DNA of 64,000 nt from Crossiella equi. Its GTDB lineage: Bacteria; Actinomycetota; Actinomycetes; Mycobacteriales; Pseudonocardiaceae. The DNA lies in assembly GCF_017876755.1 (NCBI RefSeq), contig NZ_JAGIOO010000001.1, positions 3,457,786 through 3,521,785 of the forward strand, read 5' to 3'. Below the pieces are notes generated by a model. That model saw only the letters and a list, made by a program, of their open reading frames with translations, did not search any database and had not been told where the DNA came from. Position numbers and translations under genes: made by a program. Of this stretch, positions 1 to 64,000 are shown in pieces. Each line of letters opens with the position of its first letter. Position 1 is the stretch's first letter.

Positions 1-380
1 CAGCAGGCGACCGTGTTCTCCCACGTGTGCTGCCCGCCCTTGCTGCGCGGGACCACGTGGTCGATGGTCTCGGCGCGCGCGGCGCAGTAGGCGCAGCGGA
101 AGCGGTCGCGGTGCATGAGCGCGGCGCGGGTGAGCGGGATGCGGCCCCGGTAGGGGACCCGGATGAAGGTGCTCAACCTGATCACCGAGGGCACCGCGAC
201 GGTCTCGGTGGCCGAGTGGACCTCCAGACCCGCCGCGTCTCCGTGCACGATTTCCGCTTTGCCGCAGACTAGAAGTACGATCGCCCGGCGCACCGGCAGA
301 GCCGTCAGCGGCTCGAAGGTGGCGTTGAGCAACAGCACACGGCGTCTGCTCCAGCCAGGGGTTGTTTCGCTAGGGGCCAC
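1..380 (-). CDS. HNH endonuclease family protein (3' part off the left edge)
   Basis: N-terminal 126 codons of an HNH-family nuclease; the gene continues beyond base 1. The visible protein opens with a short beta-rich segment (VLLLNATFEPL) typical of small actinobacterial HNH proteins. It ends in the nuclease core: the first metal-binding pair RCAYC, then TIDHVVPRSKGG with the Asp-His pair of the beta-beta-alpha-metal fold, and WENTVACC where the second Cys pair lies. The distal catalytic His/Asn would be outside the window. GTG at 380 is the best in-frame start; no strong ribosome site is seen. A loose dyad (TTCCTG/CAGGAA, 387-406) lies just upstream. Members of this family are nicking or double-strand endonucleases; this one's substrate is unknown. 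The gene heads the block syntenic with M. tuberculosis Rv2469c-Rv2478c. Confidence 0.85.
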   Translation of the reverse strand, partial: MAPSETTPGWSRRRVLLLNATFEPLTALPVRRAIVLLVCGKAEIVHGDAAGLEVHSATETVAVPSVIRLSTFIRVPYRGRIPLTRAALMHRDRFRCAYCAARAETIDHVVPRSKGGQHTWENTVAC

Positions 381-646
381 GCGCGGTTCCTGCGCAGGTA
401 CAGGAATGCACGCGGCCAAGGCCGGCGGGACCCCGTTCGCGGACGAACGGACCCGCGGCGTCTGCCCACCGGCTACGCCGATGGGAGTCGGTTGTCGGTC
501 GGGCACGCGACCACCTCCACCGGATCACCTGTAGTCGACCACACAATGCGCGGTTCGCGCACCTGTGATCTGTAACGTGTCGGGCAGGCTCGCCCGAATC
601 TACGGTGAACGCGTGGCCAACCACTGGGATGACGGGTCCGCATCGG

Positions 647-652
647 TACTGT
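647..652 (+). promoter_or_regulatory. -10 hexamer of a probable leaderless promoter
   Basis: TACTGT fits the actinobacterial TANNNT -10 motif and is followed by 7 bases and then the GTG start at 660. No Shine-Dalgarno sequence lies between them, so the prolyl oligopeptidase mRNA probably begins at or next to its start codon. No clear -35 box is seen. Confidence 0.45.
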
Positions 653-659
653 TCCGATC

Positions 660-2762
660 GTGACCGAGCAGCTCAACGCGCCCTTCGCCTACCCGCCCGC
701 CGAGCGCCTCGACCTGGTCGAGCAGCTGCACGGACATCAAGTCGCCGACCCGTACCGCTGGCTCGAGGACGCCGCCGACGAGCGCACCACGTCGTGGTCG
801 CTCGCGCAGGACGCGCTGGCCAGGCCCCTGCTGGACGCGCTGCCCGGGCGCGAGGCCATCGCCGACCGGGTCAGCACGCTGCTCCAGTCGGGCTCGGTGT
901 CCGCGCCGTTCTGGCGCAACGGGCGCGCCTTCTTCACCCGCCGCCTGCCCGGGCAGGAGCACGCGGTGCTGCACGTCCGCGAGGCCGACGGCTCGGAGCG
1001 GGCGCTGCTGGACGTGGCGTCGATGGACCCCTCCGGCCTGACCACCCTCGACTACTGGGTGCCGAGCCTGGAGGGCGACAAGCTCGCCTACCTGCTGTCC
1101 ACCGGCGGTGACGAGGAGTCGCAGCTGCACATCGTGGACGTGGCCACCGGCACGCTGCTGGACGGGCCGATCGACCGCGCGCGCAACTCGCCGGTGGCCT
1201 GGCTGCCGGGCGGCGAGGAGCTGTTCTACGTGCGCAGGCTGGCCCCGGACGCGGTGCCCGAGGGCGAGGAGCTGTTCCACCGGCGGGTGTGGCGGCACCG
1301 CGTGGGCGCGGACCCCTCGGTCGACGAGCTGGTGCACGGCGAGGGCCTGGACAAGACCAACTACTACGGCGTGCGGGTCTCCGCGGACGGGCGCTGGCTG
1401 GTGGTCGACGCGACGCCGGGCACCGCGCCGAAGGAGTCGGTGTGGATCGCCGACCTGGCCGGGGACGGCAAGCTGCGGCAGATCATGAGCGAGGTGGACA
1501 GCGCGTACTGCACCGCGTGGGTGGAGCGCGACGGCAGGCTGTACCTGCTGACCACGCTGGGCTCGCCGCGCTGGCGCCTGTGCGTGGCCGACCCGGCCGA
1601 GCCGGGCCAGGAGCACTGGCGCGAGCTGGTCGCCGAGGACGAGGGCTCGGTGCTGGAGACGGCGCGCTGGCTGGCCGGGCGCCTGGTGGTGCTGCGCAGC
1701 CGCCACGCGGTCTCCGAGGTGCACCTGCACGACCCGGCCACGGGTGAGCACCTGTCGGAGATCCCGTTGCCGGGCACGGGAACCATCCACGGCCTGTCCA
1801 CAGTGGACAGCCTCACCACGGTGGACACCGACGTGCTGTGGCTGGGCTGGGCGGATTTCACCAGCCCGTCGAGCGTGCACCGCCACCAGCTGTCCACCGG
1901 CGTGACCGAGCTGGTCGAGTCGGCACCGGGCACGGTGACCGTGCCGGAGGTGCACACCCGGCAGGTGGCGTACACGAGCAAGGACGGCACCACGGTCCGC
2001 ATGTTCGTGCTCTCCCCCACCGCCACCCCGGACCGCCCGCGCCCGACCCTGCTGGGCGGCTACGGCGGCTTCTCCATCAGCTACTCCCCCTCCTACAGCG
2101 CCTCGGCGCTGGCCTGGGTCGAGGCGGGCGGCGTCTACGCGCTGGCCTCCCTGCGGGGCGGCGGCGAGGAGGGTGAGGACTGGCACCAGGGCGGCATGCG
2201 GGCCAACAAGCAGAACACCTTCGACGACTTCCACGCCGCGGCCGAACACCTCATCGCCGAGGGCTGGACCACCAGCCCCCAGCTCGCGGTCCAGGGCGGC
2301 TCCAACGGCGGCCTGCTGATGGGCGCGGCCCTGACCCAGCGCCCGGACCTCTACCGCGTGGTCGTGTGCAGCGCCCCCCTGCTGGACATGGTCCGCTACG
2401 AGGAGTTCCTGATCGGCCGCATCTGGAACGACGAGTACGGCACGGCCGCCGACCCGGCCGAGCTCGAATGGCTGCTTTCCTACTCCCCGTACCACCACGT
2501 CCGCCCGGGCACCGAGTACCCGGCGGTCCTGTTCACCGTCTTCGAGTCCGACTCCCGGGTGGACCCGTGCCACGCGCGCAAGATGTGCGCGGCCCTGCAG
2601 GCGGCCACCGCCAGCCCGACCGAGACCCACCCCGTGCTGTTCCGCCGGGAGACCGACGTGGGCCACAGCACCCGCTCGATCTCCCGCACGGTGTCCCTGA
2701 CCACGGACACACTGTCCTTCCTGGCCAGTCGCACGGGCCTGGTGTTCGGCGACCGCGCCTGA
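660..2762 (+). CDS. prolyl oligopeptidase family serine peptidase (S9A)
   Basis: Serine peptidase that cleaves short peptides, usually after proline, in the cytoplasm. The 700-residue length matches S9A enzymes. Residues 1 to about 400 form the beta-propeller that filters substrates by size, and the rest is an alpha/beta-hydrolase domain. Catalytic residues are readable: Ser548 in GGSNGGLLMG, Asp631 in ESDSRVDP, His669 in VGHSTRS. Motifs LLGGYGGF and LRGGGEEGEDWHQGG before the nucleophile are typical of the family. There is no signal peptide. GTG 660 is used because a -10-like TACTGT sits 7 bases upstream and the next in-frame starts would cut into the propeller. It stands alone, with a strong terminator hairpin behind it. 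Oligopeptidase B-like specificity for basic residues cannot be excluded by eye. Confidence 0.93.
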   Translation: MTEQLNAPFAYPPAERLDLVEQLHGHQVADPYRWLEDAADERTTSWSLAQDALARPLLDALPGREAIADRVSTLLQSGSVSAPFWRNGRAFFTRRLPGQEHAVLHVREADGSERALLDVASMDPSGLTTLDYWVPSLEGDKLAYLLSTGGDEESQLHIVDVATGTLLDGPIDRARNSPVAWLPGGEELFYVRRLAPDAVPEGEELFHRRVWRHRVGADPSVDELVHGEGLDKTNYYGVRVSADGRWLVVDATPGTAPKESVWIADLAGDGKLRQIMSEVDSAYCTAWVERDGRLYLLTTLGSPRWRLCVADPAEPGQEHWRELVAEDEGSVLETARWLAGRLVVLRSRHAVSEVHLHDPATGEHLSEIPLPGTGTIHGLSTVDSLTTVDTDVLWLGWADFTSPSSVHRHQLSTGVTELVESAPGTVTVPEVHTRQVAYTSKDGTTVRMFVLSPTATPDRPRPTLLGGYGGFSISYSPSYSASALAWVEAGGVYALASLRGGGEEGEDWHQGGMRANKQNTFDDFHAAAEHLIAEGWTTSPQLAVQGGSNGGLLMGAALTQRPDLYRVVVCSAPLLDMVRYEEFLIGRIWNDEYGTAADPAELEWLLSYSPYHHVRPGTEYPAVLFTVFESDSRVDPCHARKMCAALQAATASPTETHPVLFRRETDVGHSTRSISRTVSLTTDTLSFLASRTGLVFGDRA

Positions 2763-2768
2763 GCCGAG

Positions 2769-2803
2769 GGCTGGGGACCGTCCGATCGACACGGTCCCCA
2801 GCC
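2769..2803 (+). terminator. rho-independent-type hairpin after the prolyl oligopeptidase gene
   Basis: A perfect 12-bp stem (2769-2780 pairs with 2792-2803, arm GGCTGGGGACCG) with an 11-base loop begins 6 bases after the stop codon. It has no long T-run, as is usual in actinobacteria. Confidence 0.75.
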
Positions 2804-2997
2804 CCGCTGTGTGACGGGCTCCACTTCCGCGTCATACCCGGGACCCCGCTGCGTCATCACCAATGACACCGAGTGACCACCCGGCGGCAACCGGCCACTG
2901 AACTGGCCCGAGAACCTCCGGGAACCCGCCCTGCGGTGTCGGCGTCGAACGATACGATGCGAGATGGCATCGATCGCAGTTACTGGGAGGGTGTGAC

Positions 2998-3405
2998 ATG
3001 CCACCACGGGATCCTGACGCGGATATCTCGCCGGGTGATGCGAAGATCAACCAGCATCACGCCACGGACTACTCGTCCGCGAAGACGGGTGGCAAGTTCA
3101 AGGTCGACAAGGCAGCGGCACAGCAGGCCATCAACGGCCTGACCGCAGCCCTCGAGGACCTCCGAACTCTGGACCGCGAAGCCAACTCGTTGCGCACGCT
3201 CGCGCCTCCTGGCGGCGACCCGTTCACCCGACATGCCGTTCAAGAGATCGCCCGGCGGGCGACCAACGAGGACGGTTGTCACGGCAAAGCCAACGCTGAG
3301 TACCGCAAGGCGATCTTGAACATGATCGACAACCTCACGGCGGCCATGCAGGGCTACGCCAGCGTGGAAGAGATGAACCGCAACATTGGAGGCAAGAGCT
3401 CGTGA
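2998..3405 (+). CDS. small helical PE-like/ESX-associated protein
   Basis: A 135-residue protein without a signal peptide, predicted as a helical hairpin and heading a four-gene type VII-secretion-associated cassette. I do not recognise a named family with certainty. The case for a PE-like substrate is its size, the two long amphipathic helices (about residues 40-75 and 80-125), a YASVE segment near the C terminus that fits the YxxxD/E secretion signal, and an operon with a PPE-like gene and an espG gene. GGGAGGG lies about 7 bases before ATG 2998, a strong ribosome site. The downstream lipoprotein gene overlaps its stop codon by 4 bases (GTGA), so the two are translationally coupled. The protein would be expected to pair with the PPE-like product and be delivered by an ESX system encoded elsewhere. 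Confidence 0.6.
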   Translation: MPPRDPDADISPGDAKINQHHATDYSSAKTGGKFKVDKAAAQQAINGLTAALEDLRTLDREANSLRTLAPPGGDPFTRHAVQEIARRATNEDGCHGKANAEYRKAILNMIDNLTAAMQGYASVEEMNRNIGGKSS

Positions 3406-4013
3406 GTTCCGTTGTCCGGACGACGTTGGTGGCCGGTCTCGCGTTGGTCACAGTTGCCGCCTGTTCCGGTGGCAACGGTGGTGGCCAGCAGACCGCGACA
3501 GGGAGTGCCGCCCCGTCGTCCACCACCGCCACGACGAACCTTGCCCCCACCGTGGACACCCCACTCGCGCTGGACAGCTACGCGAGCAAGCCCTGCGAGC
3601 TCCTCAAGCCTGCCCAGTTGTCGGCCTTCGGCCAGTTCCAGCCGGCCAAGCAGCTGCCGGAATCCAAGCTCGGCCCGGAATGCGGCTGGAACCCGCCGCA
3701 GGCCCGGGGCGTTGCCTTGGTGATCACCGTGAACACGAAGAGCGGTGGCCTGGAAGACAACTACCGGAACAAGAACACGTACCCGTTCTTCGCGCCGGCG
3801 GACAAGATCGCCGGTTACCCCGCCGTCAACACCAATGAGCGCGACAACATCGACTCCGGGGACTGCTACCAGTACGTCGGCGTTTCCAACACGCGGACCT
3901 TCCGCATGTCCGTTTATGTCCAGGACGAGCGGCACCCGCAGTACAAGACCCCCTGCGCCCTGGCGTCGCAGGTCTCCGCTGAGGTGATCAAGACCCTGCA
4001 AGGGGGTGGCTGA
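3402..4013 (+). CDS. DUF3558-type secreted lipoprotein
   Basis: A 203-residue lipoprotein. Residues 1-20 form a signal peptide ending in a lipobox (VAAC, Cys at about residue 21), followed by a Gly/Ser/Thr-rich linker to about residue 55. The rest is a compact domain opening with PCELLKPAQLSAFG, the characteristic start of DUF3558, and containing a Cys pair typical of this family. Such proteins are anchored on the outer face of the membrane in actinomycetes; their function is unknown, although many sit next to ESX/EspG genes as here. GTG 3402 overlaps the previous stop (GTGA) and has GGAGG about 10 bases upstream. The next gene begins 2 bases after its stop, so it belongs to the same operon. 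Confidence 0.85.
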   Translation: MSSVVRTTLVAGLALVTVAACSGGNGGGQQTATGSAAPSSTTATTNLAPTVDTPLALDSYASKPCELLKPAQLSAFGQFQPAKQLPESKLGPECGWNPPQARGVALVITVNTKSGGLEDNYRNKNTYPFFAPADKIAGYPAVNTNERDNIDSGDCYQYVGVSNTRTFRMSVYVQDERHPQYKTPCALASQVSAEVIKTLQGGG

Positions 4014-4015
4014 GC

Positions 4016-5236
4016 ATGGCTCCCAGAGACCGCTGCACCTACCGACCGGAGTCCTACGACGGCGCTGAGGTCTACAAGTGGTTCCACGGCGAGAACGTCA
4101 AGGGACCCGAGTCCACCACGGACGAGAACTACCGCAAGTGGCAAGAACTCGGGACGAAGTACCTCGACGTCGGTACGAAGGTGGAGAACGCCCTCAAAGC
4201 GGGCAAGGTCGCGTGGGAGGGCCGGGCGGCCGACCAGGCGCAGACCGTGGCTTCGCCGTTGGCCGCGTGGGCGCATGCCGCGTACGACGTGTGCAACAAG
4301 ATGGCCAACGAGGTCGCCTCGCAGAGTGGCGCCTGGCGGGAAACCCGGGACTCGGTCGAGAACCCGCCTAACCCCGGCGAGAAGCCACTGCTGAACGACT
4401 GGGCGTTGTGGGACACCGACTACGACGAGGAAAAGGCCAAGCAGGACGCGGCCAACAACAAGAACAACGGCATCATCAAGACCTACGCGGACCAGACCGA
4501 CTCCAACCTGCGGGCCATGCCGGAGTTCATCCCGCCGCCGCCCATCCAGATGGACAACGGCAACGACAACCCCGGCGCGGTTGACCCCGGCGGACGTGGC
4601 ACCGGGAACCCCGGCAGCGTCGGCGGCAACACCGGCAGTGGGCACGGGAGCCAGTTCGGTGGGATCAGCGGGCCCGGGGGCAGCCAGGGGCGGCCAGTGC
4701 CGCAGTTGCCGCCGCCGAACATCGGGGTGCCGGTTGACCAGGTGAATCCGAACCTGGTCACGCCGCCTGTGCAGCCGCCGCCCAACATCGGGGTGCCCAC
4801 TCCTGGGCCGCCGCCCAATCCCGGGCTGCCCGGGAACCCCGGTTTTCCCGGGGGGATGCCTCCGTTGGGCATGCCCGGCGGGGGTGGGCCCGGTGGTGGC
4901 GGTGGTGGCCGCATGGGTGGTGGCGGCGGGGGCTTCGGGCCTCGTGGTGGTTTCGGGCCCGGTGGGGCCGGCGGGTCCGGGTTCGGGCCCAGCGGGTCTG
5001 CCGGGGTCGGGGCTGACGGGCACGGGCCCGGTGGGCGGCCCGGTGCCGCCGGTGCCGCCGGACGGCCCGGGGCCGGTGGGCCCATGGGCGGCGGGGCCGG
5101 TGGGGCCCGCGGCGGCGGCGACGAGGACAAGGAACACAAGCGGCCCAGCTACCTGGTGGAGTCCGATGACATCTGGGGCGACAACACGCTCGTCGCCCCG
5201 CCCGTCATCGGGGAGACGCCGCCCGGGTACCGCTGA
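4016..5236 (+). CDS. PPE-like WXG-fold protein with Gly/Pro-rich tail
   Basis: A 406-residue protein. The first 170 or so residues are helical and contain WEG at the turn of a helical hairpin (VAWEGRAADQA), as in WXG100/PPE proteins. Residues 180-365 are low complexity, first Pro/Asn/Gly and then almost pure Gly/Pro with repeated GFGPGG-like units. The C terminus returns to normal composition (KRPSYLVESDDIWGD...APPVIGE), a tail I have seen in PPE-like proteins of Pseudonocardiaceae. There is no Sec signal. It lies between the lipoprotein and EspG genes, with GGGGGTGG before ATG 4016. By analogy with PE/PPE/EspG trios it would be a secreted or surface substrate that binds the downstream EspG. 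The repetitive section is a likely site of length variation. Confidence 0.72.
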   Translation: MAPRDRCTYRPESYDGAEVYKWFHGENVKGPESTTDENYRKWQELGTKYLDVGTKVENALKAGKVAWEGRAADQAQTVASPLAAWAHAAYDVCNKMANEVASQSGAWRETRDSVENPPNPGEKPLLNDWALWDTDYDEEKAKQDAANNKNNGIIKTYADQTDSNLRAMPEFIPPPPIQMDNGNDNPGAVDPGGRGTGNPGSVGGNTGSGHGSQFGGISGPGGSQGRPVPQLPPPNIGVPVDQVNPNLVTPPVQPPPNIGVPTPGPPPNPGLPGNPGFPGGMPPLGMPGGGGPGGGGGGRMGGGGGGFGPRGGFGPGGAGGSGFGPSGSAGVGADGHGPGGRPGAAGAAGRPGAGGPMGGGAGGARGGGDEDKEHKRPSYLVESDDIWGDNTLVAPPVIGETPPGYR

Positions 5237-5265
5237 GCCCTCCGCACCAGGACCAGGAAGACACC

Positions 5266-6063
5266 GTGCTCCGATCACGCATCGCCATCTCGCTGCTGGC
5301 CTACGACGTCATCTGGCAGGCCGAAGGCCTCCAGGACAAGCACCTGGTGCTGGCCACGACCTCGCCCGGGCACACCGACGAGGAGCGGGCCGTGCTGGAA
5401 CAGCAGGCGTGGCGTGAGCTCGAGGGGCTGGGGCTGGCCCAGCGCGGCCGGCCCCACCCCGACCTGGTCGACACCATGCACCTGCTGGCCCGGCCCCAGC
5501 AGGAGTTCTACGGCTGGATCTCCGCGCCGGAGACCAAGCAGCGCGCGCCCCTGGTGGCCGCGTCCGGGCAGGACGCCGTGCTCGCCGAGATCCAGGGTGA
5601 CGTGCTGTCCCTGGAGCCGGTGCGGCCCACCGCGCTGGCCGAGGCGCTCGTGCGCACGCTGCCCGACCGGGCGCCCGCGCGCGGGCAGTCCTTCAACCTG
5701 CCCGCCGACGCCTTCGGCGAGCAGCCCCGCGGACGGCACTCGCGCGGGGCCGAGGAGGACAACGGCGGCGGCTTCCTCCAGTCCAGCGGCGGCAGCTCCG
5801 GCGGGGCCACGCCGCACCGGCTGCGCGAGCTGATGGCCAAGCCCCGGCTGGCCGCCGGGCAGCTGTTCACCGCCAGCCGGGACCGGCTCGGCGCGCGCCG
5901 CCGCTCGGCCGCCGGGCTCACCTTCTTCGACGTGGCCGAGGGCCGGTACATGGCGGCCAAGACCCCCGGGCCGGACGGCCAGGACTGGGTTTTCGTCGCC
6001 CCGGCCGACCCCCGCGCGATGGCGCAGAAGCTCACCGAGATGGCCTCCGGTCCGACCCGCTGA
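5266..6063 (+). CDS. EspG family ESX secretion chaperone
   Basis: A 265-residue cytosolic protein matching the EspG family, whose members bind PE/PPE pairs and keep them soluble for their ESX secretion machine. Visible signs are the opening LAYDVIWQAEGL with the DLVDTMHLLARP helix, the core LLEFYGW-like strand (EFYGWI), a central Ser/Gly-rich linker (about residues 150-180) and the C-terminal GLTFFDVAEGRY, which is typical of the family. GTG 5266 has AGGAAG 8 bases upstream. It lies 29 bases after the PPE-like gene, so it closes the four-gene operon. No eccB, eccC, eccD or mycP gene is in the window, so the partner secretion apparatus must be elsewhere. Confidence 0.87.
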   Translation: MLRSRIAISLLAYDVIWQAEGLQDKHLVLATTSPGHTDEERAVLEQQAWRELEGLGLAQRGRPHPDLVDTMHLLARPQQEFYGWISAPETKQRAPLVAASGQDAVLAEIQGDVLSLEPVRPTALAEALVRTLPDRAPARGQSFNLPADAFGEQPRGRHSRGAEEDNGGGFLQSSGGSSGGATPHRLRELMAKPRLAAGQLFTASRDRLGARRRSAAGLTFFDVAEGRYMAAKTPGPDGQDWVFVAPADPRAMAQKLTEMASGPTR

Positions 6064-6168
6064 CGGACGTGCACGGTCGCGGACGCGGTTTCCAGGTTTG
6101 CGGTTGCCCCGAACGGGGTATGCGAAGCGACACATCGGGCGCAGGGCAAGACCGCCGAGACCCGTCCG

Positions 6169-6174
6169 TAACAT
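6169..6174 (+). promoter_or_regulatory. -10 hexamer of a probable leaderless promoter
   Basis: TAACAT lies 6 bases before the GTG at 6181, with no ribosome binding site between. This fits a leaderless transcript for the mechanosensitive channel gene. Confidence 0.4.
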
Positions 6175-6180
6175 GGCCGT

Positions 6181-7188
6181 GTGCCGAATTTCGTCACTCG
6201 AGTTGGTGACCCGCTGCCCGACATCTCGACGCAGGAACCGCAGGAGTTCCTACTCAGCTCCGCGAAGTGGCTGGCGGACAACCCTTGGGTCATCACCAAG
6301 CCCATCAAGATCATCTTGGTCATGGTGGGCGCGTTCCTGCTGCGCTACCTGCTGCGGCGGATGATCGACAAGCTCACCGCGAACTCCGGGGCCGGGCGGG
6401 TGCCCGTGCTGCTGCGGCCACTGAAGGAGCGGGCACCGGAGGCGCTGCGGGCGGCGGGCGGACCGCTGCTGTCCGAGCGGCGGGTGCAGCGCGCCAAGAC
6501 CATCGGCTCCCTGTTGAAGTCGATCACCTCGATGCTGGTGTTCGGGATCGCGTTCCTGATGATCCTGGAGACCCTGACCATCGACATCACGCCGATCATC
6601 GCCTCGGCGGGCGTGCTGGGCGTGGCGATCGGGTTCGGCGCGCAGAACCTGATCAAGGACTTCCTGTCCGGCATCTTCATGATGCTGGAGGACCAGTACG
6701 GCGTGGGCGACGTGGTCGACCTCGGCCCGGCCACCGGCACCATCGAGACGGTCGGCCTGCGCGTGACCACGCTGCGTGATGTCAACGGCACGGTGTGGTA
6801 CGTGCGCAACGGTGAGGTGCTGCGGGTCGGCAACTCCAGCCAGGGCTTCGCGGTGGCCGTGGTCGACTTCCCCATCTCGCACAACGCCGACGTCGCCCGG
6901 GCCACCGAGATCATGGCCGAGGTGATCGGCGAGGCCGCCGCCGAGGCGCCGCTGGTGGAGGACGTGCTCGAGCCCCCGGAGGTGCTCGGCGTGGAGAAGG
7001 TCACCTCGGACACGGTGACCCTGCGCATGACGGTCAAGGTGCGCCCGGGCCGCCAGTGGGCGGTACAGCGCACGCTGCGGGCCAAGATCATGGCCGCCTA
7101 CGACGAGAACGGCATCGAGCCGCCCTACCCGAACGGCAGACCGAACGGTCCGGAGGTTCCCCCGGCCCCGCCCGTGACGAAGAGCTGA
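6181..7188 (+). CDS. small-conductance mechanosensitive ion channel (MscS family)
   Basis: A 335-residue membrane channel that opens under membrane tension and releases solutes during osmotic downshock. Hydrophobic segments at about residues 38-60 and 115-140 precede the pore-lining helix (about 140-165), which contains the Gly/Ala-rich MscS pore pattern GVLGVAIGFGAQNLIKDFLSG. The beta domain follows (EDQYGVGDVVDLG, then IETVGLRVTTLRDVNGTVWYVRNGE), then an alpha/beta C-terminal domain and a Pro-rich end. GTG 6181 is chosen because TAACAT sits 6 bases upstream and no ribosome site is present. The truncated haemoglobin gene starts about 20 bases downstream and may share the transcript. Confidence 0.93.
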   Translation: MPNFVTRVGDPLPDISTQEPQEFLLSSAKWLADNPWVITKPIKIILVMVGAFLLRYLLRRMIDKLTANSGAGRVPVLLRPLKERAPEALRAAGGPLLSERRVQRAKTIGSLLKSITSMLVFGIAFLMILETLTIDITPIIASAGVLGVAIGFGAQNLIKDFLSGIFMMLEDQYGVGDVVDLGPATGTIETVGLRVTTLRDVNGTVWYVRNGEVLRVGNSSQGFAVAVVDFPISHNADVARATEIMAEVIGEAAAEAPLVEDVLEPPEVLGVEKVTSDTVTLRMTVKVRPGRQWAVQRTLRAKIMAAYDENGIEPPYPNGRPNGPEVPPAPPVTKS

Positions 7189-7209
7189 GCTCGGGGGAGG
7201 ATGGACGAC

Positions 7210-7599
7210 GTGGGCACACCGGAGACGGAGACCTTCTACGACCTCGTCGGCGGCGAGCAGACCTTCCGGCGCATCGTCGGCCGCTTCTACGAGGAGGTCG
7301 CCAAGGACGAGATCCTGCGTCCGATGTACCCGGAGGAGGACCTCGGCCCCGCCGAGGAGCGGCTGCGGCTGTTCCTCATGCAGTACTGGGGCGGGCCGCA
7401 CACCTACTCCGACCAGCGCGGGCACCCTCGGCTGCGGATGCGGCACGTGCCGTTCACCATCGGTCCGCTGGCCCGCGACGCGTGGCTGCGCTGCATGCGG
7501 GTCGCGGTCGACGAGGCGGGCCTGCCGGAGGAGCGCCGCGAGCAGTTGTGGGCCTACTTCGAGATGGCCGCGAACAGCCTGGTGAACTCCTGGGTGTGA
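7210..7599 (+). CDS. glbO: group II truncated haemoglobin (GlbO type)
   Basis: A 129-residue haem protein close in length to M. tuberculosis GlbO (128). Expected haem-pocket residues are present: the FY pair of helix B (B9/B10), the CD1 Tyr in RPMYPEED, the proximal His79 in RMRHVPF, and the group II marker Trp92 (G8) in RDAWLRCM. These proteins bind O2 and NO and are linked to respiration or detoxification. ATG 7201 is also open, but GGGGGAGG abuts it directly and lies 9 bases before GTG 7210, which also gives the family length, so GTG 7210 is preferred. The alpha-glucosidase gene follows, as glbO-aglA do in mycobacteria. Confidence 0.92.
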
Positions 7600-7678
7600 C
7601 GTCCGTCGCGCCGAGCGGGGAATCACACATATCCGAACCTGGGTGATTCGTCGTACCCGGATGGCAGGATCAACGACC

Positions 7679-9259
7679 GTGCGACGATCGCCTGAGTCCG
7701 ACTGGTGGCACGACTCCGTCTTCTACCAGGTCTACGTCCGGTCCTTCGCCGACTCCGACGGCGACGGGGTCGGTGACCTCGAGGGCGTCCGGTCCCGCCT
7801 GGGCTACCTCGAGCTGCTCGGCGTCGACGCGATCTGGCTGACGCCGTTCTACTGCTCCCCCATGGCCGACCACGGCTACGACGTGAGCGACCCGCGCGAC
7901 GTCGACCCGCTCTTCGGCGACCTGGCCGCCTTCGACCGCCTGGTCGAGGACGCGCACGCGCGCGGCCTCAAGATCACCGTGGACCTGGTGCCCAACCACA
8001 CCAGCGAGGCCCACGAGTGGTTCCAGGCGGCACTGGCCGCGGGCCCGGGCAGCCCGGAGCGGGAGCGCTACCTCTTCCGCGAGGGCAAGGGCGAGGACGG
8101 CTCGGAGCCGCCGAACAACTGGCCCAGCATCTTCGGCGGCCCGGCCTGGACGCGGGTGCCGGACGGCCAGTGGTACCTGCACATCTTCGCCCCCGAGCAG
8201 CCGGACCTGAACTGGGCGCACCCCGACGTGTGGGCCGACCTGGAGCAGACGCTGCGGTTCTGGCTGGACCGGGGCGTGGACGGCTTCCGCATCGACGTGG
8301 CGCACGGCATGGCCAAGCCGGACGGGCTGCCCGACATCCAGCCCACCGACATGCCCGGCCCGCACATGCTCTTCGACAACCACCGCGACCCGCGCTTCGA
8401 CAACGACGGCGTGCACGACATCCACCGCATGGTCCGCAAGGTGGTGGATGAGTACCCGGGGCGCATGGCGGTCGGCGAGATCTGGGTGCAGGACGACGTG
8501 CGCATGTCCCGCTACGTGCGCCCGGACGAGCTGCACCTGGGCTTCAACTTCCGGCTGGTGCAGACCGACTTCGACGCCGACTCCATCCGCGACGCCATCG
8601 ACCACTCGCTGGCCGCGGTGCGCGGGGTCGGCGCGCTGCCCACCTGGACGCTGTCCAACCACGACGTGGTCCGGCACGTCACCCGCTACGGCGGCGGCGA
8701 GGCCGGGGTGCGGCGGGCGCGGGCGATGGCGCTGGTCGAGCTGGCGCTGCCGGGCGTGGTCTACCTCTACAACGGCGAGGAGCTGGGCCTGCCGAACGTG
8801 GAGCTGCCGGACTGGGCCATCCAGGACCCGTCCTGGGAGCGGTCCGGGCACACCGACCGGGGCCGCGACGGCTGCCGGGTGCCGCTGCCCTGGGAGGGCG
8901 CGGAGCCGCCGTTCGGCTTCAGCACCGGGGAGAACACCTGGCTGCCGATGCCGCCGGAGTGGTCCGGGCTGAGCGTGGAGGCGCAGCTGGAGGACCCGGA
9001 CTCGGTGCTCTCGCTGTACCGGCAGGCCCTGGAGCTGCGCAAGACGCAGGACGCGCTGTCCGGTGCCGAGGTCGAGTGGTACGGGGCGCCCGCGGGCTGC
9101 TTCGCCTTCCGCCGCAAGCCGGGCGGGCTGGTGTGCGCGCTGAACACCTCGGGCGCGCTGGTACCGCTGCCGCCCGGGGAGGTGCTGCTGGCCAGCGGGC
9201 CGCTGGAGGGCAGGCTGCTGCCGCCGGACACCGCGGCCTGGCTGGTCGCCGAGAGCTGA
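7679..9259 (+). CDS. aglA: GH13 alpha-glucosidase (oligo-1,6-glucosidase type)
   Basis: A 526-residue alpha-amylase-superfamily enzyme that hydrolyses alpha-glucosidic bonds of short oligosaccharides in the cytoplasm. The first region is WWHDSVFYQVYVRSFADSDGDG. The (beta/alpha)8 barrel carries the catalytic nucleophile Asp206 (GFRIDVAHG), acid/base Glu267 (AVGEIWV) and transition-state stabiliser Asp329 (LSNHDVVRH). A small beta-sandwich domain closes the C terminus. The open frame extends to GTG 7643 with an ATG at 7661. GTG 7679 gives the length and N terminus normal for the family, and a weak -10 (CAGGAT) lies 8 bases upstream, suggesting a leaderless start. Synteny with M. tuberculosis aglA (Rv2471) supports orthology. 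Maltase versus isomaltase preference cannot be told by eye. Confidence 0.9.
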   Translation: MRRSPESDWWHDSVFYQVYVRSFADSDGDGVGDLEGVRSRLGYLELLGVDAIWLTPFYCSPMADHGYDVSDPRDVDPLFGDLAAFDRLVEDAHARGLKITVDLVPNHTSEAHEWFQAALAAGPGSPERERYLFREGKGEDGSEPPNNWPSIFGGPAWTRVPDGQWYLHIFAPEQPDLNWAHPDVWADLEQTLRFWLDRGVDGFRIDVAHGMAKPDGLPDIQPTDMPGPHMLFDNHRDPRFDNDGVHDIHRMVRKVVDEYPGRMAVGEIWVQDDVRMSRYVRPDELHLGFNFRLVQTDFDADSIRDAIDHSLAAVRGVGALPTWTLSNHDVVRHVTRYGGGEAGVRRARAMALVELALPGVVYLYNGEELGLPNVELPDWAIQDPSWERSGHTDRGRDGCRVPLPWEGAEPPFGFSTGENTWLPMPPEWSGLSVEAQLEDPDSVLSLYRQALELRKTQDALSGAEVEWYGAPAGCFAFRRKPGGLVCALNTSGALVPLPPGEVLLASGPLEGRLLPPDTAAWLVAES

Positions 9260-9271
9260 GCCTGAGCGGAC

Positions 9272-9300
9272 CCGGTGGCCAGGGCTGACCTGGCCACCGG
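9272..9300. terminator. bidirectional hairpin between convergent genes
   Basis: A perfect 12-bp stem (9272-9283 with 9289-9300, arm CCGGTGGCCAGG) and 5-base loop sit between the stop of the plus-strand alpha-glucosidase and the stop of the minus-strand hypothetical gene. It can serve both. Confidence 0.8.
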
Positions 9301-9308
9301 AGCGCTGC

Positions 9309-9947
9309 TCAGACCAGCAGCGGCAGCAGGGCGTGCCTGCGGCGGACCACCGCGCCGAAGCGGGCGTCCACGCGCAGCCAGGAGTCGGTCGCGGTCACCT
9401 TGACCACGTCGTCGGCGGGGCCGCCGCCGAGGAAACCCATGCCGGACAGGGCGAAGAGCACCCGCAGCGGGATCTTCACCTCCAGCCCGGACCCGCTCAC
9501 CGTGAGCACGGTCTGGTCCAGCAGCGAGGCGGGCGGCGTGCCGTGCGGGCCGGTGTTCTTGCGCGCCAGCTCCACCCCCTGGTCGGCCAGCTCGCTGACC
9601 ACCGACACCGGCAGCAGGTCCACCGGCAGCCAGCCCACGGCGGGCGGCAGCGCCGAGCGCCACAGCATGTCCTTGGAGGGCCCCGGGTCCACGCGCTCGC
9701 CGCCGACCACGGCCAGCGAGGTGAGCAGGTCGTTCCCGGTGACGGTGATATCGGCCGGGGTCACGGTGCCCGCGATGGACCGGGTGGCCAGCACGTCGAA
9801 CGGTGTGGCCGCCCAGGCGTCGACCAAGCCGCCCTCGCGCGTTTTGAGGCGCAGCGCGGTCTGCTGGTCCAGCCGCACCGCTCTGGCCACGAACGCACCG
9901 AGGTCATCCCGCTCCACGGGGTCGGGCACGTGCAACTCAGGCAACAC
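9309..9947 (-). CDS. conserved actinobacterial protein of unknown function (Rv2474c position)
   Basis: A 212-residue soluble protein with no signal peptide or membrane segment and no motif I can tie to a known activity. It is rich in Val/Leu/Asp, with a C-terminal Arg-containing region (ATDSWLRVDARFGAVVRRR). It starts 11 bases inside the end of the thioesterase gene, so it is translationally coupled as the last gene of the gdh-thioesterase operon. The position matches Rv2474c in M. tuberculosis. GTG 9947 is the longest start; GTG 9929 is a plausible shorter one because the overlap region looks weakly conserved. A function linked to acyl-CoA or glutamate metabolism would be inferred from neighbours only. 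Confidence 0.75.
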   Translation of the reverse strand: MLPELHVPDPVERDDLGAFVARAVRLDQQTALRLKTREGGLVDAWAATPFDVLATRSIAGTVTPADITVTGNDLLTSLAVVGGERVDPGPSKDMLWRSALPPAVGWLPVDLLPVSVVSELADQGVELARKNTGPHGTPPASLLDQTVLTVSGSGLEVKIPLRVLFALSGMGFLGGGPADDVVKVTATDSWLRVDARFGAVVRRRHALLPLLV

Positions 9948-10368
9948 TGTCCTCCGCCTGGTAACCGGCGAGGAAGTCCCGCTCGGCTCCGCTCAGTCGT
10001 CGTGGTCGCTGCGCCGGGACGTCGAAGGGGACCAGCGTGGTCCACCCCGTCACCGCGACCGGGCTGTCCGGCTCGATGCCGGTGTGCAGGGCGTGCCGCA
10101 CCACGAAGCTCGCGTGGCGCAGCTGCTCGATGCCCACCACAGCCCGCACCGGGCCGCCGGTGTACTTGAGCTGGCCCTTGTACTCCACGGTCAGCTTGGA
10201 AAGCACCAAACCCTTGGGGAACTCGGTGAGGCCGTGCCGGGGCGCGATGACAAACAGCAGCCCGGCACGGGCCTCCTCGAACAAGGTCACGATCGCCGCG
10301 TGGTTGACATGCTTGAACACGTCCATGTCAGACCAGCGCGGCTCGACCTTCGTGATGAATTCCGGCAC
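9937..10368 (-). CDS. acyl-CoA thioesterase, 4HBT hot-dog fold
   Basis: A 143-residue single hot-dog-domain protein. The active-site helix region is readable as RWSDMDVFKHVNHAAIVTLFEEAR, with the Asp (SDMD) and the His-Val-Asn-His turn expected of 4-hydroxybenzoyl-CoA/YbgC-type thioesterases. Such enzymes hydrolyse acyl-CoA thioesters in the cytoplasm; the acyl chain preferred here is unknown. Its GTG start at 10368 directly abuts the TAG stop of the glutamate dehydrogenase gene (10369), so ribosomes finishing gdh can reinitiate at once. It occupies the Rv2475c position in the mycobacterial gene order. Confidence 0.88.
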   Translation of the reverse strand: MPEFITKVEPRWSDMDVFKHVNHAAIVTLFEEARAGLLFVIAPRHGLTEFPKGLVLSKLTVEYKGQLKYTGGPVRAVVGIEQLRHASFVVRHALHTGIEPDSPVAVTGWTTLVPFDVPAQRPRRLSGAERDFLAGYQAEDSVA

Positions 10369-13300
10369 CTAACGGACGATACTGCGCACCCGCCGGGCCA
10401 CCACCGACAACGTCGGCAGATCAAGCTTTCCTACTTCCTTGATCTCCTGCAGCGCGGCCCGGGCCCGGGTGAGGCGGGACACGTTGGCCTGCTCCCACTT
10501 CTCGATCTTGCCCTCGACCTCGTCGTCGATGTCGCTGGTGCGCAGCACGTCCAGGGTGATCTCCCGGAGCGAGGCGTACAGGTCGTCGCGGAGGGCGAGC
10601 CGGGCCAGGGCGTGCCAGCGGTTGCCGCGTTCCAGCGCGCTCACCGAGGTGAGCATGCGGTCCACGTCCAGGTGCTCCGACATCGCGTAGTACAGCTCGG
10701 CGGCCTCCCGCTGGCTGTGCTCGCCCACCACGTTGTCCCGCTCCGCCAGCTCGGCCACCTCGGTGACGTCGAGCAGGCAGTAGGTGTGCAGCAGCGAGGC
10801 GATCCGGCGGGCCAGGTCGACCGGCACGCCGTCGGCGATGAGCTTCTCCGCGTGCTCGACCACCTGCTCGCGCTCCCGGCCGCGCAGCAGCTCGAGGGTG
10901 TCCGGACCGATCTCGCGCACCAGGCCCTCGAAGCGGGCGATCTCCGCGCCCACCGCGAGCGGCTGCGGCCGGTTGGACAGCAGCCAGCGGGCGGCGCGGT
11001 CGAGCAGCCTGCGGGCCTCCAGCACCATCTCGTCGGCCACCGCGGTCGGCACCACGTTGTCCAGCTCGTCGATGGCCCGCCACAGCGACGGCAGGTCGAA
11101 GACCTTGGTCACGATGGCGTAGGCGCGCACCGCGTCGGTGGCGCTGGCGTTGAGCTCCTCGGCCAGGCGGAAGGCGAAGGACACGCCGCCGCCGTCGACG
11201 ACCTCGTTGACCAGCATCGTCGCGATGATCTCGCGGCGCAGCGGGTGCTTGGCGATGGCGTCGCCGAAGCGCTCCTGCAGCGGCTTGGGGAAGTACTCCG
11301 GCAGCCGCCGCGCGAACGCGCCCGCCTCGGGCAGGTCGCTGGCCAGCACCTCGTCCTTGAGGGCCAGCTTCACGTGCGCGAGCAGCGTGGCCAGCTCCGG
11401 CGAGGTCAGGCCCTGGTCGCTGCTCTCCAGCGACTTGAACGCGCTGCGGCTGGGCAGCGCCTCCAGGGCGCGGTCCAGGCCGGTGCGAGTCTCCAGGTCG
11501 CTGACCAGCCGGGCGTGCACGGACAGCATCGGCGCGGCGTGCGCGCGGCTGATGCCGAGCACCGCGTTCTGCCGGTAGTTGTCCGCGAGCACCAGCTCGC
11601 CGACCTCGTCGGTCATCTCGGCCAGCAGCTCGTCGCGCTGGGAGTGGTCCAAGGCCCCGTCCGTGACCAGGCGGTCCAGCAGGATCTTGATGTTGACCTC
11701 GTGGTCGGAGCAGTCCACACCGGCCGAGTTGTCCAGCGCGTCGGTGTTGACCTTGCCGCCGCTGCGGGCCAGCTCGATGCGGCCGCGCTGGGTCAGGCCC
11801 AGGTTGCCGCCCTCGCCGACCACCTTGGCGCGCACGGCGTTGCCGTCCACGCGCAGCGCGTCGTTGGCCTTGTCGCCGACCTCGGCGTGCGACTCGGTGG
11901 AGGCCTTGACGTAGGTGCCGATGCCGCCGTTCCACAGCAGGTCGACCGGCGCCAGCAGGATGGCCTTCATCAGCTCCTGCGGGGACAGCTTCGCGGTGCC
12001 CTCGGGCAGGCCGAGGGAGGCCGCGACCTGCGGGGTGACCGGGATCGACTTGGCACCGCGCGGGTAGACCCCGCCACCCTCGCTGATCTTGGACCGGTCG
12101 TAGTCGTCCCAGGAGGAGCGGGGCAGCGCGAACAAACGCGTGCGCTCGGCGAAGCCCGCCGCCGCGTCCGGGTTGGGGTCGAGGAAGATGTGCCGGTGGT
12201 CGAAGGCGGCCACCAGGCGGATGTGCTCGCTGAGCAGCATGCCGTTGCCGAAGACGTCACCGGACATGTCACCGACGCCGACGACGGTGAACTCCTCGGT
12301 CTGGGTGTCGATGCCCAGCTCGCGGAAGTGCCGCTTGACGCTCTCCCACGCGCCGCGGGCGGTGATGCCCATGGCCTTGTGGTCGTAGCCGACCGAGCCG
12401 CCGGAGGCGAAGGCGTCGCCGAGCCAGAAGCCGTAGTCCTTGGCCACGCCGTTGGCGATGTCGGAGAAGGTCGCGGTGCCCTTGTCCGCGGCCACCACCA
12501 GGTAGGTGTCGTCGCCGTCGTGGCGCACAACCTGGTCGGCGGGCACGACCGTGCTGCCCTCGGGGCCGGTGGCCAGGTTGTCGGTCAGGTCGAGCAGACC
12601 GGAGATGAACATCTTGTAGCAGGCGACGCCCTCGTTCCAGAAGGCCTCGCGGTCCAGCCCGGCGTCCCCGGTGGGGGTCGGCGGGCGCTTGACCACAAAC
12701 CCGCCCTTGGCGCCGACCGGCACGATCACCGCGTTCTTGACCGCCTGCGCCTTGACCAGGCCCAGGATCTCGGTGCGGAAGTCCTCGCGGCGGTCGGACC
12801 AGCGCAGACCGCCTCGGGCGACCGGGCCGAAGCGCAGGTGCACGCCCTCCACGCGCGGGGAGTACACGAAGATCTCGAACTTCGGCCGGGGTTCCGGCAG
12901 GTCCGGGATCGCGGTGGGCTCCAGCTTGAAGGCCATGTACGGGCGGGGCTCGCCGTCGGCGTCGCGCCAGAAGTAGTTCGTGCGCAGCGTGGCGTTGATC
13001 AGGGTGAGGAAGCTGCGCAGGATGCGGTCGGCGTCCAGGCTGGTGACCTCGTCGATGCGCGCGGCCAGCTCGGTGCGCAGCGACTCGGTCTGGGCCTCGC
13101 GGGTCTCGGCGGAGACGGCCGGGTCGAACCGGGTCTCGAACAGCTTGACCAGCAGCGTGGCGACCCGGGTGTGGCCCAGGACGGCGTCCTCGATGTAGTC
13201 CTGGCTGTACGGGGTGCCCGCCTGGCGCAGGTACTTGGCGTAGGCCCGCAGCAGCGCGGACTGGCGCCAGGTGAGCCCGCCGCGCAGCACGAGCTGGTTG

Positions 13301-15369
13301 AAGCCGTCCACCTCGGCCTGGCCACGCCAGGCCGCCGCGAAGGCCTCCTGGAAGCGCGTGCGCACCGCGTCCAGGTCCTCGTCGGCCACGCGCTCGAGCA
13401 CCGCCGGGTCCAGCCGCAGGCCGAAGTCGAAGATCCAGCACTGCGCGCCGTCCTCGCGGCGGATCTCGTAGGGGTGCTCGTCGACGACCTCCACGCCCAT
13501 GCGCTGGAGCATCGGCAGCACCTGGGACAGCGTGATGCGCTGGCCGCACAGGTAGAGCTTGAAGCGGCGCTCCCCCGGCTCGGCGTGCTCGGGCAGGTAG
13601 AACGACATCGCCGCCTGGCCCTCGCCGTCGAGCAGGCCCTGGATGCGGCGCAGGTCGGCCAGGCCTTCCTCGGCGCTGAAGTCCTCCTTGTAGGACTCCG
13701 GGAAGGCCATGGCGAAGCGCTGGCCCATCTCGGTGATGGACTCGTTGCCGGACTGCACCGGCTGCCCGGCGGCCTCGGCCTGCGCCTGGCGCTCGGCCAG
13801 CACCGCGTCGACCATCAGGTCGTCCCAGCTGCGCACCGCGTCGGTGAGCTGGCGCTGGATGCGGGCGGTGTCCGGCTCGGTGTCCACCGACGGGTCGGTG
13901 TGCACCATGAAGTGCACGCGCGCCAGCTGGGACTCGCCCACGCGGGTGCTGTACTCCAGCGAGGTGCCCGCGAGCTCGGCCAGCAGCACCTCCTGCATGG
14001 CCAGCCGCGAGGTCGTGGTGTAGCGGTCGCGCGGCAGGTAGACCAGGCAGGAGAAGAAGCGGCGGTACGGGTCGCGGCGCAGGAACAGCCGCAGCTTGCG
14101 GCGTTCGGCCAGGGCCAGCACCTTGGTGGTGGTGTCGTAGAGCCCGTCGGTGGTGGTGGAGAACAGCTCGGTGCGCGGGTAGTTCTGGATCACCTCGAGC
14201 ATGCGCTGGCCCGAGTAGGACTCCAGCGGGAAGCCCGCGCGGCGGATGACCTCGCGCACGCGGCGCTCGATCACCGGGATGTCCAGCACGTTCTCGTGCA
14301 GGGCGATGGTGGTGAGCACGCCGAGGAAGCGGTGCTCGCCGGTGACGTTGCCCGCGTCGTCGAAGGTCTTGACGCCCACGTAGTACGGGTAGACCGAGCG
14401 GTGCACCGTGGAGGGGGCGGAGGCCTGGGTCAGCACGAGCAGCTCGGGCGCCAGGGCCTGGGCGACGGCGTCCGGGCCCGCGGTGAGGCTGCGGGCGGCC
14501 AAGCTGTCCTGGCGCAGCACGCCGAGACCGGCGGCGAGCACCGCGCGCAGGGCCGGTTCGCCGTCGGGGGTGTCGCGGACCAGCTCGTAGTGCCGGTAGC
14601 CGAGGAAGGTGAAGTGGCCGTCGGCCAGCCAGCGCAGCAGGCCCGCGCCGTCGGTGACCTCATCGCCGGGCAGCTTCGGCGGGTTCGCGTCCAGCTCCTC
14701 GGCGAGGGCGCGCGCGGTGCCGATCATCTTCTCGCTGTCCTCGACGACCTCGCGGACGTCGTTGAGCACCGAGAGCAGGCGCAGTTCCAGGTCGCGGGCG
14801 CGGTCGACGTCGGTGATGAGGTCGACCTCGACGTACATCCACGACTCGGCGAGCGCGTCCTGGGGCGGGCTGGCCGGGTCCGCGTCGGTGAGGACCTCGT
14901 GCAGCGCGCCCGCGACGTCCCGGCGCACCACGACGATGGGGTGCACGACGCGCTGGGCGGACACGCCGCCGCGGGCCAGCTCGGCGGCCACGGAGTCGAC
15001 CAGGTAGGGCATGTCGTCGGTGACGATCTGCACCACGGTGGCGGCGCAGCTCCAGCCGTCAGCACCGGTGGTCGGGTTGAGCACGCGGATCGCGGGACGG
15101 CCCGGCACGCGGTGCGCGGCGAGCTCGTAGTGCGAGCGGACGGTACCGGCGAGGACGGCGGGCTGGTCGTCGGCCACCTCCTCCGCGGGGGCGTGCCGGT
15201 AGTAGAGCCTGATGAGGTCGCCGATCTCCGGCGAGGTGGCGGCCGCGCGCTCCAGCAGCTCGTCACGGACCTGTTCGGGGTTGACCGACACTTCGGGGGT
15301 GTGGTCGGTGGCGTTGGCGGTGGACTCGGTTGACGGTGCGGCGCCCAACGGTGCTCCGGTCGTTTTCAT
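10369..15369 (-). CDS. gdh: NAD-specific glutamate dehydrogenase, large (180-kDa) type
   Basis: A 1666-residue enzyme that oxidatively deaminates glutamate to 2-oxoglutarate with NAD+, like the Streptomyces clavuligerus and M. tuberculosis (Rv2476c) enzymes. The N-terminal half carries ACT-like regulatory segments. The catalytic dehydrogenase core lies at about residues 700-1250: GVHLRFGPVARGGLRWSDR gives the substrate-binding Lys/Arg region, AVKNAVIVPVGAKGGFV the catalytic-Lys segment, and TVVGVGDMSGDVFGNGML the NAD-binding Rossmann loop. A helical C-terminal region follows. The frame is open to 15519, but ATG 15369 (MKTTGAPLG) gives a natural N terminus with GGAG upstream. The enzyme controls nitrogen and carbon flow; in mycobacteria it is inhibited by unphosphorylated GarA, and no garA gene is in this window. 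Confidence 0.95.
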   Translation of the reverse strand: MKTTGAPLGAAPSTESTANATDHTPEVSVNPEQVRDELLERAAATSPEIGDLIRLYYRHAPAEEVADDQPAVLAGTVRSHYELAAHRVPGRPAIRVLNPTTGADGWSCAATVVQIVTDDMPYLVDSVAAELARGGVSAQRVVHPIVVVRRDVAGALHEVLTDADPASPPQDALAESWMYVEVDLITDVDRARDLELRLLSVLNDVREVVEDSEKMIGTARALAEELDANPPKLPGDEVTDGAGLLRWLADGHFTFLGYRHYELVRDTPDGEPALRAVLAAGLGVLRQDSLAARSLTAGPDAVAQALAPELLVLTQASAPSTVHRSVYPYYVGVKTFDDAGNVTGEHRFLGVLTTIALHENVLDIPVIERRVREVIRRAGFPLESYSGQRMLEVIQNYPRTELFSTTTDGLYDTTTKVLALAERRKLRLFLRRDPYRRFFSCLVYLPRDRYTTTSRLAMQEVLLAELAGTSLEYSTRVGESQLARVHFMVHTDPSVDTEPDTARIQRQLTDAVRSWDDLMVDAVLAERQAQAEAAGQPVQSGNESITEMGQRFAMAFPESYKEDFSAEEGLADLRRIQGLLDGEGQAAMSFYLPEHAEPGERRFKLYLCGQRITLSQVLPMLQRMGVEVVDEHPYEIRREDGAQCWIFDFGLRLDPAVLERVADEDLDAVRTRFQEAFAAAWRGQAEVDGFNQLVLRGGLTWRQSALLRAYAKYLRQAGTPYSQDYIEDAVLGHTRVATLLVKLFETRFDPAVSAETREAQTESLRTELAARIDEVTSLDADRILRSFLTLINATLRTNYFWRDADGEPRPYMAFKLEPTAIPDLPEPRPKFEIFVYSPRVEGVHLRFGPVARGGLRWSDRREDFRTEILGLVKAQAVKNAVIVPVGAKGGFVVKRPPTPTGDAGLDREAFWNEGVACYKMFISGLLDLTDNLATGPEGSTVVPADQVVRHDGDDTYLVVAADKGTATFSDIANGVAKDYGFWLGDAFASGGSVGYDHKAMGITARGAWESVKRHFRELGIDTQTEEFTVVGVGDMSGDVFGNGMLLSEHIRLVAAFDHRHIFLDPNPDAAAGFAERTRLFALPRSSWDDYDRSKISEGGGVYPRGAKSIPVTPQVAASLGLPEGTAKLSPQELMKAILLAPVDLLWNGGIGTYVKASTESHAEVGDKANDALRVDGNAVRAKVVGEGGNLGLTQRGRIELARSGGKVNTDALDNSAGVDCSDHEVNIKILLDRLVTDGALDHSQRDELLAEMTDEVGELVLADNYRQNAVLGISRAHAAPMLSVHARLVSDLETRTGLDRALEALPSRSAFKSLESSDQGLTSPELATLLAHVKLALKDEVLASDLPEAGAFARRLPEYFPKPLQERFGDAIAKHPLRREIIATMLVNEVVDGGGVSFAFRLAEELNASATDAVRAYAIVTKVFDLPSLWRAIDELDNVVPTAVADEMVLEARRLLDRAARWLLSNRPQPLAVGAEIARFEGLVREIGPDTLELLRGREREQVVEHAEKLIADGVPVDLARRIASLLHTYCLLDVTEVAELAERDNVVGEHSQREAAELYYAMSEHLDVDRMLTSVSALERGNRWHALARLALRDDLYASLREITLDVLRTSDIDDEVEGKIEKWEQANVSRLTRARAALQEIKEVGKLDLPTLSVVARRVRSIVR

Positions 15370-15568
15370 GTGCGGCTTGCTCCACAGCTCCCCGGCACCT
15401 CGGTGTGCCGGGACCCCGCTCACACTACGACTCCGCGACCGCCCGCGTGGGGACGGGGAGGGGCTCGGGAGCCCCTGGCCAGCAACGGAATCGGTCACCG
15501 AAACGATCAAGGCGACCACTATCGGGCCGATGTGATCCTGGTCGCGTCCACTGTGCGGGACACATCAC

Positions 15569-18500
15569 TCAGCCGGGTGAGCCATCCCGCCCGGGCAGGG
15601 TCCATGCCTGGTCCCGGGGCGCGTCGGTGATGCGGGGCTGGGGCTCGGTGGGGTCCTCGACGTCCGGGTAGCTGGGCGGCTCGGGCAGCACCGACGCGCT
15701 GGCGGTGGCGTCCATGGCCCGCGCGTACCCGAACGGGTCCTCGTCGGACGCGGCGAACGGATCGGGTTCTCCAGTGATCTCAGGCCCGCACCGTCCGGTG
15801 AACTCCCCCTGGAGCTCGGCCGGGACGGGCAGGTACGCACTCGCGGACGCCCGGGAGGGCATCGCGGAGGCCTCGACCGGCACCGCGCGGTGGAACCCGG
15901 TGGCGGGCTTGCCGAGCAGGTCGGCCGAGCTCATCGGCTGCGGGTAGGCCCCGTCCGCGGGCGGGGGGCCGTAGTCGGGGGTGGAGAAGTCGAGCAGCGG
16001 GAACTGCCCCGTGTGGTGCGGGAGGGGGTAGTCCTCCGGCGCCGGTCCGGGCACGGCGGGCGGCTCCCCGCTGGGGGCGGGCAGCTCGGCGCCCGCGGCT
16101 TGCAGGCTGCTGAACGTGTCGTTGCGCGGCTCGGGGCTGCGGCGTTCCTCGGCCGGGGGGAACCCGGCGGGCAGGGGTTCGGGGCTGGTCGAGTCGGCGG
16201 GCGGCTCCGGGCTGGCGAAACCCGCCGACGGTTCGGGGTCGGTGAAGGCCGCAGGCGGCTCAGGGTCGCTGAAGACTGCGGGCGGCTCGGGGGCGAAGCT
16301 GCCGGGTGGCTCGGGTGCGGCGAACCCACCGGTCGACTCGGGCGCGGTGAAAGCGCTCGGCGCCTCTGGGGCGGCGAATGTGCCAGACGGCTGGACGGGG
16401 AACGTGTCGGTCGGCTCGGGGGCGGTGAACGCCACCCGCGGCGGCTCAGCGTCGGGGAAGCCCGCTGCCGACGGTTCGGGTTCGGCGAACCCGGCCCTCG
16501 CGGGCTCGGGGTCGGCGAACGCCTCGGTCCCCCGTTCGGGGTCGGCGAACGTTCCGGTCCCCGGCTCAGCCGTGAGCTCGGCGGGCGGCCCCAGGCTGGT
16601 GGAGTCCGTGGCCGGGGGTTCGGGGGCGGGCGGCGGCGTGGGGTCGAGGGCCTCGGCCGCCGGTTCGGGGGTACTCGTCCCGGAGTCCTCGTGGCGGCCG
16701 CTCTCGTAGGCGGCCAGGGCCTCGGCGAGGAGCTCGGCGAGTTTGGCGTCGCCCCGGGAGCGGCGTTCGGACTGGGGTTCCTCGGAGGGCTCCGGTTCCA
16801 GGCGGGCCTGGAAGGAGGGGCGCGGTGGTTCGGGGGTGAGGGCCTCGGGCTCGGGGTCCCGGGGGGCGGGTGGCAGTACGGCCTGCACCAGCGTCGGGGC
16901 CGGGGCGGGTGCCGGGGGCGGGGTCGGTTCGGGGTCCGGCGCGGGGTGTTCGTCCACCAGGTCGGAGTCCCGGAGGGCCTGGGACCAGTCGAAGTCCAGC
17001 GCCTCGGCCAGGGACGGCCTGCGGCGGCGTGGCTGCTCGGGCTCGGCTTCGGGCTCGGCTTCGGCCGCGGGGGCCGGTTCGGGCGTCGGGGCCGGGGCGG
17101 GTTCGTCCTCCGGGCCCGTTAACGAGTCCGGGCGTGGGGTGTCGTCGGTGATGACCGGTTGCGGCGCGGTGGGGGCCTCGAAGAACAGCGGCGGCTCGGA
17201 GGTGCCCAGCTCGGGCTCCTCGGCGGGTGGCAGCGAGCCGAACCGCCTGCCGGTCTCGGCCGCGGTGGAGTGCACGGTGCTGAGGAACTGCGCCGCGGCG
17301 GACCGCCCCCTTCCCTCCGGGGCGGCTTCCGGTGTCGCACGCCGACCGGCCGGGGCCTCGTCGGGGGCCTCCGCCGGGGCGTCCTCGGACACTTCCGCCG
17401 GGGTCTCCTCGCGTGCCGCACGGCGGCCGGTCGGGGCCGTCTCGGCCACCTCTGCCGGGGCCTGGTCGGGCGCCGCGCGACGGCCCGTCGAGGCCTCTCC
17501 GGGTGCCTCCGGTGCTTGTTCGGGCGCCGCACGGCGGCCCGTCGAGGCGCTCTCAGGCGCCTCCGCCGAGGCCTGCTCGGGGGCCGTGCGGCGACCGGTC
17601 GAGGCGCTCTCGGGCGCTTCCGCCGAGGCCTGCTCGGGGGCCGTGCGGTGGCCGGGCACCTCCGCTGGGGCCTGGTCAGGCGCCGCGCGACGGCCCGTCG
17701 AGGCCTCTCCGGGTGCCTCCGGTGCTTGTTCGGGGGCTGCGCGGCGACCGGTCGGGGCCGGGTCCGCGTCGGGGTCGGGGGCCGCTCGGCGGCCCGGCGC
17801 GGCCTGCGGCGATGGTTCCGGGGCCGCTCGGCGGCCTGTTGGGGCCGGGTCCGGGTCAGGGGCCGCCCGGCGGCCCGAGGGGACCGGGTCGGCGGTGGGT
17901 TGGAAGGTGACGGCGTGGGGTGTCTCGGGCTGGGCCGTGCCGCGGTGGCCTGTCGGGGCGTGGTCCGACAAGGCGGGGGCCGCGGAGTGGGCGGCCAGGA
18001 TCCGGGACTCGGCGGTGTGGGCTGCCCGGGTTCGCATCTCCTCGGCGTGGGCGGCCAGGGGCTGGGCTTCGGCGGGATGGGACGCCGGGGCGGGTGGGGC
18101 CTGCGGCTCGGGCGCGGGGAGCAGCGGCTCGGCCGCGTGTGCGGCAGCGGCGTGGGAGGACGGAGCCCGGGACTCCGGCGTGTGCGAGGCCGCTGGTTCG
18201 GGGGCCGCTGGCTGGGCGGGGAGGACCTGGGTTTCGGCCGCGTCAGCGGTGTGCGGGGTGGGGTCCGGGGCCGCGTGGGCTGGGGCTTCGCCTGGGTTGT
18301 CCGGGCGGATGGTGGGGAGTTCGCCCGTGAGGGCCCGGTGGGTGGAGCGGCGGCCCGGGGCCGGGTCCTGGGGGAGGTGGCGGAAGCGGGGGGCCGTGGC
18401 GAGTTTGGCTCGGGCCAGGGCACGGTCGGCTTCGGTGATGAGGACGTCGGCCTGGGTGCCCGGACGGTGTTGGGCCACGCCCGTGTTGACCGGGTGGCCC

Positions 18501-19981
18501 GGGGTGAGGTCGGCGACCTCGGTGCGGAGCTGTTCGGCCCAGCGCTGGGCCTGGTCCTGGGTGGCGCCCGGCAGCAGGACGGCCAGTTCCTCACCGCCGA
18601 CCCTGGCCACCGAGGCCTGGTGCGGGGCGGTGTCGCGGAGGCGGTCGGCCACCGTGCGCAGCAGGTGTTCGTCGTTGGTGCCGCCCACATCGACCAGGAC
18701 CAGCGTCACCGGGGACTGGTCCGGGGTGGCGCCGTTGACCGCGGCGTCCAGCTGGCGGCGGAAGCCGCTGTGGTTGAGCAGGCCGGTGAGGTCGTCGATC
18801 TCCGGGGCGCCGCGGTTGAGGCGCGGCACCGAGCCCCGCGGGGTGTCGCGGCGGACCCGGCCCCGGCGCAGGACGGCCGTGACCTGCTCGCGCAGGCCGT
18901 CGGCGCTCTCGCCCTGGAAGCGGGTGGCCGGGAGCTGTTCGAGCAGGGCCAGACGCACCGTGTTCACCGCGCGCTGCCGCCTGCGCTCGGCGGCGTAGGC
19001 GGTGCGCAGGCAGGACAGGGCGTCGGCGTAGTCGCCGCTGACCTCGTGCACGTGCGCCAGCGCGGTGAGGCTCTCGGCCAGGAGGGGTTCCAGACCGTGG
19101 CGCTGGGCGGAGTCGGCGGTGGCGCCCAGCAGGGTGACCGCGAGCTCCGGCTGGCCGGAGGGCAGGTACAGGCGGGTGGCCAGCGCGAGCCGGATCCAGC
19201 CCGCGCTGGAGGCCACCGGAGCGCGCACCGGCCGTTCCAGCAGCTCGTGTGCCGCCGCCCGGGCCTCGCCCGGACGGTTGGAGTCCAGCAGCGCGCACAC
19301 CAGCTGCAGGACCAGCCTGCCCCGGGCGTGCCCGCTGTCGGCGGAGGCGTCGGAGAGCCCGTCCAGCAGTGCCAGGCCCTCGCGGGCGGACAGCACCGCG
19401 GCGGGCAGGTCGCCCCAGCGCCGGTACAGCGCGGAGGCCACCGAACGCAGCAGGCCCCGCAGCACCAGCACCACGTCGGGTTCCAGTGCCGGGTCCTCGC
19501 CGTAGAGCTGGTCGGCCTCGGTGAGCGCGTCGGTCAGCTCGGGCACCGTGCCCAGGTGGGCCAGGCAGTCGACGAGCTGGACCATGGCCGCCGCCCGCAG
19601 GGCCTTGGGCGCCGCCCCCGCCTCCAGCACGGGGCGCAGCGCGGAGAACCCGGTGAGCGGCGCGCCGACCACCCGGGCCGCGTTGGCCAGCTCGACCCGC
19701 AGGCGCCAGGCCAGCTCGGTCTCGTCCAGCGCCTCCGCGGCCCGCAGCGAGGCCACCGCGCGTTCGGCGACGACCACCCCCTGGCCGAGACGGTTGAGCG
19801 CGAACAGCGTCATCGTCTCGGCCCGGAGGCGGGTGTGCTCGTCGCCGTCGGCGACGGCGAGCTCGGCGGCCCGTTCGCTGAGCAGCCTGCTCAGCTCCGG
19901 CGCACGCCAACGAAGCTGCCAGGCGGAAGCGATGAGTGCCCCCGCCCTGCCGTTCTTCGCCCGCTCAGCGCCCAAGGCCAC
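15569..19981 (-). CDS. TPR-like/GGDEF protein with a 920-residue Ala/Pro/Glu-rich tail
   Basis: A 1470-residue protein with three parts. Residues 1-380 are helical, with paired-helix repeats resembling tetratricopeptide repeats. Residues 395-545 form a GGDEF domain: DDLTGLLNHSGFRRQLD opens it and RVGGEELAVLLPG holds the signature as GGEE (462-465), followed by Leu rather than Phe. Residues 550-1470 are low complexity, with an imperfect repeat built around GRRAAPEQA at about residues 690-890. No membrane segment is seen. The core catalytic residues could permit diguanylate cyclase activity, but the metal-binding Asp segment (LVLVDVGGTND) departs from consensus. GTG 19981 has GGGGAA 7 bases upstream and lies 12 bases after the ettA stop, so it is in the ettA transcript. 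It has no counterpart in the mycobacterial order. Confidence 0.75.
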   Translation of the reverse strand: MALGAERAKNGRAGALIASAWQLRWRAPELSRLLSERAAELAVADGDEHTRLRAETMTLFALNRLGQGVVVAERAVASLRAAEALDETELAWRLRVELANAARVVGAPLTGFSALRPVLEAGAAPKALRAAAMVQLVDCLAHLGTVPELTDALTEADQLYGEDPALEPDVVLVLRGLLRSVASALYRRWGDLPAAVLSAREGLALLDGLSDASADSGHARGRLVLQLVCALLDSNRPGEARAAAHELLERPVRAPVASSAGWIRLALATRLYLPSGQPELAVTLLGATADSAQRHGLEPLLAESLTALAHVHEVSGDYADALSCLRTAYAAERRRQRAVNTVRLALLEQLPATRFQGESADGLREQVTAVLRRGRVRRDTPRGSVPRLNRGAPEIDDLTGLLNHSGFRRQLDAAVNGATPDQSPVTLVLVDVGGTNDEHLLRTVADRLRDTAPHQASVARVGGEELAVLLPGATQDQAQRWAEQLRTEVADLTPGHPVNTGVAQHRPGTQADVLITEADRALARAKLATAPRFRHLPQDPAPGRRSTHRALTGELPTIRPDNPGEAPAHAAPDPTPHTADAAETQVLPAQPAAPEPAASHTPESRAPSSHAAAAHAAEPLLPAPEPQAPPAPASHPAEAQPLAAHAEEMRTRAAHTAESRILAAHSAAPALSDHAPTGHRGTAQPETPHAVTFQPTADPVPSGRRAAPDPDPAPTGRRAAPEPSPQAAPGRRAAPDPDADPAPTGRRAAPEQAPEAPGEASTGRRAAPDQAPAEVPGHRTAPEQASAEAPESASTGRRTAPEQASAEAPESASTGRRAAPEQAPEAPGEASTGRRAAPDQAPAEVAETAPTGRRAAREETPAEVSEDAPAEAPDEAPAGRRATPEAAPEGRGRSAAAQFLSTVHSTAAETGRRFGSLPPAEEPELGTSEPPLFFEAPTAPQPVITDDTPRPDSLTGPEDEPAPAPTPEPAPAAEAEPEAEPEQPRRRRPSLAEALDFDWSQALRDSDLVDEHPAPDPEPTPPPAPAPAPTLVQAVLPPAPRDPEPEALTPEPPRPSFQARLEPEPSEEPQSERRSRGDAKLAELLAEALAAYESGRHEDSGTSTPEPAAEALDPTPPPAPEPPATDSTSLGPPAELTAEPGTGTFADPERGTEAFADPEPARAGFAEPEPSAAGFPDAEPPRVAFTAPEPTDTFPVQPSGTFAAPEAPSAFTAPESTGGFAAPEPPGSFAPEPPAVFSDPEPPAAFTDPEPSAGFASPEPPADSTSPEPLPAGFPPAEERRSPEPRNDTFSSLQAAGAELPAPSGEPPAVPGPAPEDYPLPHHTGQFPLLDFSTPDYGPPPADGAYPQPMSSADLLGKPATGFHRAVPVEASAMPSRASASAYLPVPAELQGEFTGRCGPEITGEPDPFAASDEDPFGYARAMDATASASVLPEPPSYPDVEDPTEPQPRITDAPRDQAWTLPGRDGSPG
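17330..17900 (-). repeat. in-frame tandem repeat array in the TPR-GGDEF gene
   Basis: Degenerate units of 57 bases (19 residues, core GRRAAPEQASAEAPES) are repeated with small gaps. Two adjacent units around 17535-17650 are nearly identical. A larger duplication is also visible: the 60 bases from 17461 recur from 17671 with one difference. All units keep the reading frame. Confidence 0.85.
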
Positions 19982-19993
19982 CGAGTTCCCCGA

Positions 19994-21670
<1,677 letters not shown>

Positions 21671-21864
21671 GGGCGCGATCGTAGAGCCGTGCCCGAGGGG
21701 GCACGCACTGCGGTCGGGCGGATCCGCTCGGAGAGCGCCTGGACTTCTCTGTGAACGGCTCCGCACACCTTCGTCCTTCCGGTGGGTTTCCCACCGCTCA
21801 TCGCGTGTTTCCGACCATCCGTCGACAACCGGCCGGTTTGCCCGGTTCGGGCTCAACCGGCAGG

Positions 21865-22626
21865 TCAGGCCGCCGTCGAGGCCGCCTCGGGCCGCGGCTC
21901 CTCGGGCAGCGGGTCGAGGAAGGCGAGGCTCCGGCGGCTGCGCGCGGCGGCCTCCTTGACCCGCGCGCTGACGGCAGGCTGTTCCGGGATGTGGGACGGC
22001 GGCTGGGCGGGCGGCCGGGGCACCGGAGCGGGTGCGGGCGGGCGGAGAACACCCGACCGGGCCGCCCCGGGCAGTGCCTCCGGCCGCACCGGCGGGGCGG
22101 GGCACTCCGGGCGGACTGCCTCCGGACCAGCGGCCCCCGGGCGGACCGGCTCTGGGCTGACCACCTCTGGGCCGACCACCTCTGGGCCGACCGGTTCCGG
22201 GCGGGCGGACTGGAGCACCGCGGCCCGCGTGGGCGACCAGGCCGCCGGGTCCTCCGGCTGGGCCGTGGCCGGGCGGAGCAGGTCAGCGGAGCAGTGCCGC
22301 AGGTTGGGCCCGGCGGCGCTGGCCCGCAGCTCGACCGAGACCCGGCGGCTGCCGTCGGCCGCGTCGTACTCCCGCGTGGACAGCGAGCCGGTGACCAGTA
22401 CCGGGTCGCCCTTGCGCAGGGTGAGCGCGGCGCTCTCGGCCAGCTCGCCCCAGCACTGCACGCGCACGGCCAGGTGCTCGCCGTCGGTCCACTCCTGCCG
22501 CTCGCGGTCGAAGCGCCGGGTGCGGCTGATCACGCGGAAGTTGGTGGACAGGTGGCCGTTGGGGGTGTGGCGGGATTCGACGTCGCTGACGACGCGGCCG
22601 ATGACGGTGGCCGGGGTCTCGAACAC
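21865..22626 (-). CDS. ssb: single-stranded DNA-binding protein, second paralogue type
   Basis: A 253-residue protein. Residues 1-110 form an OB fold of the SSB family: ATVIGRVVSDVE, then STNFRVISRTRRFDRERQEW and VLVTGSLSTREYDAADG. The remaining 140 residues are Pro/Ala/Glu-rich, with short VGPEVV-type repeats, and the protein lacks the acidic DDDIPF-like C terminus of the main replication SSB. This suggests an accessory SSB, in line with Rv2478c at the same place in M. tuberculosis. It would bind ssDNA during repair, recombination or transformation. It lies 194 bases upstream of ettA, with ATG 22626 at the natural N terminus. Confidence 0.9.
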   Translation of the reverse strand: MFETPATVIGRVVSDVESRHTPNGHLSTNFRVISRTRRFDRERQEWTDGEHLAVRVQCWGELAESAALTLRKGDPVLVTGSLSTREYDAADGSRRVSVELRASAAGPNLRHCSADLLRPATAQPEDPAAWSPTRAAVLQSARPEPVGPEVVGPEVVSPEPVRPGAAGPEAVRPECPAPPVRPEALPGAARSGVLRPPAPAPVPRPPAQPPSHIPEQPAVSARVKEAAARSRRSLAFLDPLPEEPRPEAASTAA

Positions 22627-22793
22627 TGGGGCTCCTGGGAGTGATGTGGGGCACGTCGGGAGTGAGTGTCCGGGGGTGGGGTGGTGGGGGGCGGGGAGGA
22701 ACGGGGTGGTTGTGGAGGGGTGCCGGGGATGTGGAGAAGTGAGGATCTTGGGATCGAGGGGGAGGGGGGATGTCGGTGGGGTGTGGTAGCGGG

Positions 22794-22822
22794 TTGACTG
22801 AGTGAGTACTCACTCATAGCTT
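22794..22822 (+). promoter_or_regulatory. leaderless promoter overlapped by a TetR operator
   Basis: TTGACT (22794-22799) and TAGCTT (22817-22822) are separated by 17 bases and form a near-consensus promoter. The spacer is almost exactly the 18-bp perfect palindrome TGAGTGAGTACTCACTCA (22799-22816). The ATG of the TetR gene begins 6 bases after the -10, so the mRNA is probably leaderless. A repressor bound here would block RNA polymerase completely. Confidence 0.85.
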
Positions 22823-22828
22823 GGCGAT

Positions 22829-23488
22829 ATGGTGGTCGAGGAGACGACGGGCAGGCGCAGGCGGGCGCCCGCGATGAGCGTGGAAGCGCGGCGGGCGGCG
22901 ATCATCCGCAGCACCCTGCCCCTGCTGGCCGAACACGGGGTCAAGGTCTCCACCAGCCAGATCGCCAAGGCGGCCGGGATCGCCGAGGGCACCGTGTTCC
23001 GCGCCTTCGCCGACAAGCGCGAGCTGCTCACCGCCTGCTTCGAGGCCGCCCTGCGGGTGGACGACCTGGTCGACCAGCTCACCGCGATCCAGGTGACCGG
23101 CCCGCTCACCACCCGCCTCACCGCCGCGGCCACCACGGTCGACACCTACTTCCACCGCATGGGCACGGTGCTCAGCGCCCTGGCCACCAGCGGTTTCCAC
23201 CTCGACGACGCGGAGCAGCGCAAGAAGAAGACCGACGCGGAGCACCTGTCGCACCTGCGGCCGGTGCTCAAGGCGGTGGCCGGGCTGCTCGAGCCGGACG
23301 CCGGACGCCTGCGCGTGCGACCGGTGCAGGCCGCCCGCTACCTGATCGGGCTGATCGTCTCCAGCGGCCTCGGCGGCCTGCCCCAGAAGCTCACCGAGCC
23401 GGAGATCGCCGAGGTCGTCGACGTGCTCGTGCACGGCGCCTTCACGACCGACATTCACTCCTTGGGGGAAGGACCACAGGACCGATGA
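22829..23488 (+). CDS. TetR family repressor of the adjacent ABC exporter
   Basis: A 219-residue regulator. The N-terminal HTH (about residues 18-65) reads AIIRSTLPLLAEHG, then STSQIAKAAGIAEGTVFRAF with FADKRELL, a textbook TetR DNA-binding domain. The C-terminal half is helical and should bind the inducer. It is the first gene of an operon with the DrrA/DrrB-like exporter, whose ATPase start overlaps its stop (ATGA). The perfect palindrome between its own -35 and -10 is the obvious operator, so it is predicted to repress itself and the exporter until a toxic ligand arrives. ATG 22829 is fixed by the promoter spacing. The ligand is unknown. Confidence 0.93.
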   Translation: MVVEETTGRRRRAPAMSVEARRAAIIRSTLPLLAEHGVKVSTSQIAKAAGIAEGTVFRAFADKRELLTACFEAALRVDDLVDQLTAIQVTGPLTTRLTAAATTVDTYFHRMGTVLSALATSGFHLDDAEQRKKKTDAEHLSHLRPVLKAVAGLLEPDAGRLRVRPVQAARYLIGLIVSSGLGGLPQKLTEPEIAEVVDVLVHGAFTTDIHSLGEGPQDR

Positions 23489-24429
23489 CCGAACTGATGA
23501 TCCGGGCCTCGGAGGTCACCAAGACCTTCGGCAAGGTCACCGCGCTGGACGGCGTGGGCATCGAGGTGCCGCGCGGCACCGTGCTCGGCCTGCTCGGCCA
23601 CAACGGCGCGGGCAAGACCACGCTGGTCAACATCCTCAGCACCATGTTCCCGCCCACCTCCGGCACCGCCTCGGTGGCCGGGTTCGACGTGGTCGGCCAG
23701 CCCACCGAGGTGCGCCGCCGGATCGGCCTGACCGGGCAGTTCGCCTCGGTCGACGAGGACCTGACCGGCACCGAGAACCTCGTGCTCATCGCCCGGCTGC
23801 TCGGCGCGGGCCGCCGCGAGGCCCGGGTGCGCGCGGCCGAGCTGCTGGAGACGTTCAACCTCGCCGAGGCCGCCGGGCGCGCGGTCAAGACCTACTCCGG
23901 TGGCATGCGCCGCCGCCTGGACCTGGCCGCGAGCCTGGTCGGCAGACCGCTGATGGTCTTCCTGGACGAGCCGACCACCGGCCTGGACCCGGCGAGCCGG
24001 GTGAGCATGTGGGAGGTGGTGGAGGGCCTGGTCGCGGGCGGCACCACGATCCTGCTGACCACGCAGTACCTGGACGAGGCGGACCGGCTGGCCGACTCGA
24101 TCACCGTGCTGAACAAGGGCCGGGTGGTCGCGCAGGGCACCGCCGCCGAGCTGAAGGCCGACGTCGGCCAGCGCACGGTGTCGGTGTCCCTGGAGCCCGG
24201 CGTCGACCCGCGCCTGGCGGTGGAGGCGATCCGGCGGGGCGGCAAGTCGCCGACCTTCGACCCGGAGCGCAACACCATCAGCGTGCCCGTGCTGGCCTCC
24301 AAGGAGCTGGTCGTGGTGGTCCGCGCGCTGGACGAGGCGGGCATCGAGCCCGCCGGGCTGGCGCTGACCGAGCCGACGCTGGACGACGTCTACCTCGCCC
24401 TGACCCACAACTCCCCCACCGCGGCCTGA
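23485..24429 (+). CDS. ABC exporter ATPase, DrrA type
   Basis: A 314-residue nucleotide-binding subunit of a drug or lipid exporter. Visible motifs are Walker A (GHNGAGKTTL), the Q-loop (GLTGQFASVDEDLTGTENL), the signature YSGGMRRRLDLAASL, Walker B (MVFLDEPTTGLDP) and the switch His replaced by Gln in LTTQYLDEADRL, which is normal for the DrrA subfamily. The C-terminal 80 residues form the DrrA-specific extension. It overlaps the TetR stop by 4 bases and is followed after 11 bases by the permease gene, forming a three-gene operon. Related systems export anthracyclines, polyketides or lipids; the substrate here is not evident. Confidence 0.95.
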   Translation: MTELMIRASEVTKTFGKVTALDGVGIEVPRGTVLGLLGHNGAGKTTLVNILSTMFPPTSGTASVAGFDVVGQPTEVRRRIGLTGQFASVDEDLTGTENLVLIARLLGAGRREARVRAAELLETFNLAEAAGRAVKTYSGGMRRRLDLAASLVGRPLMVFLDEPTTGLDPASRVSMWEVVEGLVAGGTTILLTTQYLDEADRLADSITVLNKGRVVAQGTAAELKADVGQRTVSVSLEPGVDPRLAVEAIRRGGKSPTFDPERNTISVPVLASKELVVVVRALDEAGIEPAGLALTEPTLDDVYLALTHNSPTAA

Positions 24430-24440
24430 GGAGGAACGCG

Positions 24441-25280
24441 ATGACGACCACCGTCACCCGGCCCGAGGCCGTCCAGCCGGGGGAAGCGGGCACGCCCGGA
24501 CCGTGGCGGGGCAGCGGCCTCGGCACGCAGATCCTGGTGCTGACCAACCGCTCGTTGCGACCGATCCTGCGCGACCCGAAGACCGTGGTGTTCAGCCTCA
24601 TGCAGCCGCTGCTGATGCTGGTGCTGTTCAGCCAGGTCTTCCGGGTCATCGCCGAGGGGCCGATGTTCCCCAAGGGCGTGTCCTACATCGACTACCTGCT
24701 GCCCGCGATCATGGTCACCACCGCGACCATGGTGGGCGTGCAGGCGGGCGTCGGCCTGACCAGCGACATGAAGAACGGTGTGCTGGCGCGGTTCCGCTCG
24801 ATGCCGGTGAGCCCGGTCGCGGTGCTCGTCGCGCGCAGCATCGCCGACCTCACCCGCGGGCTCATCGAGCTGGTGGTGATGCTGGTCGCGGCGGCCCTGT
24901 TCTTCGGCTTCGCCCCGGCGGGCGGGTTCTTCGGCGTGGCGGGCGCGCTGCTGCTGGCGCTGGCCGTGGGCTGGAGCCTGGGCTGGCTGTTCCTGGCCGC
25001 GGCCGCGTGGCTGCGGGAGAGCACCACCGCGCAGATGGTCGGAATGATGGCGCTGTTCCCGCTGCAGTTCGCCTCCTCGGCGTTCGTGCCGGTGGAGAGC
25101 CTGCCGAACTGGCTGCAGGTGGTGGCCCAGGTGAACCCGCTGTCCTACGCCATCAACGCCTCGCGCGACCTCGCGCTGGCGCAGCCGGTCGGCTCCGGGG
25201 TGACCTCGGCGCTGCTGGTGAGCGCGGGCATCGCGGTGGTCGGCGTGTTCGTGGCGGTGCGCGGCTTCCGGCGCCCCTGA
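24441..25280 (+). CDS. ABC exporter permease, DrrB type
   Basis: A 279-residue integral membrane protein of the ABC-2 family, partner of the preceding ATPase. Six hydrophobic stretches are seen, the first after a cytosolic tail of about 50 residues (VVFSLMQPLLMLVLFSQVF). The conserved amphipathic segment MKNGVLARFRSMPVSP links transmembrane helices 2 and 3, and NPLSYAINASRDL precedes the last helix, as in DrrB. The frame extends far upstream, but ATG 24441 with GAGGAGG 9 bases before it is clearly the start. The gene ends at a strong terminator hairpin. Confidence 0.95.
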   Translation: MTTTVTRPEAVQPGEAGTPGPWRGSGLGTQILVLTNRSLRPILRDPKTVVFSLMQPLLMLVLFSQVFRVIAEGPMFPKGVSYIDYLLPAIMVTTATMVGVQAGVGLTSDMKNGVLARFRSMPVSPVAVLVARSIADLTRGLIELVVMLVAAALFFGFAPAGGFFGVAGALLLALAVGWSLGWLFLAAAAWLRESTTAQMVGMMALFPLQFASSAFVPVESLPNWLQVVAQVNPLSYAINASRDLALAQPVGSGVTSALLVSAGIAVVGVFVAVRGFRRP

Positions 25281-25291
25281 TCCTCGACGAG

Positions 25292-25330
25292 GACGGCGGG
25301 CCCGGGGTTTGTCGCCCCGGGCCCGCCGTC
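25292..25330. terminator. strong bidirectional hairpin between the exporter and copD/ctaG genes
   Basis: A perfect 16-bp GC-rich stem (25292-25307 with 25315-25330) with a 7-base loop lies between two convergent stop codons. It is the most stable hairpin I noticed in the window. Confidence 0.85.
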
Positions 25331-25334
25331 GTGT

Positions 25335-27356
25335 TCAGCCCTCGCGCTTGCGGGCCATCTGCTTGAGCATCGCGTTGTACGCGGCGAGGTCGGCGTCGCC
25401 GTCCGCGTCGGCGTGCCGGTCCGAGCGCTTGGCGTCGCGCTCGTCGGACTTGGCCCACTGCGCGAGCAGCGCGATCACCACCACCAGCAGCGGCAGCTCA
25501 CCGGAGGCCCAGGTCAGGCCGCCGCCCAGGCGCTGGTCGGCGAGCAGGTCGGTGACCCAGGGCAGGTTGAGCTGGCTGTAGAAGGACGAGCCGATCACGT
25601 TCGAGCCGCTCATCAGCGCGATGCCGAAGAACGCGTGGAAGGGCATCGAGGCGAACACCAGCCCGAGGCGGCCCAGCGGCGGCAGGCGGCGCGGCGCCGG
25701 GTCGATGCCGATGACCGGCCAGTAGAAGACGTACCCGGCGAGCAGGAAGTGCGCGTTCATCGCCAGGTGCGCCCAGTGCAGGGGCAGCGCGGCGTCGAAG
25801 AGGCCGGAGAAGTACAGGCCGTAGAAGGAGCCGACGAACAGCGCGAGCGCCACCAGCGGGTGGGTGAGGAAGCGGCTGACCGGGGAGTGCACCACCGCGA
25901 GCAGCCACTCGCGCGGTCCGGACGGGGTGTCCTTGCCCGCGGTGGGCAGGGCGCGCAGGGCCAGCGTGACCGGGCCGCCGAGCACCAGCAGCACCGGGGC
26001 CAGCATGGACAGCAGCATGTGGCTGCCCATGTGCACGCTGAACATCGCGGGCGAGTACCGGCCGATGCCCGAGCAGGTGGCGATGACGATGGTGAGGCAG
26101 CCCGCGACCCAGGCGATCGTGCGGCCCACCGGCCACTTGTCGCCGCGCTTGCGCAGGCGGCGCACGCCGAGCAGGTAGACCACCGCGGCCGCGATCGAGA
26201 ACGTGCCGAAGACCAGGTCGAACCGCCAGTCCAGCAGCAGGGCGAGGAAGTCCGGCGGGCCGTAGAGGTTGTAGCCGATGAGCAGCTCGGTGGTGGAGGG
26301 CTGCGCGCCGAGCTCGCCGGGCGGCGGGGTGCCGCCGAGAGCGACCGCGATGCCGATCGTGACGAGCATGAGCAGCACCTCGACGCCGCCCAGGCGCATC
26401 AGCACCGACCGGGACTCCTCCGCGCCGAGGGCTCGCACGCCGCGCTGCCGCTGCACGTAGCCGAACACGCCGAGCACGCCCAGTGCGGCGATCTTGGCCA
26501 GCACCAGTGCGCCGTAGGGGGTGCTGAACAGGTCGGCGGGGTGCACGCGGACCAGGGCGTTCACCACGCCGGAGACGGCCAGCACGATCCAGCAGACCAG
26601 GGCCAGCGAGGAGAAGCGGCGGTAGGCGAGCTGGAGGTGGCCGCCGCCGCGGTAGGCGTGCGCGACCAGGGCGACCAGGCCGCCGACCCAGAACCCGGTG
26701 GCGAGCAGGTGGAAGATCAGCGAGTTGGTGCCGACGTCGTGCGAGCCGCCGGAGGCCGAGTGCCCGGTGACCGCGACCGGCATCAGGCACAGCAGGGAGA
26801 AGGCGAACGCGGCCAGCGTCCAGCCCCAGGACAGCACGATGCGGCAGGCGATGGCCAGCAGCCCGGCCAGCAGCGCGGTGACCACCCAGGCCTTGGCCTG
26901 TTCGAGCGCGTCGATGTAGACGACCAGCTCGGTGGGCTTGAGCACCTCGGTGACCGGTCGGCCCAGGGCGTTGGCCACGAACAGCGGCACCATGGCCGCG
27001 GCGGAGAGGAACCAGCCCAGGGCGGCCCAGCCCGCGGCGCGCACGGCCGCGTAGCCGTCGGCGGCCAGCAGGTTGTTCCCCCGGGCCGGGGTGAGGAAGA
27101 CCGCGAACAGCAGCGACCCGACCGTGACGGCCGCGCACACCTCGGCCAGCGCGCGCACCAGGGACTGGCCGAACCGCGTGAGATCACCCGGGTCGGGCAG
27201 GCCGTACTCCGCGTACACCCGCCCGGGTGATATCGCGGTGAGCGCGACGGCCGCACTCAGGGCGAGCAGGAAACCAACGACCACCAGCACCGCCATGCCG
27301 CCGGTCGGTCGTCGGACGGGGGTGGGGACGGCCTCGTCCGTGCGCTCAGGTGCCAC
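25335..27356 (-). CDS. CopD/CtaG fusion: copper import and cytochrome c oxidase assembly membrane protein
   Basis: A membrane protein of about 673 residues with roughly 15 hydrophobic segments. The N-terminal 350 residues resemble CopD, the inner-membrane copper-uptake protein (segment HLLATGFWVGGLVALV, with conserved His/Trp). The C-terminal 300 residues match the caa3-type CtaG assembly domain (MFSVHMGSHMLLSMLAPVLLVLGG and HWAHLAMNAHFLLAGYVFYWP, with His clusters that could bind copper). Such fusions are common in actinobacteria and supply copper to the terminal oxidase. GTG 27356 is a reasonable start, but a GGAGG lies too close to it, so the exact N terminus is uncertain; a TTG at 27374 or ATG near 27296 are alternatives. 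The last residues are charged (Lys/Arg/Asp). Confidence 0.88.
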   Translation of the reverse strand: MAPERTDEAVPTPVRRPTGGMAVLVVVGFLLALSAAVALTAISPGRVYAEYGLPDPGDLTRFGQSLVRALAEVCAAVTVGSLLFAVFLTPARGNNLLAADGYAAVRAAGWAALGWFLSAAAMVPLFVANALGRPVTEVLKPTELVVYIDALEQAKAWVVTALLAGLLAIACRIVLSWGWTLAAFAFSLLCLMPVAVTGHSASGGSHDVGTNSLIFHLLATGFWVGGLVALVAHAYRGGGHLQLAYRRFSSLALVCWIVLAVSGVVNALVRVHPADLFSTPYGALVLAKIAALGVLGVFGYVQRQRGVRALGAEESRSVLMRLGGVEVLLMLVTIGIAVALGGTPPPGELGAQPSTTELLIGYNLYGPPDFLALLLDWRFDLVFGTFSIAAAVVYLLGVRRLRKRGDKWPVGRTIAWVAGCLTIVIATCSGIGRYSPAMFSVHMGSHMLLSMLAPVLLVLGGPVTLALRALPTAGKDTPSGPREWLLAVVHSPVSRFLTHPLVALALFVGSFYGLYFSGLFDAALPLHWAHLAMNAHFLLAGYVFYWPVIGIDPAPRRLPPLGRLGLVFASMPFHAFFGIALMSGSNVIGSSFYSQLNLPWVTDLLADQRLGGGLTWASGELPLLVVVIALLAQWAKSDERDAKRSDRHADADGDADLAAYNAMLKQMARKREG

Positions 27357-27455
27357 GCCTCCGAGCGTAGGCAACGAAGAACCTGGAAGGGGGCGCGACC
27401 CCGCGTCGGGTTCCGGCTACGATTTCGCCCGGCGGTCCCTGGCGGGGTCGCCGCT

Positions 27456-27529
27456 GCCCTCATAGCTCAGCTGGATAGAGCGAGAGACTTCTAATCTCTA
27501 GGTCGCAGGTTCGAGTCCTGCTGGGGGCG
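27456..27529 (+). tRNA. tRNA-Arg (anticodon TCT)
   Basis: A complete 74-base cloverleaf: 7-bp acceptor stem (GCCCTCA with TGGGGGC, one G-T pair), D-arm GCTC/GAGC, anticodon stem AGAGA/TCTCT with loop CTTCTAA giving anticodon TCT at 27490-27492, T-arm GCAGG-TTCGAGT-CCTGC, and discriminator G at 27529. CCA is not encoded. It reads AGA codons, which are rare at this G+C content. It lies 10 bases from the stop of a convergent gene. Confidence 0.97.
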
Positions 27530-27539
27530 CAACGGCTGG

Positions 27540-28208
27540 TCAGGCGTGTTGCCGCCGCACCATCTCGGTGATCCACACGGGCGCGAACGGCGAGGTGCAG
27601 TTCGGCGGCGTCGGGTAGTCCTTGAGCACCTCCAGCCGCTCGCCGATGTCGATCGCGCGGGCGCGCTGGTCCGGGTGCTCGATGCCGATCTGGGCCAGGG
27701 TGTGGTTCATCGCCCACTGGAGCCGCGGCGGGGCGTCCTTCATGTCGGCCTCGATGAGGTCGAGCAGGCCGGGCAGGTCCAGGCCCTCGGGCTTCTTGGC
27801 CACGCGTTCGGTGGTCAGCGCCCAGCCCGCGCTCGCCACCACGGGGTCCGGGTCGGCGAACCAGGTCCGCCGGAGGTCCTCGGCGTGCGGGCTCTTCTTC
27901 ACCACGTAGTTGACCAGCCAGTCCTGGACCTTGGGCGTGCGCGCGTCGCGGAGCATCGTGTCCAGCTCGTCGCGGTCGAAGACCTTCGGGCGGCAGACCA
28001 GCAGGGCCAGCAGGCGGGCCGCGGTGTCGCCGGTGGCCCAGAGGTCGCGGGCCAGGTCCTGTTGGGTCTTGAGGCGTTTGGCGATCGCGCGGAGCTTGGT
28101 CAGGTTCACGCCGTGGTCGTCGCCGTGCTTCTCGTTCACCGCGCGCATCTTCGGGTCCTCGAGCTCGGCCAGCTCGGCCAGCAGCTCCGGCACCGTCGTT
28201 CCCGCCAT
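27540..28208 (-). CDS. DNA alkylation repair HEAT-like protein (AlkC/AlkD type)
   Basis: A 222-residue all-helical protein of the DNA alkylation repair family, which removes alkylated bases by glycosylase action using HEAT-like repeats. Signs are the N-terminal helices followed by GVNLTKLRAIAKRLKT, the conserved LWATGDTAARLLALLV segment and VQDWLVNYVVKKSP further on. The C terminus (NCTSPFAPVWITEMV) carries the Trp-containing segment of this group. ATG 28208 has GGGAGG 6 bases upstream. It is a single gene, convergent with the tRNA-Arg. Whether it has glycosylase activity or is one of the DNA-binding paralogues cannot be settled here. Confidence 0.85.
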   Translation of the reverse strand: MAGTTVPELLAELAELEDPKMRAVNEKHGDDHGVNLTKLRAIAKRLKTQQDLARDLWATGDTAARLLALLVCRPKVFDRDELDTMLRDARTPKVQDWLVNYVVKKSPHAEDLRRTWFADPDPVVASAGWALTTERVAKKPEGLDLPGLLDLIEADMKDAPPRLQWAMNHTLAQIGIEHPDQRARAIDIGERLEVLKDYPTPPNCTSPFAPVWITEMVRRQHA

Positions 28209-28262
28209 CCCGGCCTCCCGCTCCGCTGTGGGGGTCAGGCTACGGGTAAAGCCCGGTCAGCG

Positions 28263-28294
28263 CCGGGGGCGAGGGACAGCGGCCACGCCCCCGG
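28263..28294 (-). terminator. hairpin after the ALF-AbfB gene
   Basis: A 9-bp perfect stem (28263-28271 with 28286-28294, arm CCGGGGGCG) and 14-base loop lie 18 bases past the stop of the minus-strand ALF-AbfB gene. Confidence 0.5.
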
Positions 28295-28311
28295 TCACTC
28301 AGGGCTCACTG

Positions 28312-29877
28312 CTACCTCGGGTGCGGTACCCACGGCTCGACGACCTGCCAGCTCGCATCCTCTCTGAACATGTGCGGCCGGTCGAAGTCGAACTGGCCGC
28401 TGTCATTGGCCAGCCAGATCTCACCGCTCATGTGGCGGATGAAACGTCCCTTGAGGTTGGCGGCCTCCAGCGAGACCCCGGTGCCGGACAGCCCCTGGCG
28501 CGGGCAGAAAGTGGCATCGCCCCGGAAGGCATCTGTGGGCTCCTTGGCCGCGATGCGCACCCGGTACAGCTCGTGGCGCAGGTAGTAGTCCGGAATGTTC
28601 ACCGATTCGAAGGAGTAGCAGTTCGGGTCGGACAGGCCGGGCCGGACAGTCCAGGTGGCGTCCTGTTTGGCCAGGTCGGCGCTACCGCCGTGGACGTGGC
28701 TGATCCGGCCGACACCGTTCTCATGCCGGGCGAAGATCGAGCCGGACAAGCCAGGCGTTGTCACCTGGAGCGACTGGCGCAGTACATGCTCGTAGCCCTT
28801 GGTGAGGAAGCGGACCCGGTCATCCCGCGAACCGCGCAGTGCGGCATCGGTGGCCTTGAGCAGCTCCGGGTTCATCCCGCTGGCCTCAGCCCGACCCCTG
28901 ATGGCCACGATTCTGGCCCTGTTCTCACCATCGACCTGCGCCTTGTCTCTCTCGTCGTCCTTTCTTCTTGCTTCGTAGATCCCCGTTTCAATGAAGGCGC
29001 GCCAAACCTTCGGGTCGCCGTTGTTCAGCGCGATCTGGGCCTCCCCCGCTACCCAGCTGTCCTTGACCGCCCGGCGTCGGATTTCCCGGATGAAGTTGTC
29101 GTCGGAGAGATCGAGCATTTCATCCGGAATCTGCATTCCAGCAACCGAGGCAGCATTGGCCCTGGTATCACGGAGACGCTGCCTCTCCTTCGCCGCCTCG
29201 TTCTGCTGATGCTTCTGCTCCCGGTCACGCTCTTGATCGACAGCGAAGGCATCGACGATACCCTGACCAAGGAACTGTCGCTGCACGTCAAGGCTCGCAT
29301 CGATGACAGCCTCGGCCGCTTTCTTGACTTCCGCTCCTTCAGCGATGCGCCAGATCCGGATGACGAAATCACGGATACCGAACTCGAGCACGTCCGGGGT
29401 GACCGTGATCCGGAGTGTGGCGATAGCCCGGCGCTTGAGGTCGCGGTCGATGCGCGCCTGTGCCTCCTCACGGATCTGGTTGTCATCGTCGCGCTTCTTC
29501 GCGTCGAAGACACCGACCAGAATCAGCTCGGCGAACGCTGTCGAGGTGTTCTTCTGCAACGCTAGCTCGATGATCGCCCGAACCTCACGCCCCGTGGCCT
29601 TCTTCCACAGCTCCATGACGAAGTCGCGCTCGGCGAAGAGCAGGAGCTCCGACAGCTCACCTTCGGTGAAGCCAACCGCCTTCGCCGCACGGATCCTGTC
29701 CTGATCGGTGACTGCGACACCCCGAGCACCGCTGCCCACCTGACCGAAATTCGGCGACTGAACCGCATTAGCCGCAACGGCAGTCCCCCCAAGGAAACCA
29801 ACCACAAGAGCGACGGAAACGGTCGACCTGGCAACGCGAGCACATACAGACGCGTTTACAGAACGCGAGTAATTCAT
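28312..29877 (-). CDS. secreted ALF-repeat protein with C-terminal AbfB-type beta-trefoil
   Basis: A 521-residue exported protein. Residues 1-40 are a long Sec signal ending near AVAANAV. Residues 60-380 hold repeated helical units of the ALF type (for example ALNNGDPKVWRAFIETGIYE and SLDVQRQFLGQGIVDAFA), interspersed with charged helices. The last 130 residues resemble the AbfB beta-trefoil: NIPDYYLRHELYRVRI, DATFCPRQGLSG and NLKGRFIRHMSGEIWLAN match its DxxFxxRxGL and FLRH-type blocks. AbfB modules usually bind arabinose-containing glycans; no catalytic domain is attached. ATG 29877 has GGGGGGAAA about 7 bases upstream. It is divergent from the other two ALF genes and probably belongs with them. 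A wall-binding role is inference. Confidence 0.78.
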   Translation of the reverse strand: MNYSRSVNASVCARVARSTVSVALVVGFLGGTAVAANAVQSPNFGQVGSGARGVAVTDQDRIRAAKAVGFTEGELSELLLFAERDFVMELWKKATGREVRAIIELALQKNTSTAFAELILVGVFDAKKRDDDNQIREEAQARIDRDLKRRAIATLRITVTPDVLEFGIRDFVIRIWRIAEGAEVKKAAEAVIDASLDVQRQFLGQGIVDAFAVDQERDREQKHQQNEAAKERQRLRDTRANAASVAGMQIPDEMLDLSDDNFIREIRRRAVKDSWVAGEAQIALNNGDPKVWRAFIETGIYEARRKDDERDKAQVDGENRARIVAIRGRAEASGMNPELLKATDAALRGSRDDRVRFLTKGYEHVLRQSLQVTTPGLSGSIFARHENGVGRISHVHGGSADLAKQDATWTVRPGLSDPNCYSFESVNIPDYYLRHELYRVRIAAKEPTDAFRGDATFCPRQGLSGTGVSLEAANLKGRFIRHMSGEIWLANDSGQFDFDRPHMFREDASWQVVEPWVPHPR

Positions 29878-30152
29878 CAACTTTCCCCCCTCGACCACAC
29901 CTGCGGCCGAATACTCACCAAGACGTTTACACAGGAGCAGACACCACGTCAAGCCTCGCCCGCATCTCCCAAAAACAGCCAAACATTACGTGACCATTGT
30001 CACAACATATAAATTCGGCCCCGCCGACCGACTGTGCTTGAGTACGGACGGTGGGAAGTGCGCAGTCTCGCTCTGGGGAGGCAGCTGCGCTGTTCTGACA
30101 CAGGGGGCAACGCCTGTGCTTCCCGAGCAATCACTTCAGGGGGAATTTCACG
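29878..30152. promoter_or_regulatory. divergent promoter region of the ALF-repeat locus
   Basis: 275 bases between two divergent secreted-protein genes, noticeably richer in A+T than the flanks. It holds TATAAAT around 30008 and the dyad GTGACCATTGTCAC (29990-30003, 5-bp arms, 4-base centre), a candidate binding site that could act on both directions. GGGGG precedes the GTG at 30153. No regulator gene is adjacent. Confidence 0.45.
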
Positions 30153-31238
30153 GTGAAACACGCCTGCGTTCGCTACGCTTACACGCTCGTGGCCGTAGCG
30201 GCCACCGGTTTGCTGCCCGCACAGGCCCTGGCCACGCCCGGATCCGGTGCCGCCACCAGCACCACCGCCGCAGCAGGCGACACTCGCACGAAGGCCCAGG
30301 CCGCCAACGACAGCGCCCGGGTCCGCCGCATCTCCAAGTACGATCCACGCGCTCTGGTGCGGACCTCCGCGCTCGCGGCCTGGATCAGCGAACACGGCGA
30401 CACCGCGATCGTGCGCTTCCTCTATGCGGGCGGAATGGTCCAGGCTATCGAATGGGCCGAGCGAAGCGGCCAGCGGAACCTGGACTTCGCCCAGCGCGTC
30501 ATGAAGACGCACTTGCCCGAGTACTCGCCGAACGTGCACGCCGCGGCCAAAGCAGCCGTCAACGGTGACGACGCGGCCCGGGAACGGTTCGCCCGCACCG
30601 GGTACGCCCAGGCCAAAGACCTCGACCAGAAGCGGCATCGGGACCAAGTCGCCAAGGAAGAGCAGATCAAGGAAGCCGACCGACAGTTCGTCCGGCAGTG
30701 GGGGCTGGCAGCACCGGGCCCCCAGGTCCGGGCGGCTGCGGAGTGGGCGCTTCGTCCACATGCGCAGGACGGCGACATTGTGGAGTTCCTGCGCTTCGAC
30801 TGGATCAGCGCCGCCGCGCTGGACCGGGATGTGTACCGCACGGACTCGGTGACCCGTGACCAACAGGCGCATCGACAGCTGGCTGACCTGGTGGCCGCTG
30901 CCCACGCCGCCGAGGCAGCTGAAGCAGCGGCGTCGGAGGAGATGAAGGAACAGGCGCAGCAGGCGCGTAAACAGGCTTGGGGTGCCGCGGCCGAGACGGC
31001 CCGGCGCACAGAGACAGGCTGGCTGGCTGAGGCGGAGCGCAGCGCAGCGCAGGCCAGGCACTGGCAGGAGGTCGCCGCGCACGCCGCCACCGCGCTGAAC
31101 AGCCCGACCTGGCAGGCACTTGCGGCCCCAGCACGAGCGAACCAACGTGACTGGGCTGACGAGCAGGGCTGGTCAGACGAACAGCGCAGGTACTGGACAG
31201 CGCAGGTCGTCGACGCCGAGGCCGGGCAGAACCGCTGA
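30153..31238 (+). CDS. secreted ALF-repeat protein without a recognisable effector domain
   Basis: A 361-residue protein. Residues 1-28 are a Sec signal (TLVAVAATGLLPAQALA, cleavage before TPG). Helical ALF-type units follow: HGDTAIVRFLYAGGMVQAIE, VNGDDAARERFARTGYAQAK and the less regular AAEWALRPHAQDGDIVEFL. The last 130 residues are Ala/Glu-rich and probably coiled coil, ending in a Trp-rich segment (TWQALAAPARANQRDWADEQ). No toxin motif is visible. It resembles the stalk of the next gene without its C-terminal deaminase, so it may be an orphan or truncated relative, or a partner in a surface complex. GTG 30153 is preceded by CAGGGGG at 9 bases. The toxin gene starts 48 bases downstream. 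Confidence 0.72.
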   Translation: MKHACVRYAYTLVAVAATGLLPAQALATPGSGAATSTTAAAGDTRTKAQAANDSARVRRISKYDPRALVRTSALAAWISEHGDTAIVRFLYAGGMVQAIEWAERSGQRNLDFAQRVMKTHLPEYSPNVHAAAKAAVNGDDAARERFARTGYAQAKDLDQKRHRDQVAKEEQIKEADRQFVRQWGLAAPGPQVRAAAEWALRPHAQDGDIVEFLRFDWISAAALDRDVYRTDSVTRDQQAHRQLADLVAAAHAAEAAEAAASEEMKEQAQQARKQAWGAAAETARRTETGWLAEAERSAAQARHWQEVAAHAATALNSPTWQALAAPARANQRDWADEQGWSDEQRRYWTAQVVDAEAGQNR

Positions 31239-31286
31239 CCACCGCGTTTCATCGCGGAGATCTGGAAAAAAAGGGGGGGTCTACTT

Positions 31287-34200
31287 ATGCTGCGCGGATT
31301 CAGAACCACAGTGGTCACGACCATCCTGTGTGGACTGCTGGCTGGTGGAGCCGGACTGGCGGAGGCAAGTGCGGCCACACAGCACGAGATGAGGACGAGT
31401 GGGGCGCACGGTGAGCTGACAAGGCTGGTCACGGCCCGCCAGAACGCTTCGGCCGAGGAATCGTCCACTGATCCTGACCTCAGTCAGGACACCGACCGCA
31501 ACCTGGTCGCCGACATCGCGGAGATGCACGAGGACGTCGAGGTTCGGGAGGCAGCGCGCGCCGCGCTGGCCAGCGCGGACCCGAACGCGGTCATCAACTT
31601 CCTCGACCGCGAGATCGAGGGTGTCAAAGCCAAGGCGGCCAAGCGGAAGAAGGCCGAGGACGAGGCCAACCGCGCTGAGATCCAGAAGCTGGCTGGCACG
31701 GGCGGCCGCTGGCTGACGGAGGCGGTCGACCAGGCACTCGCAGGCACACCCCACGACCGGAAGAACTTCCTGTCGTGGGGCAAGGACATCGCGGTCCAGT
31801 GGGACGCCAAGGACGCCGAGGACGCAAGGGAGTGGGCCAGGCGGCGGCGCGACCAGGTAACGCTGGTGGCAGCGCACGGCGACCCCGAAGTGGCCAAAGC
31901 GGCTCAGGCCGCCTTGAACGCCGGTGCCAACGCCGCGATCGAGGAGTTCTTCAAGACCGGCTACCAAGCCGCCGCGCAGCGCGATGCCGAGGTGAACGAG
32001 GCCAGGGTGCGCGAGCAAGAGGAGCGCAACAAGGAGCTGGCGAAGCAGACCGACGAAGCACGACGGGCCGCCAAAGCCGCCGAGGCACGAAGAAACCTGG
32101 TCACAGCCCACGGCGACTCGGTCAGAGCACTGGCCGAGACCGCCAACGCCATGACCATGGCCTCCAACGCCGCGCGCGAAGCCGAGCGCATCCTGCAGGT
32201 AGGCAAGAGCGGCACCCTGCTGCCAGACGCCTATGACGGCGTACGGCATGAGGTGACCCGGCACACCGAGTGGGCACGCCGCAACGCCGAGAACGCCAAG
32301 GGGAGCGCTTCCCGGGCGAACCAGGAGGCCGCCCGGCTGGTCGAAGCCGGTCTGCCGCACGGTACCGACTGGGCACAGGTCGCCACCGCTCTGGCCAATG
32401 CGGCCGACGCCGCACACCGTGCTGCCCTGACCGCTCAGCACGCGGTGACCGCGATCATGGCGACTCAGGCAGCCAAAGACGCCCGGGCTAAAGCCGAGGC
32501 TCACGCTGAGCAGGCGACGAAGTGGCGGGAGTACGCGGAGCAGAGTGCCAATTCAGCCGTCGGCCTGGCACAGGCCGCCGGCGAACAGGCGAAGGCTGCC
32601 ACAAACGCCGCAGAGCGCACGCGCAAGGCCCGGGCCGACGCAGAGCGCGCCGAACAGAAGGCACAGGCCGCAGCCAAGCGCACTCGAGAGGCGCGACTGG
32701 TCGCCGATCGGGAAGCCCGGCAGGCCTCCGCCGAAAAGAGCCGTGCGGAACAGGAGCGACGCAACGCCAGCGGTGCACGTTCCCGAGCCGAGCAACAGGA
32801 GCGCGTCGCGGCTGCGGCCAGCAGCAACGCCCAAGGGTTGCGGGATCGAGCCCGAGAAGCGGAAGCCGCCGCCAAGAACCACGAGAACGGCGCGGCTTCG
32901 GCGCGCAAGGGAGCCGAGAGCGCCGAACAGCACAGGAATGTCGCGGAGGCCAGTGCCAAGTACTTGGAGGCAGCCGCGGCAGCGGCTGAGGGGAAACCCG
33001 GAGCGGAGAAAGCCCGTGCGGCAGCCACCCAGGCTCGCGGAGAGGCGAATACCGCGACCCAAGCCGCAAGCAGAGCGCGTGGAGCCGCCAACCAGGCCAC
33101 GGATGCCGCTGTGCGGTCCCGAGCAGCAGCCACCAGGGCAAGTGGAGCAGCTGCCCGAGCCTCTGCGGCGGCCGCGCTTGCGCAACGCGAAGCAGCAGTC
33201 ACACACCACCAGGCAAGGCTCGCGGAGGCCGCAGCAGCTGTCGCGACTGCCGAACAGCACAAGGCCACTGACGCTGCTGACGCGGCAGTGGCACTTTCCC
33301 AGCAGTCCGCCAACGAAGCACTGACATCGCTCCAAGCATCACATCAGACCCAGGAAGAGGCAGTCGCATCGGCTCTCGAAGCTGCGACAGCTGCTACGCA
33401 GGCCGGTCTTGCGGTTCGCGCGGCGAACTCGGCTCGTGATTCCGCCGCAGGCATCGCAGATCCAGCCAATGCCGCGACAACCACGGCAAGCCCGTTCAGC
33501 GACTCGGACATCAACGCGGACTTCGCCATCCTCGTCGCCAACCATGCGAAGGCCGTTGGTGCGGAACATGTGCAAGCCGCGCAGCACGCGGTCACGGAGG
33601 CCGATGCCGCCGCGGCCAAGGCGAAGGAGCTTGCGGAACGTGCCGCGCAGGAGGTTCCGCCAGCACTCCACGCCTCTGCCAAGGCAGCGCGGGCAGCAGC
33701 AGACGCCGCCAAGTCGGCTGCGACTGCCCAAGAGGCGGCAGCCCGGGCCGCTGAGGACGGACGAGCTGCGAGAGCGGCATCGGCCTCAGCGGCGAAAGCC
33801 GACAACGACGCGCGTGCGGACGCCAGAACTGCCCGCGGTGCCGCAGCCTCGGCACGCGCCGACGCAGCGATCGCTGGCCGGTCCGCCTCAGCAGCTGAGC
33901 GGGAAGCAACTGCGGCGCGCGGCGCTGCCTCCCGGGCAGAGGCAAGTGCGAACTCGGCACGCATCGCAGCAGACGAAGCGGAGACGGCGGCGAAGTCGGC
34001 GGAGCAGGCCGCCGCGAACGCGCGGGCGCACGCGGTCGCGGCGAACGACGCGGTGCAACGCGCGGAGAAGGCCGCCAGCGAATCAGCTCATCGTGATCAA
34101 GTACAGGACGGTGAGGACGTCACGTCGGAGTGGGTCAAGCGGAACTCCTCCAGGGCGACCGACGCCGATGAACTGCTCGCCGATCTCTGGGCGGCTCAGA

Positions 34201-34814
34201 CCAACACGGGAGCACCGTGGTGGCAGCCGCCCTACATGAAAGACGAGCAGGGAAACCCCATCTATCTCTGTTTCGGCCGCAAGGCGTGCGAAGAGGCCTA
34301 CAAGTACCTGCGACAGAATATGGGGGACGTGGCTGGAGCCAAGAACATCGCCGCCACCTACTGCCTCCAGAACTTCGAGGAGTGCGAGCAGGCTTCTGCG
34401 GTGGCGAATGGCGGACAGCTGATGCTCGCCCTCACTCCAATGGGAAGCGGTTTAGGCCCACTCCGGGCATTCCGGGCCGCCCAGGAGCAAGCCGCAGTCC
34501 TGCGCGCGAGCATCCCCATGGGCACCCGATGGCCCACTGTCACCACAGCCGCCTACGACCGGGTAACCAAGAAAATCTACTACGGCGTCAGCGGAAATCC
34601 GAATGTCTACGTGCATCCAGATCTGGCAAAAGTTCTCCCGAGCAAATCCCTGAAAAAATGGGCAGTCACAAACTGCGGCGAGGTTGAAGCCTGCTCGAAG
34701 GCCTTAAAAGACGGCGCGCTACTGGAAAACCTCGACGTTGTCAGCGTAACAACGAAGACTGGAGTACTGAAGCCACCCTGCGACAACTGCGCCCGCTGGT
34801 TGCCGAATCAGTAA
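31287..34814 (+). CDS. secreted polymorphic toxin: ALF repeats, Ala-rich stalk, C-terminal YwqJ-type deaminase
   Basis: A 1175-residue protein with the layout of a polymorphic toxin. Residues 1-29 are a Sec signal (LAEASA). ALF-type repeats occur at about 92-116, 147-180 and 209-233 (LNAGANAAIEEFFKTGYQAA). Residues 240-985 are extremely Ala-rich, with regular Arg/Glu/Lys, and probably form a long helical stalk. From about residue 1000 the composition changes, and the last 95 residues look like a deaminase: TAAYDRVTKKIYYGVSG, then CGE (Cys1130, Glu1132) and PPCDNC (Cys1165, Cys1168), the zinc ligands and catalytic Glu of the cytidine-deaminase fold in its YwqJ-like form. It would deaminate bases or nucleotides in a rival cell. 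A SUKH-3-type immunity gene follows at 56 bases. GGGGGGG precedes ATG 31287. Confidence 0.82.
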   Translation: MLRGFRTTVVTTILCGLLAGGAGLAEASAATQHEMRTSGAHGELTRLVTARQNASAEESSTDPDLSQDTDRNLVADIAEMHEDVEVREAARAALASADPNAVINFLDREIEGVKAKAAKRKKAEDEANRAEIQKLAGTGGRWLTEAVDQALAGTPHDRKNFLSWGKDIAVQWDAKDAEDAREWARRRRDQVTLVAAHGDPEVAKAAQAALNAGANAAIEEFFKTGYQAAAQRDAEVNEARVREQEERNKELAKQTDEARRAAKAAEARRNLVTAHGDSVRALAETANAMTMASNAAREAERILQVGKSGTLLPDAYDGVRHEVTRHTEWARRNAENAKGSASRANQEAARLVEAGLPHGTDWAQVATALANAADAAHRAALTAQHAVTAIMATQAAKDARAKAEAHAEQATKWREYAEQSANSAVGLAQAAGEQAKAATNAAERTRKARADAERAEQKAQAAAKRTREARLVADREARQASAEKSRAEQERRNASGARSRAEQQERVAAAASSNAQGLRDRAREAEAAAKNHENGAASARKGAESAEQHRNVAEASAKYLEAAAAAAEGKPGAEKARAAATQARGEANTATQAASRARGAANQATDAAVRSRAAATRASGAAARASAAAALAQREAAVTHHQARLAEAAAAVATAEQHKATDAADAAVALSQQSANEALTSLQASHQTQEEAVASALEAATAATQAGLAVRAANSARDSAAGIADPANAATTTASPFSDSDINADFAILVANHAKAVGAEHVQAAQHAVTEADAAAAKAKELAERAAQEVPPALHASAKAARAAADAAKSAATAQEAAARAAEDGRAARAASASAAKADNDARADARTARGAAASARADAAIAGRSASAAEREATAARGAASRAEASANSARIAADEAETAAKSAEQAAANARAHAVAANDAVQRAEKAASESAHRDQVQDGEDVTSEWVKRNSSRATDADELLADLWAAQTNTGAPWWQPPYMKDEQGNPIYLCFGRKACEEAYKYLRQNMGDVAGAKNIAATYCLQNFEECEQASAVANGGQLMLALTPMGSGLGPLRAFRAAQEQAAVLRASIPMGTRWPTVTTAAYDRVTKKIYYGVSGNPNVYVHPDLAKVLPSKSLKKWAVTNCGEVEACSKALKDGALLENLDVVSVTTKTGVLKPPCDNCARWLPNQ

Positions 34815-34870
34815 CCAGGCTTCGATGACATACGATAGACCCGAGGAACACGAACCTGACAGGAGGACAT

Positions 34871-35305
34871 GTGAACGAAAGACCCGCCATCGCCATGCTC
34901 AAGAAGGCGGGCTGGTTTCCAGGTCGGCGAGTCTCAGCAGAGCGGGATATTTCCGTCCTGCAGTCCGAGGGGTACTCCCTGTTTCCGAAGGCAGAGGAGT
35001 TTCTCGCGGAGTTCACCGGGTTGCGACTCGAAATCGAGAATGAATCCCAGGACGAGATATTTTTCTCCGCCGCCTACGTGTGCGAGTCCATGTTCTTCTT
35101 CGAATGGTCCGTCGAGTACTCTCAGCGCGCCGGGGTGCGCATGATTCCAGCAGGAGTAGCAGAGGAATACCTGACTCTGCTGGTCGGAGAAGACGGTCGC
35201 TGGTTCGGCGGCTTCGACGGGGAGTTCGGGCTGCTCGGAGACGACATCTTCGAAGCGATCGATTCGTTCGTTACCAACCCCAGCGATTTCAAGCAACGCC
35301 TGTAG
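34871..35305 (+). CDS. SUKH-3 family immunity protein
   Basis: A 144-residue acidic cytosolic protein. It opens with AGWFPGRRVSAERD, then a Leu-rich helix and EEFLAEFTGLRLEI, the order of conserved blocks in the SUKH-3 family. It continues with RMIPAGVAEEYLTLLVGEDG and WFGG, and ends with LLGDDIFEAIDSFV. SUKH proteins are the commonest immunity proteins of bacterial deaminase and nuclease toxins and bind their cognate toxin domain. Position immediately downstream of the deaminase tip, with AGGAGG 4 bases before GTG 34871, makes it the cognate antitoxin. Like the toxin tip, it is lower in G+C and less codon-biased than the genes outside the locus. Confidence 0.85.
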   Translation: MNERPAIAMLKKAGWFPGRRVSAERDISVLQSEGYSLFPKAEEFLAEFTGLRLEIENESQDEIFFSAAYVCESMFFFEWSVEYSQRAGVRMIPAGVAEEYLTLLVGEDGRWFGGFDGEFGLLGDDIFEAIDSFVTNPSDFKQRL

Positions 35306-35419
35306 TGACTTGTCGTCGCCCGGAGGATGGGCCACCAGGGCCGCGCGGCTTCGACCTAGTGGTCCATCCCCCTGTGCTTATCCTCATGGAGTTACCGCTG
35401 ACGCGACCGGGAGCTTGTG

Positions 35420-36637
35420 ATGGGTGCCAGTGCGTTCGTGCTCGGCGGGGAGGAGCTGCACGCACGGCTCGCGCGGGAGGCACCCGGGCTGGTGCGGACC
35501 GTGCTGGCCGAGATCGAGCGGCGGGTCGCGGGGTACGGGGTGCTGCCCGCGGAGCAGCTGGCCGGGGACATCACCCGGGTGACCGAGCAGAACCTGCGGG
35601 CGTTCATCGAGCTGTTGCGGACCCGGGAGCTGCCGTCAGAGCGGGAGCTCGCCTTCCTGCGGGAGTCGGCGGCGCGGCGGGCGGAGGAGGGCATCCCGAT
35701 CGAGGTGGTGCTCACCGCGTACCACGTCGGGGTGCAGACGGTGTGGGAGTTCGTCACGCCGTTCGTGCGGCCCGAGGAGGTCGAGCAGGTCATGGCCGTC
35801 AACGCCCTGGTGCTGCGGTATCTGGAGGTGGTCACGCCCGCCGTCGGGGCCGGGTACCTGGACGAGCGGCGGCGCATGCTCGACGACGAGGGCTCCGCCC
35901 GGCACACGGTCCTGGGGGTGCTGCTCGGGGGTGGGGACGCGGCCGCGGCCGCGCGGCAGGCCGGGGTGCGGTTGCCCGAGCGGTACCTGGTGCTGGCCCT
36001 GGGGCTCGGGCGGCACGCCGACGAGGGGCGGGACGGGGTTGATCCCGTGGTGGCCGGGCGGCGCAAGCTCCGGCGGGTGCGCTCCGAACTGGGGAGGCGG
36101 GCCGGGGAGGGGGTGCTGTCCGCGCTCACGCCCGAGGGCGGGACCGCGCTGGTACCGGTCAGCCGCGAGCCCGGGCCCGGGTGGGTGGGCGAGCTGGTCT
36201 CGGCCGTGGCGCGGGTCGCCGGGGCCGAGGTGACCGCCGGGTGGGCGGTGGCCGGACCGGAGCAGGTGGCCTCGGCCGCGCAGACCGCGCAGGAGGTGCT
36301 GCGCGTGGCCGGGGCGTTCGGGCGTCCGCCCGGGGTGTACCGGCTGGCCGACGTGCTGCTGGAGTACCAGATGTCCCGGCCCGGGGAGGCCCTGGACGGG
36401 CTCGCCCGGCTGCTCGCCCCCCTGGACGGCAGTCCCGAGCTGGAGCAGACCCTGGAGGTGTACCTGCGGCGGGGCGGGCGGCGGCCCACCGCGTCCGAGC
36501 TGCACGTGCACCCGAACACGGTGGACTACCGGCTGCGCCGCGTGCTGGAGCTGACCGGGCTGGACGCCACCCGGATCAGCGAGATCGGCCTGATCAAGGC
36601 CGCGCTGGCCGCCCGGGTCAGTCGGCGGCGGGCCTGA
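35420..36637 (+). CDS. PucR-type transcriptional regulator with C-terminal HTH
   Basis: A 405-residue regulator. The N-terminal half is a helical sensor region (RTVLAEIERRVAGYGVLP, then EEGIPIEVVLTAYHVGVQ) shared with other actinobacterial PucR/CdaR-like proteins. A middle alpha/beta region follows, and the C-terminal 60 residues contain the PucR HTH (ELHVHPNTVDYRLRRVLELTGLD). The ligand and targets are unknown. GTG 35417 and ATG 35420 are adjacent starts in the same frame; ATG is chosen. Its end overlaps the last 20 bases of the convergent SGNH hydrolase gene. A second protein of the same class lies at 52.2 kb, also beside a secreted ester hydrolase. Confidence 0.88.
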   Translation: MGASAFVLGGEELHARLAREAPGLVRTVLAEIERRVAGYGVLPAEQLAGDITRVTEQNLRAFIELLRTRELPSERELAFLRESAARRAEEGIPIEVVLTAYHVGVQTVWEFVTPFVRPEEVEQVMAVNALVLRYLEVVTPAVGAGYLDERRRMLDDEGSARHTVLGVLLGGGDAAAAARQAGVRLPERYLVLALGLGRHADEGRDGVDPVVAGRRKLRRVRSELGRRAGEGVLSALTPEGGTALVPVSREPGPGWVGELVSAVARVAGAEVTAGWAVAGPEQVASAAQTAQEVLRVAGAFGRPPGVYRLADVLLEYQMSRPGEALDGLARLLAPLDGSPELEQTLEVYLRRGGRRPTASELHVHPNTVDYRLRRVLELTGLDATRISEIGLIKAALAARVSRRRA

Positions 36638-37472
36638 CCACGTCCGGCAGCCCGGCTGCGGTGGCCACCGCCGCGCCGAAGGCGGCCATGCCCTGGGCGT
36701 TCGGGTGCAGCGGGGCCGCGATCGTGGTCGGCAGCAGGCCTTCCAGGTAGCGGTCCTTCGGGGCGGCGCAGGTGTCGTGGCCGACGGTCACCGCGGCGAA
36801 GTCGACGAAGCTCGCGCCCTTGAGCAGCGCCTGGGCCTTGGCCACCGTGCTGATGCGGTTCATGACGCTCTGCAGGTAGTCGCCGTCCCGCGCCCAGATG
36901 GGCTGCACCGGGTGGCAGCCGCCGGGGCGGATGTAGGTGCCGTAGCCGGTGACCAGGACCTTCGCCTTGGGCGCGCGCTTGCGGATCTCGTCCAGGGCCT
37001 TGCCGAACCTCGGCCCCCAGGCGTCCACCGAGGCGGCCAGCTCGTCCTTGCCGCCCGCCGTCAGCCGGTCCTCGCAGGAGAGCCCGAGCGGCTCGGGCAG
37101 CAGGTTGACGCAGCCCAGCGCGCTCTGGAACAGGCCGGAGTCGTTGGCGCCGATGGTCACCGAGACCAGGCCGGTGGTGGGCTTGAGCGCGTCGAACTGC
37201 GGCGCCAGGATGCCGTAGCGGCGGCCCGCGAAGTCGTCGGTGGTGGCGCCGGAGCAGGTGACGTCGGTCAGCTTCGCACCCAGCGCCTTGGCCGTGACCT
37301 GCGGGTAGTTGCGGTCTGAGCGCAGGCACAGCAGGTTGGGGTCCTGGTTCGGGATCAGCGGACCGGCCGCCGCCGAGTCGCCCATCGCCACGTACTCCAG
37401 CGGTTGCGCCGCGAACGCGGGACTCCCCACCAGAGCCAGGCCGACCACGAGTCCCGCCGCCACCAGTCGCAT
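36618..37472 (-). CDS. secreted SGNH/GDSL hydrolase
   Basis: A 284-residue exported esterase or lipase. Residues 1-22 are a Sec signal (GLALVGSPAFA, cleavage before AQP). The SGNH blocks are present: block I AMGDSAAAG with the nucleophilic Ser, a Gly in block II, block III IGANDSG with the Asn, and block V LHPNAQG with the catalytic His. Several Cys pairs suggest disulfides, as in the Streptomyces scabies esterase group (SEST-like). ATG 37472 has GGAGG 6 bases upstream; the frame's TTG at 37484 lies inside that ribosome site and is rejected. The substrate is probably a lipid or acetylated polymer. The gene is monocistronic and convergent with the PucR-type gene. Confidence 0.92.
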   Translation of the reverse strand: MRLVAAGLVVGLALVGSPAFAAQPLEYVAMGDSAAAGPLIPNQDPNLLCLRSDRNYPQVTAKALGAKLTDVTCSGATTDDFAGRRYGILAPQFDALKPTTGLVSVTIGANDSGLFQSALGCVNLLPEPLGLSCEDRLTAGGKDELAASVDAWGPRFGKALDEIRKRAPKAKVLVTGYGTYIRPGGCHPVQPIWARDGDYLQSVMNRISTVAKAQALLKGASFVDFAAVTVGHDTCAAPKDRYLEGLLPTTIAAPLHPNAQGMAAFGAAVATAAGLPDVVRPAAD

Positions 37473-37597
37473 CCCAGCCTCCAACGTCGGTGTTGTGCCT
37501 CACATCGTGGGGCCAGACCGGGCCGATGACGCTGGGATCCTGCCCAGACTCACCGGGACGGGCGTTGTGACGCATCACGAACGACTCAACGTGGGCA

Positions 37598-37603
37598 TAG
37601 CCT
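37598..37603 (+). promoter_or_regulatory. -10 hexamer of a probable leaderless promoter
   Basis: TAGCCT is followed by 7 bases and the GTG at 37611, with no ribosome binding site. This suggests a leaderless dehydrogenase mRNA. Confidence 0.5.
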
Positions 37604-37610
37604 TGGCCCC

Positions 37611-38378
37611 GTGACTGCTGCGCAGACCAAGACCGTGTTCGTGACCGGCGCCTCCACCGGGTTCGGGGCGGCCATCGCCCGCCGCTTCGCCGGGGAGGGC
37701 CACCGGGTCGTCGCCACCGCGCGGCGCGCGGACAAGCTCGCCGCGCTGGCCGCCGAGTACGGCGAGCACGTGCTCCCGGTCGAGCTGGACGTGCGGGACA
37801 ACCACGCCGTGGAACAGGTCGTCGCGGGCCTGCCCGCCGCGTTCGCCGAGGTCGACGTGCTGGTGAACAACGCGGGCCTGGCCCTGGGCCTGGAGCCCGC
37901 GCACCGCGCGTCCCTGGACGACTGGGAGCGGATGGTCGACACCAACTGCAAGGGCCTCATGTACTGCACGCGCGCGCTGCTGCCCGGCATGGTCGAGCGA
38001 GGGCGCGGGCACGTGGTCAACATCGGCTCGGTCGCGGGCCTGCACCCCTACCCGGGCGGCAACGTATACGGCGGTACCAAGGCGTTCGTGCGCCAGTTCA
38101 GCCTCAACCTGCGCAGCGACCTGCACGGCACCGGCGTGCGGGTGACCGACGTGGAACCGGGCATGTGCGGCGGCACCGAGTTCTCCCTGGTGCGCTTCCA
38201 GGGCGATGCGGACAAGGCCGCCAACGTCTACGACGGCATGCAGCCGCTGACCGCGGAGGACATCGCCGAGACCGTGCACTGGGTCACCGGCCAGCCCGCG
38301 CACGTCAACGTGAACACCATCGAGCTGATGCCGGTGGCGCAGAGCTTCGCCGCGTTCCAGGTGCACCGGCAGGCCTGA
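37611..38378 (+). CDS. short-chain dehydrogenase, YdfG-type (3-hydroxy acid/serine dehydrogenase)
   Basis: A 255-residue NADP-dependent oxidoreductase. The Rossmann motif is TGASTGFGAAIARRF, with an Arg-rich segment (ATARRADKL) suited to NADP(H). NNAGLALG and the catalytic Ser (NIGSVAG), Tyr and Lys (YGGTK) are visible. The C-terminal half (EPGMCGGTEFSLVRFQGDADKA, ending VAQSFAAFQVHR) matches E. coli YdfG, which oxidises L-allo-threonine and L-serine and reduces malonic semialdehyde. GTG 37611 is set by the -10 TAGCCT 7 bases upstream. It stands alone. Confidence 0.92.
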   Translation: MTAAQTKTVFVTGASTGFGAAIARRFAGEGHRVVATARRADKLAALAAEYGEHVLPVELDVRDNHAVEQVVAGLPAAFAEVDVLVNNAGLALGLEPAHRASLDDWERMVDTNCKGLMYCTRALLPGMVERGRGHVVNIGSVAGLHPYPGGNVYGGTKAFVRQFSLNLRSDLHGTGVRVTDVEPGMCGGTEFSLVRFQGDADKAANVYDGMQPLTAEDIAETVHWVTGQPAHVNVNTIELMPVAQSFAAFQVHRQA

Positions 38379-38866
38379 TCCGCCTGCTGGGACTACTTGT
38401 CCCGGTCCTGACCGGTTCGGGGACTGCCGAGGTGGGCAGCACCGAACCCGTGGTGATCCGCGCGGAGCAGCCATGCCGCCAAGATCATCGCCCTGGGCGG
38501 ATCCTCGAGTTCGGACTCAGCCCGGCGGGCGCGGTGGCCTTCCTGGCCGAGTTTCCCGGCTGCGCGGCAAGGGCTCGCGCACCGCGTGCCGGCGCGCTGG
38601 GAACCGGTCGGCTGCCACGCCGGCGCGGAGGCCGACCTACCGGCGGTGAGCCCTCGCTGAGGAGTACCCCCAGTGACACTCCCCAGCGGGGCCCCGGCCG
38701 TTGTGGGCCTTGCAGGCCCGGCCGGAAACCTGGCAGGCCCTGCCTACCGCGTACACCCCCTTGCCCAGGTCGGAGGCGCGTCCGGGCTGGTCAACCGCAT
38801 AGCATGGGTTTTCCGGTCCGGATGTCCCACGCTGGGTGAAACGGGAGTGGCAGAGGGTTGACGGTC
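38379..38866. other. 488-bp stretch without a convincing gene
   Basis: No frame here has both a credible start and recognisable protein content. Around 38480-38640 the plus-strand frame reads ILEFGLSPAGAVAFLAEFP, faintly like the central part of an IS110-type transposase, with no start, no catalytic residues and no ends; I treat this as at most a decayed remnant. The rightmost 100 bases probably contain the promoter of the nSTAND gene. Confidence 0.5.
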
Positions 38867-41800
38867 GTGTCCGGGGCCCGCGCGGCCTTCGCCGAACGTT
38901 TCGCACTGCTCTACGCCGAGGCCGGTGACCCGCCGCTCAAGCGGGTCGCCGAGTCGGTGGCGCGGGCCCGCCGCACGGACGAGCGCGGCCGCCCGGTCCA
39001 GGTGACCACCCAGCGCATCAGCGACTGGCGGCGCGGGCGCAACGTGCCCGCGCGCTTCGCCGGGCTGGCCGTGGTGCTGGAGGTCCTCATCGGCGAGGCC
39101 CGCGCGCGCAAGCCCGCGCCCGCGCTGCCCGGCCTGTACGACCGCGAGGCCTGGCGGGTGCTGTGGACCGCCGCGCTGGCCGCCCCCGTCGAGTCCGAGG
39201 CCCCGCCCGAGGAGGCGCTCTGCCCGTACCGGGGCCTGGCCGCCTTCCAGCCCGAGGACTCGCCGCACTTCTTCGGCCGCGAACGCGCCACCGCCGCGCT
39301 GCTGGCCATGGTCCGGGCCAGCGACGGCATCTCCGTGCTGGTCGGCGCGTCCGGGGCGGGCAAGTCCTCGCTGCTGCGCGCCGGGCTGGTGCCCGCGCTG
39401 GCCCGGGACGAGCAGTACGCCGGGCTGCCGGTCACCGTGCTCACCCCCGGCGCCGACCCGGTGGCCGCGCTGGCGGCCCACCCCGCGCCGGAACGCCGCG
39501 TGCTGGTGGTCGACCAGTTCGAGGAGGTCTTCACCCTCTGCCCGGACGAGGCGGCGCGGCGGGAGTTCCTCGGCAGACTGGCCGAGGAGAGCACCAGCTC
39601 GGTGGTGGTGGCCGGACTGCGCGCCGACTTCTACGGCCGCTGCCTGGACCACCCGGAACTGGTCGAGGCCCTGCAGCACCGGCACCTGGTGCTCGGGCCG
39701 ATGAGCGCGGCCGAGCTGCGCGCCGCGGTCACCGCGCCCGCCCGCGCGGTCGGCCTGGCCCTGGAGACCGGCCTGGTCGAGCTGCTGCTGCGCGACCTGG
39801 GCGTCAGCGACCGGCGCGGCGGGACCCGGGGCGCGGAGCGGGACACCTACGACGCGGGCGCGCTGCCGCTGCTCGCGCACGCCCTGCTCGCCACCTGGCA
39901 GCACCGCCAGGGCGGGCGGCTCACCGTGGCCGGGTACCGCACCGCGGGCGGCATCCAGGGCGCGGTCGCGGCCACCGCCGAACGCGCCTGGGCCGAGCTG
40001 GACGCGGCCGGGCAGGCCGCCGCACGGCCGCTGCTGCTGCGGCTGGTGCGCATCGGCGAGGACTCCGAGGACACCCGCCGCCGCGCCGGGCGCGAGGAGC
40101 TCATCGAGAACGCCGCCGACCCCTCCGCCACCGAGGCCGCGCTGGAGACCCTGGCCGCGGCCAGGCTGGTCACCCTGGACGCGGACTCGGTGGAGATCAC
40201 GCACGAGGCGCTGCTCAAGGCCTGGCCCCGGCTGTCCGGCTGGCTGGACGCCGACCGCGCCGGGCACCTGACCCGGCAGCGCCTGGAGGAGGACGCCAAG
40301 GCCTGGGCGGACCAGCACGAGGACGCCTCGCTGCTCTACCGGGGCGCCCGCCTGGAGACCACCCGCGCGGCCGCCGCCAGCGGTGGGCCCAGCGAGCTCG
40401 CGCGGCGGTTCCTGGCCACCTCGGTGCGCCAGTGGCGGCGCTCGGTGTGGCTGCGCCGGGGCGCGGTGGCACTGGTGTGCGTGTTCGCGCTGGTCGTCTC
40501 GATCGCCGCGGTGGTCGTGGTCCGGCAGCGGGACGAGGCGCAGTTCCGCCAGGTGCTGGCCGAGGCCGACCGCTCGCTGACCACCGACACCTCGCTGTCC
40601 GCGCAGCTCACCCTGGTCGCGGCGGACCTGCGCCCGGACGATGAGGAGGTGCGGTCCCGGCTGCTGGCCACCCAGCAGCTGCCCCTGGCCACCAGCCTCA
40701 CCGGGCACCGGGGCGCGGTCTACCTGACCACGTTCAGCCCGGACGGCACGGTGCTGGCCACCGCGGGCGCCGACCACACCGCCCGACTGTGGGACGTGCG
40801 CGACCGCGCCAGCCCGAAGCCGTACGGGCCGCCGCTGACCGGCCACACGGACTGGCTCAGCTCGGCGGTGTTCAGCCCGGACGGCCGGATCCTGGCCACC
40901 ACCGGCGCGGATGACACGATCCGGCTCTGGGACGTCCGCGACCCGGCCGCGCCCAAGCCGCTGGGCGAGCCGCTGGACACCGGCGGCGGCACCGCCTACC
41001 TGCTGGCCTTCAGCCCGGACGGCACGCTGCTGGCCGCCGCGAACGAGGACCGCACGGCCGCGCTGTGGCGCCTGGCCGACCCGGCCCGGCCGGTGCGCGC
41101 GGGCACCGTCACCGGGCACACCGGACAGGTGCGCTCGGTGGCGTTCAGCCCGGACGGCAGGCTGCTGGCCACCGGCGCGGACGACGCCACGGTCCGGCTC
41201 TCCGACGTGCGCGACCCGGCCGCGCCGAAGCCGGTGGGCGCCCCGCTGACCGGACACCTGGCCGGGCTGCACTCGGTGGCGTTCAACCGGGACGGCACGC
41301 TGCTGGCCACCGGCGGCGAGGACAAGGTGGTCCGGCTGTGGGACCTGCGCGACCCCGCCCGCGTGGTGCCCGCCGGGCCGCCCGTGCTCGGGCACTCCGC
41401 TCCGGTGTGGTCGGTGGTGTTCAGCCCGGTGCTGCCGGTGCTCGCCTCGGCCGCCGCGGACGGCACCACGCGCCTGTGGAACACCAGCGAGCCGGCCGGG
41501 GTGATGCCGCTCGGGCCGCCGCTGGCCGCGCGCAACAGCAAGGTCTACGCGGCCGGGTTCAGCCCGGACGGCCTCGCCCTGGCCGTCGGCGGGGAGGACA
41601 GCGAGGCGCAGCTGTGGCGCCTTCCGCCCGCACTGGTCGGGCACTCGGTGTCGGTGTCCCGGCCCGCCTTCCGCCCGGACGGCCGGGTCCTGGCCACCGG
41701 CGGCGGCGACCGCGCGATCCGGCTGTGGCACCTGGCCGACCCAGCCCGCCCGCGCCTGGCCTCGGTGGTCGAGGGGGCGCACACCGAGGGCGTGGGCTGG

Positions 41801-42667
41801 ACCGCGTTCCGCCCGGACGGCAAAGTGCTCGCCTCGGCCTCGGCCGACCGCACGGTGCGGCTGTGGGACGTCGCCGACGCCGAACGCCCGCGCGCGCTGG
41901 GCGCCCCGATCACCGGCGGCCAGCGGTACTCGCTGCCGGTGCGCTTCAGCCCGGACGGCACGCTGCTGGCGATGGCCGTGGACCGGGACTCCTTCCAGCT
42001 CCTCGACGTGCGCGACCCGGCCCGCCCGGTCCCGCTGGGCACCCCGGTGCAGGCGCACGCGAACCTGGTGAACACGCTGGTGTTCAGCCGGGACGGCCGC
42101 ATCCTGTACACCGGCAGCGACGACTACACGCTCAAGGTCTGGGACCTCACCGACCCGGCGCGGCCGGTACCGGTGGGTGGCCCGCTGACCGGCCACACCG
42201 GCCCGGTGCGCGCGGCCGAGCTGAGCCCGGACGGCGGGCTGCTGGCCACCGGGGCCGGGGACAGCGGGATCCGGCTGTGGGACCTCACCGACCCGCGCGC
42301 GCCGAAGTCCACGCGTGAGCTGACCGGCCACACCGAGAGCGTCGACCAGGTGGCCTTCGCCCCGGACGGCGCGACCCTGGTCAGCGGCAGCGCGGACCAC
42401 ACCGTGCGCCGGTGGGCCCTGCCCTCGGGCACCCCGGTGGGCCCGCCGGTGACCACCACGCTCGGCGCCTGGTGGAGCAGCCCCTCCTACCACCCGTCCG
42501 GCCGCCACCTGGTCACCGCGGGCTCGGACAACACGGTCCGCACCTGGGACCTGGACCTCGCGGCGGCCCGCACCCGGGTCTGCTCGGCCACCCGGGGCGC
42601 GCTGGACGAGGCGACGTGGCGGGAACACCTGCCGCAACTGGACTTCCAGCCGCCGTGTGACGGCTAA
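38867..42667 (+). CDS. HTH-nSTAND1 NTPase with transmembrane segment and 14 WD40 repeats
   Basis: A 1266-residue signalling protein. An N-terminal HTH-like domain (QRISDWRRGRNVPARF) is followed by an nSTAND1 NTPase: YRGLAAFQPEDSPHFFGRE, Walker A GASGAGKSSLL (Lys166), Walker B VLVVDQFEEVFT, then a winged-helix region (VEITHEALLKAWPRL). A single membrane segment lies at about residues 532-555 (VALVCVFALVVSIAAVVVV). From about residue 605 there are 14 WD40 units, mostly of the form FSPDG..LATG..D.TVRLWDV, enough for two seven-bladed propellers. The propellers would lie outside the membrane if the HTH and NTPase are inside. STAND proteins switch on ligand binding; related proteins occur in signalling and phage defence. 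TTG 38858 is also open, but GTG 38867 has GAGGG at better spacing. Confidence 0.9.
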   Translation: MSGARAAFAERFALLYAEAGDPPLKRVAESVARARRTDERGRPVQVTTQRISDWRRGRNVPARFAGLAVVLEVLIGEARARKPAPALPGLYDREAWRVLWTAALAAPVESEAPPEEALCPYRGLAAFQPEDSPHFFGRERATAALLAMVRASDGISVLVGASGAGKSSLLRAGLVPALARDEQYAGLPVTVLTPGADPVAALAAHPAPERRVLVVDQFEEVFTLCPDEAARREFLGRLAEESTSSVVVAGLRADFYGRCLDHPELVEALQHRHLVLGPMSAAELRAAVTAPARAVGLALETGLVELLLRDLGVSDRRGGTRGAERDTYDAGALPLLAHALLATWQHRQGGRLTVAGYRTAGGIQGAVAATAERAWAELDAAGQAAARPLLLRLVRIGEDSEDTRRRAGREELIENAADPSATEAALETLAAARLVTLDADSVEITHEALLKAWPRLSGWLDADRAGHLTRQRLEEDAKAWADQHEDASLLYRGARLETTRAAAASGGPSELARRFLATSVRQWRRSVWLRRGAVALVCVFALVVSIAAVVVVRQRDEAQFRQVLAEADRSLTTDTSLSAQLTLVAADLRPDDEEVRSRLLATQQLPLATSLTGHRGAVYLTTFSPDGTVLATAGADHTARLWDVRDRASPKPYGPPLTGHTDWLSSAVFSPDGRILATTGADDTIRLWDVRDPAAPKPLGEPLDTGGGTAYLLAFSPDGTLLAAANEDRTAALWRLADPARPVRAGTVTGHTGQVRSVAFSPDGRLLATGADDATVRLSDVRDPAAPKPVGAPLTGHLAGLHSVAFNRDGTLLATGGEDKVVRLWDLRDPARVVPAGPPVLGHSAPVWSVVFSPVLPVLASAAADGTTRLWNTSEPAGVMPLGPPLAARNSKVYAAGFSPDGLALAVGGEDSEAQLWRLPPALVGHSVSVSRPAFRPDGRVLATGGGDRAIRLWHLADPARPRLASVVEGAHTEGVGWTAFRPDGKVLASASADRTVRLWDVADAERPRALGAPITGGQRYSLPVRFSPDGTLLAMAVDRDSFQLLDVRDPARPVPLGTPVQAHANLVNTLVFSRDGRILYTGSDDYTLKVWDLTDPARPVPVGGPLTGHTGPVRAAELSPDGGLLATGAGDSGIRLWDLTDPRAPKSTRELTGHTESVDQVAFAPDGATLVSGSADHTVRRWALPSGTPVGPPVTTTLGAWWSSPSYHPSGRHLVTAGSDNTVRTWDLDLAAARTRVCSATRGALDEATWREHLPQLDFQPPCDG

Positions 42668-42670
42668 CCT
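42665..42670 (+). promoter_or_regulatory. possible -10 hexamer overlapping the nSTAND stop codon
   Basis: TAACCT starts with the stop codon of the preceding gene and lies 6 bases before ATG 42677, where no ribosome site is present. A leaderless start is possible, but the overlap with the stop codon could be chance. Confidence 0.3.
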
Positions 42671-42676
42671 CCGCGC

Positions 42677-43192
42677 ATGCGCCTTCTCAGCAGCCTCGGC
42701 GGGCCCCGGACACTGGCCGCCGCGCTGACCGGCATCACCGCGTTGTACCTGTCGCTGGTGGTGCTGAACAACGTGACCGACTACGGCACGAACCACGCGT
42801 TCGTGCAGCACGTGTTCGCGATGGACACCACGTTCAAGTCGCCGAACACGATGTGGCGGGCGATCACCAGCCCGGCACTGGTGACCACCGCCTACATCCT
42901 GATCATCGTCTGGGAGGCGCTGACCGCGCTGCTGCTGGTCACCGCCACGGTGAGCTGGCTGCGCGCCCCCTCCGCCGAGACCCCGCTCCGGCTGAGCGGC
43001 CTGGGCCTGACCATGTGGCTGCTGCTGTTCGGGGGCGGTTTCATCGCCGTCGGCGGCGAGTGGTTCTGCATGTGGCAGTCCAAGCAGTGGAACGGCATGC
43101 AGGCCGCGCTGCAGAACGTGGTCATCGCCGGTCTGGTCCTGGTGGCGACCCAGGTGCTGGGGCGGCTGGGGGAACGGACCCGGGCCGCCTGA
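42677..43192 (+). CDS. DUF2165 family membrane protein
   Basis: A 171-residue protein with four hydrophobic helices. It matches DUF2165, a small inner-membrane family of unknown function: NNVTDYGTNHAFVQHVFAMD after the first helix and GGEWFCMWQSKQWNGMQ before the last. It begins 9 bases after the nSTAND-WD40 stop, so the two may be co-transcribed, though a -10-like TAACCT allows its own leaderless mRNA. It ends at a strong bidirectional terminator. Confidence 0.88.
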   Translation: MRLLSSLGGPRTLAAALTGITALYLSLVVLNNVTDYGTNHAFVQHVFAMDTTFKSPNTMWRAITSPALVTTAYILIIVWEALTALLLVTATVSWLRAPSAETPLRLSGLGLTMWLLLFGGGFIAVGGEWFCMWQSKQWNGMQAALQNVVIAGLVLVATQVLGRLGERTRAA

Positions 43193-43204
43193 GCACCGCA
43201 CGGA

Positions 43205-43235
43205 CCGCCCTGAGTCCACAGTGGACTCAGGGCGG
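43205..43235. terminator. bidirectional hairpin between DUF2165 and FMN reductase genes
   Basis: A perfect 15-bp stem (43205-43219 with 43221-43235, arm CCGCCCTGAGTCCAC) with a single unpaired base at the centre lies between two convergent stops, 4 bases before the FMN reductase stop. Confidence 0.85.
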
Positions 43236-43238
43236 TGC

Positions 43239-43784
43239 TCACGCGCCGTAGGGCCGCTTCTCCCGGGCCTCGCGCAGGGCCAGGGCGAACCAGGAGAGCT
43301 GGTCGAGGAGGAGCTTGGCCGCGGCGGCGCTGTGCTCGAAGTCGGCCAGCGGGCCGTTGGCGTCGAACTTCTCGAACACGGAGTGGAAGCTGACCGTCTC
43401 CCGGACGGTCACCGCGTGCATCTCGGCGAAGACCTGGCGGAGCTGTTCGACCGCGCGCAGGCCGCCGGACATGCCGCCGTAGGAGACGAAGCCGACGGGT
43501 TTGGCCCGCCATTCGCCGTAGGTGGCGTCGATCGCGGCCTTCAGGGGGGCCGGGTAGCCGTGGTTGTACTCCGGGGTGACCACGATGAAGGCGTCCGCGT
43601 CGGCGATGCGCGCCGCGAAGCCCTCCACCCCGTCGGCGATGTCGACCAGGTCCAGGTCGACGTCGTGGTTGGTCGCGGCCTCGCCCAGGAACCAGCGGGC
43701 CACGGCAGGGCCCAGGCGGCCCTCGCGGGTGCTGCTGATGATGACGGCGATCTTGAGGCGTTCGGTTGCGGTCGTCGATGTCAT
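43239..43784 (-). CDS. NADPH-dependent FMN reductase (flavodoxin fold)
   Basis: A 181-residue flavoprotein. The FMN phosphate loop reads ISSTREGRLGPAVARW, and VTPEYNHGYPAPLKAAID is the conserved FMN-reductase signature; SYGGMSGGLRAVEQLR follows. Such enzymes reduce FMN or quinones with NADPH and often belong to redox-stress regulons. ATG 43784 (MTSTTATERL) is chosen over an upstream in-frame codon at 43799. Upstream, at 43800-43817, is a dyad resembling the actinobacterial SoxR box, which would fit induction by redox-active compounds. It is monocistronic, between a terminator and the divergent phosphopantetheinyl transferase gene. Confidence 0.92.
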   Translation of the reverse strand: MTSTTATERLKIAVIISSTREGRLGPAVARWFLGEAATNHDVDLDLVDIADGVEGFAARIADADAFIVVTPEYNHGYPAPLKAAIDATYGEWRAKPVGFVSYGGMSGGLRAVEQLRQVFAEMHAVTVRETVSFHSVFEKFDANGPLADFEHSAAAAKLLLDQLSWFALALREAREKRPYGA

Positions 43785-43799
43785 GGCACCACGGAACAA

Positions 43800-43817
43800 C
43801 CTCGACCTTACTTGAGG
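43800..43817 (-). promoter_or_regulatory. possible SoxR-type operator of the FMN reductase gene
   Basis: CCTCGACCTTACTTGAGG is an imperfect 18-bp dyad. It agrees at 14 of 18 positions with the Streptomyces SoxR consensus as I recall it (CCTCAAGTTAACTTGAGG). It lies directly after a TTGACC -35-like box on the minus strand, the placement used by MerR-family activators. Confidence 0.4.
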
Positions 43818-43847
43818 TCAAGCCTGCCTGAACTTTTCCTCCGCCAG

Positions 43848-43853
43848 TACTGT
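43848..43853 (+). promoter_or_regulatory. -10 hexamer fixing the start of the phosphopantetheinyl transferase gene
   Basis: TACTGT lies 7 bases before ATG 43861 and overlaps the alternative GTG at 43852. A leaderless mRNA would therefore exclude the longer start. Confidence 0.5.
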
Positions 43854-43860
43854 GACCGGC

Positions 43861-44517
43861 ATGATCGAGCGGATCCTGCCGGACGGCCTGGCCGTCGCCG
43901 AGGCGTTCACCGACCCGACGGACGTGGTGCTCTTCCCCGAGGAGGAGGCGCTGCTGGGGCGGTCGGTGGACAAGCGCCGCCGCGAGTTCACCACCGTGCG
44001 GCACTGCGCGCGCCAGGCCCTGGCCGAGCTGGGCCGCCCGGCCGCACCGCTGCTGCGCGGGGAGCGCGGGGCGCCGATCTGGCCCGCCGGGATCGTCGGC
44101 TCGATGACGCACTGCGCCGGGTACCGCGCGGCCGTGGTGGCCGAGGACGCGCACGCGGTGGCCATCGGCATCGACGGCGAGGAGCACGCGCCGCTGCCCG
44201 AGGGCGTGCTGGAGGCGGTGTCCCTGCCCGAGGAGCGGCTGTGGCTGGCCGAGCTGACCCGGGAACGACCGGAGGTGCACTGGGACCGGCTGCTGTTCAG
44301 CGCCAAGGAGTCGGTGTACAAGGCGTGGTTCCCGATGACCCGGCGCTGGCTGGGCTTCGAGGAGGCGATGCTCACCGTGGACCCGGACGCGGGCACCTTC
44401 CAGGCGAAGCTGCTGGTCGACGGCCCGGTCACGGGCTACGAGGGGCGCTGGCTCACCGACGGCGGCCTGGTGGTCACCGCCATCACCCTCCTCCGATCGT
44501 CTGGCCGAAATCTGTGA
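43861..44517 (+). CDS. 4'-phosphopantetheinyl transferase (Sfp/EntD type)
   Basis: A 218-residue enzyme that moves phosphopantetheine from CoA onto carrier-protein serines of polyketide, peptide and fatty-acid synthases. The three family motifs are present: GSMTHCAGYRAAVV (motif 1 region), the Mg-binding IGIDGEEH (Asp and Glu) and FSAKESVYKAWFP with the catalytic Glu-Lys. The EntD-like pattern VRHCARQALAELG lies in the N-terminal half. ATG 43861 is chosen over GTG 43852 because a -10-like TACTGT overlaps the latter. No carrier-protein gene is nearby, so it probably serves synthases elsewhere in the genome. Confidence 0.93.
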   Translation: MIERILPDGLAVAEAFTDPTDVVLFPEEEALLGRSVDKRRREFTTVRHCARQALAELGRPAAPLLRGERGAPIWPAGIVGSMTHCAGYRAAVVAEDAHAVAIGIDGEEHAPLPEGVLEAVSLPEERLWLAELTRERPEVHWDRLLFSAKESVYKAWFPMTRRWLGFEEAMLTVDPDAGTFQAKLLVDGPVTGYEGRWLTDGGLVVTAITLLRSSGRNL

Positions 44518-44628
44518 CCAAATCTGTTAACTGAACGCGTACTCGTTGGTGATGGTCTGGAAATTCCGAGAAGGCAAGAAGGTTGCCATTCGGCGGGTAC
44601 CCTCACCCTCGCCAGAGGGAGGGAACTC

Positions 44629-45507
44629 ATGCCGGACAAGGGCTTCGGGGCACACCGACGCGAGCACGACCCGCTCGCGGGCGCCCTCGCCGATGGTCCG
44701 TTCGGCCGAGCGCTCGACCTGGCGATCCAACGCAGCGAGCTCAGCCTGGAGCACATCCAGCGCGAGGTGCGGGCCCGCGGCCTTCAGTTGGACGCGGACA
44801 CGCTGAGCCACTGGCGGGTCAGCGCGCCGAGGGATGCACAGGTCCGCCCGGAGATCGCCGCGCTGGAGTCCGTGCTCGGCCTGCCGACGGGTTCCCTGGC
44901 CGCGCTGCTGGCCGATGAGGACCCGGCCGACCCGAGCACCGACCTGGCCCTGTTGCGGGGACGGGTGAAGCGGCCGCGGCTGGAACGCCTGGTGGTGCAG
45001 GAGGACTACTTCCTGGGCGCGGGCTTCCGGCACGAGCTGCTGCGCGCCCGCGAGGTGGTGCGCAGCAAACGCGACGGCGTGACCAGGGGCTTCTTCTACT
45101 ACCACGCCGATGACAACACCGTGCCGCTGCCGAGGATCGTGCCCGGTGGCGGCTGCCGCCTGGGCCGCCTGCGCACCGACCCGACGGCGGGCATCCTGCT
45201 GGCCGAGCTGATGCTGGAACGCCCGCTGGCCGAGGGCGAGATCGCGGTGCTGGACTACGAGCTCCAGTTCGACCACCCGCGACCGGCCACCCACCACGAG
45301 CGCAGGCTGCCACTGGGCGCCCGCGACTACCTGCTGCAGGTGCACTTCGACCCGGCCGCGCTGCCCGCCGACTGCACCGGCTACCTGCGCCCGGACCAGG
45401 GCGGCAGCACCGAGCAGCAGCTGTGGCTGGGCCGGTACCACACCTGCCACCTGGTGGCGCCGAACCCTCAGCCGGGCAACTACGGCATCCGTTGGACCAC
45501 CTCCTGA
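44629..45507 (+). CDS. HTH-domain protein of unknown function
   Basis: A 292-residue soluble protein. Residues 20-90 look like an XRE-type helix-turn-helix: LDLAIQRSELSLEHIQREVR, then LDADTLSHWRVSAPRDAQVR and IAALESVLGLPTGSL. The remaining 200 residues are beta-rich, with FFYYHADDN and HERRLPLGARDYLLQVHFDP; I do not recognise this domain, although similar HTH-plus-beta proteins recur in Pseudonocardiaceae. ATG 44629 has AGGGAGGG about 7 bases upstream. It is a single gene, with no operator-like dyad before it. A regulator with a ligand-binding C-terminal domain is the simplest reading, but this is inference. Confidence 0.7.
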   Translation: MPDKGFGAHRREHDPLAGALADGPFGRALDLAIQRSELSLEHIQREVRARGLQLDADTLSHWRVSAPRDAQVRPEIAALESVLGLPTGSLAALLADEDPADPSTDLALLRGRVKRPRLERLVVQEDYFLGAGFRHELLRAREVVRSKRDGVTRGFFYYHADDNTVPLPRIVPGGGCRLGRLRTDPTAGILLAELMLERPLAEGEIAVLDYELQFDHPRPATHHERRLPLGARDYLLQVHFDPAALPADCTGYLRPDQGGSTEQQLWLGRYHTCHLVAPNPQPGNYGIRWTTS

Positions 45508-45511
45508 TCTC

Positions 45512-45568
45512 TTGAGCACTCGCTCAACAACAGTTACTCTGCGCCCATCGATTTGAGCGAACGCTCAA
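45512..45568 (+). promoter_or_regulatory. twin operators upstream of the SRPBCC-DUF4166-TetR operon
   Basis: Two 16-bp dyads of the same sequence class, TTGAGCACTCGCTCAA (45512-45527, one mismatch) and TTGAGCGAACGCTCAA (45553-45568, perfect 7-bp arms), start 41 bases apart, close to four helical turns. They are the likely binding sites of the TetR protein encoded by the third gene, giving autoregulation. Confidence 0.8.
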
Positions 45569-45582
45569 CAATGGGGGCTGAC

Positions 45583-46224
45583 GTGCGGCTGCACATCGAG
45601 ACGACCATCCGGACCGACCTGGACCGGCTCTGGGCGCACACCCAGGACCCGGCGCGACACCAGCGGTGGGACCTGCGCTTCCACCGCATCGAGTACCTGC
45701 ACCGCAACCCCGGTGAGCCGCAGCTGTTCCGGTACGCGAGCTTCGGCATCAGCGGCACCGGGCTCAGCACCGGGCAGCGGCACCTGCCCGACGGCGGGGC
45801 CACCTCGGCGCTGCGCTTCGCCTGCGCGCACCCGCTGTCCCTGATCCGCGAGGGCTCGGGCTACTGGCGCTACCGGCCCGGACCGGACGGCGTCGAGTTC
45901 GTCACCGGCTACGACTACCGGCCCGGCTGGGGCGCGCTCGGCCCGGTCGCCGACCTGGCGTTCCGGCCGCTGATGCGCTGGGGGACCGCGTGGTCCTTCG
46001 ACCGGCTGCGGCTGTGGCTGGAACGCGGCCGCAGCCCGGAGGCCTCGCTGCGCGCCGCGCTGGCCGACGCGGGCGCCCGGCTGCTCGCGGTGCTGGCCTC
46101 GGCCCTCCTCCCCGGCCCGCCGGTGTGGCCGCTCGTGGCCGCCCTCGTGCTCGTGCTGCCCCCGACTCCCCTCACCCCGGCCGCCCGGCGCTGCCGGTAC
46201 GCCCCCCGGATGGAGAAACCGTGA
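45583..46224 (+). CDS. SRPBCC-type protein with hydrophobic C terminus
   Basis: A 213-residue protein. Residues 1-150 resemble the SRPBCC (START-like) lipid-binding fold: LHIETTIRTDLDRLWAHTQD, then RWDLRFHRIEYL and a final helix with the AWSFDRLRLWLERG pattern. A hydrophobic stretch (about residues 170-195) follows, then a short basic tail, so it may be membrane associated. ATG 45571 lies against the second operator and lacks a ribosome site. GTG 45583 has GGGGG 5 bases upstream and a cleaner N terminus, so it is preferred. Its stop overlaps the next start (GTGA). It is the first gene of a three-gene operon under two TetR operators. Its ligand is unknown. Confidence 0.72.
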   Translation: MRLHIETTIRTDLDRLWAHTQDPARHQRWDLRFHRIEYLHRNPGEPQLFRYASFGISGTGLSTGQRHLPDGGATSALRFACAHPLSLIREGSGYWRYRPGPDGVEFVTGYDYRPGWGALGPVADLAFRPLMRWGTAWSFDRLRLWLERGRSPEASLRAALADAGARLLAVLASALLPGPPVWPLVAALVLVLPPTPLTPAARRCRYAPRMEKP

Positions 46225-46910
46225 CCACCGCCTCGATCTTCCGCACGGCCCTGGGCGCCGAGTTCGACCGCCTGCACCCGGAAGTCCAGCGCCGCTTCGG
46301 TTTCGGCGCGGCCGACCGCGTCGCCTGCGTCGGCGAGGGGGTGATGGAACAGGTGTGGCGCGGGCGCGCGTTCACCGTGCCGTTCCTGCGGCTGGGCGCG
46401 GTGCGCAACATCCTGTTCCCGGAGACCGGCCGGGACGTGCCGTTCACCATCGAGAACTACGCCTACCTCGACTCCTTCGGCCGGGACACGGTGACCTTCA
46501 CCCGCACCTTCGAGCTGGGCGGCGGGCGCAGGCGGCGCTTCGACGCGACCATGGTGCACAGCCCGCGCCGCGGCTGCGTGGTCGACTACCTGGGCACGCA
46601 CCAGCACATCGCGGTGGACCTGCACCTGGCCGTGGACGAGCGGGGCGGACTGGTGGTCCGCTCGGGGGAGCAGCGGCTGCGCGAGGGCTTCCTGGACGTG
46701 CGCGTACCCCGGTTCCTGCTCGCGCACGCCGAGCTGCACGAGTGGTATGACGAACAGGCCTCGTGCTTCCGCGTCGAGGTGCGGGTCGTCAGCCGCTGGG
46801 CGGGTCCGCTGTTCGGCTACCGTGGCCGTTTCACCGCCCGGTACTGGGACACCACGGCGGCGCGGGTGCCGGAGGCGGTCCGGCCCTACCGGGAGGAAGT
46901 GCGTGAGTAA
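46221..46910 (+). CDS. DUF4166 protein
   Basis: A 229-residue protein matching DUF4166, which is also found fused to SDR-type epimerase domains. Recognisable parts are the opening FDRLHPEVQRRFGF, GVMEQVWRGRAFTVPFLRLG, the Glu-rich strand VPFTIENYAYLDSFGRDTVTF, and WYDEQASCFRVEVRVV. Its biochemical activity is not known. GTG 46221 overlaps the stop of the SRPBCC gene, and the TetR gene begins inside its last codons, so the three are translationally coupled. Together with the SRPBCC protein this suggests handling of a lipid or other hydrophobic ligand, but that is inference from the fold alone. Confidence 0.78.
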   Translation: MTTASIFRTALGAEFDRLHPEVQRRFGFGAADRVACVGEGVMEQVWRGRAFTVPFLRLGAVRNILFPETGRDVPFTIENYAYLDSFGRDTVTFTRTFELGGGRRRRFDATMVHSPRRGCVVDYLGTHQHIAVDLHLAVDERGGLVVRSGEQRLREGFLDVRVPRFLLAHAELHEWYDEQASCFRVEVRVVSRWAGPLFGYRGRFTARYWDTTAARVPEAVRPYREEVRE

Positions 46911-47553
46911 GGACGCCCGCACGGCGGAGACCCGCAGGCGGCTGATGGACGGCGCGCTGGAGACGGTGCGCGCCCAGGGCATCAGCGGCGCCTCGGCGCG
47001 CTCGATCGCGGCCACCGCGGGCGTGAACCAGGCGCTGATCTTCTACCACTTCGGCAGCGTGGACGAGCTGCTCGGCGCGGCCTGCCTGGTCTCCACCGAG
47101 AGCCGCGTGGCCGTCTACCGCGAGCGCCTGGCCACCGTGCGGACCCTGCGCGAGCTGCTGGACGTGGGCCGGGAGCTCCAGCAGGCCGAGCGCGAGGCGG
47201 GCAACGTCACCGTGCTGGCCCAGATGCTGGCGGGCTCGCAGGGCGACCCGAAACTCGCCGAGGCCACGCGCAAGGCCCTGGCCCTGTGGGTGGCCGAGAT
47301 CGAGCTGACCGTGCGCCGCCTGCTGGCGGGCTCCCCGCTGGCCGAGCTGGCCGACCCGGCGGGCCTGGCCCGGGCCGCCGCGGCGGGCTTCATCGGCATC
47401 GAGCTGTGGGCGGCCACCGATCCCGAGGGCGCCGAGGCGGGCCTGGCCGCGCTGGAGCAGCTGACCGTGCTGGTGGAGGTCGTGGACGGCCTGGGCCCGG
47501 TGGCGCGCCGGGCACTGAAGGCCAAGGTGCGCGCGGCGAACCGGTCATCCTGA
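46903..47553 (+). CDS. TetR family regulator of its own operon
   Basis: A 216-residue regulator. The HTH region is RRLMDGALETVRAQGISGAS, then SIAATAGVNQALIFYHFGSV with DELL, the standard TetR recognition helix arrangement. The C-terminal 150 residues are helical. The frame extends upstream, but GTG 46903 has GGGAGGAAG about 6 bases before it and gives the family length. It overlaps the DUF4166 gene by 8 bases. The two TTGAGCG-type dyads at 45512-45568 are its probable operators, making the operon self-repressed with repressor encoded last. Confidence 0.9.
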   Translation: MSKDARTAETRRRLMDGALETVRAQGISGASARSIAATAGVNQALIFYHFGSVDELLGAACLVSTESRVAVYRERLATVRTLRELLDVGRELQQAEREAGNVTVLAQMLAGSQGDPKLAEATRKALALWVAEIELTVRRLLAGSPLAELADPAGLARAAAAGFIGIELWAATDPEGAEAGLAALEQLTVLVEVVDGLGPVARRALKAKVRAANRSS

Positions 47554-47745
47554 GCCACGTCCGGCCACCGCGGACCCCGCCGGAAGTAGGGTGCCGTTCA
47601 ACTCCGCGCCAGTGAAAATCCCATGCTTCCCCCCGGCCGCGGTCCTGACGGATTCTCTGTGCGAAGCCCGAACATGACCGTCCGATAACCGGTCCCCGCA
47701 CCCCCTGCTTCGCGGGAGCACCGCCGGACGGGTGGAGGAGTTCGC

Positions 47746-48489
47746 ATGAAGATCCGTCACCTCGCGGCGTCCCTGTTCGTCGCGGCGGCCACCGTGCTGT
47801 CCGGCCTCGGCGGGGCCGCCTCGGCCGCGCCCGTGCCCACCGACGACGTGTCGCCGCTCATCGTCGGCGGCGGCAACGCCACGCAGACCTACTCGTTCAT
47901 GGTGTCCCTGGACACCGGCTGCGGTGGCTCGCTGATCAAGCCCACCTGGGTGGTGACCGCCCGGCACTGCACCGACTCCAGCCCCCGCCAGGTGCGCGTG
48001 GGCTCGGTGTACCGCAACTCCGGCGGGGTCACCGCGTCCGTGCGGCGCGTGGTCCGGCACTCCTCGGCCGACCTCGCGCTGCTGGAGCTGTCCACCCCGG
48101 TGAACCTGGCGACCGTTCCGGTGGCCGCCTCCTCCGGCGCCGTGGGCACCGCCACCCGCATCATCGGCTGGGGCGCGACCAACGCCAGCGGCTCCGGTGC
48201 GGCGACCTACCTCAAGGAGCTCAACACCTCGATCGTCGCGGACAACCGCTGCACCAACGGCATGAACGCCGCGGCCGAGATCTGCACCAACAACCCCGGT
48301 GGCAACCAGGGTGCCTGCTACGGCGACTCCGGCGGCCCGCAGGTGAAGGTCGTCAACGGCGCCTGGCAGCTCGTGGGCGCCACCAGCCGCTCCGGCAACG
48401 GTGACCCGCGCTGCGCCACCGGCCCGTCGATCTACGTCGACGTGCCGTACTTCCGCAGCTGGATCAGCCAGTACGCGGGCACGGTCTGA
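47746..48489 (+). CDS. secreted trypsin-like serine protease (S1)
   Basis: A 247-residue exported protease. Residues 1-28 are a Sec signal (LSGLGGAASA, cleavage before APV), followed by a short propeptide and the mature start IVGGGNAT. The catalytic triad is His74 (VVTARHC, with Arg where Ala is usual), Asp109 (SADLALLEL) and Ser195 (CYGDSGGP). Cys pairs typical of Streptomyces trypsins are present. The specificity pocket residue six before the Ser is Asn/Gly rather than Asp (NPGGNQGACYGDSGG), so trypsin-like cleavage after Lys/Arg is not certain. GGAGG lies about 7 bases before ATG 47746. A terminator hairpin follows directly. Confidence 0.95.
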   Translation: MKIRHLAASLFVAAATVLSGLGGAASAAPVPTDDVSPLIVGGGNATQTYSFMVSLDTGCGGSLIKPTWVVTARHCTDSSPRQVRVGSVYRNSGGVTASVRRVVRHSSADLALLELSTPVNLATVPVAASSGAVGTATRIIGWGATNASGSGAATYLKELNTSIVADNRCTNGMNAAAEICTNNPGGNQGACYGDSGGPQVKVVNGAWQLVGATSRSGNGDPRCATGPSIYVDVPYFRSWISQYAGTV

Positions 48490-48495
48490 GCCGTC

Positions 48496-48531
48496 GTCCG
48501 GCCCACCGGGGTTGGCTCCGGTGGGCCGGAC
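48496..48531. terminator. hairpin after the serine protease gene
   Basis: A perfect 14-bp stem (48496-48509 with 48518-48531, arm GTCCGGCCCACCGG) with an 8-base loop begins 7 bases after the stop and can also serve the convergent gene ending at 48561. Confidence 0.85.
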
Positions 48532-48560
48532 TCCCCGGAATGGTCGTCTGGGCAGCCAGG

Positions 48561-49166
48561 CTAGGAAACCCGCTGGACCACCGCGCGGCGGATCACGAAC
48601 TTGCCCGCCTCGCGGACCTGCTCGTACGCCGCGCTGTTGAGCAGCACGCAGCTCCCGGACACCCCGGTGACCGGGACCGTCGTCGTCTTCCCGTTGTCCA
48701 GGTTGGTCACCCGCAGCAGCGTGCCCACCGGGAACTGGTTGCTGGTCGCGCCCGGTGCGCCGCCCTCGGCGGACAGCGTCACCGTGTTGCCGCGGCAGAC
48801 CGTTTCCCCTGCCGCGCCGCCCCCACCGCCCGCCGGGGGCGGCGCCGCTTGCTCCGGCGGGTCGGCCTGGGCGGGCGGGCCGGCGGGTGCGGCCTCGCCG
48901 GTGCAGCCCGCGGTGGCCCGGCGCTGCTGGATCAGGTCGACCACGGCCTGGCGGTTGGCGATCCGCGCCGCGGACAGCGCGTCCGGGTTCCGCCGCTGGT
49001 CCTGGACGAACGAGAGGTTGTTGCGCAGCGCGGTGTCCAGGCCCGCGCACGACTCCGCCGCCTCGCTCGAGCCGGTGCTCAGCGCGATCGCGCCACCGGT
49101 CAGGGCCAGCACGCCCACGATCGCGGCCGCACCGATCACGGCCGTCCTGCGATGCCTGCCTGCCAT
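48561..49166 (-). CDS. secreted or anchored protein with a double-psi beta-barrel-like domain
   Basis: A 201-residue protein. Residues 5-28 are a signal peptide or membrane anchor (AVIGAAAIVGVLALTGGAIA). A helical segment with two Cys follows (LDTALRNNLSFVQDQRR), then a Pro/Ala/Gly linker (about residues 90-120). The C-terminal 85 residues resemble an RlpA-like double-psi beta-barrel: FPVGTLLRVTNLDNGKTTTV, then VSGSCVLLNSAAYEQV. The linker and barrel suggest a cell-envelope role, but the Asp of catalytic RlpA/expansin domains is not evident, so peptidoglycan cleavage is not implied. ATG 49166 is chosen over much longer open frame. It is monocistronic. Confidence 0.75.
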   Translation of the reverse strand: MAGRHRRTAVIGAAAIVGVLALTGGAIALSTGSSEAAESCAGLDTALRNNLSFVQDQRRNPDALSAARIANRQAVVDLIQQRRATAGCTGEAAPAGPPAQADPPEQAAPPPAGGGGGAAGETVCRGNTVTLSAEGGAPGATSNQFPVGTLLRVTNLDNGKTTTVPVTGVSGSCVLLNSAAYEQVREAGKFVIRRAVVQRVS

Positions 49167-49230
49167 GCCGTTCTCCTCTGCTCGCGGGACCTCGTCGTGG
49201 CCCCACAACGGAAAAGTCCGGCCGGGCGGT

Positions 49231-49836
49231 TCACCTCGGTTCGCGCCACATCGGCCGGAGCAGCGGACCGCCGGGCAGCTCCAGGTCCGGCCCGCACACG
49301 GTGAACCCGAGTGCGCCCGCCCGCGCCTGCGCCGCCGGACCACTCGCCTCCAGGTAGCCCGGCTCGCCCAGCTGGTCGCAGCGCTCCAGCACCGCGGGCA
49401 GCAGCCGGGCGCCGCCGGTGCGCCGGGGATCGGTGGACACCCCGGCGAAGCCGAGATAGCGGTGCGGCACCTCCTGCGGGTGCGCGCCCGCCCGCACCGC
49501 GTCCAGCACCCGCACCCGCGCGGCCTCCGGCCCCAGTGCCGCGGTGAACCGGCGGGCCAGCTCCCGCTCCTGGAAGGAGTTCAGCGCGGTGGCCCCCGGC
49601 GGCAGCGTCAGCAGCACCGCGTCCACGTCGGCCGTGGTGAACACACCCTGGGCGGCCAGCGCGAGGTCCAGGTGCACGCGGAAGAACGCGGGCGCCAGCC
49701 GGGCGCGGCGCACCGGGTCCGGGAAGACCCACGCCAGCAGCGGGTCCGCCAGCCAGGAGTCGGCGAGCAGCCGGGTCAGCGTGGGCCCGTCGGCCGGGGT
49801 GCCCTTGCGCAGCAGGCGGTCCAGCGAGGTGGTCAT
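49231..49836 (-). CDS. GNAT family N-acetyltransferase
   Basis: A 201-residue protein with the usual GNAT order: N-terminal helix pair (LTRLLADSWLADPLLAWVFPD), a beta segment around TTADVDAVLLTLPPGA, the core strand HRYLGFAGVSTDPRRTGGARLLPAVLERCDQ, which holds the acetyl-CoA loop (TDPRRTGGA in place of QxxGxG/A), and a final YLEASGPAAQARAGALGF. This resembles the acetyltransferases often annotated in Streptomyces with a GYL-E-S motif. The substrate is unknown. ATG 49836 is used rather than the upstream codon at 49935, which would extend into the shared regulatory region. It is divergent from the HTH-hydrolase pair. Confidence 0.85.
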   Translation of the reverse strand: MTTSLDRLLRKGTPADGPTLTRLLADSWLADPLLAWVFPDPVRRARLAPAFFRVHLDLALAAQGVFTTADVDAVLLTLPPGATALNSFQERELARRFTAALGPEAARVRVLDAVRAGAHPQEVPHRYLGFAGVSTDPRRTGGARLLPAVLERCDQLGEPGYLEASGPAAQARAGALGFTVCGPDLELPGGPLLRPMWREPR

Positions 49837-49930
49837 GTCCGCCAGCCTGGTCCCCCGCCCGCTGTACGGCTTCCCGCGCAGGGTGGGACCAGCTCCCTCG
49901 TTGGTAGGAGCTGCGAACCAGGCGCCAGCG

Positions 49931-49978
49931 GTCAAATATCTTGACGGTCGACGTCAAGTACTTTACGTTCGTCGTCAA
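49931..49978. promoter_or_regulatory. array of five phased half-sites upstream of the HTH gene
   Basis: Half-sites GTCAA (49931), TTGACG (49941), CGTCAA (49952), TTTACG (49962, one mismatch) and CGTCAA (49973) alternate in orientation and start 10 or 11 bases apart, one helical turn. They include two 17-bp dyads (49941-49957 and 49962-49978) spaced 21 bases. This is a strong operator candidate for the adjacent HTH protein. Confidence 0.75.
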
Positions 49979-49998
49979 GTAGCGAGCGGAGGTACCTG

Positions 49999-50475
49999 GT
50001 GCCCGTCCCGACGTCCTTCCACACCGCGCTGGTCGAGCAGCTGCTGAGCCTTGCCGAGCAGCGGCTGCTCGACCCGCTGGAGATCCTGCTGCTGTCCCCG
50101 GACGCGCTCACCGGCGCCCGGTTCCACCTGCGCGCGGCCGTGGAGACGCACGCCGCGCAGCTGGTCGGGCCGGACGAGCGGCGGGCCGTGCACGCGGCGG
50201 CCCGCCTGATCGGTGTGCTCTACCCGGGCGACCGGGCCTTCGAGCCGCCCGCGGAGTGGTGGCGCACGCCGTTCGGCCAGGTGGTGGCGCGGCGCCTCGG
50301 GCACCCCAGCGCCGAGGCGGTGCCGCTGTCCACCGCGGGCGACATGCTGGGCATGACCCGGCAGGGCGTGCACGACCTGGTGCGGCGGGGCAAGCTCGAC
50401 CGCCACCCGGACGGCGGGGTGAGCACCGCGTCCATCCGCTCACGTGCCAACGGGAAACCTTGGGAGACAACGTGA
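49999..50475 (+). CDS. small HTH regulator, probably of the downstream hydrolase
   Basis: A 158-residue protein. The first 100 residues are helical with no known domain (TALVEQLLSLAEQRLLDPLE). The C-terminal region has an excisionase/MerR-like helix-turn-helix: VPLSTAGDMLGMTRQGVHDLVRRGKLDRH. GTG 49999 has GGAGG 6 bases upstream. Five phased half-sites lie just before it, which suggests autoregulation and cooperative binding. Its stop overlaps the start of the alpha/beta-hydrolase gene (GTGA), so both are made together. Its signal is unknown; a substrate or product of the hydrolase is a simple guess. Confidence 0.72.
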   Translation: MPVPTSFHTALVEQLLSLAEQRLLDPLEILLLSPDALTGARFHLRAAVETHAAQLVGPDERRAVHAAARLIGVLYPGDRAFEPPAEWWRTPFGQVVARRLGHPSAEAVPLSTAGDMLGMTRQGVHDLVRRGKLDRHPDGGVSTASIRSRANGKPWETT

Positions 50476-51260
50476 AGCACCTGACCGTCCACAACGGATC
50501 GTTACCGCTGGCCGTCACCGACCACGGCGGCGACGGGCCGGACCTGCTGCTCCTGCACGGCCTCGGCGGCAGCCGGGCGCACTGGGCGGCACTGCTGCCC
50601 GAGCTCACCGGGTTCCGCGTGGTCAGCATGGACCTGCGCGGGCACGGCGAGTCCGGGGTGGCGCCGTGGAGCTGGACCGCCGCGTGCGAGGACGTGCGGG
50701 CGGTGGTCGCCGCGCTGGGCCTGGCGAACCCGGCCGTGGTGGGCATGTCGCTGGGCGGCATGGTCGCCACCCACTGGGCGGCCCGCCCGGGCTGCCCGGG
50801 CGCGGTCAACCTCGACGGCCTGCGCGGCTTCCTCACCGCACCGGAGAACTACCCCGGCATGGACCCGGAGTTCCGGGACGCCGAGATCGTGCGGCTGCGC
50901 GAGCTCTTCGACGGCTACGCCGCCTCGGTCACCGGTCCCCTGGCCGAGATCCTGCCCGAGGTGCGCGCGGCGCTGGACGAGGACTACGCGGCCGCCGCGG
51001 CCGCGGTGCGCTCCCCGCTGCTGGTCGTGGCCGCCACCACGAACCTGCCCGGCCAGGACGAGTTCCCGGAACTGGCCGACGCCTACCGGGCGGGCCTGCG
51101 CCGGGACCTGGCCGTGCTGGCCGACCAGCCGCTGGTACGGGTGGCCGAGTTCGCGGGCGACCACGCCATGGCCGCGCACCAGCCCGCCGAGGTGGCCGGA
51201 CTGGTGCGCGAGTTCCTCAGCAGCGGATCGGGCGGGCGTGTGCCGGATCCAGCGCGTTGA
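50472..51260 (+). CDS. alpha/beta-hydrolase
   Basis: A 262-residue cytosolic hydrolase. It has the oxyanion-hole region LLLLHGLGGSRAHW, the nucleophile elbow VVGMSLGGMVATHW (Ser), an acid residue after strand 6 or 7 and the catalytic His in FAGDHAMAAHQP. The overall shape is like bacterial esterase, epoxide-hydrolase and lactonase proteins of the proline-iminopeptidase/haloperoxidase group; the substrate cannot be told. GTG 50472 overlaps the HTH stop (GTGA). The last 44 bases overlap the 3' end of the convergent lipase gene, so the two coding regions share sequence. Confidence 0.9.
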   Translation: MKHLTVHNGSLPLAVTDHGGDGPDLLLLHGLGGSRAHWAALLPELTGFRVVSMDLRGHGESGVAPWSWTAACEDVRAVVAALGLANPAVVGMSLGGMVATHWAARPGCPGAVNLDGLRGFLTAPENYPGMDPEFRDAEIVRLRELFDGYAASVTGPLAEILPEVRAALDEDYAAAAAAVRSPLLVVAATTNLPGQDEFPELADAYRAGLRRDLAVLADQPLVRVAEFAGDHAMAAHQPAEVAGLVREFLSSGSGGRVPDPAR

Positions 51261-52101
51261 GCACGATCTGCGCCACCAGCGGGTCGATCGCGACCAGCCC
51301 GTGCTCGGAGATGTTGAGCGGGCACAGGTCCTGCAGCACCACGTTCGTCGCGTTCGGCGCGTGCATGTAGCCGCTGGTGTACGGGATGACCGCCTCGTCG
51401 TAGCGGGTCATCACATTGGTGTAGGTGACCCCGGGCACCGCGACGCCGTCCTGGTTGAGCTTGTCCAGGAACGGTGAGCCGCGCAGGAACTGCGGGGCGG
51501 CCGGGAACACCGCGCCGGTGAGCAGGTCGATCACCGGGCCGAGGCCGAACTTCCGGGCCAGCGCGTTGAGCTGGTCCAGGGCCAGGACCTGCGAGCCGTT
51601 CCACAGCGGGGTCAGCGCCACGTATCGGTTGACCTTGGTCTTGCCACCGAGGAACTTCACGTAGTGGTTGGGCATGAGGCTGCCCTCGGAGTGCCCGACG
51701 ATGTTGACCTTCTTGGCCCCGGTGTACCGCAGCACCCTGTCCACGAACGCGCCGAACTCCGCGGCGCTCTGCTCCATGGGGTTGCGGCCGCCGATCTGGT
51801 TGAGCGGGAACGGGGTCCCCTTCGGTACGCCGTAGGTCAGGGCGAAGACGCAGTGGCCCCGTTCCTTCAGCTTCGGCGCCAGCGTGATCCAGTTGATGGT
51901 CATGTTCGCGCTCGCGCCGTGCGCCAGCACCACCGGCTCGGGGTGGGCGGCACTCGGCCTGCACGACCAGTCGTTGGCCCCGGGCGGTGACCCGGGCTCG
52001 GTGGGCGGCACCGCGGCCGAGGCCGCGCCCACGCCCAAGACCGTTGTGCACAAAGCGGTGACCAGCGCCAACACCAGGGCGCGGGCTGTCATCTTCGACA
52101 C
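51217..52101 (-). CDS. secreted lipase/esterase (EstA/LipA-like, class 2)
   Basis: A 294-residue exported lipase. Residues 1-30 are a Sec signal (LVTALCTTVLGVGAASA). The mature part opens with ANDWSCRP and has HGASANMTINW as the oxyanion region, the nucleophile elbow NIVGHSEGSLMP (GHSEG) with its catalytic Ser, and a late His in SEHGLVAIDP. Cys residues before HPEPVV and at the very end suggest disulfides. The pattern follows the actinobacterial triacylglycerol lipase/esterase group. GTG 52101 has AAGGGA 8 bases upstream; ATG 52092 is the alternative. It is divergent from a PucR-type regulator, which may control it. Confidence 0.92.
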   Translation of the reverse strand: MSKMTARALVLALVTALCTTVLGVGAASAAVPPTEPGSPPGANDWSCRPSAAHPEPVVLAHGASANMTINWITLAPKLKERGHCVFALTYGVPKGTPFPLNQIGGRNPMEQSAAEFGAFVDRVLRYTGAKKVNIVGHSEGSLMPNHYVKFLGGKTKVNRYVALTPLWNGSQVLALDQLNALARKFGLGPVIDLLTGAVFPAAPQFLRGSPFLDKLNQDGVAVPGVTYTNVMTRYDEAVIPYTSGYMHAPNATNVVLQDLCPLNISEHGLVAIDPLVAQIVLNALDPAHARPIRC

Positions 52102-52231
52102 CGGGTGATCCCTTCCCCTCAAGGTGGCCCGGGTCTCATCGTGATGGCGGTCACGTCCGTGGTGGAATGGCTGGGAGCACAGGTTTGCCCAACCCCGGGT
52201 TGTGCTCGCGCACAACGACGAGGTGAGGCCC

Positions 52232-53401
52232 GTGGACGTGCCCCGCTTCCCGCCCGGTGTGGTGCGGCTGGCACACGAGTTCGTGCCGAGACTGCCCGAG
52301 CTGGCGCGGGCGCTCGCGCTGCGCATCCGCACCGAGGTCACCGCCTACCAGGACGAGCGCGTGATGCCCTTCGCCGAACTGGTGCACGAGTGCGAGGGCA
52401 ACCTGGCCCAGGGCCTGGCCGACGTCGACCGCTTGACCTGGGGCGGGCTGGCCGCGGCGCGGCGGCTGGGGCACCGGCGGGCCGAGCAGGGCGTCCCGGT
52501 GGAGGCCACGCTGCAGAGCTACCGCCTGGGCGGGCAGTTCATGTGGGAGACGTTCGTGGCCGCCGCCGAGCACGACCCGTCCGTGCAGCAGGAGGTGCTG
52601 CGCGCGGCCACCACGCTGTGGACCTTGATCGACACCTACTCGGCGGCCCTGGCCGAGGGCCACCGGCAGGCCAGCGAGGACCGGGCGCGCAGGCACACCG
52701 AGGTGCGGGCGGCGCTGCTGGACGCCCTGTTCAGCGGCAAGTCCACCGCGGGCCAGTCCCTCGCCGCCTGCGCGGCCAGCCTGCGCCTGCCCACCCTGGG
52801 CCGCTTCGTGGTGGTGGTCGCCGACACGCACGCCCTGCCCGGCGTCGAGGACCGGCTGCGGGTGCGCGACCTGGTCTCGGTGTGGCGGCAGGAGATCGAC
52901 GCCCAGGCGGGCATCGTGCTGCTGCACCAGGACAGCTGCCCGGAGGAGCTGGCCTCGGTGCTGGCAGCAACCTGCCATGCCCGGGTCGGCCTGAGCGCGG
53001 AGTACCGCCACATCGAGGCCACCCCGGCCGCCCGGCACACCGCGGGCCTGGCCAGGGCGGCGGTCGGCCACGGCACCGCGGGCGTGCTGCGCCACGATCT
53101 GGCCCCGGTCCCGGTCCTGCTGGCCAGCGCCCCGGAGGCGGCCCGCGCGGTGGCCGAGTCGGTGCTCGGCCCGGTGCTCACGCTGCCCGCGCACGACCGT
53201 GACCTGCTGCTGAGCACGCTGCGCCGCTGGCTGGCCGACCACGGCGCGACCAGCGCGACCGCCACCGCCCTGCACTGCCACCGCAACACCGTCCGCTACC
53301 GCCTCCGCCGCCTGGAGGCGCTGACCGGCCTGGACCTGACCTCACCCCGGGACCTGGGCCACCTGCACCTGGCCCTGGAAGCCCTGCGCCTGGCCCCCTG
53401 A
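52232..53401 (+). CDS. PucR-type transcriptional regulator
   Basis: A 389-residue regulator related in architecture to the one at 35.4 kb. The N-terminal helical sensor contains [22 protein letters not shown], and the C-terminal HTH reads [25 protein letters not shown]. The middle alpha/beta part holds a diverged GGDEF-like region without the signature, as is usual in this class. GTG 52202 is open, but GTG 52232 has GAGGTGAGG just upstream and is preferred. It is divergent from the lipase gene, with only about 130 bases between the starts, so control of that lipase is likely but unproven. Confidence 0.86.
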
Positions 53402-53417
53402 CGCACAATCATCTAGT

Positions 53418-53429
53418 CTGTCTAGACAG
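53418..53429 (+). promoter_or_regulatory. palindromic operator of the Phd/VapC pair
   Basis: CTGTCTAGACAG is a perfect 12-bp palindrome 20 bases upstream of the antitoxin start. It is the expected type of site for autorepression by the antitoxin-toxin complex. Confidence 0.7.
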
Positions 53430-53449
53430 GCCAGCGAGGAGGTCGGTCG

Positions 53450-53707
53450 ATGAACGGGCACTGGCAGCTGCAAGAGGCCAAGCAACGGTTCAGCGAGTTG
53501 ATCAGGTCGGTCGAAACGGACGGCCCGCAGTTCGTCACCAGGCACGGCGAAGAGGTCGCGGTGGTCATCGACATCGCCGAGTACCGGCGACTTCGAGGCG
53601 GCGGTGAGGACTTCAAGGCGTTCCTGCGTGCCGCGCCTGACGTCGACCTGGAGATCTCCCGGCCAGTGGCACCAGCACGAGTTGTCGACTTTGGCGAGGC
53701 TGAGTGA
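53450..53707 (+). CDS. Phd/YefM-type antitoxin
   Basis: An 85-residue protein that matches the Phd/YefM family: WQLQEAKQRFSELIRSV at the N terminus, FVTRHGEEVAVVIDIAEYRRL as the central strand and helix, then an acidic C-terminal tail (DVDLEISRPVAPARVV) that would bind the toxin. The N-terminal domain should bind the palindrome at 53418-53429. GGAGG lies 7 bases before ATG 53450. Its stop overlaps the toxin start by 4 bases (GTGA), which is standard for type II toxin-antitoxin pairs. Confidence 0.92.
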   Translation: MNGHWQLQEAKQRFSELIRSVETDGPQFVTRHGEEVAVVIDIAEYRRLRGGGEDFKAFLRAAPDVDLEISRPVAPARVVDFGEAE

Positions 53708-54120
53708 GCTTCCTCCTCGACACGAACATCGTGTCGGAGATCCGCAAGAAGGAGCCCAATGCGGGCGTCGCCTCGTGGTTCGCCTCGGTTCCCGCAAGTG
53801 AGTTGTTCCTGAGCGTCATGGTCGTCGGCGAGATCAGGCAGGGCATCGAGCGCTTGGCCAGGCGGGACCCGGCCCAGGCAGGCACGTTCGAGCACTGGCT
53901 TGGGCAACTGACCACTGTCTACGGTGACCGGATCGTCCCAGTCACCAGCGAGGTCGCCGAGGTGTGGGGGCGTCTCAACGTGCCCAACCCGTTGCCCGTG
54001 GTCGACGGTCTGCTGGCCGCGACCGCCCTGGTGCACGGGTGGACCCTCGTCACGCGAAACGTGGACGACGTGGCCACCACCGGCGTGCGCCTGCTGAACC
54101 CGTTCAGCAGGGGTGCCTGA
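53704..54120 (+). CDS. vapC: VapC-type PIN-domain toxin
   Basis: A 138-residue PIN-domain ribonuclease toxin. The acidic active-site residues are in place: Asp6 (LLDTNIVSE), the Glu in MVVGEIRQG, the Asp in LPVVDGLLAATALVHGW, and the late Asp in TRNVDDVATTG. Toxins of this family cut specific tRNAs or rRNA and arrest growth when freed from their antitoxin. It is translationally coupled to the Phd/YefM gene. The Phd-VapC combination (FitB-like PIN with Phd antitoxin) is common in actinobacteria. Confidence 0.93.
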   Translation: MSFLLDTNIVSEIRKKEPNAGVASWFASVPASELFLSVMVVGEIRQGIERLARRDPAQAGTFEHWLGQLTTVYGDRIVPVTSEVAEVWGRLNVPNPLPVVDGLLAATALVHGWTLVTRNVDDVATTGVRLLNPFSRGA

Positions 54121-54153
54121 CCAGCCGGGCAGACTCTGCCTCTTGGCGCTTTT

Positions 54154-54178
54154 TGCGCAGCTGCGCAGTGGGTAGGTT
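54154..54178 (+). promoter_or_regulatory. palindromic operator and -10 of a TetR gene
   Basis: TGCGCAGCTGCGCA (54154-54167) is a perfect 14-bp palindrome. TAGGTT (54173-54178) follows 5 bases later and lies 7 bases before GTG 54186, so the promoter appears leaderless and overlapped by a self-binding site. Confidence 0.7.
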
Positions 54179-54185
54179 CTTGATC

Positions 54186-54866
54186 GTGACTACTTCACCC
54201 GCCGGGGGACGACGGCGGCCCGGTCCCGCGCCACGGCTGAGCCGGGACCTCATCGCGGAGGCCGTGCTCGGCGTGGGCTTCGACGAGGTCACCGTCACGG
54301 CGGTGGCCCAGCGGCTCAACGCCACGCACGCCGCGCTGTACCGGCACGTCACCGACCGGGACGACCTGGTGCGGTCGGCGGTGGAGCGGGTGGCCGCCCG
54401 CGCGCCCGAGCCCCCGCTCAGCGACGACTGGGCGGAGTGCCTGCGCGGGGAGGCGTGGATCCGGTGGCGGATCTTCACCGAGTACCCGGGCATCCGGCAG
54501 GCGGTGGCGTCGATGGAGTGGGCCACCGAGCCGTTCGCGGCGCGCAGCCTGCCCCTGATGCAGCAGCTGGTCGCGCTCGGCTTCAGCGCCCAGCAGGCGC
54601 TGCTGGCCGTGGACCTGGTGATCGACCAGGTCGACCAGTCCGCGATGACCGCGGTCAGCGTGCGCCGGATGGGGGCCGAGAAGGTCCGGGCGCTGGTCGA
54701 CAGCTACTTCCCGGAGGACCAGGACGAGGTCCTGCGGGAGATCGCCTACCACGCCATGGCCGAGGACCAGGACGAGTGGTTCGCCAGCAAGCTGGCCGTC
54801 ACCCTGGCGGGGATCCGCGTCACACTCGCTCCGGGGATCCCCGCTACCCCACCGGGTGACGCCTGA
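54186..54866 (+). CDS. TetR family regulator
   Basis: A 226-residue regulator. The HTH region is [20 protein letters not shown], then [20 protein letters not shown], which matches TetR proteins; the C-terminal half (helices around [16 protein letters not shown] and [14 protein letters not shown]) should bind a ligand. GTG 54186 is set by the -10 TAGGTT 7 bases upstream. A perfect 14-bp palindrome over the promoter suggests autoregulation. No transporter or enzyme gene is divergent from it; the nearest neighbour is the DivIVA miniprotein gene, 68 bases downstream on the same strand. Confidence 0.88.
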
Positions 54867-54934
54867 GCGCTCGGGGCGCGCCCGCACCCGGGCGGCGTGA
54901 TACTGCGCCACGTCACCCAACCGGGGAGGCTGTT

Positions 54935-55213
54935 ATGAACGACCGGGGACTCACCCCGAAGGACGTCCGCGACGTGGAGTTCGGCATGGCCTCGCTGCTG
55001 CGCCGCGGCTACGACGAGGGCGAGGTGGACACCTTCCTCGACCGGATCGAGGCCACGCTGCGCGGCGAGGACACCCTGACCGCGCGCCAGGTGGAAGAGG
55101 TGACCTTCAGCAAGCCGCCGCTGGGCAGGCGGGGTTACCACGTGGACGAGGTGGACGCCTTCCTCGACGCGGTGGTGTCCACACTGTCCGAGGCCGAGGA
55201 CGCCACGCACTGA
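54935..55213 (+). CDS. DivIVA-repeat miniprotein
   Basis: A 92-residue protein made almost wholly of two copies of the DivIVA N-terminal motif. The first copy (residues 6-43) reads [12 protein letters not shown], then [20 protein letters not shown]; the second (47-84) reads [12 protein letters not shown], then [20 protein letters not shown]. In DivIVA this motif forms the crossed hairpin that binds curved membrane. There is no long coiled coil here, so it cannot build DivIVA filaments alone. It may dimerise or modulate the polar growth protein. GGGGAGG lies about 7 bases before ATG 54935. A terminator hairpin follows. Confidence 0.85.
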
Positions 55214-55221
55214 ACCATCGG

Positions 55222-55252
55222 CCGGGCACCGTCCGATGTGGACGGTGCCCGG
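55222..55252. terminator. bidirectional hairpin between the DivIVA and phospholipase genes
   Basis: A perfect 13-bp stem (55222-55234 with 55240-55252, arm CCGGGCACCGTCC) with a 5-base loop sits between convergent stops at 55213 and 55260. Confidence 0.85.
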
Positions 55253-55259
55253 TCCCGGC

Positions 55260-57350
55260 TCAGCCCTGTCCCACGCCGTGGCGCCCGTTCTCCACGCGCC
55301 CGGCGAGCCTGCGCAGGAACGAGCCCTCGCCCAGCACCCGCACGGTCAGGTCGTACCAGCCGCCGTCGGCCGCGGCCGAGTGGTGCACGACGCGGCTGCC
55401 ACGCGGCGACACCCGCACCCGCCGCCCGGCCAGGTCGAAGGTCAGCGGGGTGTTCCCGTTGTTGCGCAAGGTGATCCGCAGCAGCCGAGCGATGCCCGCG
55501 ACCTCGGTGCGCACCTCCGCCGCACTGCTCCGGCTGCCCCCGAACTCGCGGCGGAACCCGTTGGGCCCCAACAGGGTCAGCCGGTAGTCCGCGCCCGGCA
55601 GGGCCACCGCGTCCTGGCGGGTGCCCAGCACGTCGTACTGCCGGGGCACCGCGAACTCGCCCGCGTAGGCGTGCAGGGAGAAGTGCGCGCTGGCCTCGCC
55701 GGTGTTGGCCAGGTCCAGCAGCAGGTGGCTCCGGGTGGCGTCCAGCACTGCCCAGGCGTCCGGCTGGTACGGCAGCGCGCGCGAGGGCCGGGTGCCCGGC
55801 TCCGGCACCGGCATGCTGGCCTTGGCCGGGGCGGCGGGCCGCCAGCGCGACATCGCGGGCGGGGTGCGCGCGGGCTCCGGCGGCACCCGGGACGGGCGGC
55901 CGGTGCCGAAGTCGAACACCGAGGTCAAGTCGCCGCAGGCGGTGCGCCGCCACGCGCTGATGTTGGGCTCGCGCACGCCCAGCCAGGTCTCCAGGAACCG
56001 GATCACCGAGGTGTGGTCGAAGACCTGCGAGTTCACGTGCCCGCCGACCGTCCACGGCGACACGATGGTCGCGGGCACCCGGAAGCCCAGGCCGATGGGC
56101 TGCCCGTCCACCAGCTCGTCGGCGGTGCCGGGCGGGGGCACCGGCGGCGGCACGTGGTCGAAGTAGCCGTCGTTCTCGTCGTAGTTGATGATCAGCGCGG
56201 TGTGCGCCCAGGTCTCCGGATCCGAGGCCAGGGCGTCCAGCACCTGGTAGGTGATGCCCGCGCTGGCCGCCGGGGAGGAGGCGCCCGGGTGCTCGGAGTC
56301 CAGCGCCGAGGGCACCAGCCAGGAGACCCGCGGCAGCGTGCCCGCGGCGATGTCGGCGCGCAGCGCGGCCACCAGCCCGCCCTCGGGCTCGCGGTGCAGG
56401 CCCTTGTCGTAGAGCGCGCGCTCGGCCGGGGTCAGCGTGGCCACACCCTGGGCCAACAGGTCCAGCAGGCGCTGCCGTTCGGCGGGCTCGGCGTCCCGGA
56501 CCTTGCCGTAGAAGGTGTCCAGCGACTTGAACCCGCCCGCCGGGAGCAGCGCCTTGCGCGCGATGGCCTTGAACCGCTGGAAGAACTCCAGCGCGTTGTC
56601 CTGGAAGTTGTCGTACTCCTGGTAGACCTTCCAGCTCTTGCCCGCCGCCTCCAGCCGCTCGGGGTAGGTGGTCCAGTCGTACCCGGCGTGCGTGTCCTCG
56701 GCGTAGGCCCAGTTGCGCACCGCGCGGCGGGTGGCGTTGGGCGGCGGCTCGAACCCGACCGTGCCGCTCATCAGGTACATCCGGTTCGGGTTGGTCGCCC
56801 CGAACACCGAGCAGTGGTAGGCGTCACACAGGGTGAAGGTGTCGGCCAGCTCGTAGTGGAACGGCAGGTCGGTCCGGTCGTAGTAGGCCATGGTCGCGGG
56901 CGACTTGGCGGCGATCCAGCCGTCCAGCCGCCCCTGGCCCCAGGCCTGGTGCCCGCCGTCCCAGTCGTGGTCGAGGTCGCCGATGTAGTGCACGGCCTCC
57001 CCCGGCCGCTGGCTGTCCCTGGCCGCTTGGCGCACCGAGAACGGCAGCACCGGCTCCGCACCGGCCCTGGGCTGGGCGAACACCGACGCGCCGCCGGGCA
57101 GCTCCAGGGCGTTGCGGTCCCCGAAGCCACGCACCCCGCGCAGCGAGCCGTAGTAGTGGTCGAAGGAGCGGTTCTCCTGCATGAGCACCACGACGTGCCG
57201 CAGCCCGCGCAGGCCCCCGGACGGGGCGGGCCGGGCGATCGCGGCGAGCACGGACGGGGGCAGCAGGGAGCCGAGCGCGGCGGCGCCCGCGGTGGCGACG
57301 GCGGCGGTCAGGACCTGGCGGCGGGAGACAGTCACGGGTGCGAAGCTCAC
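55260..57350 (-). CDS. Tat-exported phospholipase C, phosphocholine-specific type
   Basis: A 696-residue secreted enzyme that hydrolyses phosphatidylcholine or related lipids. The N terminus is a twin-arginine signal (SRRQVLTAAVATAGAAALG). The catalytic domain starts with HVVVLMQENRSFDHYYGSL and the GVRGFGDRNA segment, metal- and phosphate-binding parts of this alkaline-phosphatase-like family. HVPPPVPPPGTADE and the VNSQVFDHTSVIRFLETW block also fit. The last 230 residues hold two beta-domains (bacterial PLC C-terminal type). GTG 57350 has GAGG 4 bases upstream and keeps the Tat motif at residue 9. It is monocistronic and divergent from the DUF574 operon. Such enzymes act in phosphate acquisition or membrane damage. 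Confidence 0.94.
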   Translation of the reverse strand: MSFAPVTVSRRQVLTAAVATAGAAALGSLLPPSVLAAIARPAPSGGLRGLRHVVVLMQENRSFDHYYGSLRGVRGFGDRNALELPGGASVFAQPRAGAEPVLPFSVRQAARDSQRPGEAVHYIGDLDHDWDGGHQAWGQGRLDGWIAAKSPATMAYYDRTDLPFHYELADTFTLCDAYHCSVFGATNPNRMYLMSGTVGFEPPPNATRRAVRNWAYAEDTHAGYDWTTYPERLEAAGKSWKVYQEYDNFQDNALEFFQRFKAIARKALLPAGGFKSLDTFYGKVRDAEPAERQRLLDLLAQGVATLTPAERALYDKGLHREPEGGLVAALRADIAAGTLPRVSWLVPSALDSEHPGASSPAASAGITYQVLDALASDPETWAHTALIINYDENDGYFDHVPPPVPPPGTADELVDGQPIGLGFRVPATIVSPWTVGGHVNSQVFDHTSVIRFLETWLGVREPNISAWRRTACGDLTSVFDFGTGRPSRVPPEPARTPPAMSRWRPAAPAKASMPVPEPGTRPSRALPYQPDAWAVLDATRSHLLLDLANTGEASAHFSLHAYAGEFAVPRQYDVLGTRQDAVALPGADYRLTLLGPNGFRREFGGSRSSAAEVRTEVAGIARLLRITLRNNGNTPLTFDLAGRRVRVSPRGSRVVHHSAAADGGWYDLTVRVLGEGSFLRRLAGRVENGRHGVGQG

Positions 57351-57495
57351 CTGACCTCGGCGGGCCGCGATAGGGGCATACGGATGACCATCGTGTGAAC
57401 GGTGGCTGCGGCAACCACCGGGGTTACACTTTCGGCTACTGGCCGGACGCGCTCTGTTCCGGTCGGCCACCCGGGGGCAGGGCGGAAGGTGGACC

Positions 57496-58305
57496 GTGGA
57501 ACAGAGACTGAGCTGGGTCCCCAAGGAAGTGGACGTGTCCAAACCGAGCGCGGCTCGGGTCTACGACTACTTCCTCGGCGGCGGGTACAACTTCGCCGTC
57601 GACCGCGCCTTCGCCCAGAAGCTGCTCGAGGTCTCCCCCACCTTCGCCGGGGTCTGCCAGCACAACCGCTCGTTCCTGCGCCGCGCGGTGCTGCACATGC
57701 TCGACAACGGCATCCGCCAGTTCCTCGACATCGGGTCCGGGCTGCCCACCACCGGCAACGTGCACGAGATCGCCCAGGCCGTCGACCCGTCCTCGCGGGT
57801 GGTCTACGTCGACAACGAGCCGGTCGCGATCGCGCACAGCGAGCTGATGCTCAAGGACAACGACCGGGCGGTCATCCTGCACGCCGACGTGCGCGACCCG
57901 GACTGGATCCTGGGCTCGCCGCAGACCCGGGAGCTGATCGACTTCCGGGAGCCGGTCGGGCTGCTGATGGTCGCGCTGCTGCACTTCGTACCGCCGGAGG
58001 ACCAGCCCGAGGCGTTCCTGCGCCGGTACCGGGACGCGCTCGCCCCGGGCAGCTTCTTCGCGCTGTCCCAGGGCACCGAGGAGCGCCAGCCGCCCGAGGT
58101 GCACAAGATCAAGGCCCTGTACAACAACAGCCCGAACAAGGTGACCACCCGCACCAGCGCGGAGATCACCGCCTTCCTCGGCGACTTCGAGGTCCTCGAG
58201 CCCGGGCTGGTCTTCACGCCGGAGTGGCGGCCCGAGGTGCCGTCGGACGTGCCCGAACAACCCGAGCTGGCCGGGTTCTACGCGATTGTGGGTCGTAAGC
58301 GGTGA
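57496..58305 (+). CDS. DUF574 family SAM-dependent methyltransferase, copy 1
   Basis: A 269-residue protein of an actinobacteria-specific methyltransferase family. The opening PSAARVYDYFLGGGYNFAVDR is its hallmark, and the SAM-binding loop reads FLDIGSGLPTTGNVHEIAQ with VVYVDNEPVAIAHS as the acidic second motif. The C-terminal half has LLMVALLHFVPPEDQPEAFL. The methyl acceptor is unknown for this family. GTG 57496 has GGAAGG upstream. It is the first of three tandem copies; its stop overlaps the next start (GTGA), and the PAS-GGDEF-EAL gene ends the operon. Confidence 0.9.
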   Translation: MEQRLSWVPKEVDVSKPSAARVYDYFLGGGYNFAVDRAFAQKLLEVSPTFAGVCQHNRSFLRRAVLHMLDNGIRQFLDIGSGLPTTGNVHEIAQAVDPSSRVVYVDNEPVAIAHSELMLKDNDRAVILHADVRDPDWILGSPQTRELIDFREPVGLLMVALLHFVPPEDQPEAFLRRYRDALAPGSFFALSQGTEERQPPEVHKIKALYNNSPNKVTTRTSAEITAFLGDFEVLEPGLVFTPEWRPEVPSDVPEQPELAGFYAIVGRKR

Positions 58306-59105
58306 CCGTCGTCGACCGTCGGACCTGGGTGCCGACCGAGATCAACGTGGAGCAGCCGAGCGCGGCCCGCGTGTACGACTACCTGCTCGGGGGCAGCTAC
58401 AACTTCGCCGCCGACCGGGCCTTCGCCCGCCAGGCGCTGTCCATCCACCCCGGCCTGGCGCTGGTCTGCCGGGAGAACCGGGCGTTCCTGCGCCGCGCGG
58501 TGCGCTACTGCCAGTCCCAGGGCATCACCCAGTTCCTGGACATCGGCTCCGGCCTGCCCACCACCGGCAACGTGCACGAGGTCGCCCCGGAGGCCCGCGT
58601 GGTCTACGTCGACCACGAGCCGGTCGCGGTCGCGCACAGCCGCATGATGCTCAAGGACAGCGACCGGGCCGCGATCGTGCACGCCGACTTCCGCGAACCG
58701 GAGACCATCCTGGGCTCGCCCGAGGCCCGCCGCCTGCTCGACCTGGGGCAGCCGGTCGGGCTGCTCATCGTCGCGGTGCTGCACTTCGTGCTGGACACCG
58801 ACCTGGTCAAGGACACCCTCTCCCGGTTGCGCCGCGAGCTCGCACCGGGCAGTTTCCTGGTGCTGTCCCACGGCACGCTCGACGAGCAGCCGCCCTCGGC
58901 CCGGGAGATCCAGGAGCTCTACAACCGCAGCCCGAACAAGGTCATCACGCGGACGAAGCAGGAGTGCACGGACCTGATGGACGGTTTCGACCTGGTCGAG
59001 CCAGGAGTGGTGTTCACCCCGCTGTGGCGGCCCGAGTCGCCGGAGCTGGTGCTGCCCGACCCCACCGAGGCGGGCTGGTACGGGCTGGTGGGGCGCAAGC
59101 CGTGA
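58302..59105 (+). CDS. DUF574 family SAM-dependent methyltransferase, copy 2
   Basis: A 267-residue paralogue with the same order of motifs: SAARVYDYLLGGSYNFAADR, FLDIGSGLPTTGNVHEVAPE and VVYVDHEPVAVAHSRMMLK. The helix after the SAM loop is shortened compared with copies 1 and 3 (VAPEARVV against VAQQVDPKARVV), and the Asn of YVDNEP is His here. It overlaps both neighbours by 4 bases. By eye the three proteins are similar along their whole length, so the copies arose by old tandem duplication. Confidence 0.9.
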   Translation: MTVVDRRTWVPTEINVEQPSAARVYDYLLGGSYNFAADRAFARQALSIHPGLALVCRENRAFLRRAVRYCQSQGITQFLDIGSGLPTTGNVHEVAPEARVVYVDHEPVAVAHSRMMLKDSDRAAIVHADFREPETILGSPEARRLLDLGQPVGLLIVAVLHFVLDTDLVKDTLSRLRRELAPGSFLVLSHGTLDEQPPSAREIQELYNRSPNKVITRTKQECTDLMDGFDLVEPGVVFTPLWRPESPELVLPDPTEAGWYGLVGRKP

Positions 59106-59920
59106 GCAACCCCATGCCGCGCGCCTACTGGGTGCCCAGGGAGGTCGACACCGAGCGGCCCAGCGCCGCCCGCATCTACGACTACTACCTGGGCGGTGGC
59201 TACAACTTCGAGTCCGACCGGGCCTTCGCCCGCAAGGCCATCGAGCTGCTGCCCACGCTGCCGATGATCGCCCAGCAGAACCGGGTGTTCCTGCGCCGGG
59301 CGGTGCGCTTCCTTATCTCCCAGGGCATCCGGCAGTTCCTGGACATCGGCTCGGGCATCCCGAGCGTGGGCAACGTGCACGAGGTCGCCCAGCAGGTCGA
59401 CCCGAAGGCGCGCGTGGTCTACGTGGACAACGAGCCGGTCGCGGTCGCGCACAGCCGCATGATGCTCACCGGCGACCCGCGCACGGCCGTGATCCAGGCC
59501 GACGTACGCGACCCGGACTCGATCCTGGGCGCCCCGGAGACCAAGAAGCTGATCGACTTCGACGAGCCGGTCGGCCTGCTGATGGTGGCGCTGCTGCACT
59601 TCATCCCGCACGCCGACGAGCCCAAGGCCTTCCTCGCCCGCTACCGCGACGCGATCGCGCCGGGCAGCCACCTCGCGCTCTCGCACGCCACCCTGGAGCA
59701 CCAGCCCGCGCACACCGAGCAGGTGCGCAGGCTGTACGAGAACAGCCAGAACCCGATGACCTCCCGCACCAAGGCCGACGTCGAGCAGCTCTTCGACGGC
59801 TACGACCTGGTCGCACCGGGTGTGGTGTTCACCCCCGCGTGGCGACCGGACAGCCCCGAGGACGTCGGCGCCAACCCGGAACGGTCGGTGATCTACGCCG
59901 CGGTGGGCCGGCGGCGGTGA
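59102..59920 (+). CDS. DUF574 family SAM-dependent methyltransferase, copy 3
   Basis: A 272-residue paralogue: SAARIYDYYLGGGYNFESDR, FLDIGSGIPSVGNVHEVAQQ, VVYVDNEPVAVAHSRMML and LLMVALLHFIPHADEPKAFL. The SAM loop has IPSV where the others have LPTT. The start GTG 59102 overlaps the stop of copy 2; the open frame extends further upstream through copy 2 in another reading and is not used. The PAS-GGDEF-EAL gene starts 4 bases after its stop, so all four genes are in one operon. Confidence 0.9.
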   Translation: MSNPMPRAYWVPREVDTERPSAARIYDYYLGGGYNFESDRAFARKAIELLPTLPMIAQQNRVFLRRAVRFLISQGIRQFLDIGSGIPSVGNVHEVAQQVDPKARVVYVDNEPVAVAHSRMMLTGDPRTAVIQADVRDPDSILGAPETKKLIDFDEPVGLLMVALLHFIPHADEPKAFLARYRDAIAPGSHLALSHATLEHQPAHTEQVRRLYENSQNPMTSRTKADVEQLFDGYDLVAPGVVFTPAWRPDSPEDVGANPERSVIYAAVGRRR

Positions 59921-59924
59921 GCTG

Positions 59925-62045
59925 ATGGACGGCCAGACCGACTTCGCCCGGCTGTGGACCGCACAGGTCTACGGCACGAGCTTCGTCTCCCTGACCCGGC
60001 CGGAGACCGAGCGCTTCCTGCTCGGCCTGACCGGGCGGCTGGCCGCCGCCCTCACCGCGGAGCCGTTCTCCGCGCTGCCCGCCGCCGAGGTGGCCGAGGA
60101 CCTGGTCGCCGCGCACTACACCGGACCCACCGTGCTGGACCGCACGCTGCGCCTGGTCGGCGACCACCTGCTGTCCAGTGTGGACTTATCCGGGAACGGG
60201 GCCTCGCCGAACGGGGACCTGACCGGCCGGGTGCACGCCCTGATGGCCTCGCTGGCCGCCGGGTACGCCGACGCGCTGCGCGAGCGCACCTTCGACGAGC
60301 AGGAGACGATCAAGCGCGCGGTGCTGCGGGCCCGGGACGACGCCGAGGCCGCGCTGCGCACCAGTGACGCCCGCTTCCGCACGATGTTCGCCGTCTCCCC
60401 GGTCGGGCTCGCGGTCACCGACCTGGCGGGGCGGCTCACCGAGTTCAACGCCGCGCTGCTGGGCATCCTGCGCATCGGCCACGCCGAGCTGGCCGGGCGC
60501 ACACTCGCCGAGTTCGTGCACCCCGAGGACGCGGCCGCGCTGGCCCGGGCCGAGGCCGAGCTCGAGGCCGGGCTGGTCGAGGGCTACCAGACCGAGAAGC
60601 GCTTCCTGCTCGGCGACGACGACCTGGTGTGGGCCTACCTGTCCGTGGCGCTGATCCACGACAGCACGGGCGCCCCCGCCTACCGGATGGCGATGGTCGA
60701 GGACATCTCCCAGCGCCACCTGCTGTTCGAGCAGCTGCGCAGGCAGACCCTGCACGACCCGCTGACCGCCCTGCCCAACCGCACCCGCTTCACCGCCGCG
60801 GTGGACGGCCTGCTCGCCCAGGCCGGGCCGCACGCGCGGGTGGCGCTGTGCCTGTTCGACCTGGACGGCTTCCGCGTGGTCAACGGCGGCCTGGGGCCGG
60901 GGGTGGGCGACGAGGTGCTCAAGGAGGTCGCCGGGCGCATCCGCGCCGAGGTGGCGGACGAGCCCGAGGCCATGCCCGCCTACCTGGGCGGCGACCGGTT
61001 CGCGGTGCTGCTGCCGAGGTCGGCGGGCGGGCAGAACGCGGTCGCGGTCACCGAGCGGGTGCTGGCCGCGGTGGGCAGGCCGATCCAGGTCGTCGGGCAC
61101 CGGCTGACCGTCTCGGCCAGCGCGGGCATCGTGGAGCGCCCGGCCGCCGGGGTGCGCACCGAGGACCTGCTGCGCGATGCCGACGTCACCCTGCACTGGG
61201 CCAAGACCGACGGCCGGGCGCAGTGGACGCTCTTCGACGCCGACCGGGCCAGGCGCGAGCGCGCCCGGTACGAGATGGCCACCACGATGGCGCTGGCCAT
61301 GGAGAACGAGGAGTTCTACCTCGAGTACCAGCCGGTGGTGCGCCTGTCCGACGGGTCGGTGCGCGCGGTGGAGGCGCTGCTGCGCTGGGACCACCCGGAG
61401 CTGGGCCTGCTGGTCCAGGACGACTTCTGCGTGCTGGCCGAGGAGATCGGCCTGATCGTGCGCCTGGGCAGCTGGGTGCTGCGCGAGGCGTGCACGCAGG
61501 CCGCGCGCTGGGCCGAGCGGCTCGGCGAGCGGGCGCCGGGGGTGAGCGTGAACCTGTGCCCGAGGCAGCTGCGTGACGCCGACCTGGTCCGCGACGTGCG
61601 GGCCGTGCTGGCCGAGACCGGGCTGGCCCCGGAGCGGCTGTGGCTGGAGGTCTCGGAGAACGCGGTCTCCCCGAACGCCGCCGAGGCCATCGAGACCGTG
61701 GACATCCTGGCCGAGATGGGCGTGGCGGTGGTGCTGGACGACTTCGGCCGCGACCCGGCCGACCCGGCGCACCTGCGCACGCTGCCGCTGCGCGCGGTCA
61801 AGGTCACCCGGCTGCCGAGCGCGGAGACCGCCCCGGACCCGGCGCGCGAACAGGCGGTCGGCGATCTCATCAACCTGGCCCACGTGCTCGAGCTGCCGGT
61901 TATCGTGGACCACGTGCACACCCGGGAGCAGGCCGAGGTCCTGGCCACCCTGGGCTGCGACGCGGGGCAGGGGCCGTACTACGGCAAGGCCGACACGGAC
62001 GCCCACTCGCTGCTCTCCGGGAGATCCGGGGCCGAGAGTAAGTAG
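59925..62045 (+). CDS. PAS-GGDEF-EAL protein with degenerate catalytic motifs
   Basis: A 706-residue cytosolic protein. The N-terminal 140 residues are a helical region of unknown type; a PAS domain follows (about 148-265: FRTMFAVSPVGLAVTDLAGR), then a GGDEF-like domain (LPNRTRFTAAV, with the signature as GGDRF at 355-359) and an EAL domain from about 465 (EAL at 483-485, DDFG at 605-608, Lys626). The GGDEF signature has Arg in place of the metal-binding Glu, and the EAL segment usually reading AEGVET is VDHVHT (residues 661-666), which lacks the catalytic Glu. It is therefore probably a c-di-GMP or ligand-responsive switch and not an enzyme. It closes the three-methyltransferase operon. Confidence 0.88.
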   Translation: MDGQTDFARLWTAQVYGTSFVSLTRPETERFLLGLTGRLAAALTAEPFSALPAAEVAEDLVAAHYTGPTVLDRTLRLVGDHLLSSVDLSGNGASPNGDLTGRVHALMASLAAGYADALRERTFDEQETIKRAVLRARDDAEAALRTSDARFRTMFAVSPVGLAVTDLAGRLTEFNAALLGILRIGHAELAGRTLAEFVHPEDAAALARAEAELEAGLVEGYQTEKRFLLGDDDLVWAYLSVALIHDSTGAPAYRMAMVEDISQRHLLFEQLRRQTLHDPLTALPNRTRFTAAVDGLLAQAGPHARVALCLFDLDGFRVVNGGLGPGVGDEVLKEVAGRIRAEVADEPEAMPAYLGGDRFAVLLPRSAGGQNAVAVTERVLAAVGRPIQVVGHRLTVSASAGIVERPAAGVRTEDLLRDADVTLHWAKTDGRAQWTLFDADRARRERARYEMATTMALAMENEEFYLEYQPVVRLSDGSVRAVEALLRWDHPELGLLVQDDFCVLAEEIGLIVRLGSWVLREACTQAARWAERLGERAPGVSVNLCPRQLRDADLVRDVRAVLAETGLAPERLWLEVSENAVSPNAAEAIETVDILAEMGVAVVLDDFGRDPADPAHLRTLPLRAVKVTRLPSAETAPDPAREQAVGDLINLAHVLELPVIVDHVHTREQAEVLATLGCDAGQGPYYGKADTDAHSLLSGRSGAESK

Positions 62046-62156
62046 TTACCCGGATGTTGCCCGGCCGTGCTGACCGGCAGGATTCTCCCCAGACGGTGCG
62101 CCCGGGCTTCAGGGGGAGGGGCGCCACCAGGGGGAACCGGGCTCTCGGGGGAGGGA

Positions 62157-62178
62157 CTGGTGAGGGGGGTCTCACCAG
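62157..62178 (+). terminator. possible terminator of the DUF574/GGDEF-EAL operon
   Basis: An 8-bp perfect stem (62157-62164 with 62171-62178, arm CTGGTGAG) with a 6-base G-rich loop lies 112 bases past the operon stop. Confidence 0.4.
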
Positions 62179-62224
62179 GTCCGGTTCAGGGGTGGCGAAG
62201 CCGGGCGCACCGTCTATGGGGGAT

Positions 62225-62230
62225 TAGGCT
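62225..62230 (+). promoter_or_regulatory. -10 hexamer of a probable leaderless pyrD promoter
   Basis: TAGGCT is a good actinobacterial -10 and lies 8 bases before the GTG of pyrD at 62239; there is no ribosome site between them. Confidence 0.5.
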
Positions 62231-62238
62231 CGTCACCT

Positions 62239-63333
<1,095 letters not shown>

Positions 63334-63357
63334 CCCGGTCAGCGGTTTACAAGGTCG

Positions 63358-63382
63358 TGACGGTTCTTGAAAATCACCGTCA
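63358..63382 (+). promoter_or_regulatory. inverted repeat ending at the start codon of the GHL10 gene
   Basis: TGACGGT (63358-63364) and ACCGTCA (63376-63382) are perfect 7-bp arms with an 11-base centre. The right arm includes the A of the ATG. As RNA it would fold over the start codon; as DNA it could be an operator. Confidence 0.45.
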
Positions 63383-64000
63383 TGGCCCGCTACCTCCGCA
63401 TGCTGCTGAGCCTGCTGCTGGTGGCGCCCCTGCTGGCCTCCGCGCCCGGGGCGGCCACCGCCGCGGCCCTGGCCTGCCCACCGCCCGCCTTCGCCAAGCA
63501 GCAGCTGCGCGGGCTGTGGGTCGCCAGTGTGTCCAACATCAACTGGCCGTCCCGCGCCGGGCTGAGCGTGGCCGCGCAGCAGGCGGAGTACCGGCGGCTG
63601 CTCGACCGCGCCAAGGCGATGCGCTTCAACGCGGTGTTCGTGCAGATCCGGCCCGCCGCGGACGCGTTCTTCCCATCCACCCGTGAGCCCTGGTCGCAGT
63701 ACCTGACCGGTGTGCAGGGCCAGGACCCCGGCTACGACCCGCTCGCCTTCCTGCTCACCGAGGCCAAGGCGCGCGGCCTGGAGTTCCACGGCTGGTTCAA
63801 CCCGTACCGGGTGAGCACCCAGGCCGACCCGAACAAGCTCGTGCCCAGCCACCCCGCGCGGGTCAACCCGGGCTGGCGGGTGGCCTACGGCACGCAGCTG
63901 TACTACAACCCGGGCGTGCCCGCGGTGCGCGCGCACGTGCGCGGGGTGATCAACGACGTGCTGGCCCGCTACGACCTGGACGGCGTGCACTTCGACGACT
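63382..64000 (+). CDS. secreted GHL10-type glycosyl-hydrolase-like protein (3' part off the right edge)
   Basis: First 206 codons of a gene that leaves the window. Residues 1-28 are a Sec signal (LLSLLLVAPLLASAPGAATA). The mature part matches the family 10 glycosyl-hydrolase-like group (GHL10, formerly DUF187): LRGLWVASVSNINWPSRAG, FNAVFVQIRPAADAFFPS, GLEFHGWFNPYRVS, and the end of the visible part DLDGVHFDD, where the catalytic acidic residues of the TIM barrel are expected. Members are thought to act on bacterial wall-related glycans. ATG 63382 is the start that includes the signal peptide; no good ribosome site is present, and an inverted repeat covers the start. Confidence 0.88.
   Translation, partial: MARYLRMLLSLLLVAPLLASAPGAATAAALACPPPAFAKQQLRGLWVASVSNINWPSRAGLSVAAQQAEYRRLLDRAKAMRFNAVFVQIRPAADAFFPSTREPWSQYLTGVQGQDPGYDPLAFLLTEAKARGLEFHGWFNPYRVSTQADPNKLVPSHPARVNPGWRVAYGTQLYYNPGVPAVRAHVRGVINDVLARYDLDGVHFDD

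Follow-up and report, generated by a model that had tools for sequence, protein, structure and literature searches.

Umbrella toxin particles of Streptomyces, which comprise UmbA, UmbB, UmbC and UmbD, were described in 2024 (PMC11062931, PMC13274773). In these systems, UmbC unites ALF repeats, a coiled-coil stalk and a toxin tip, and UmbB was reported to be specific to its own UmbC (PMC11062931, PMC13274773); in S. coelicolor, UmbA from distant loci joins all particles (PMC11062931). The 2024 umbrella survey applied the rule that UmbB lies within ten genes of UmbC, and the 2025 survey excluded UmbC proteins without eight ALF repeats. Here, we describe a locus in a 64-kb stretch of DNA (the window) whose toxin carrier, P1, is related to UmbC and forms, together with its neighbours P3 and P4, a conserved three-gene ALF unit unlike the published umbrella loci. 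The plan of ALF repeats, stalk and tip was already known from UmbC, and the statement in the initial annotation that such a carrier form is little studied is not supported. Loci with this trio escape both surveys because of the UmbB-near-UmbC and eight-ALF rules. In our reading, to which we assign a probability of about 0.6, the product of the locus is a secreted ALF-class toxin made of three proteins, related to the umbrella toxins and different in its construction.

P1 is a 1175-aa protein encoded by an open reading frame at 31287..34814 (forward strand), which is followed after a gap of 56 bases by the gene of a 144-aa SUKH-3 protein (34871..35305, forward strand, GTG start); both had been placed correctly in the initial annotation. 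Its account of P1 as a stalk toxin holds for the carrier itself and is incomplete: P1 belongs to a conserved unit of three genes, and the ALF-bearing neighbours P4 (28312..29982, reverse strand) and P3 (30153..31238, forward strand) had been omitted. The 361-aa P3, a proposed second crown part, scores 25.2 bits against Pfam ALF, marginally under the cut-off of 25.4, and our own profile detects two repeats in it as compared with three in 19 of the 26 members of its family. When a P3 profile was compared with solved structures, designed helical proteins, ferritin and a synthetic binder were retrieved (best E 2.5e-4) and rejected, and no umbrella structure was among the matches. P4 (Pfam ALF 56.4 bits, AbfB 137.6 bits) is 556 aa long from its first start codon and 521 aa from 29877, which is the more likely start. 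It combines an ALF-repeat part (28738..29697, reverse strand; three repeats by our own profile), which served as query, with a C-terminal AbfB domain (28342..28761, reverse strand; Pfam AbfB, residues 373-512 of the 521-aa form) proposed to be the receptor-binding part. Across 30 members, the P4 family joins ALF repeats (27 proteins) directly to sugar- or wall-binding domains, including AbfB (25), LGFP (20) and ricin-type lectin domains (11). AbfB and LGFP belong to the general carbohydrate or wall domains, and binders of these types may target arabinose-containing walls.

The three ALF repeats previously noted in P1 were recovered by both Pfam and our own profile (31506..31973, forward strand; residues 74-107, 132-169 and 191-229, within residues 74-229). 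The first 304 residues score 60.3 bits against Pfam ALF (cut-off 25.4), no Pfam family was matched when full-length P1 was scanned as one piece, our own profile detected no fourth repeat in the full-length protein, and a search of solved structures with the ALF part gave no match. UmbC has eight such repeats, as was also found with our own profile in each of our five UmbC proteins. The low number could mean that P1 has decayed from an UmbC with eight ALF repeats, and the same genome does contain a broken relative near 2.24 Mb (L043). However, exactly three repeats are present in 26 of the 27 P1 family members, the exception being a fragment, which largely refutes decay; moreover, the frames are long and open and the hinge described below recurs in relatives, and we consider a remnant very improbable. 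A signal peptide, which may be of the Sec or the Tat type, was assigned to P1 by eye. The umbrella toxin protein has a Tat signal, whereas RR directly ahead of the hydrophobic stretch is absent from the window's P1 and was found by a crude script in 11 of its 27 family members.

The stalk of P1 is rich in alanine, as had been proposed, but it is not one helix, since a linker, a heptad-type coil with a register break and a Pro-containing hinge are present. Helix A (32355..32930; approximately residues 357-548, with approximate ends) shows a 3.5-residue Ala periodicity with a phase of ~0.5, and helix B (32949..33455; approximately residues 555-723) follows the only register break of the coil, near residues 545-560, with a phase of ~2.2-2.5. 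The hinge (33456..33509; residues 724-741), which recurs among P1 relatives, occupies the position where UmbC has ALF5-8 and leads to helix C (33507..34121; approximately residues 741-945), all on the forward strand. The register break between helices A and B may represent a hairpin turn. The Ala periodicity and the single break give helices of ~26-31 nm each if fully helical, an estimate from sequence, the umbrella stalk being a coiled coil of ~300 A. Hairpin and helix C lengths correlated with r 0.13 when the end was defined by alanine and with r 0.88 when measured from Pro to Pro (n=11 related sequences each), an association by the latter measure only that is suggestive at best. P1 homologues have additional residues beyond position 948, and a Cys-containing pre-toxin segment (34266..34412, forward strand), common to proteins in four other genomes, has no Pfam match across it.

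The C-terminal tip of P1 (34404..34811, forward strand) is a remote YwqJ-type deaminase as judged from motifs and profile matches. The initial annotation had proposed this assignment and named [HC]xE and CxxC, motifs for zinc and catalysis, as features of YwqJ-type deaminases; CGE (34674-34682, residues 1130-1132) and PPCDNC (34773-34790, residues 1163-1168) were confirmed on the forward strand, and CxE and CxNC are invariant in all 11 aligned tips. Although the tip scores 19.5 bits against the YwqJ-like deaminase family PF14431, below the gathering cut-off of 25.9 that its homologue L051 exceeds (26.3 bits), profile-profile comparison bears out the assignment: the window tip alone matched 29 YwqJ domains at 93.8% (E 1.7e-7, 94 columns), and 11 tips together at 89.9% (E 1.7e-6; controls 0.05-0.40%), with a weak match of 37.6% (E 3.4e-4) for the ten other tips without the window tip. 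Genome contigs yielded no relative in a single-sequence scan with the window tip and 10 loci in an alignment scan with the tips. One candidate homologue (G357/L195, E 7.8e-4) was rejected as it lies antisense to a longer helicase-like open reading frame (by eye), and comparison of the tip profile with solved structures gave chance matches only. A zinc-finger model, Znf_XAF1_N, is weakly matched by 9 of 11 tips (best E 0.024), which we read as the CxNC motif.

The 11 other tip homologues (L202-L211 and L051) all form the C-terminal ends of large RHS- or HINT-type proteins (carriers typed by eye) and thus differ from P1 with its ALF stalk; each is directly followed by a SUKH-3-like gene, in support of the partner suggested earlier. 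The window's 144-aa product matches SUKH-3 (PF14433) across residues 6-135 and passes the gathering score (67 bits, cut-off 23). BLAST shows no meaningful similarity between it and the SUKH-3-like proteins that follow the other tips, whereas a profile match is detected (E 2.4e-4). Based on this gene pairing, it is a putative immunity partner. When P1 is compared with the same-genus relative L123 in blocks of 50 residues, identity is 0.64-0.88 in 15 of the 19 blocks that cover the protein as far as residue 950 and 0.16-0.32 in the five blocks beyond, and varied tips are borne by 22 carriers with a like stalk. This exchange of tips on a common carrier, with unrelated tips on like stalks and an adjoining immunity gene, supports the designation of P1 as a predicted polymorphic toxin.

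The substrate of the tip may be considered in the light of two characterized proteins. UmbC1 carries a predicted cytosine deaminase that converts C to T in DNA (PMC11062931); as far as can be told, however, it belongs to a different sequence family from the window tip. YwqJ-like deaminases such as B. subtilis YwqJ resemble the window tip in the order of CxE and CxxC, in a profile match over the full domain and in their polymorphic toxin context, and differ in having an LXG carrier. B. subtilis YwqJ arrested growth, and no effect on either the chromosome or rRNA was observed; its authors propose small molecules as targets (PMC8321402). That the tip is deaminase-like and is no mutator of nucleic acids, with nucleotides or some other small molecule as its target or lacking activity altogether, has a probability a little short of even and is compatible with our main reading.

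A total of 27 complete P1-P3-P4 trios were found, 23 in the window's family and four in Streptomyces. P3 lies ahead of P1 on the same strand in every one of them. Strong P1 matches (E below 1e-40) and P3 occur in an identical set of 16 of 200 related genomes, and P4, detected by its ALF part, occurs in 20, namely these 16 plus four. Within 15 kb, P3 accompanies 24 of 28 strong P1 matches, and P1 accompanies 27 of the 36 P4 matches with E up to 1.2e-20; no partner is present at this distance for 9 of 36 P4, 4 of 28 P3 and 4 of 28 P1 matches, some of which are at contig ends. Outside the window's family, strong P3 matches were found at at least 4 loci of at least 3 genomes among 394 of the class, together with three weak ones, and at least 3 matches, all weak, among 198 genomes of the phylum; these counts are lower bounds because the genome search scores few candidates per genome. 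Neither P3 nor P1 was found in plasmids. Across 23 trios, the distances of the P1, P3 and P4 members co-vary, also inside genomes with several trios: when labels were swapped within genomes alone, the observed value was reached by 2, 2 and 1 of 432 arrangements, counts that include the true one. Linked genes that moved together would likewise co-vary.

ALF repeats in all three proteins, conserved linkage and co-variation are thus supported by sequence comparison and suggest that P1, P3 and P4 form one weapon. They also argue, along with the constant gene order and the identical genome sets of P1 and P3, against the notion that P1 works alone on its stalk and has as mere neighbours two independent wall-binding proteins, P3 and P4, each secreted on its own, which seems quite unlikely in spite of the quarter of P4 matches that lack P1 or P3 nearby and the general nature of AbfB and LGFP.

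No UmbB match was obtained in the window or at the other 26 trio loci with two queries of our own, which a very divergent UmbB could escape. The closest candidate for UmbA at the window locus is a plain trypsin-like gene 12 kb off (47746-48489) without a second domain, and L137 alone of the other 26 trio loci carries UmbA-like genes (two, a few kb away). P1 might be a reduced UmbC relying on UmbB and UmbA that are made elsewhere in the same genome, with P3 and P4 as accessory proteins. UmbB borrowing is possible because this genome makes UmbB at other loci (L039, L040, L041 and L198), and both the genes near L137 and the sharing of UmbA in S. coelicolor would fit such an arrangement. However, given that two queries gave no UmbB match at any of the 27 trio loci, the published specificity of UmbB, the constant company of P3 at the genome level and the fact that P4 already combines ALF repeats and binding domains, we regard borrowing as unlikely.

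In the three-protein toxin that we favour, P1 would bear the toxin at the tip of a stalk consisting of a hairpin of helices and a third helix, and its three ALF repeats would make part of a crown to which P3, as a separate protein, would contribute more ALF repeats in place of ALF5-8 of UmbC. P4 may dock via its own ALF repeats and bind a surface sugar of the target via AbfB, thereby taking the place of both the UmbB adaptor and the lectin of UmbA. Once the toxin has bound, its YwqJ-type tip would enter a competing bacterium and deaminate a base, in nucleic acid or as a free nucleotide, and the SUKH-3 protein would guard the producer. The topology of the stalk, the joining of the proteins into one particle, binding to sugar, entry, toxicity and the substrate are all inferred. 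We lean slightly towards a more specific version, a second ALF-toxin architecture without UmbA and UmbB, in which three ALF proteins from separate genes, namely stalk-toxin, scaffold and lectin, make up the crown and trios are cognate sets evolving together; therefore, one cell could run several separate particles.

Should the trio assemble into a particle, it would represent a second way of distributing toxin, crown and receptor-binder over separate proteins. As a system that does without a separate adaptor, it would lend itself to studies of how the tip is delivered by the stalk, and it would extend the ALF-toxin systems to AbfB and LGFP binders. With the umbrella loci the trio shares ALF repeats, a long Ala-rich stalk predicted to be a coiled coil, an exchangeable C-terminal toxin, a downstream immunity gene, separate putative binding subunits with variable lectin-like domains and lone binder genes elsewhere in the genome. 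The numbers 3 + 3 + 3 or 4 of ALF repeats show no obvious sum to the eight of the umbrella ring. P3 is a separate ALF protein, whereas UmbC has ALF5-8 in the same chain, and P4 fuses ALF repeats to AbfB, LGFP or ricin-type domains, whereas umbrella particles use UmbB together with a trypsin-like UmbA that carries the lectin.

The toxin carrier (P1, 1175 aa; 31287-34814, plus strand) and the 144-residue product encoded 56 bases behind it (P0002; 34871-35305, plus strand) are both present as described in the initial annotation, whose assignment of the latter to SUKH-3 is borne out by Pfam (67 bits), as are the three ALF repeats of P1 (60.3 bits over the first 304 residues). The toxin and SUKH-3 pair stands, but two upstream genes for ALF-containing proteins had been missed. 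P3 (361 aa; 30153-31238, plus strand) ends 48 bases before the P1 gene, its ALF match (25.2 bits) being narrowly below the cut-off of 25.4, and the divergent P4 (28312-29982, minus strand) combines ALF repeats (56.4 bits) with an AbfB domain (137.6 bits). The source genome is a single contig of 9.44 Mb, of which the window represents 3457786-3521785. A tRNA-Arg (tct) gene at 27456-27530, approximately 0.8 kb from the P4 gene, is a possible island insertion site; at 38858-42667, a 1269-aa ORF has, by eye, a DNA-binding-like start with an NTPase and WD-type repeats at its end.

Among 200 related genomes, P3 is present in 16, and the N-terminal half of P1 in 22 (E 0.001), with strong matches (<1e-40) in exactly the 16 genomes that have P3; the remaining six (best E 2.4e-7 or weaker) are probably carriers with eight ALF repeats. 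P4 occurs in 20 genomes, including these 16. Within 15 kb of a P3 lie 24 of 28 strong P1 matches, and within 15 kb of a P1 lie 24 of 28 P3 matches and 27 of the 36 P4 matches with an E of at most 1.2e-20. All three genes are found at 27 of the 39 loci compared (window, L114, L116, L123-L142 and L190-L193, the last four taken for Streptomyces), the majority of which were picked by P3 or P1 matches, so that P4 is the independent member there. The other 12 comprise three loci that end at a contig edge (L115, L117, L118), three with a single gene (L113, L119, L120), a P1 alone, bounded on one side by a contig end and flanked on the opposite side by 10 kb that contain no P3 or P4 (L121), an eight-ALF locus with UmbA and UmbB matches (L122), and four with P4 alone (L045, L199, L200, L201). 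In each of the 27 trios, the P3 gene lies ahead of P1 and is read in the same direction. P4 is placed before P3 and transcribed divergently in 13; in the other 14 it shares their orientation and sits before, between or behind them. At some trio loci (L136, L133), P4 has at least three matches, so that binding subunits could be mixed.

Pairwise distances in 23 trios are correlated (P3-P1 0.92, P3-P4 0.91, P1-P4 0.84), values reached in none of 5000 permutations; when labels were exchanged only within each of four genomes, the observed value was reached by 2, 2 and 1 of the 432 arrangements, counting the true one. Such co-variation could also result from joint transfer of linked genes. In the proposed mechanism, P1, P3 and P4 would assemble into one stalked particle, P4 would bind the target surface, the C-terminal tip of P1 would act inside a competing bacterium, and the SUKH-3 protein would protect the producer.

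P1 is a relative of UmbC, the stalk toxin with eight ALF repeats of umbrella toxins. Exactly three ALF repeats are found in the full-length frame of 26 of 27 P1 family members, the 27th being a fragment. In the coil that follows, alanine recurs every 3.5 residues, with a phase of approximately 0.5-0.7 in scan segments as far as 513-561 and 2.1-2.5 from 555 onward and a weak signal between, and extra residues of homologues concentrate after positions 503, 561, 586 and 948. In the simplest reading, the stalk would turn as a hairpin near 550, be hinged at 724-741 and continue to approximately 945 as a third helix, which we infer to fold back; with lengths of roughly 188, 170 and 205 residues, the predicted helices would measure about 26-31 nm. 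As a control, the same scan of five UmbC proteins of the source genome revealed a 375-residue coil between ALF4 and ALF5 in all five, whose gradual phase shift agrees with the P1 pattern, although less sharply.

The tips carried by this stalk are diverse. Pfam (E 0.001) detected non-specific endonuclease (5), PT-HINT (4), XOO_2897 deaminase (2), TNT (1), a PLA2-type domain (1) and others in 22 P1 proteins, and no tip domain in the window protein (P0001) in that scan of all 22. Compared in fifty-residue blocks with its congener at L123, P1 reaches an identity of 0.64-0.88 in 15 of the 19 blocks that cover residues 1-950, the four lower ones being 1-50 (0.48), 501-600 (0.48 and 0.40) and 901-950 (0.40), whereas blocks beyond 950 fall to 0.16-0.32. 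The tip is preceded by a pre-toxin segment with cysteines (CFGRxxC ... TYC ... C; window 34266-34412), for which a Pfam scan gave no matching family. The segment recurs ahead of different tips in four further genomes (G066, G034, G022 and G019; L047, L048, L049 and L050), with a fragment at 6.03 Mb of the source genome (L044). Near 2.24 Mb of that genome, a P1-type gene broken into pieces adjoins transposase-like ORFs and is followed by small residual ORFs (L043).

For the tip itself, the proposed YwqJ-type deaminase family was supported by profile-profile comparison (93.8%, E 1.7e-7, against 29 YwqJ domains out of 33 matches in related genomes) but not by Pfam, where the last 136 residues scored 19.5 bits against PF14431 (cut-off 25.9) and no match at E 0.001 was found anywhere in the source genome. 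Tip homologues were identified in relatives and a contig-collection search at L051 (G061) and at L202-L211, from Streptomyces and one Actinoplanes (L205 apparently coincides with L194, a locus of G314). Each of the 11 forms the C-terminus of a long frame and, by eye, is preceded by RHS-type or HINT-type sequence. CxE and CxNC are invariant in the 11 aligned tips (window and L202-L211), seven of which match PF14431 with E values no higher than 0.1 (1.7e-4 for the strongest); L051 is barely above the cut-off (26.3 bits) and L194 below it (12.4 bits). Against the same YwqJ domains, the ten other tips without that of the window gave 37.6% (E 3.4e-4) and all 11 jointly 89.9% (E 1.7e-6), compared with 0.05-0.40% for the controls of the 11-tip profile (reversed, five column shuffles, SUKH set and nuclease set) and 54% for two XOO_2897 deaminase tips. 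A sequence search matched the tip to no deaminase of known structure. The S. coelicolor UmbC1 tip mutates C to T (PMC11062931), whereas B. subtilis YwqJ arrests growth without visible effect on chromosome or rRNA (PMC8321402), so that more than one kind of substrate is possible for the window tip.

A SUKH-3-like gene immediately follows the tip at all 11 non-window loci; the neighbours of L051 and L194 scored 33.1 and 33.9 bits in Pfam (cut-off 23), and the others were assigned by tblastn similarity to one of these two (E 6e-32 or better). BLAST gave no meaningful match between P0002 and these proteins, but they do align by profile (44%, E 2.4e-4). The G+C content is 0.587 in the toxin and 0.579 in the SUKH-3 gene, compared with 0.693 in the ALF and stalk part and 0.719 in the window, and toxin and SUKH-3 gene look like a travelling cassette.

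As a family, AbfB domains bind arabinofuranose, and those of P4 may do so too. Among 30 P4 proteins, ALF repeats are present in 27, AbfB in 25, LGFP in 20 and a ricin-type lectin in 11. Umbrella-type binders of Crossiella equi also seem to use AbfB: near 6.95 Mb of its genome (L198, 6950000-6964000), a run of UmbA-type trypsin matches adjoins an UmbB match, and four of the run are followed on their own strand by an AbfB match, within ORFs of approximately 535-562 aa.

Relevant literature comprises PMC11062931, PMC13274773 and a 2012 survey (PMC3482391), which already places ALF repeats among toxin stalks. No paper on ALF repeats with AbfB was found in the collection of articles searched, and the trio design may be in print elsewhere. 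In umbrella particles (PMC11062931, PMC13274773), UmbB attaches to the ALF repeats and connects them with UmbA, which pairs a trypsin-like domain with a lectin. The source genome encodes five eight-ALF proteins (L039, L040, L041, L042 and L046, at 0.66, 1.04, 1.12, 1.69 and 9.14 Mb), with an UmbB match nearby in three and P3 or P4 in none; they carry five different C-terminal tips. UmbB, searched with two queries, had no match at any of the 27 trio loci, and UmbA-like matches were limited to two genes at L137 and, within the window, a gene for a trypsin-like protein without a second domain. UmbC has ALF5-8 where P1 has only a hinge, and the predicted P1 helices (26-31 nm) would be close to the published umbrella stalk of approximately 300 Å. 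The P4 genes that stand alone, away from any P3 or P1, resemble orphan umbA genes in S. coelicolor. By the tested features, the trio locus differs from the umbrella loci in print, although it appears to work like one.
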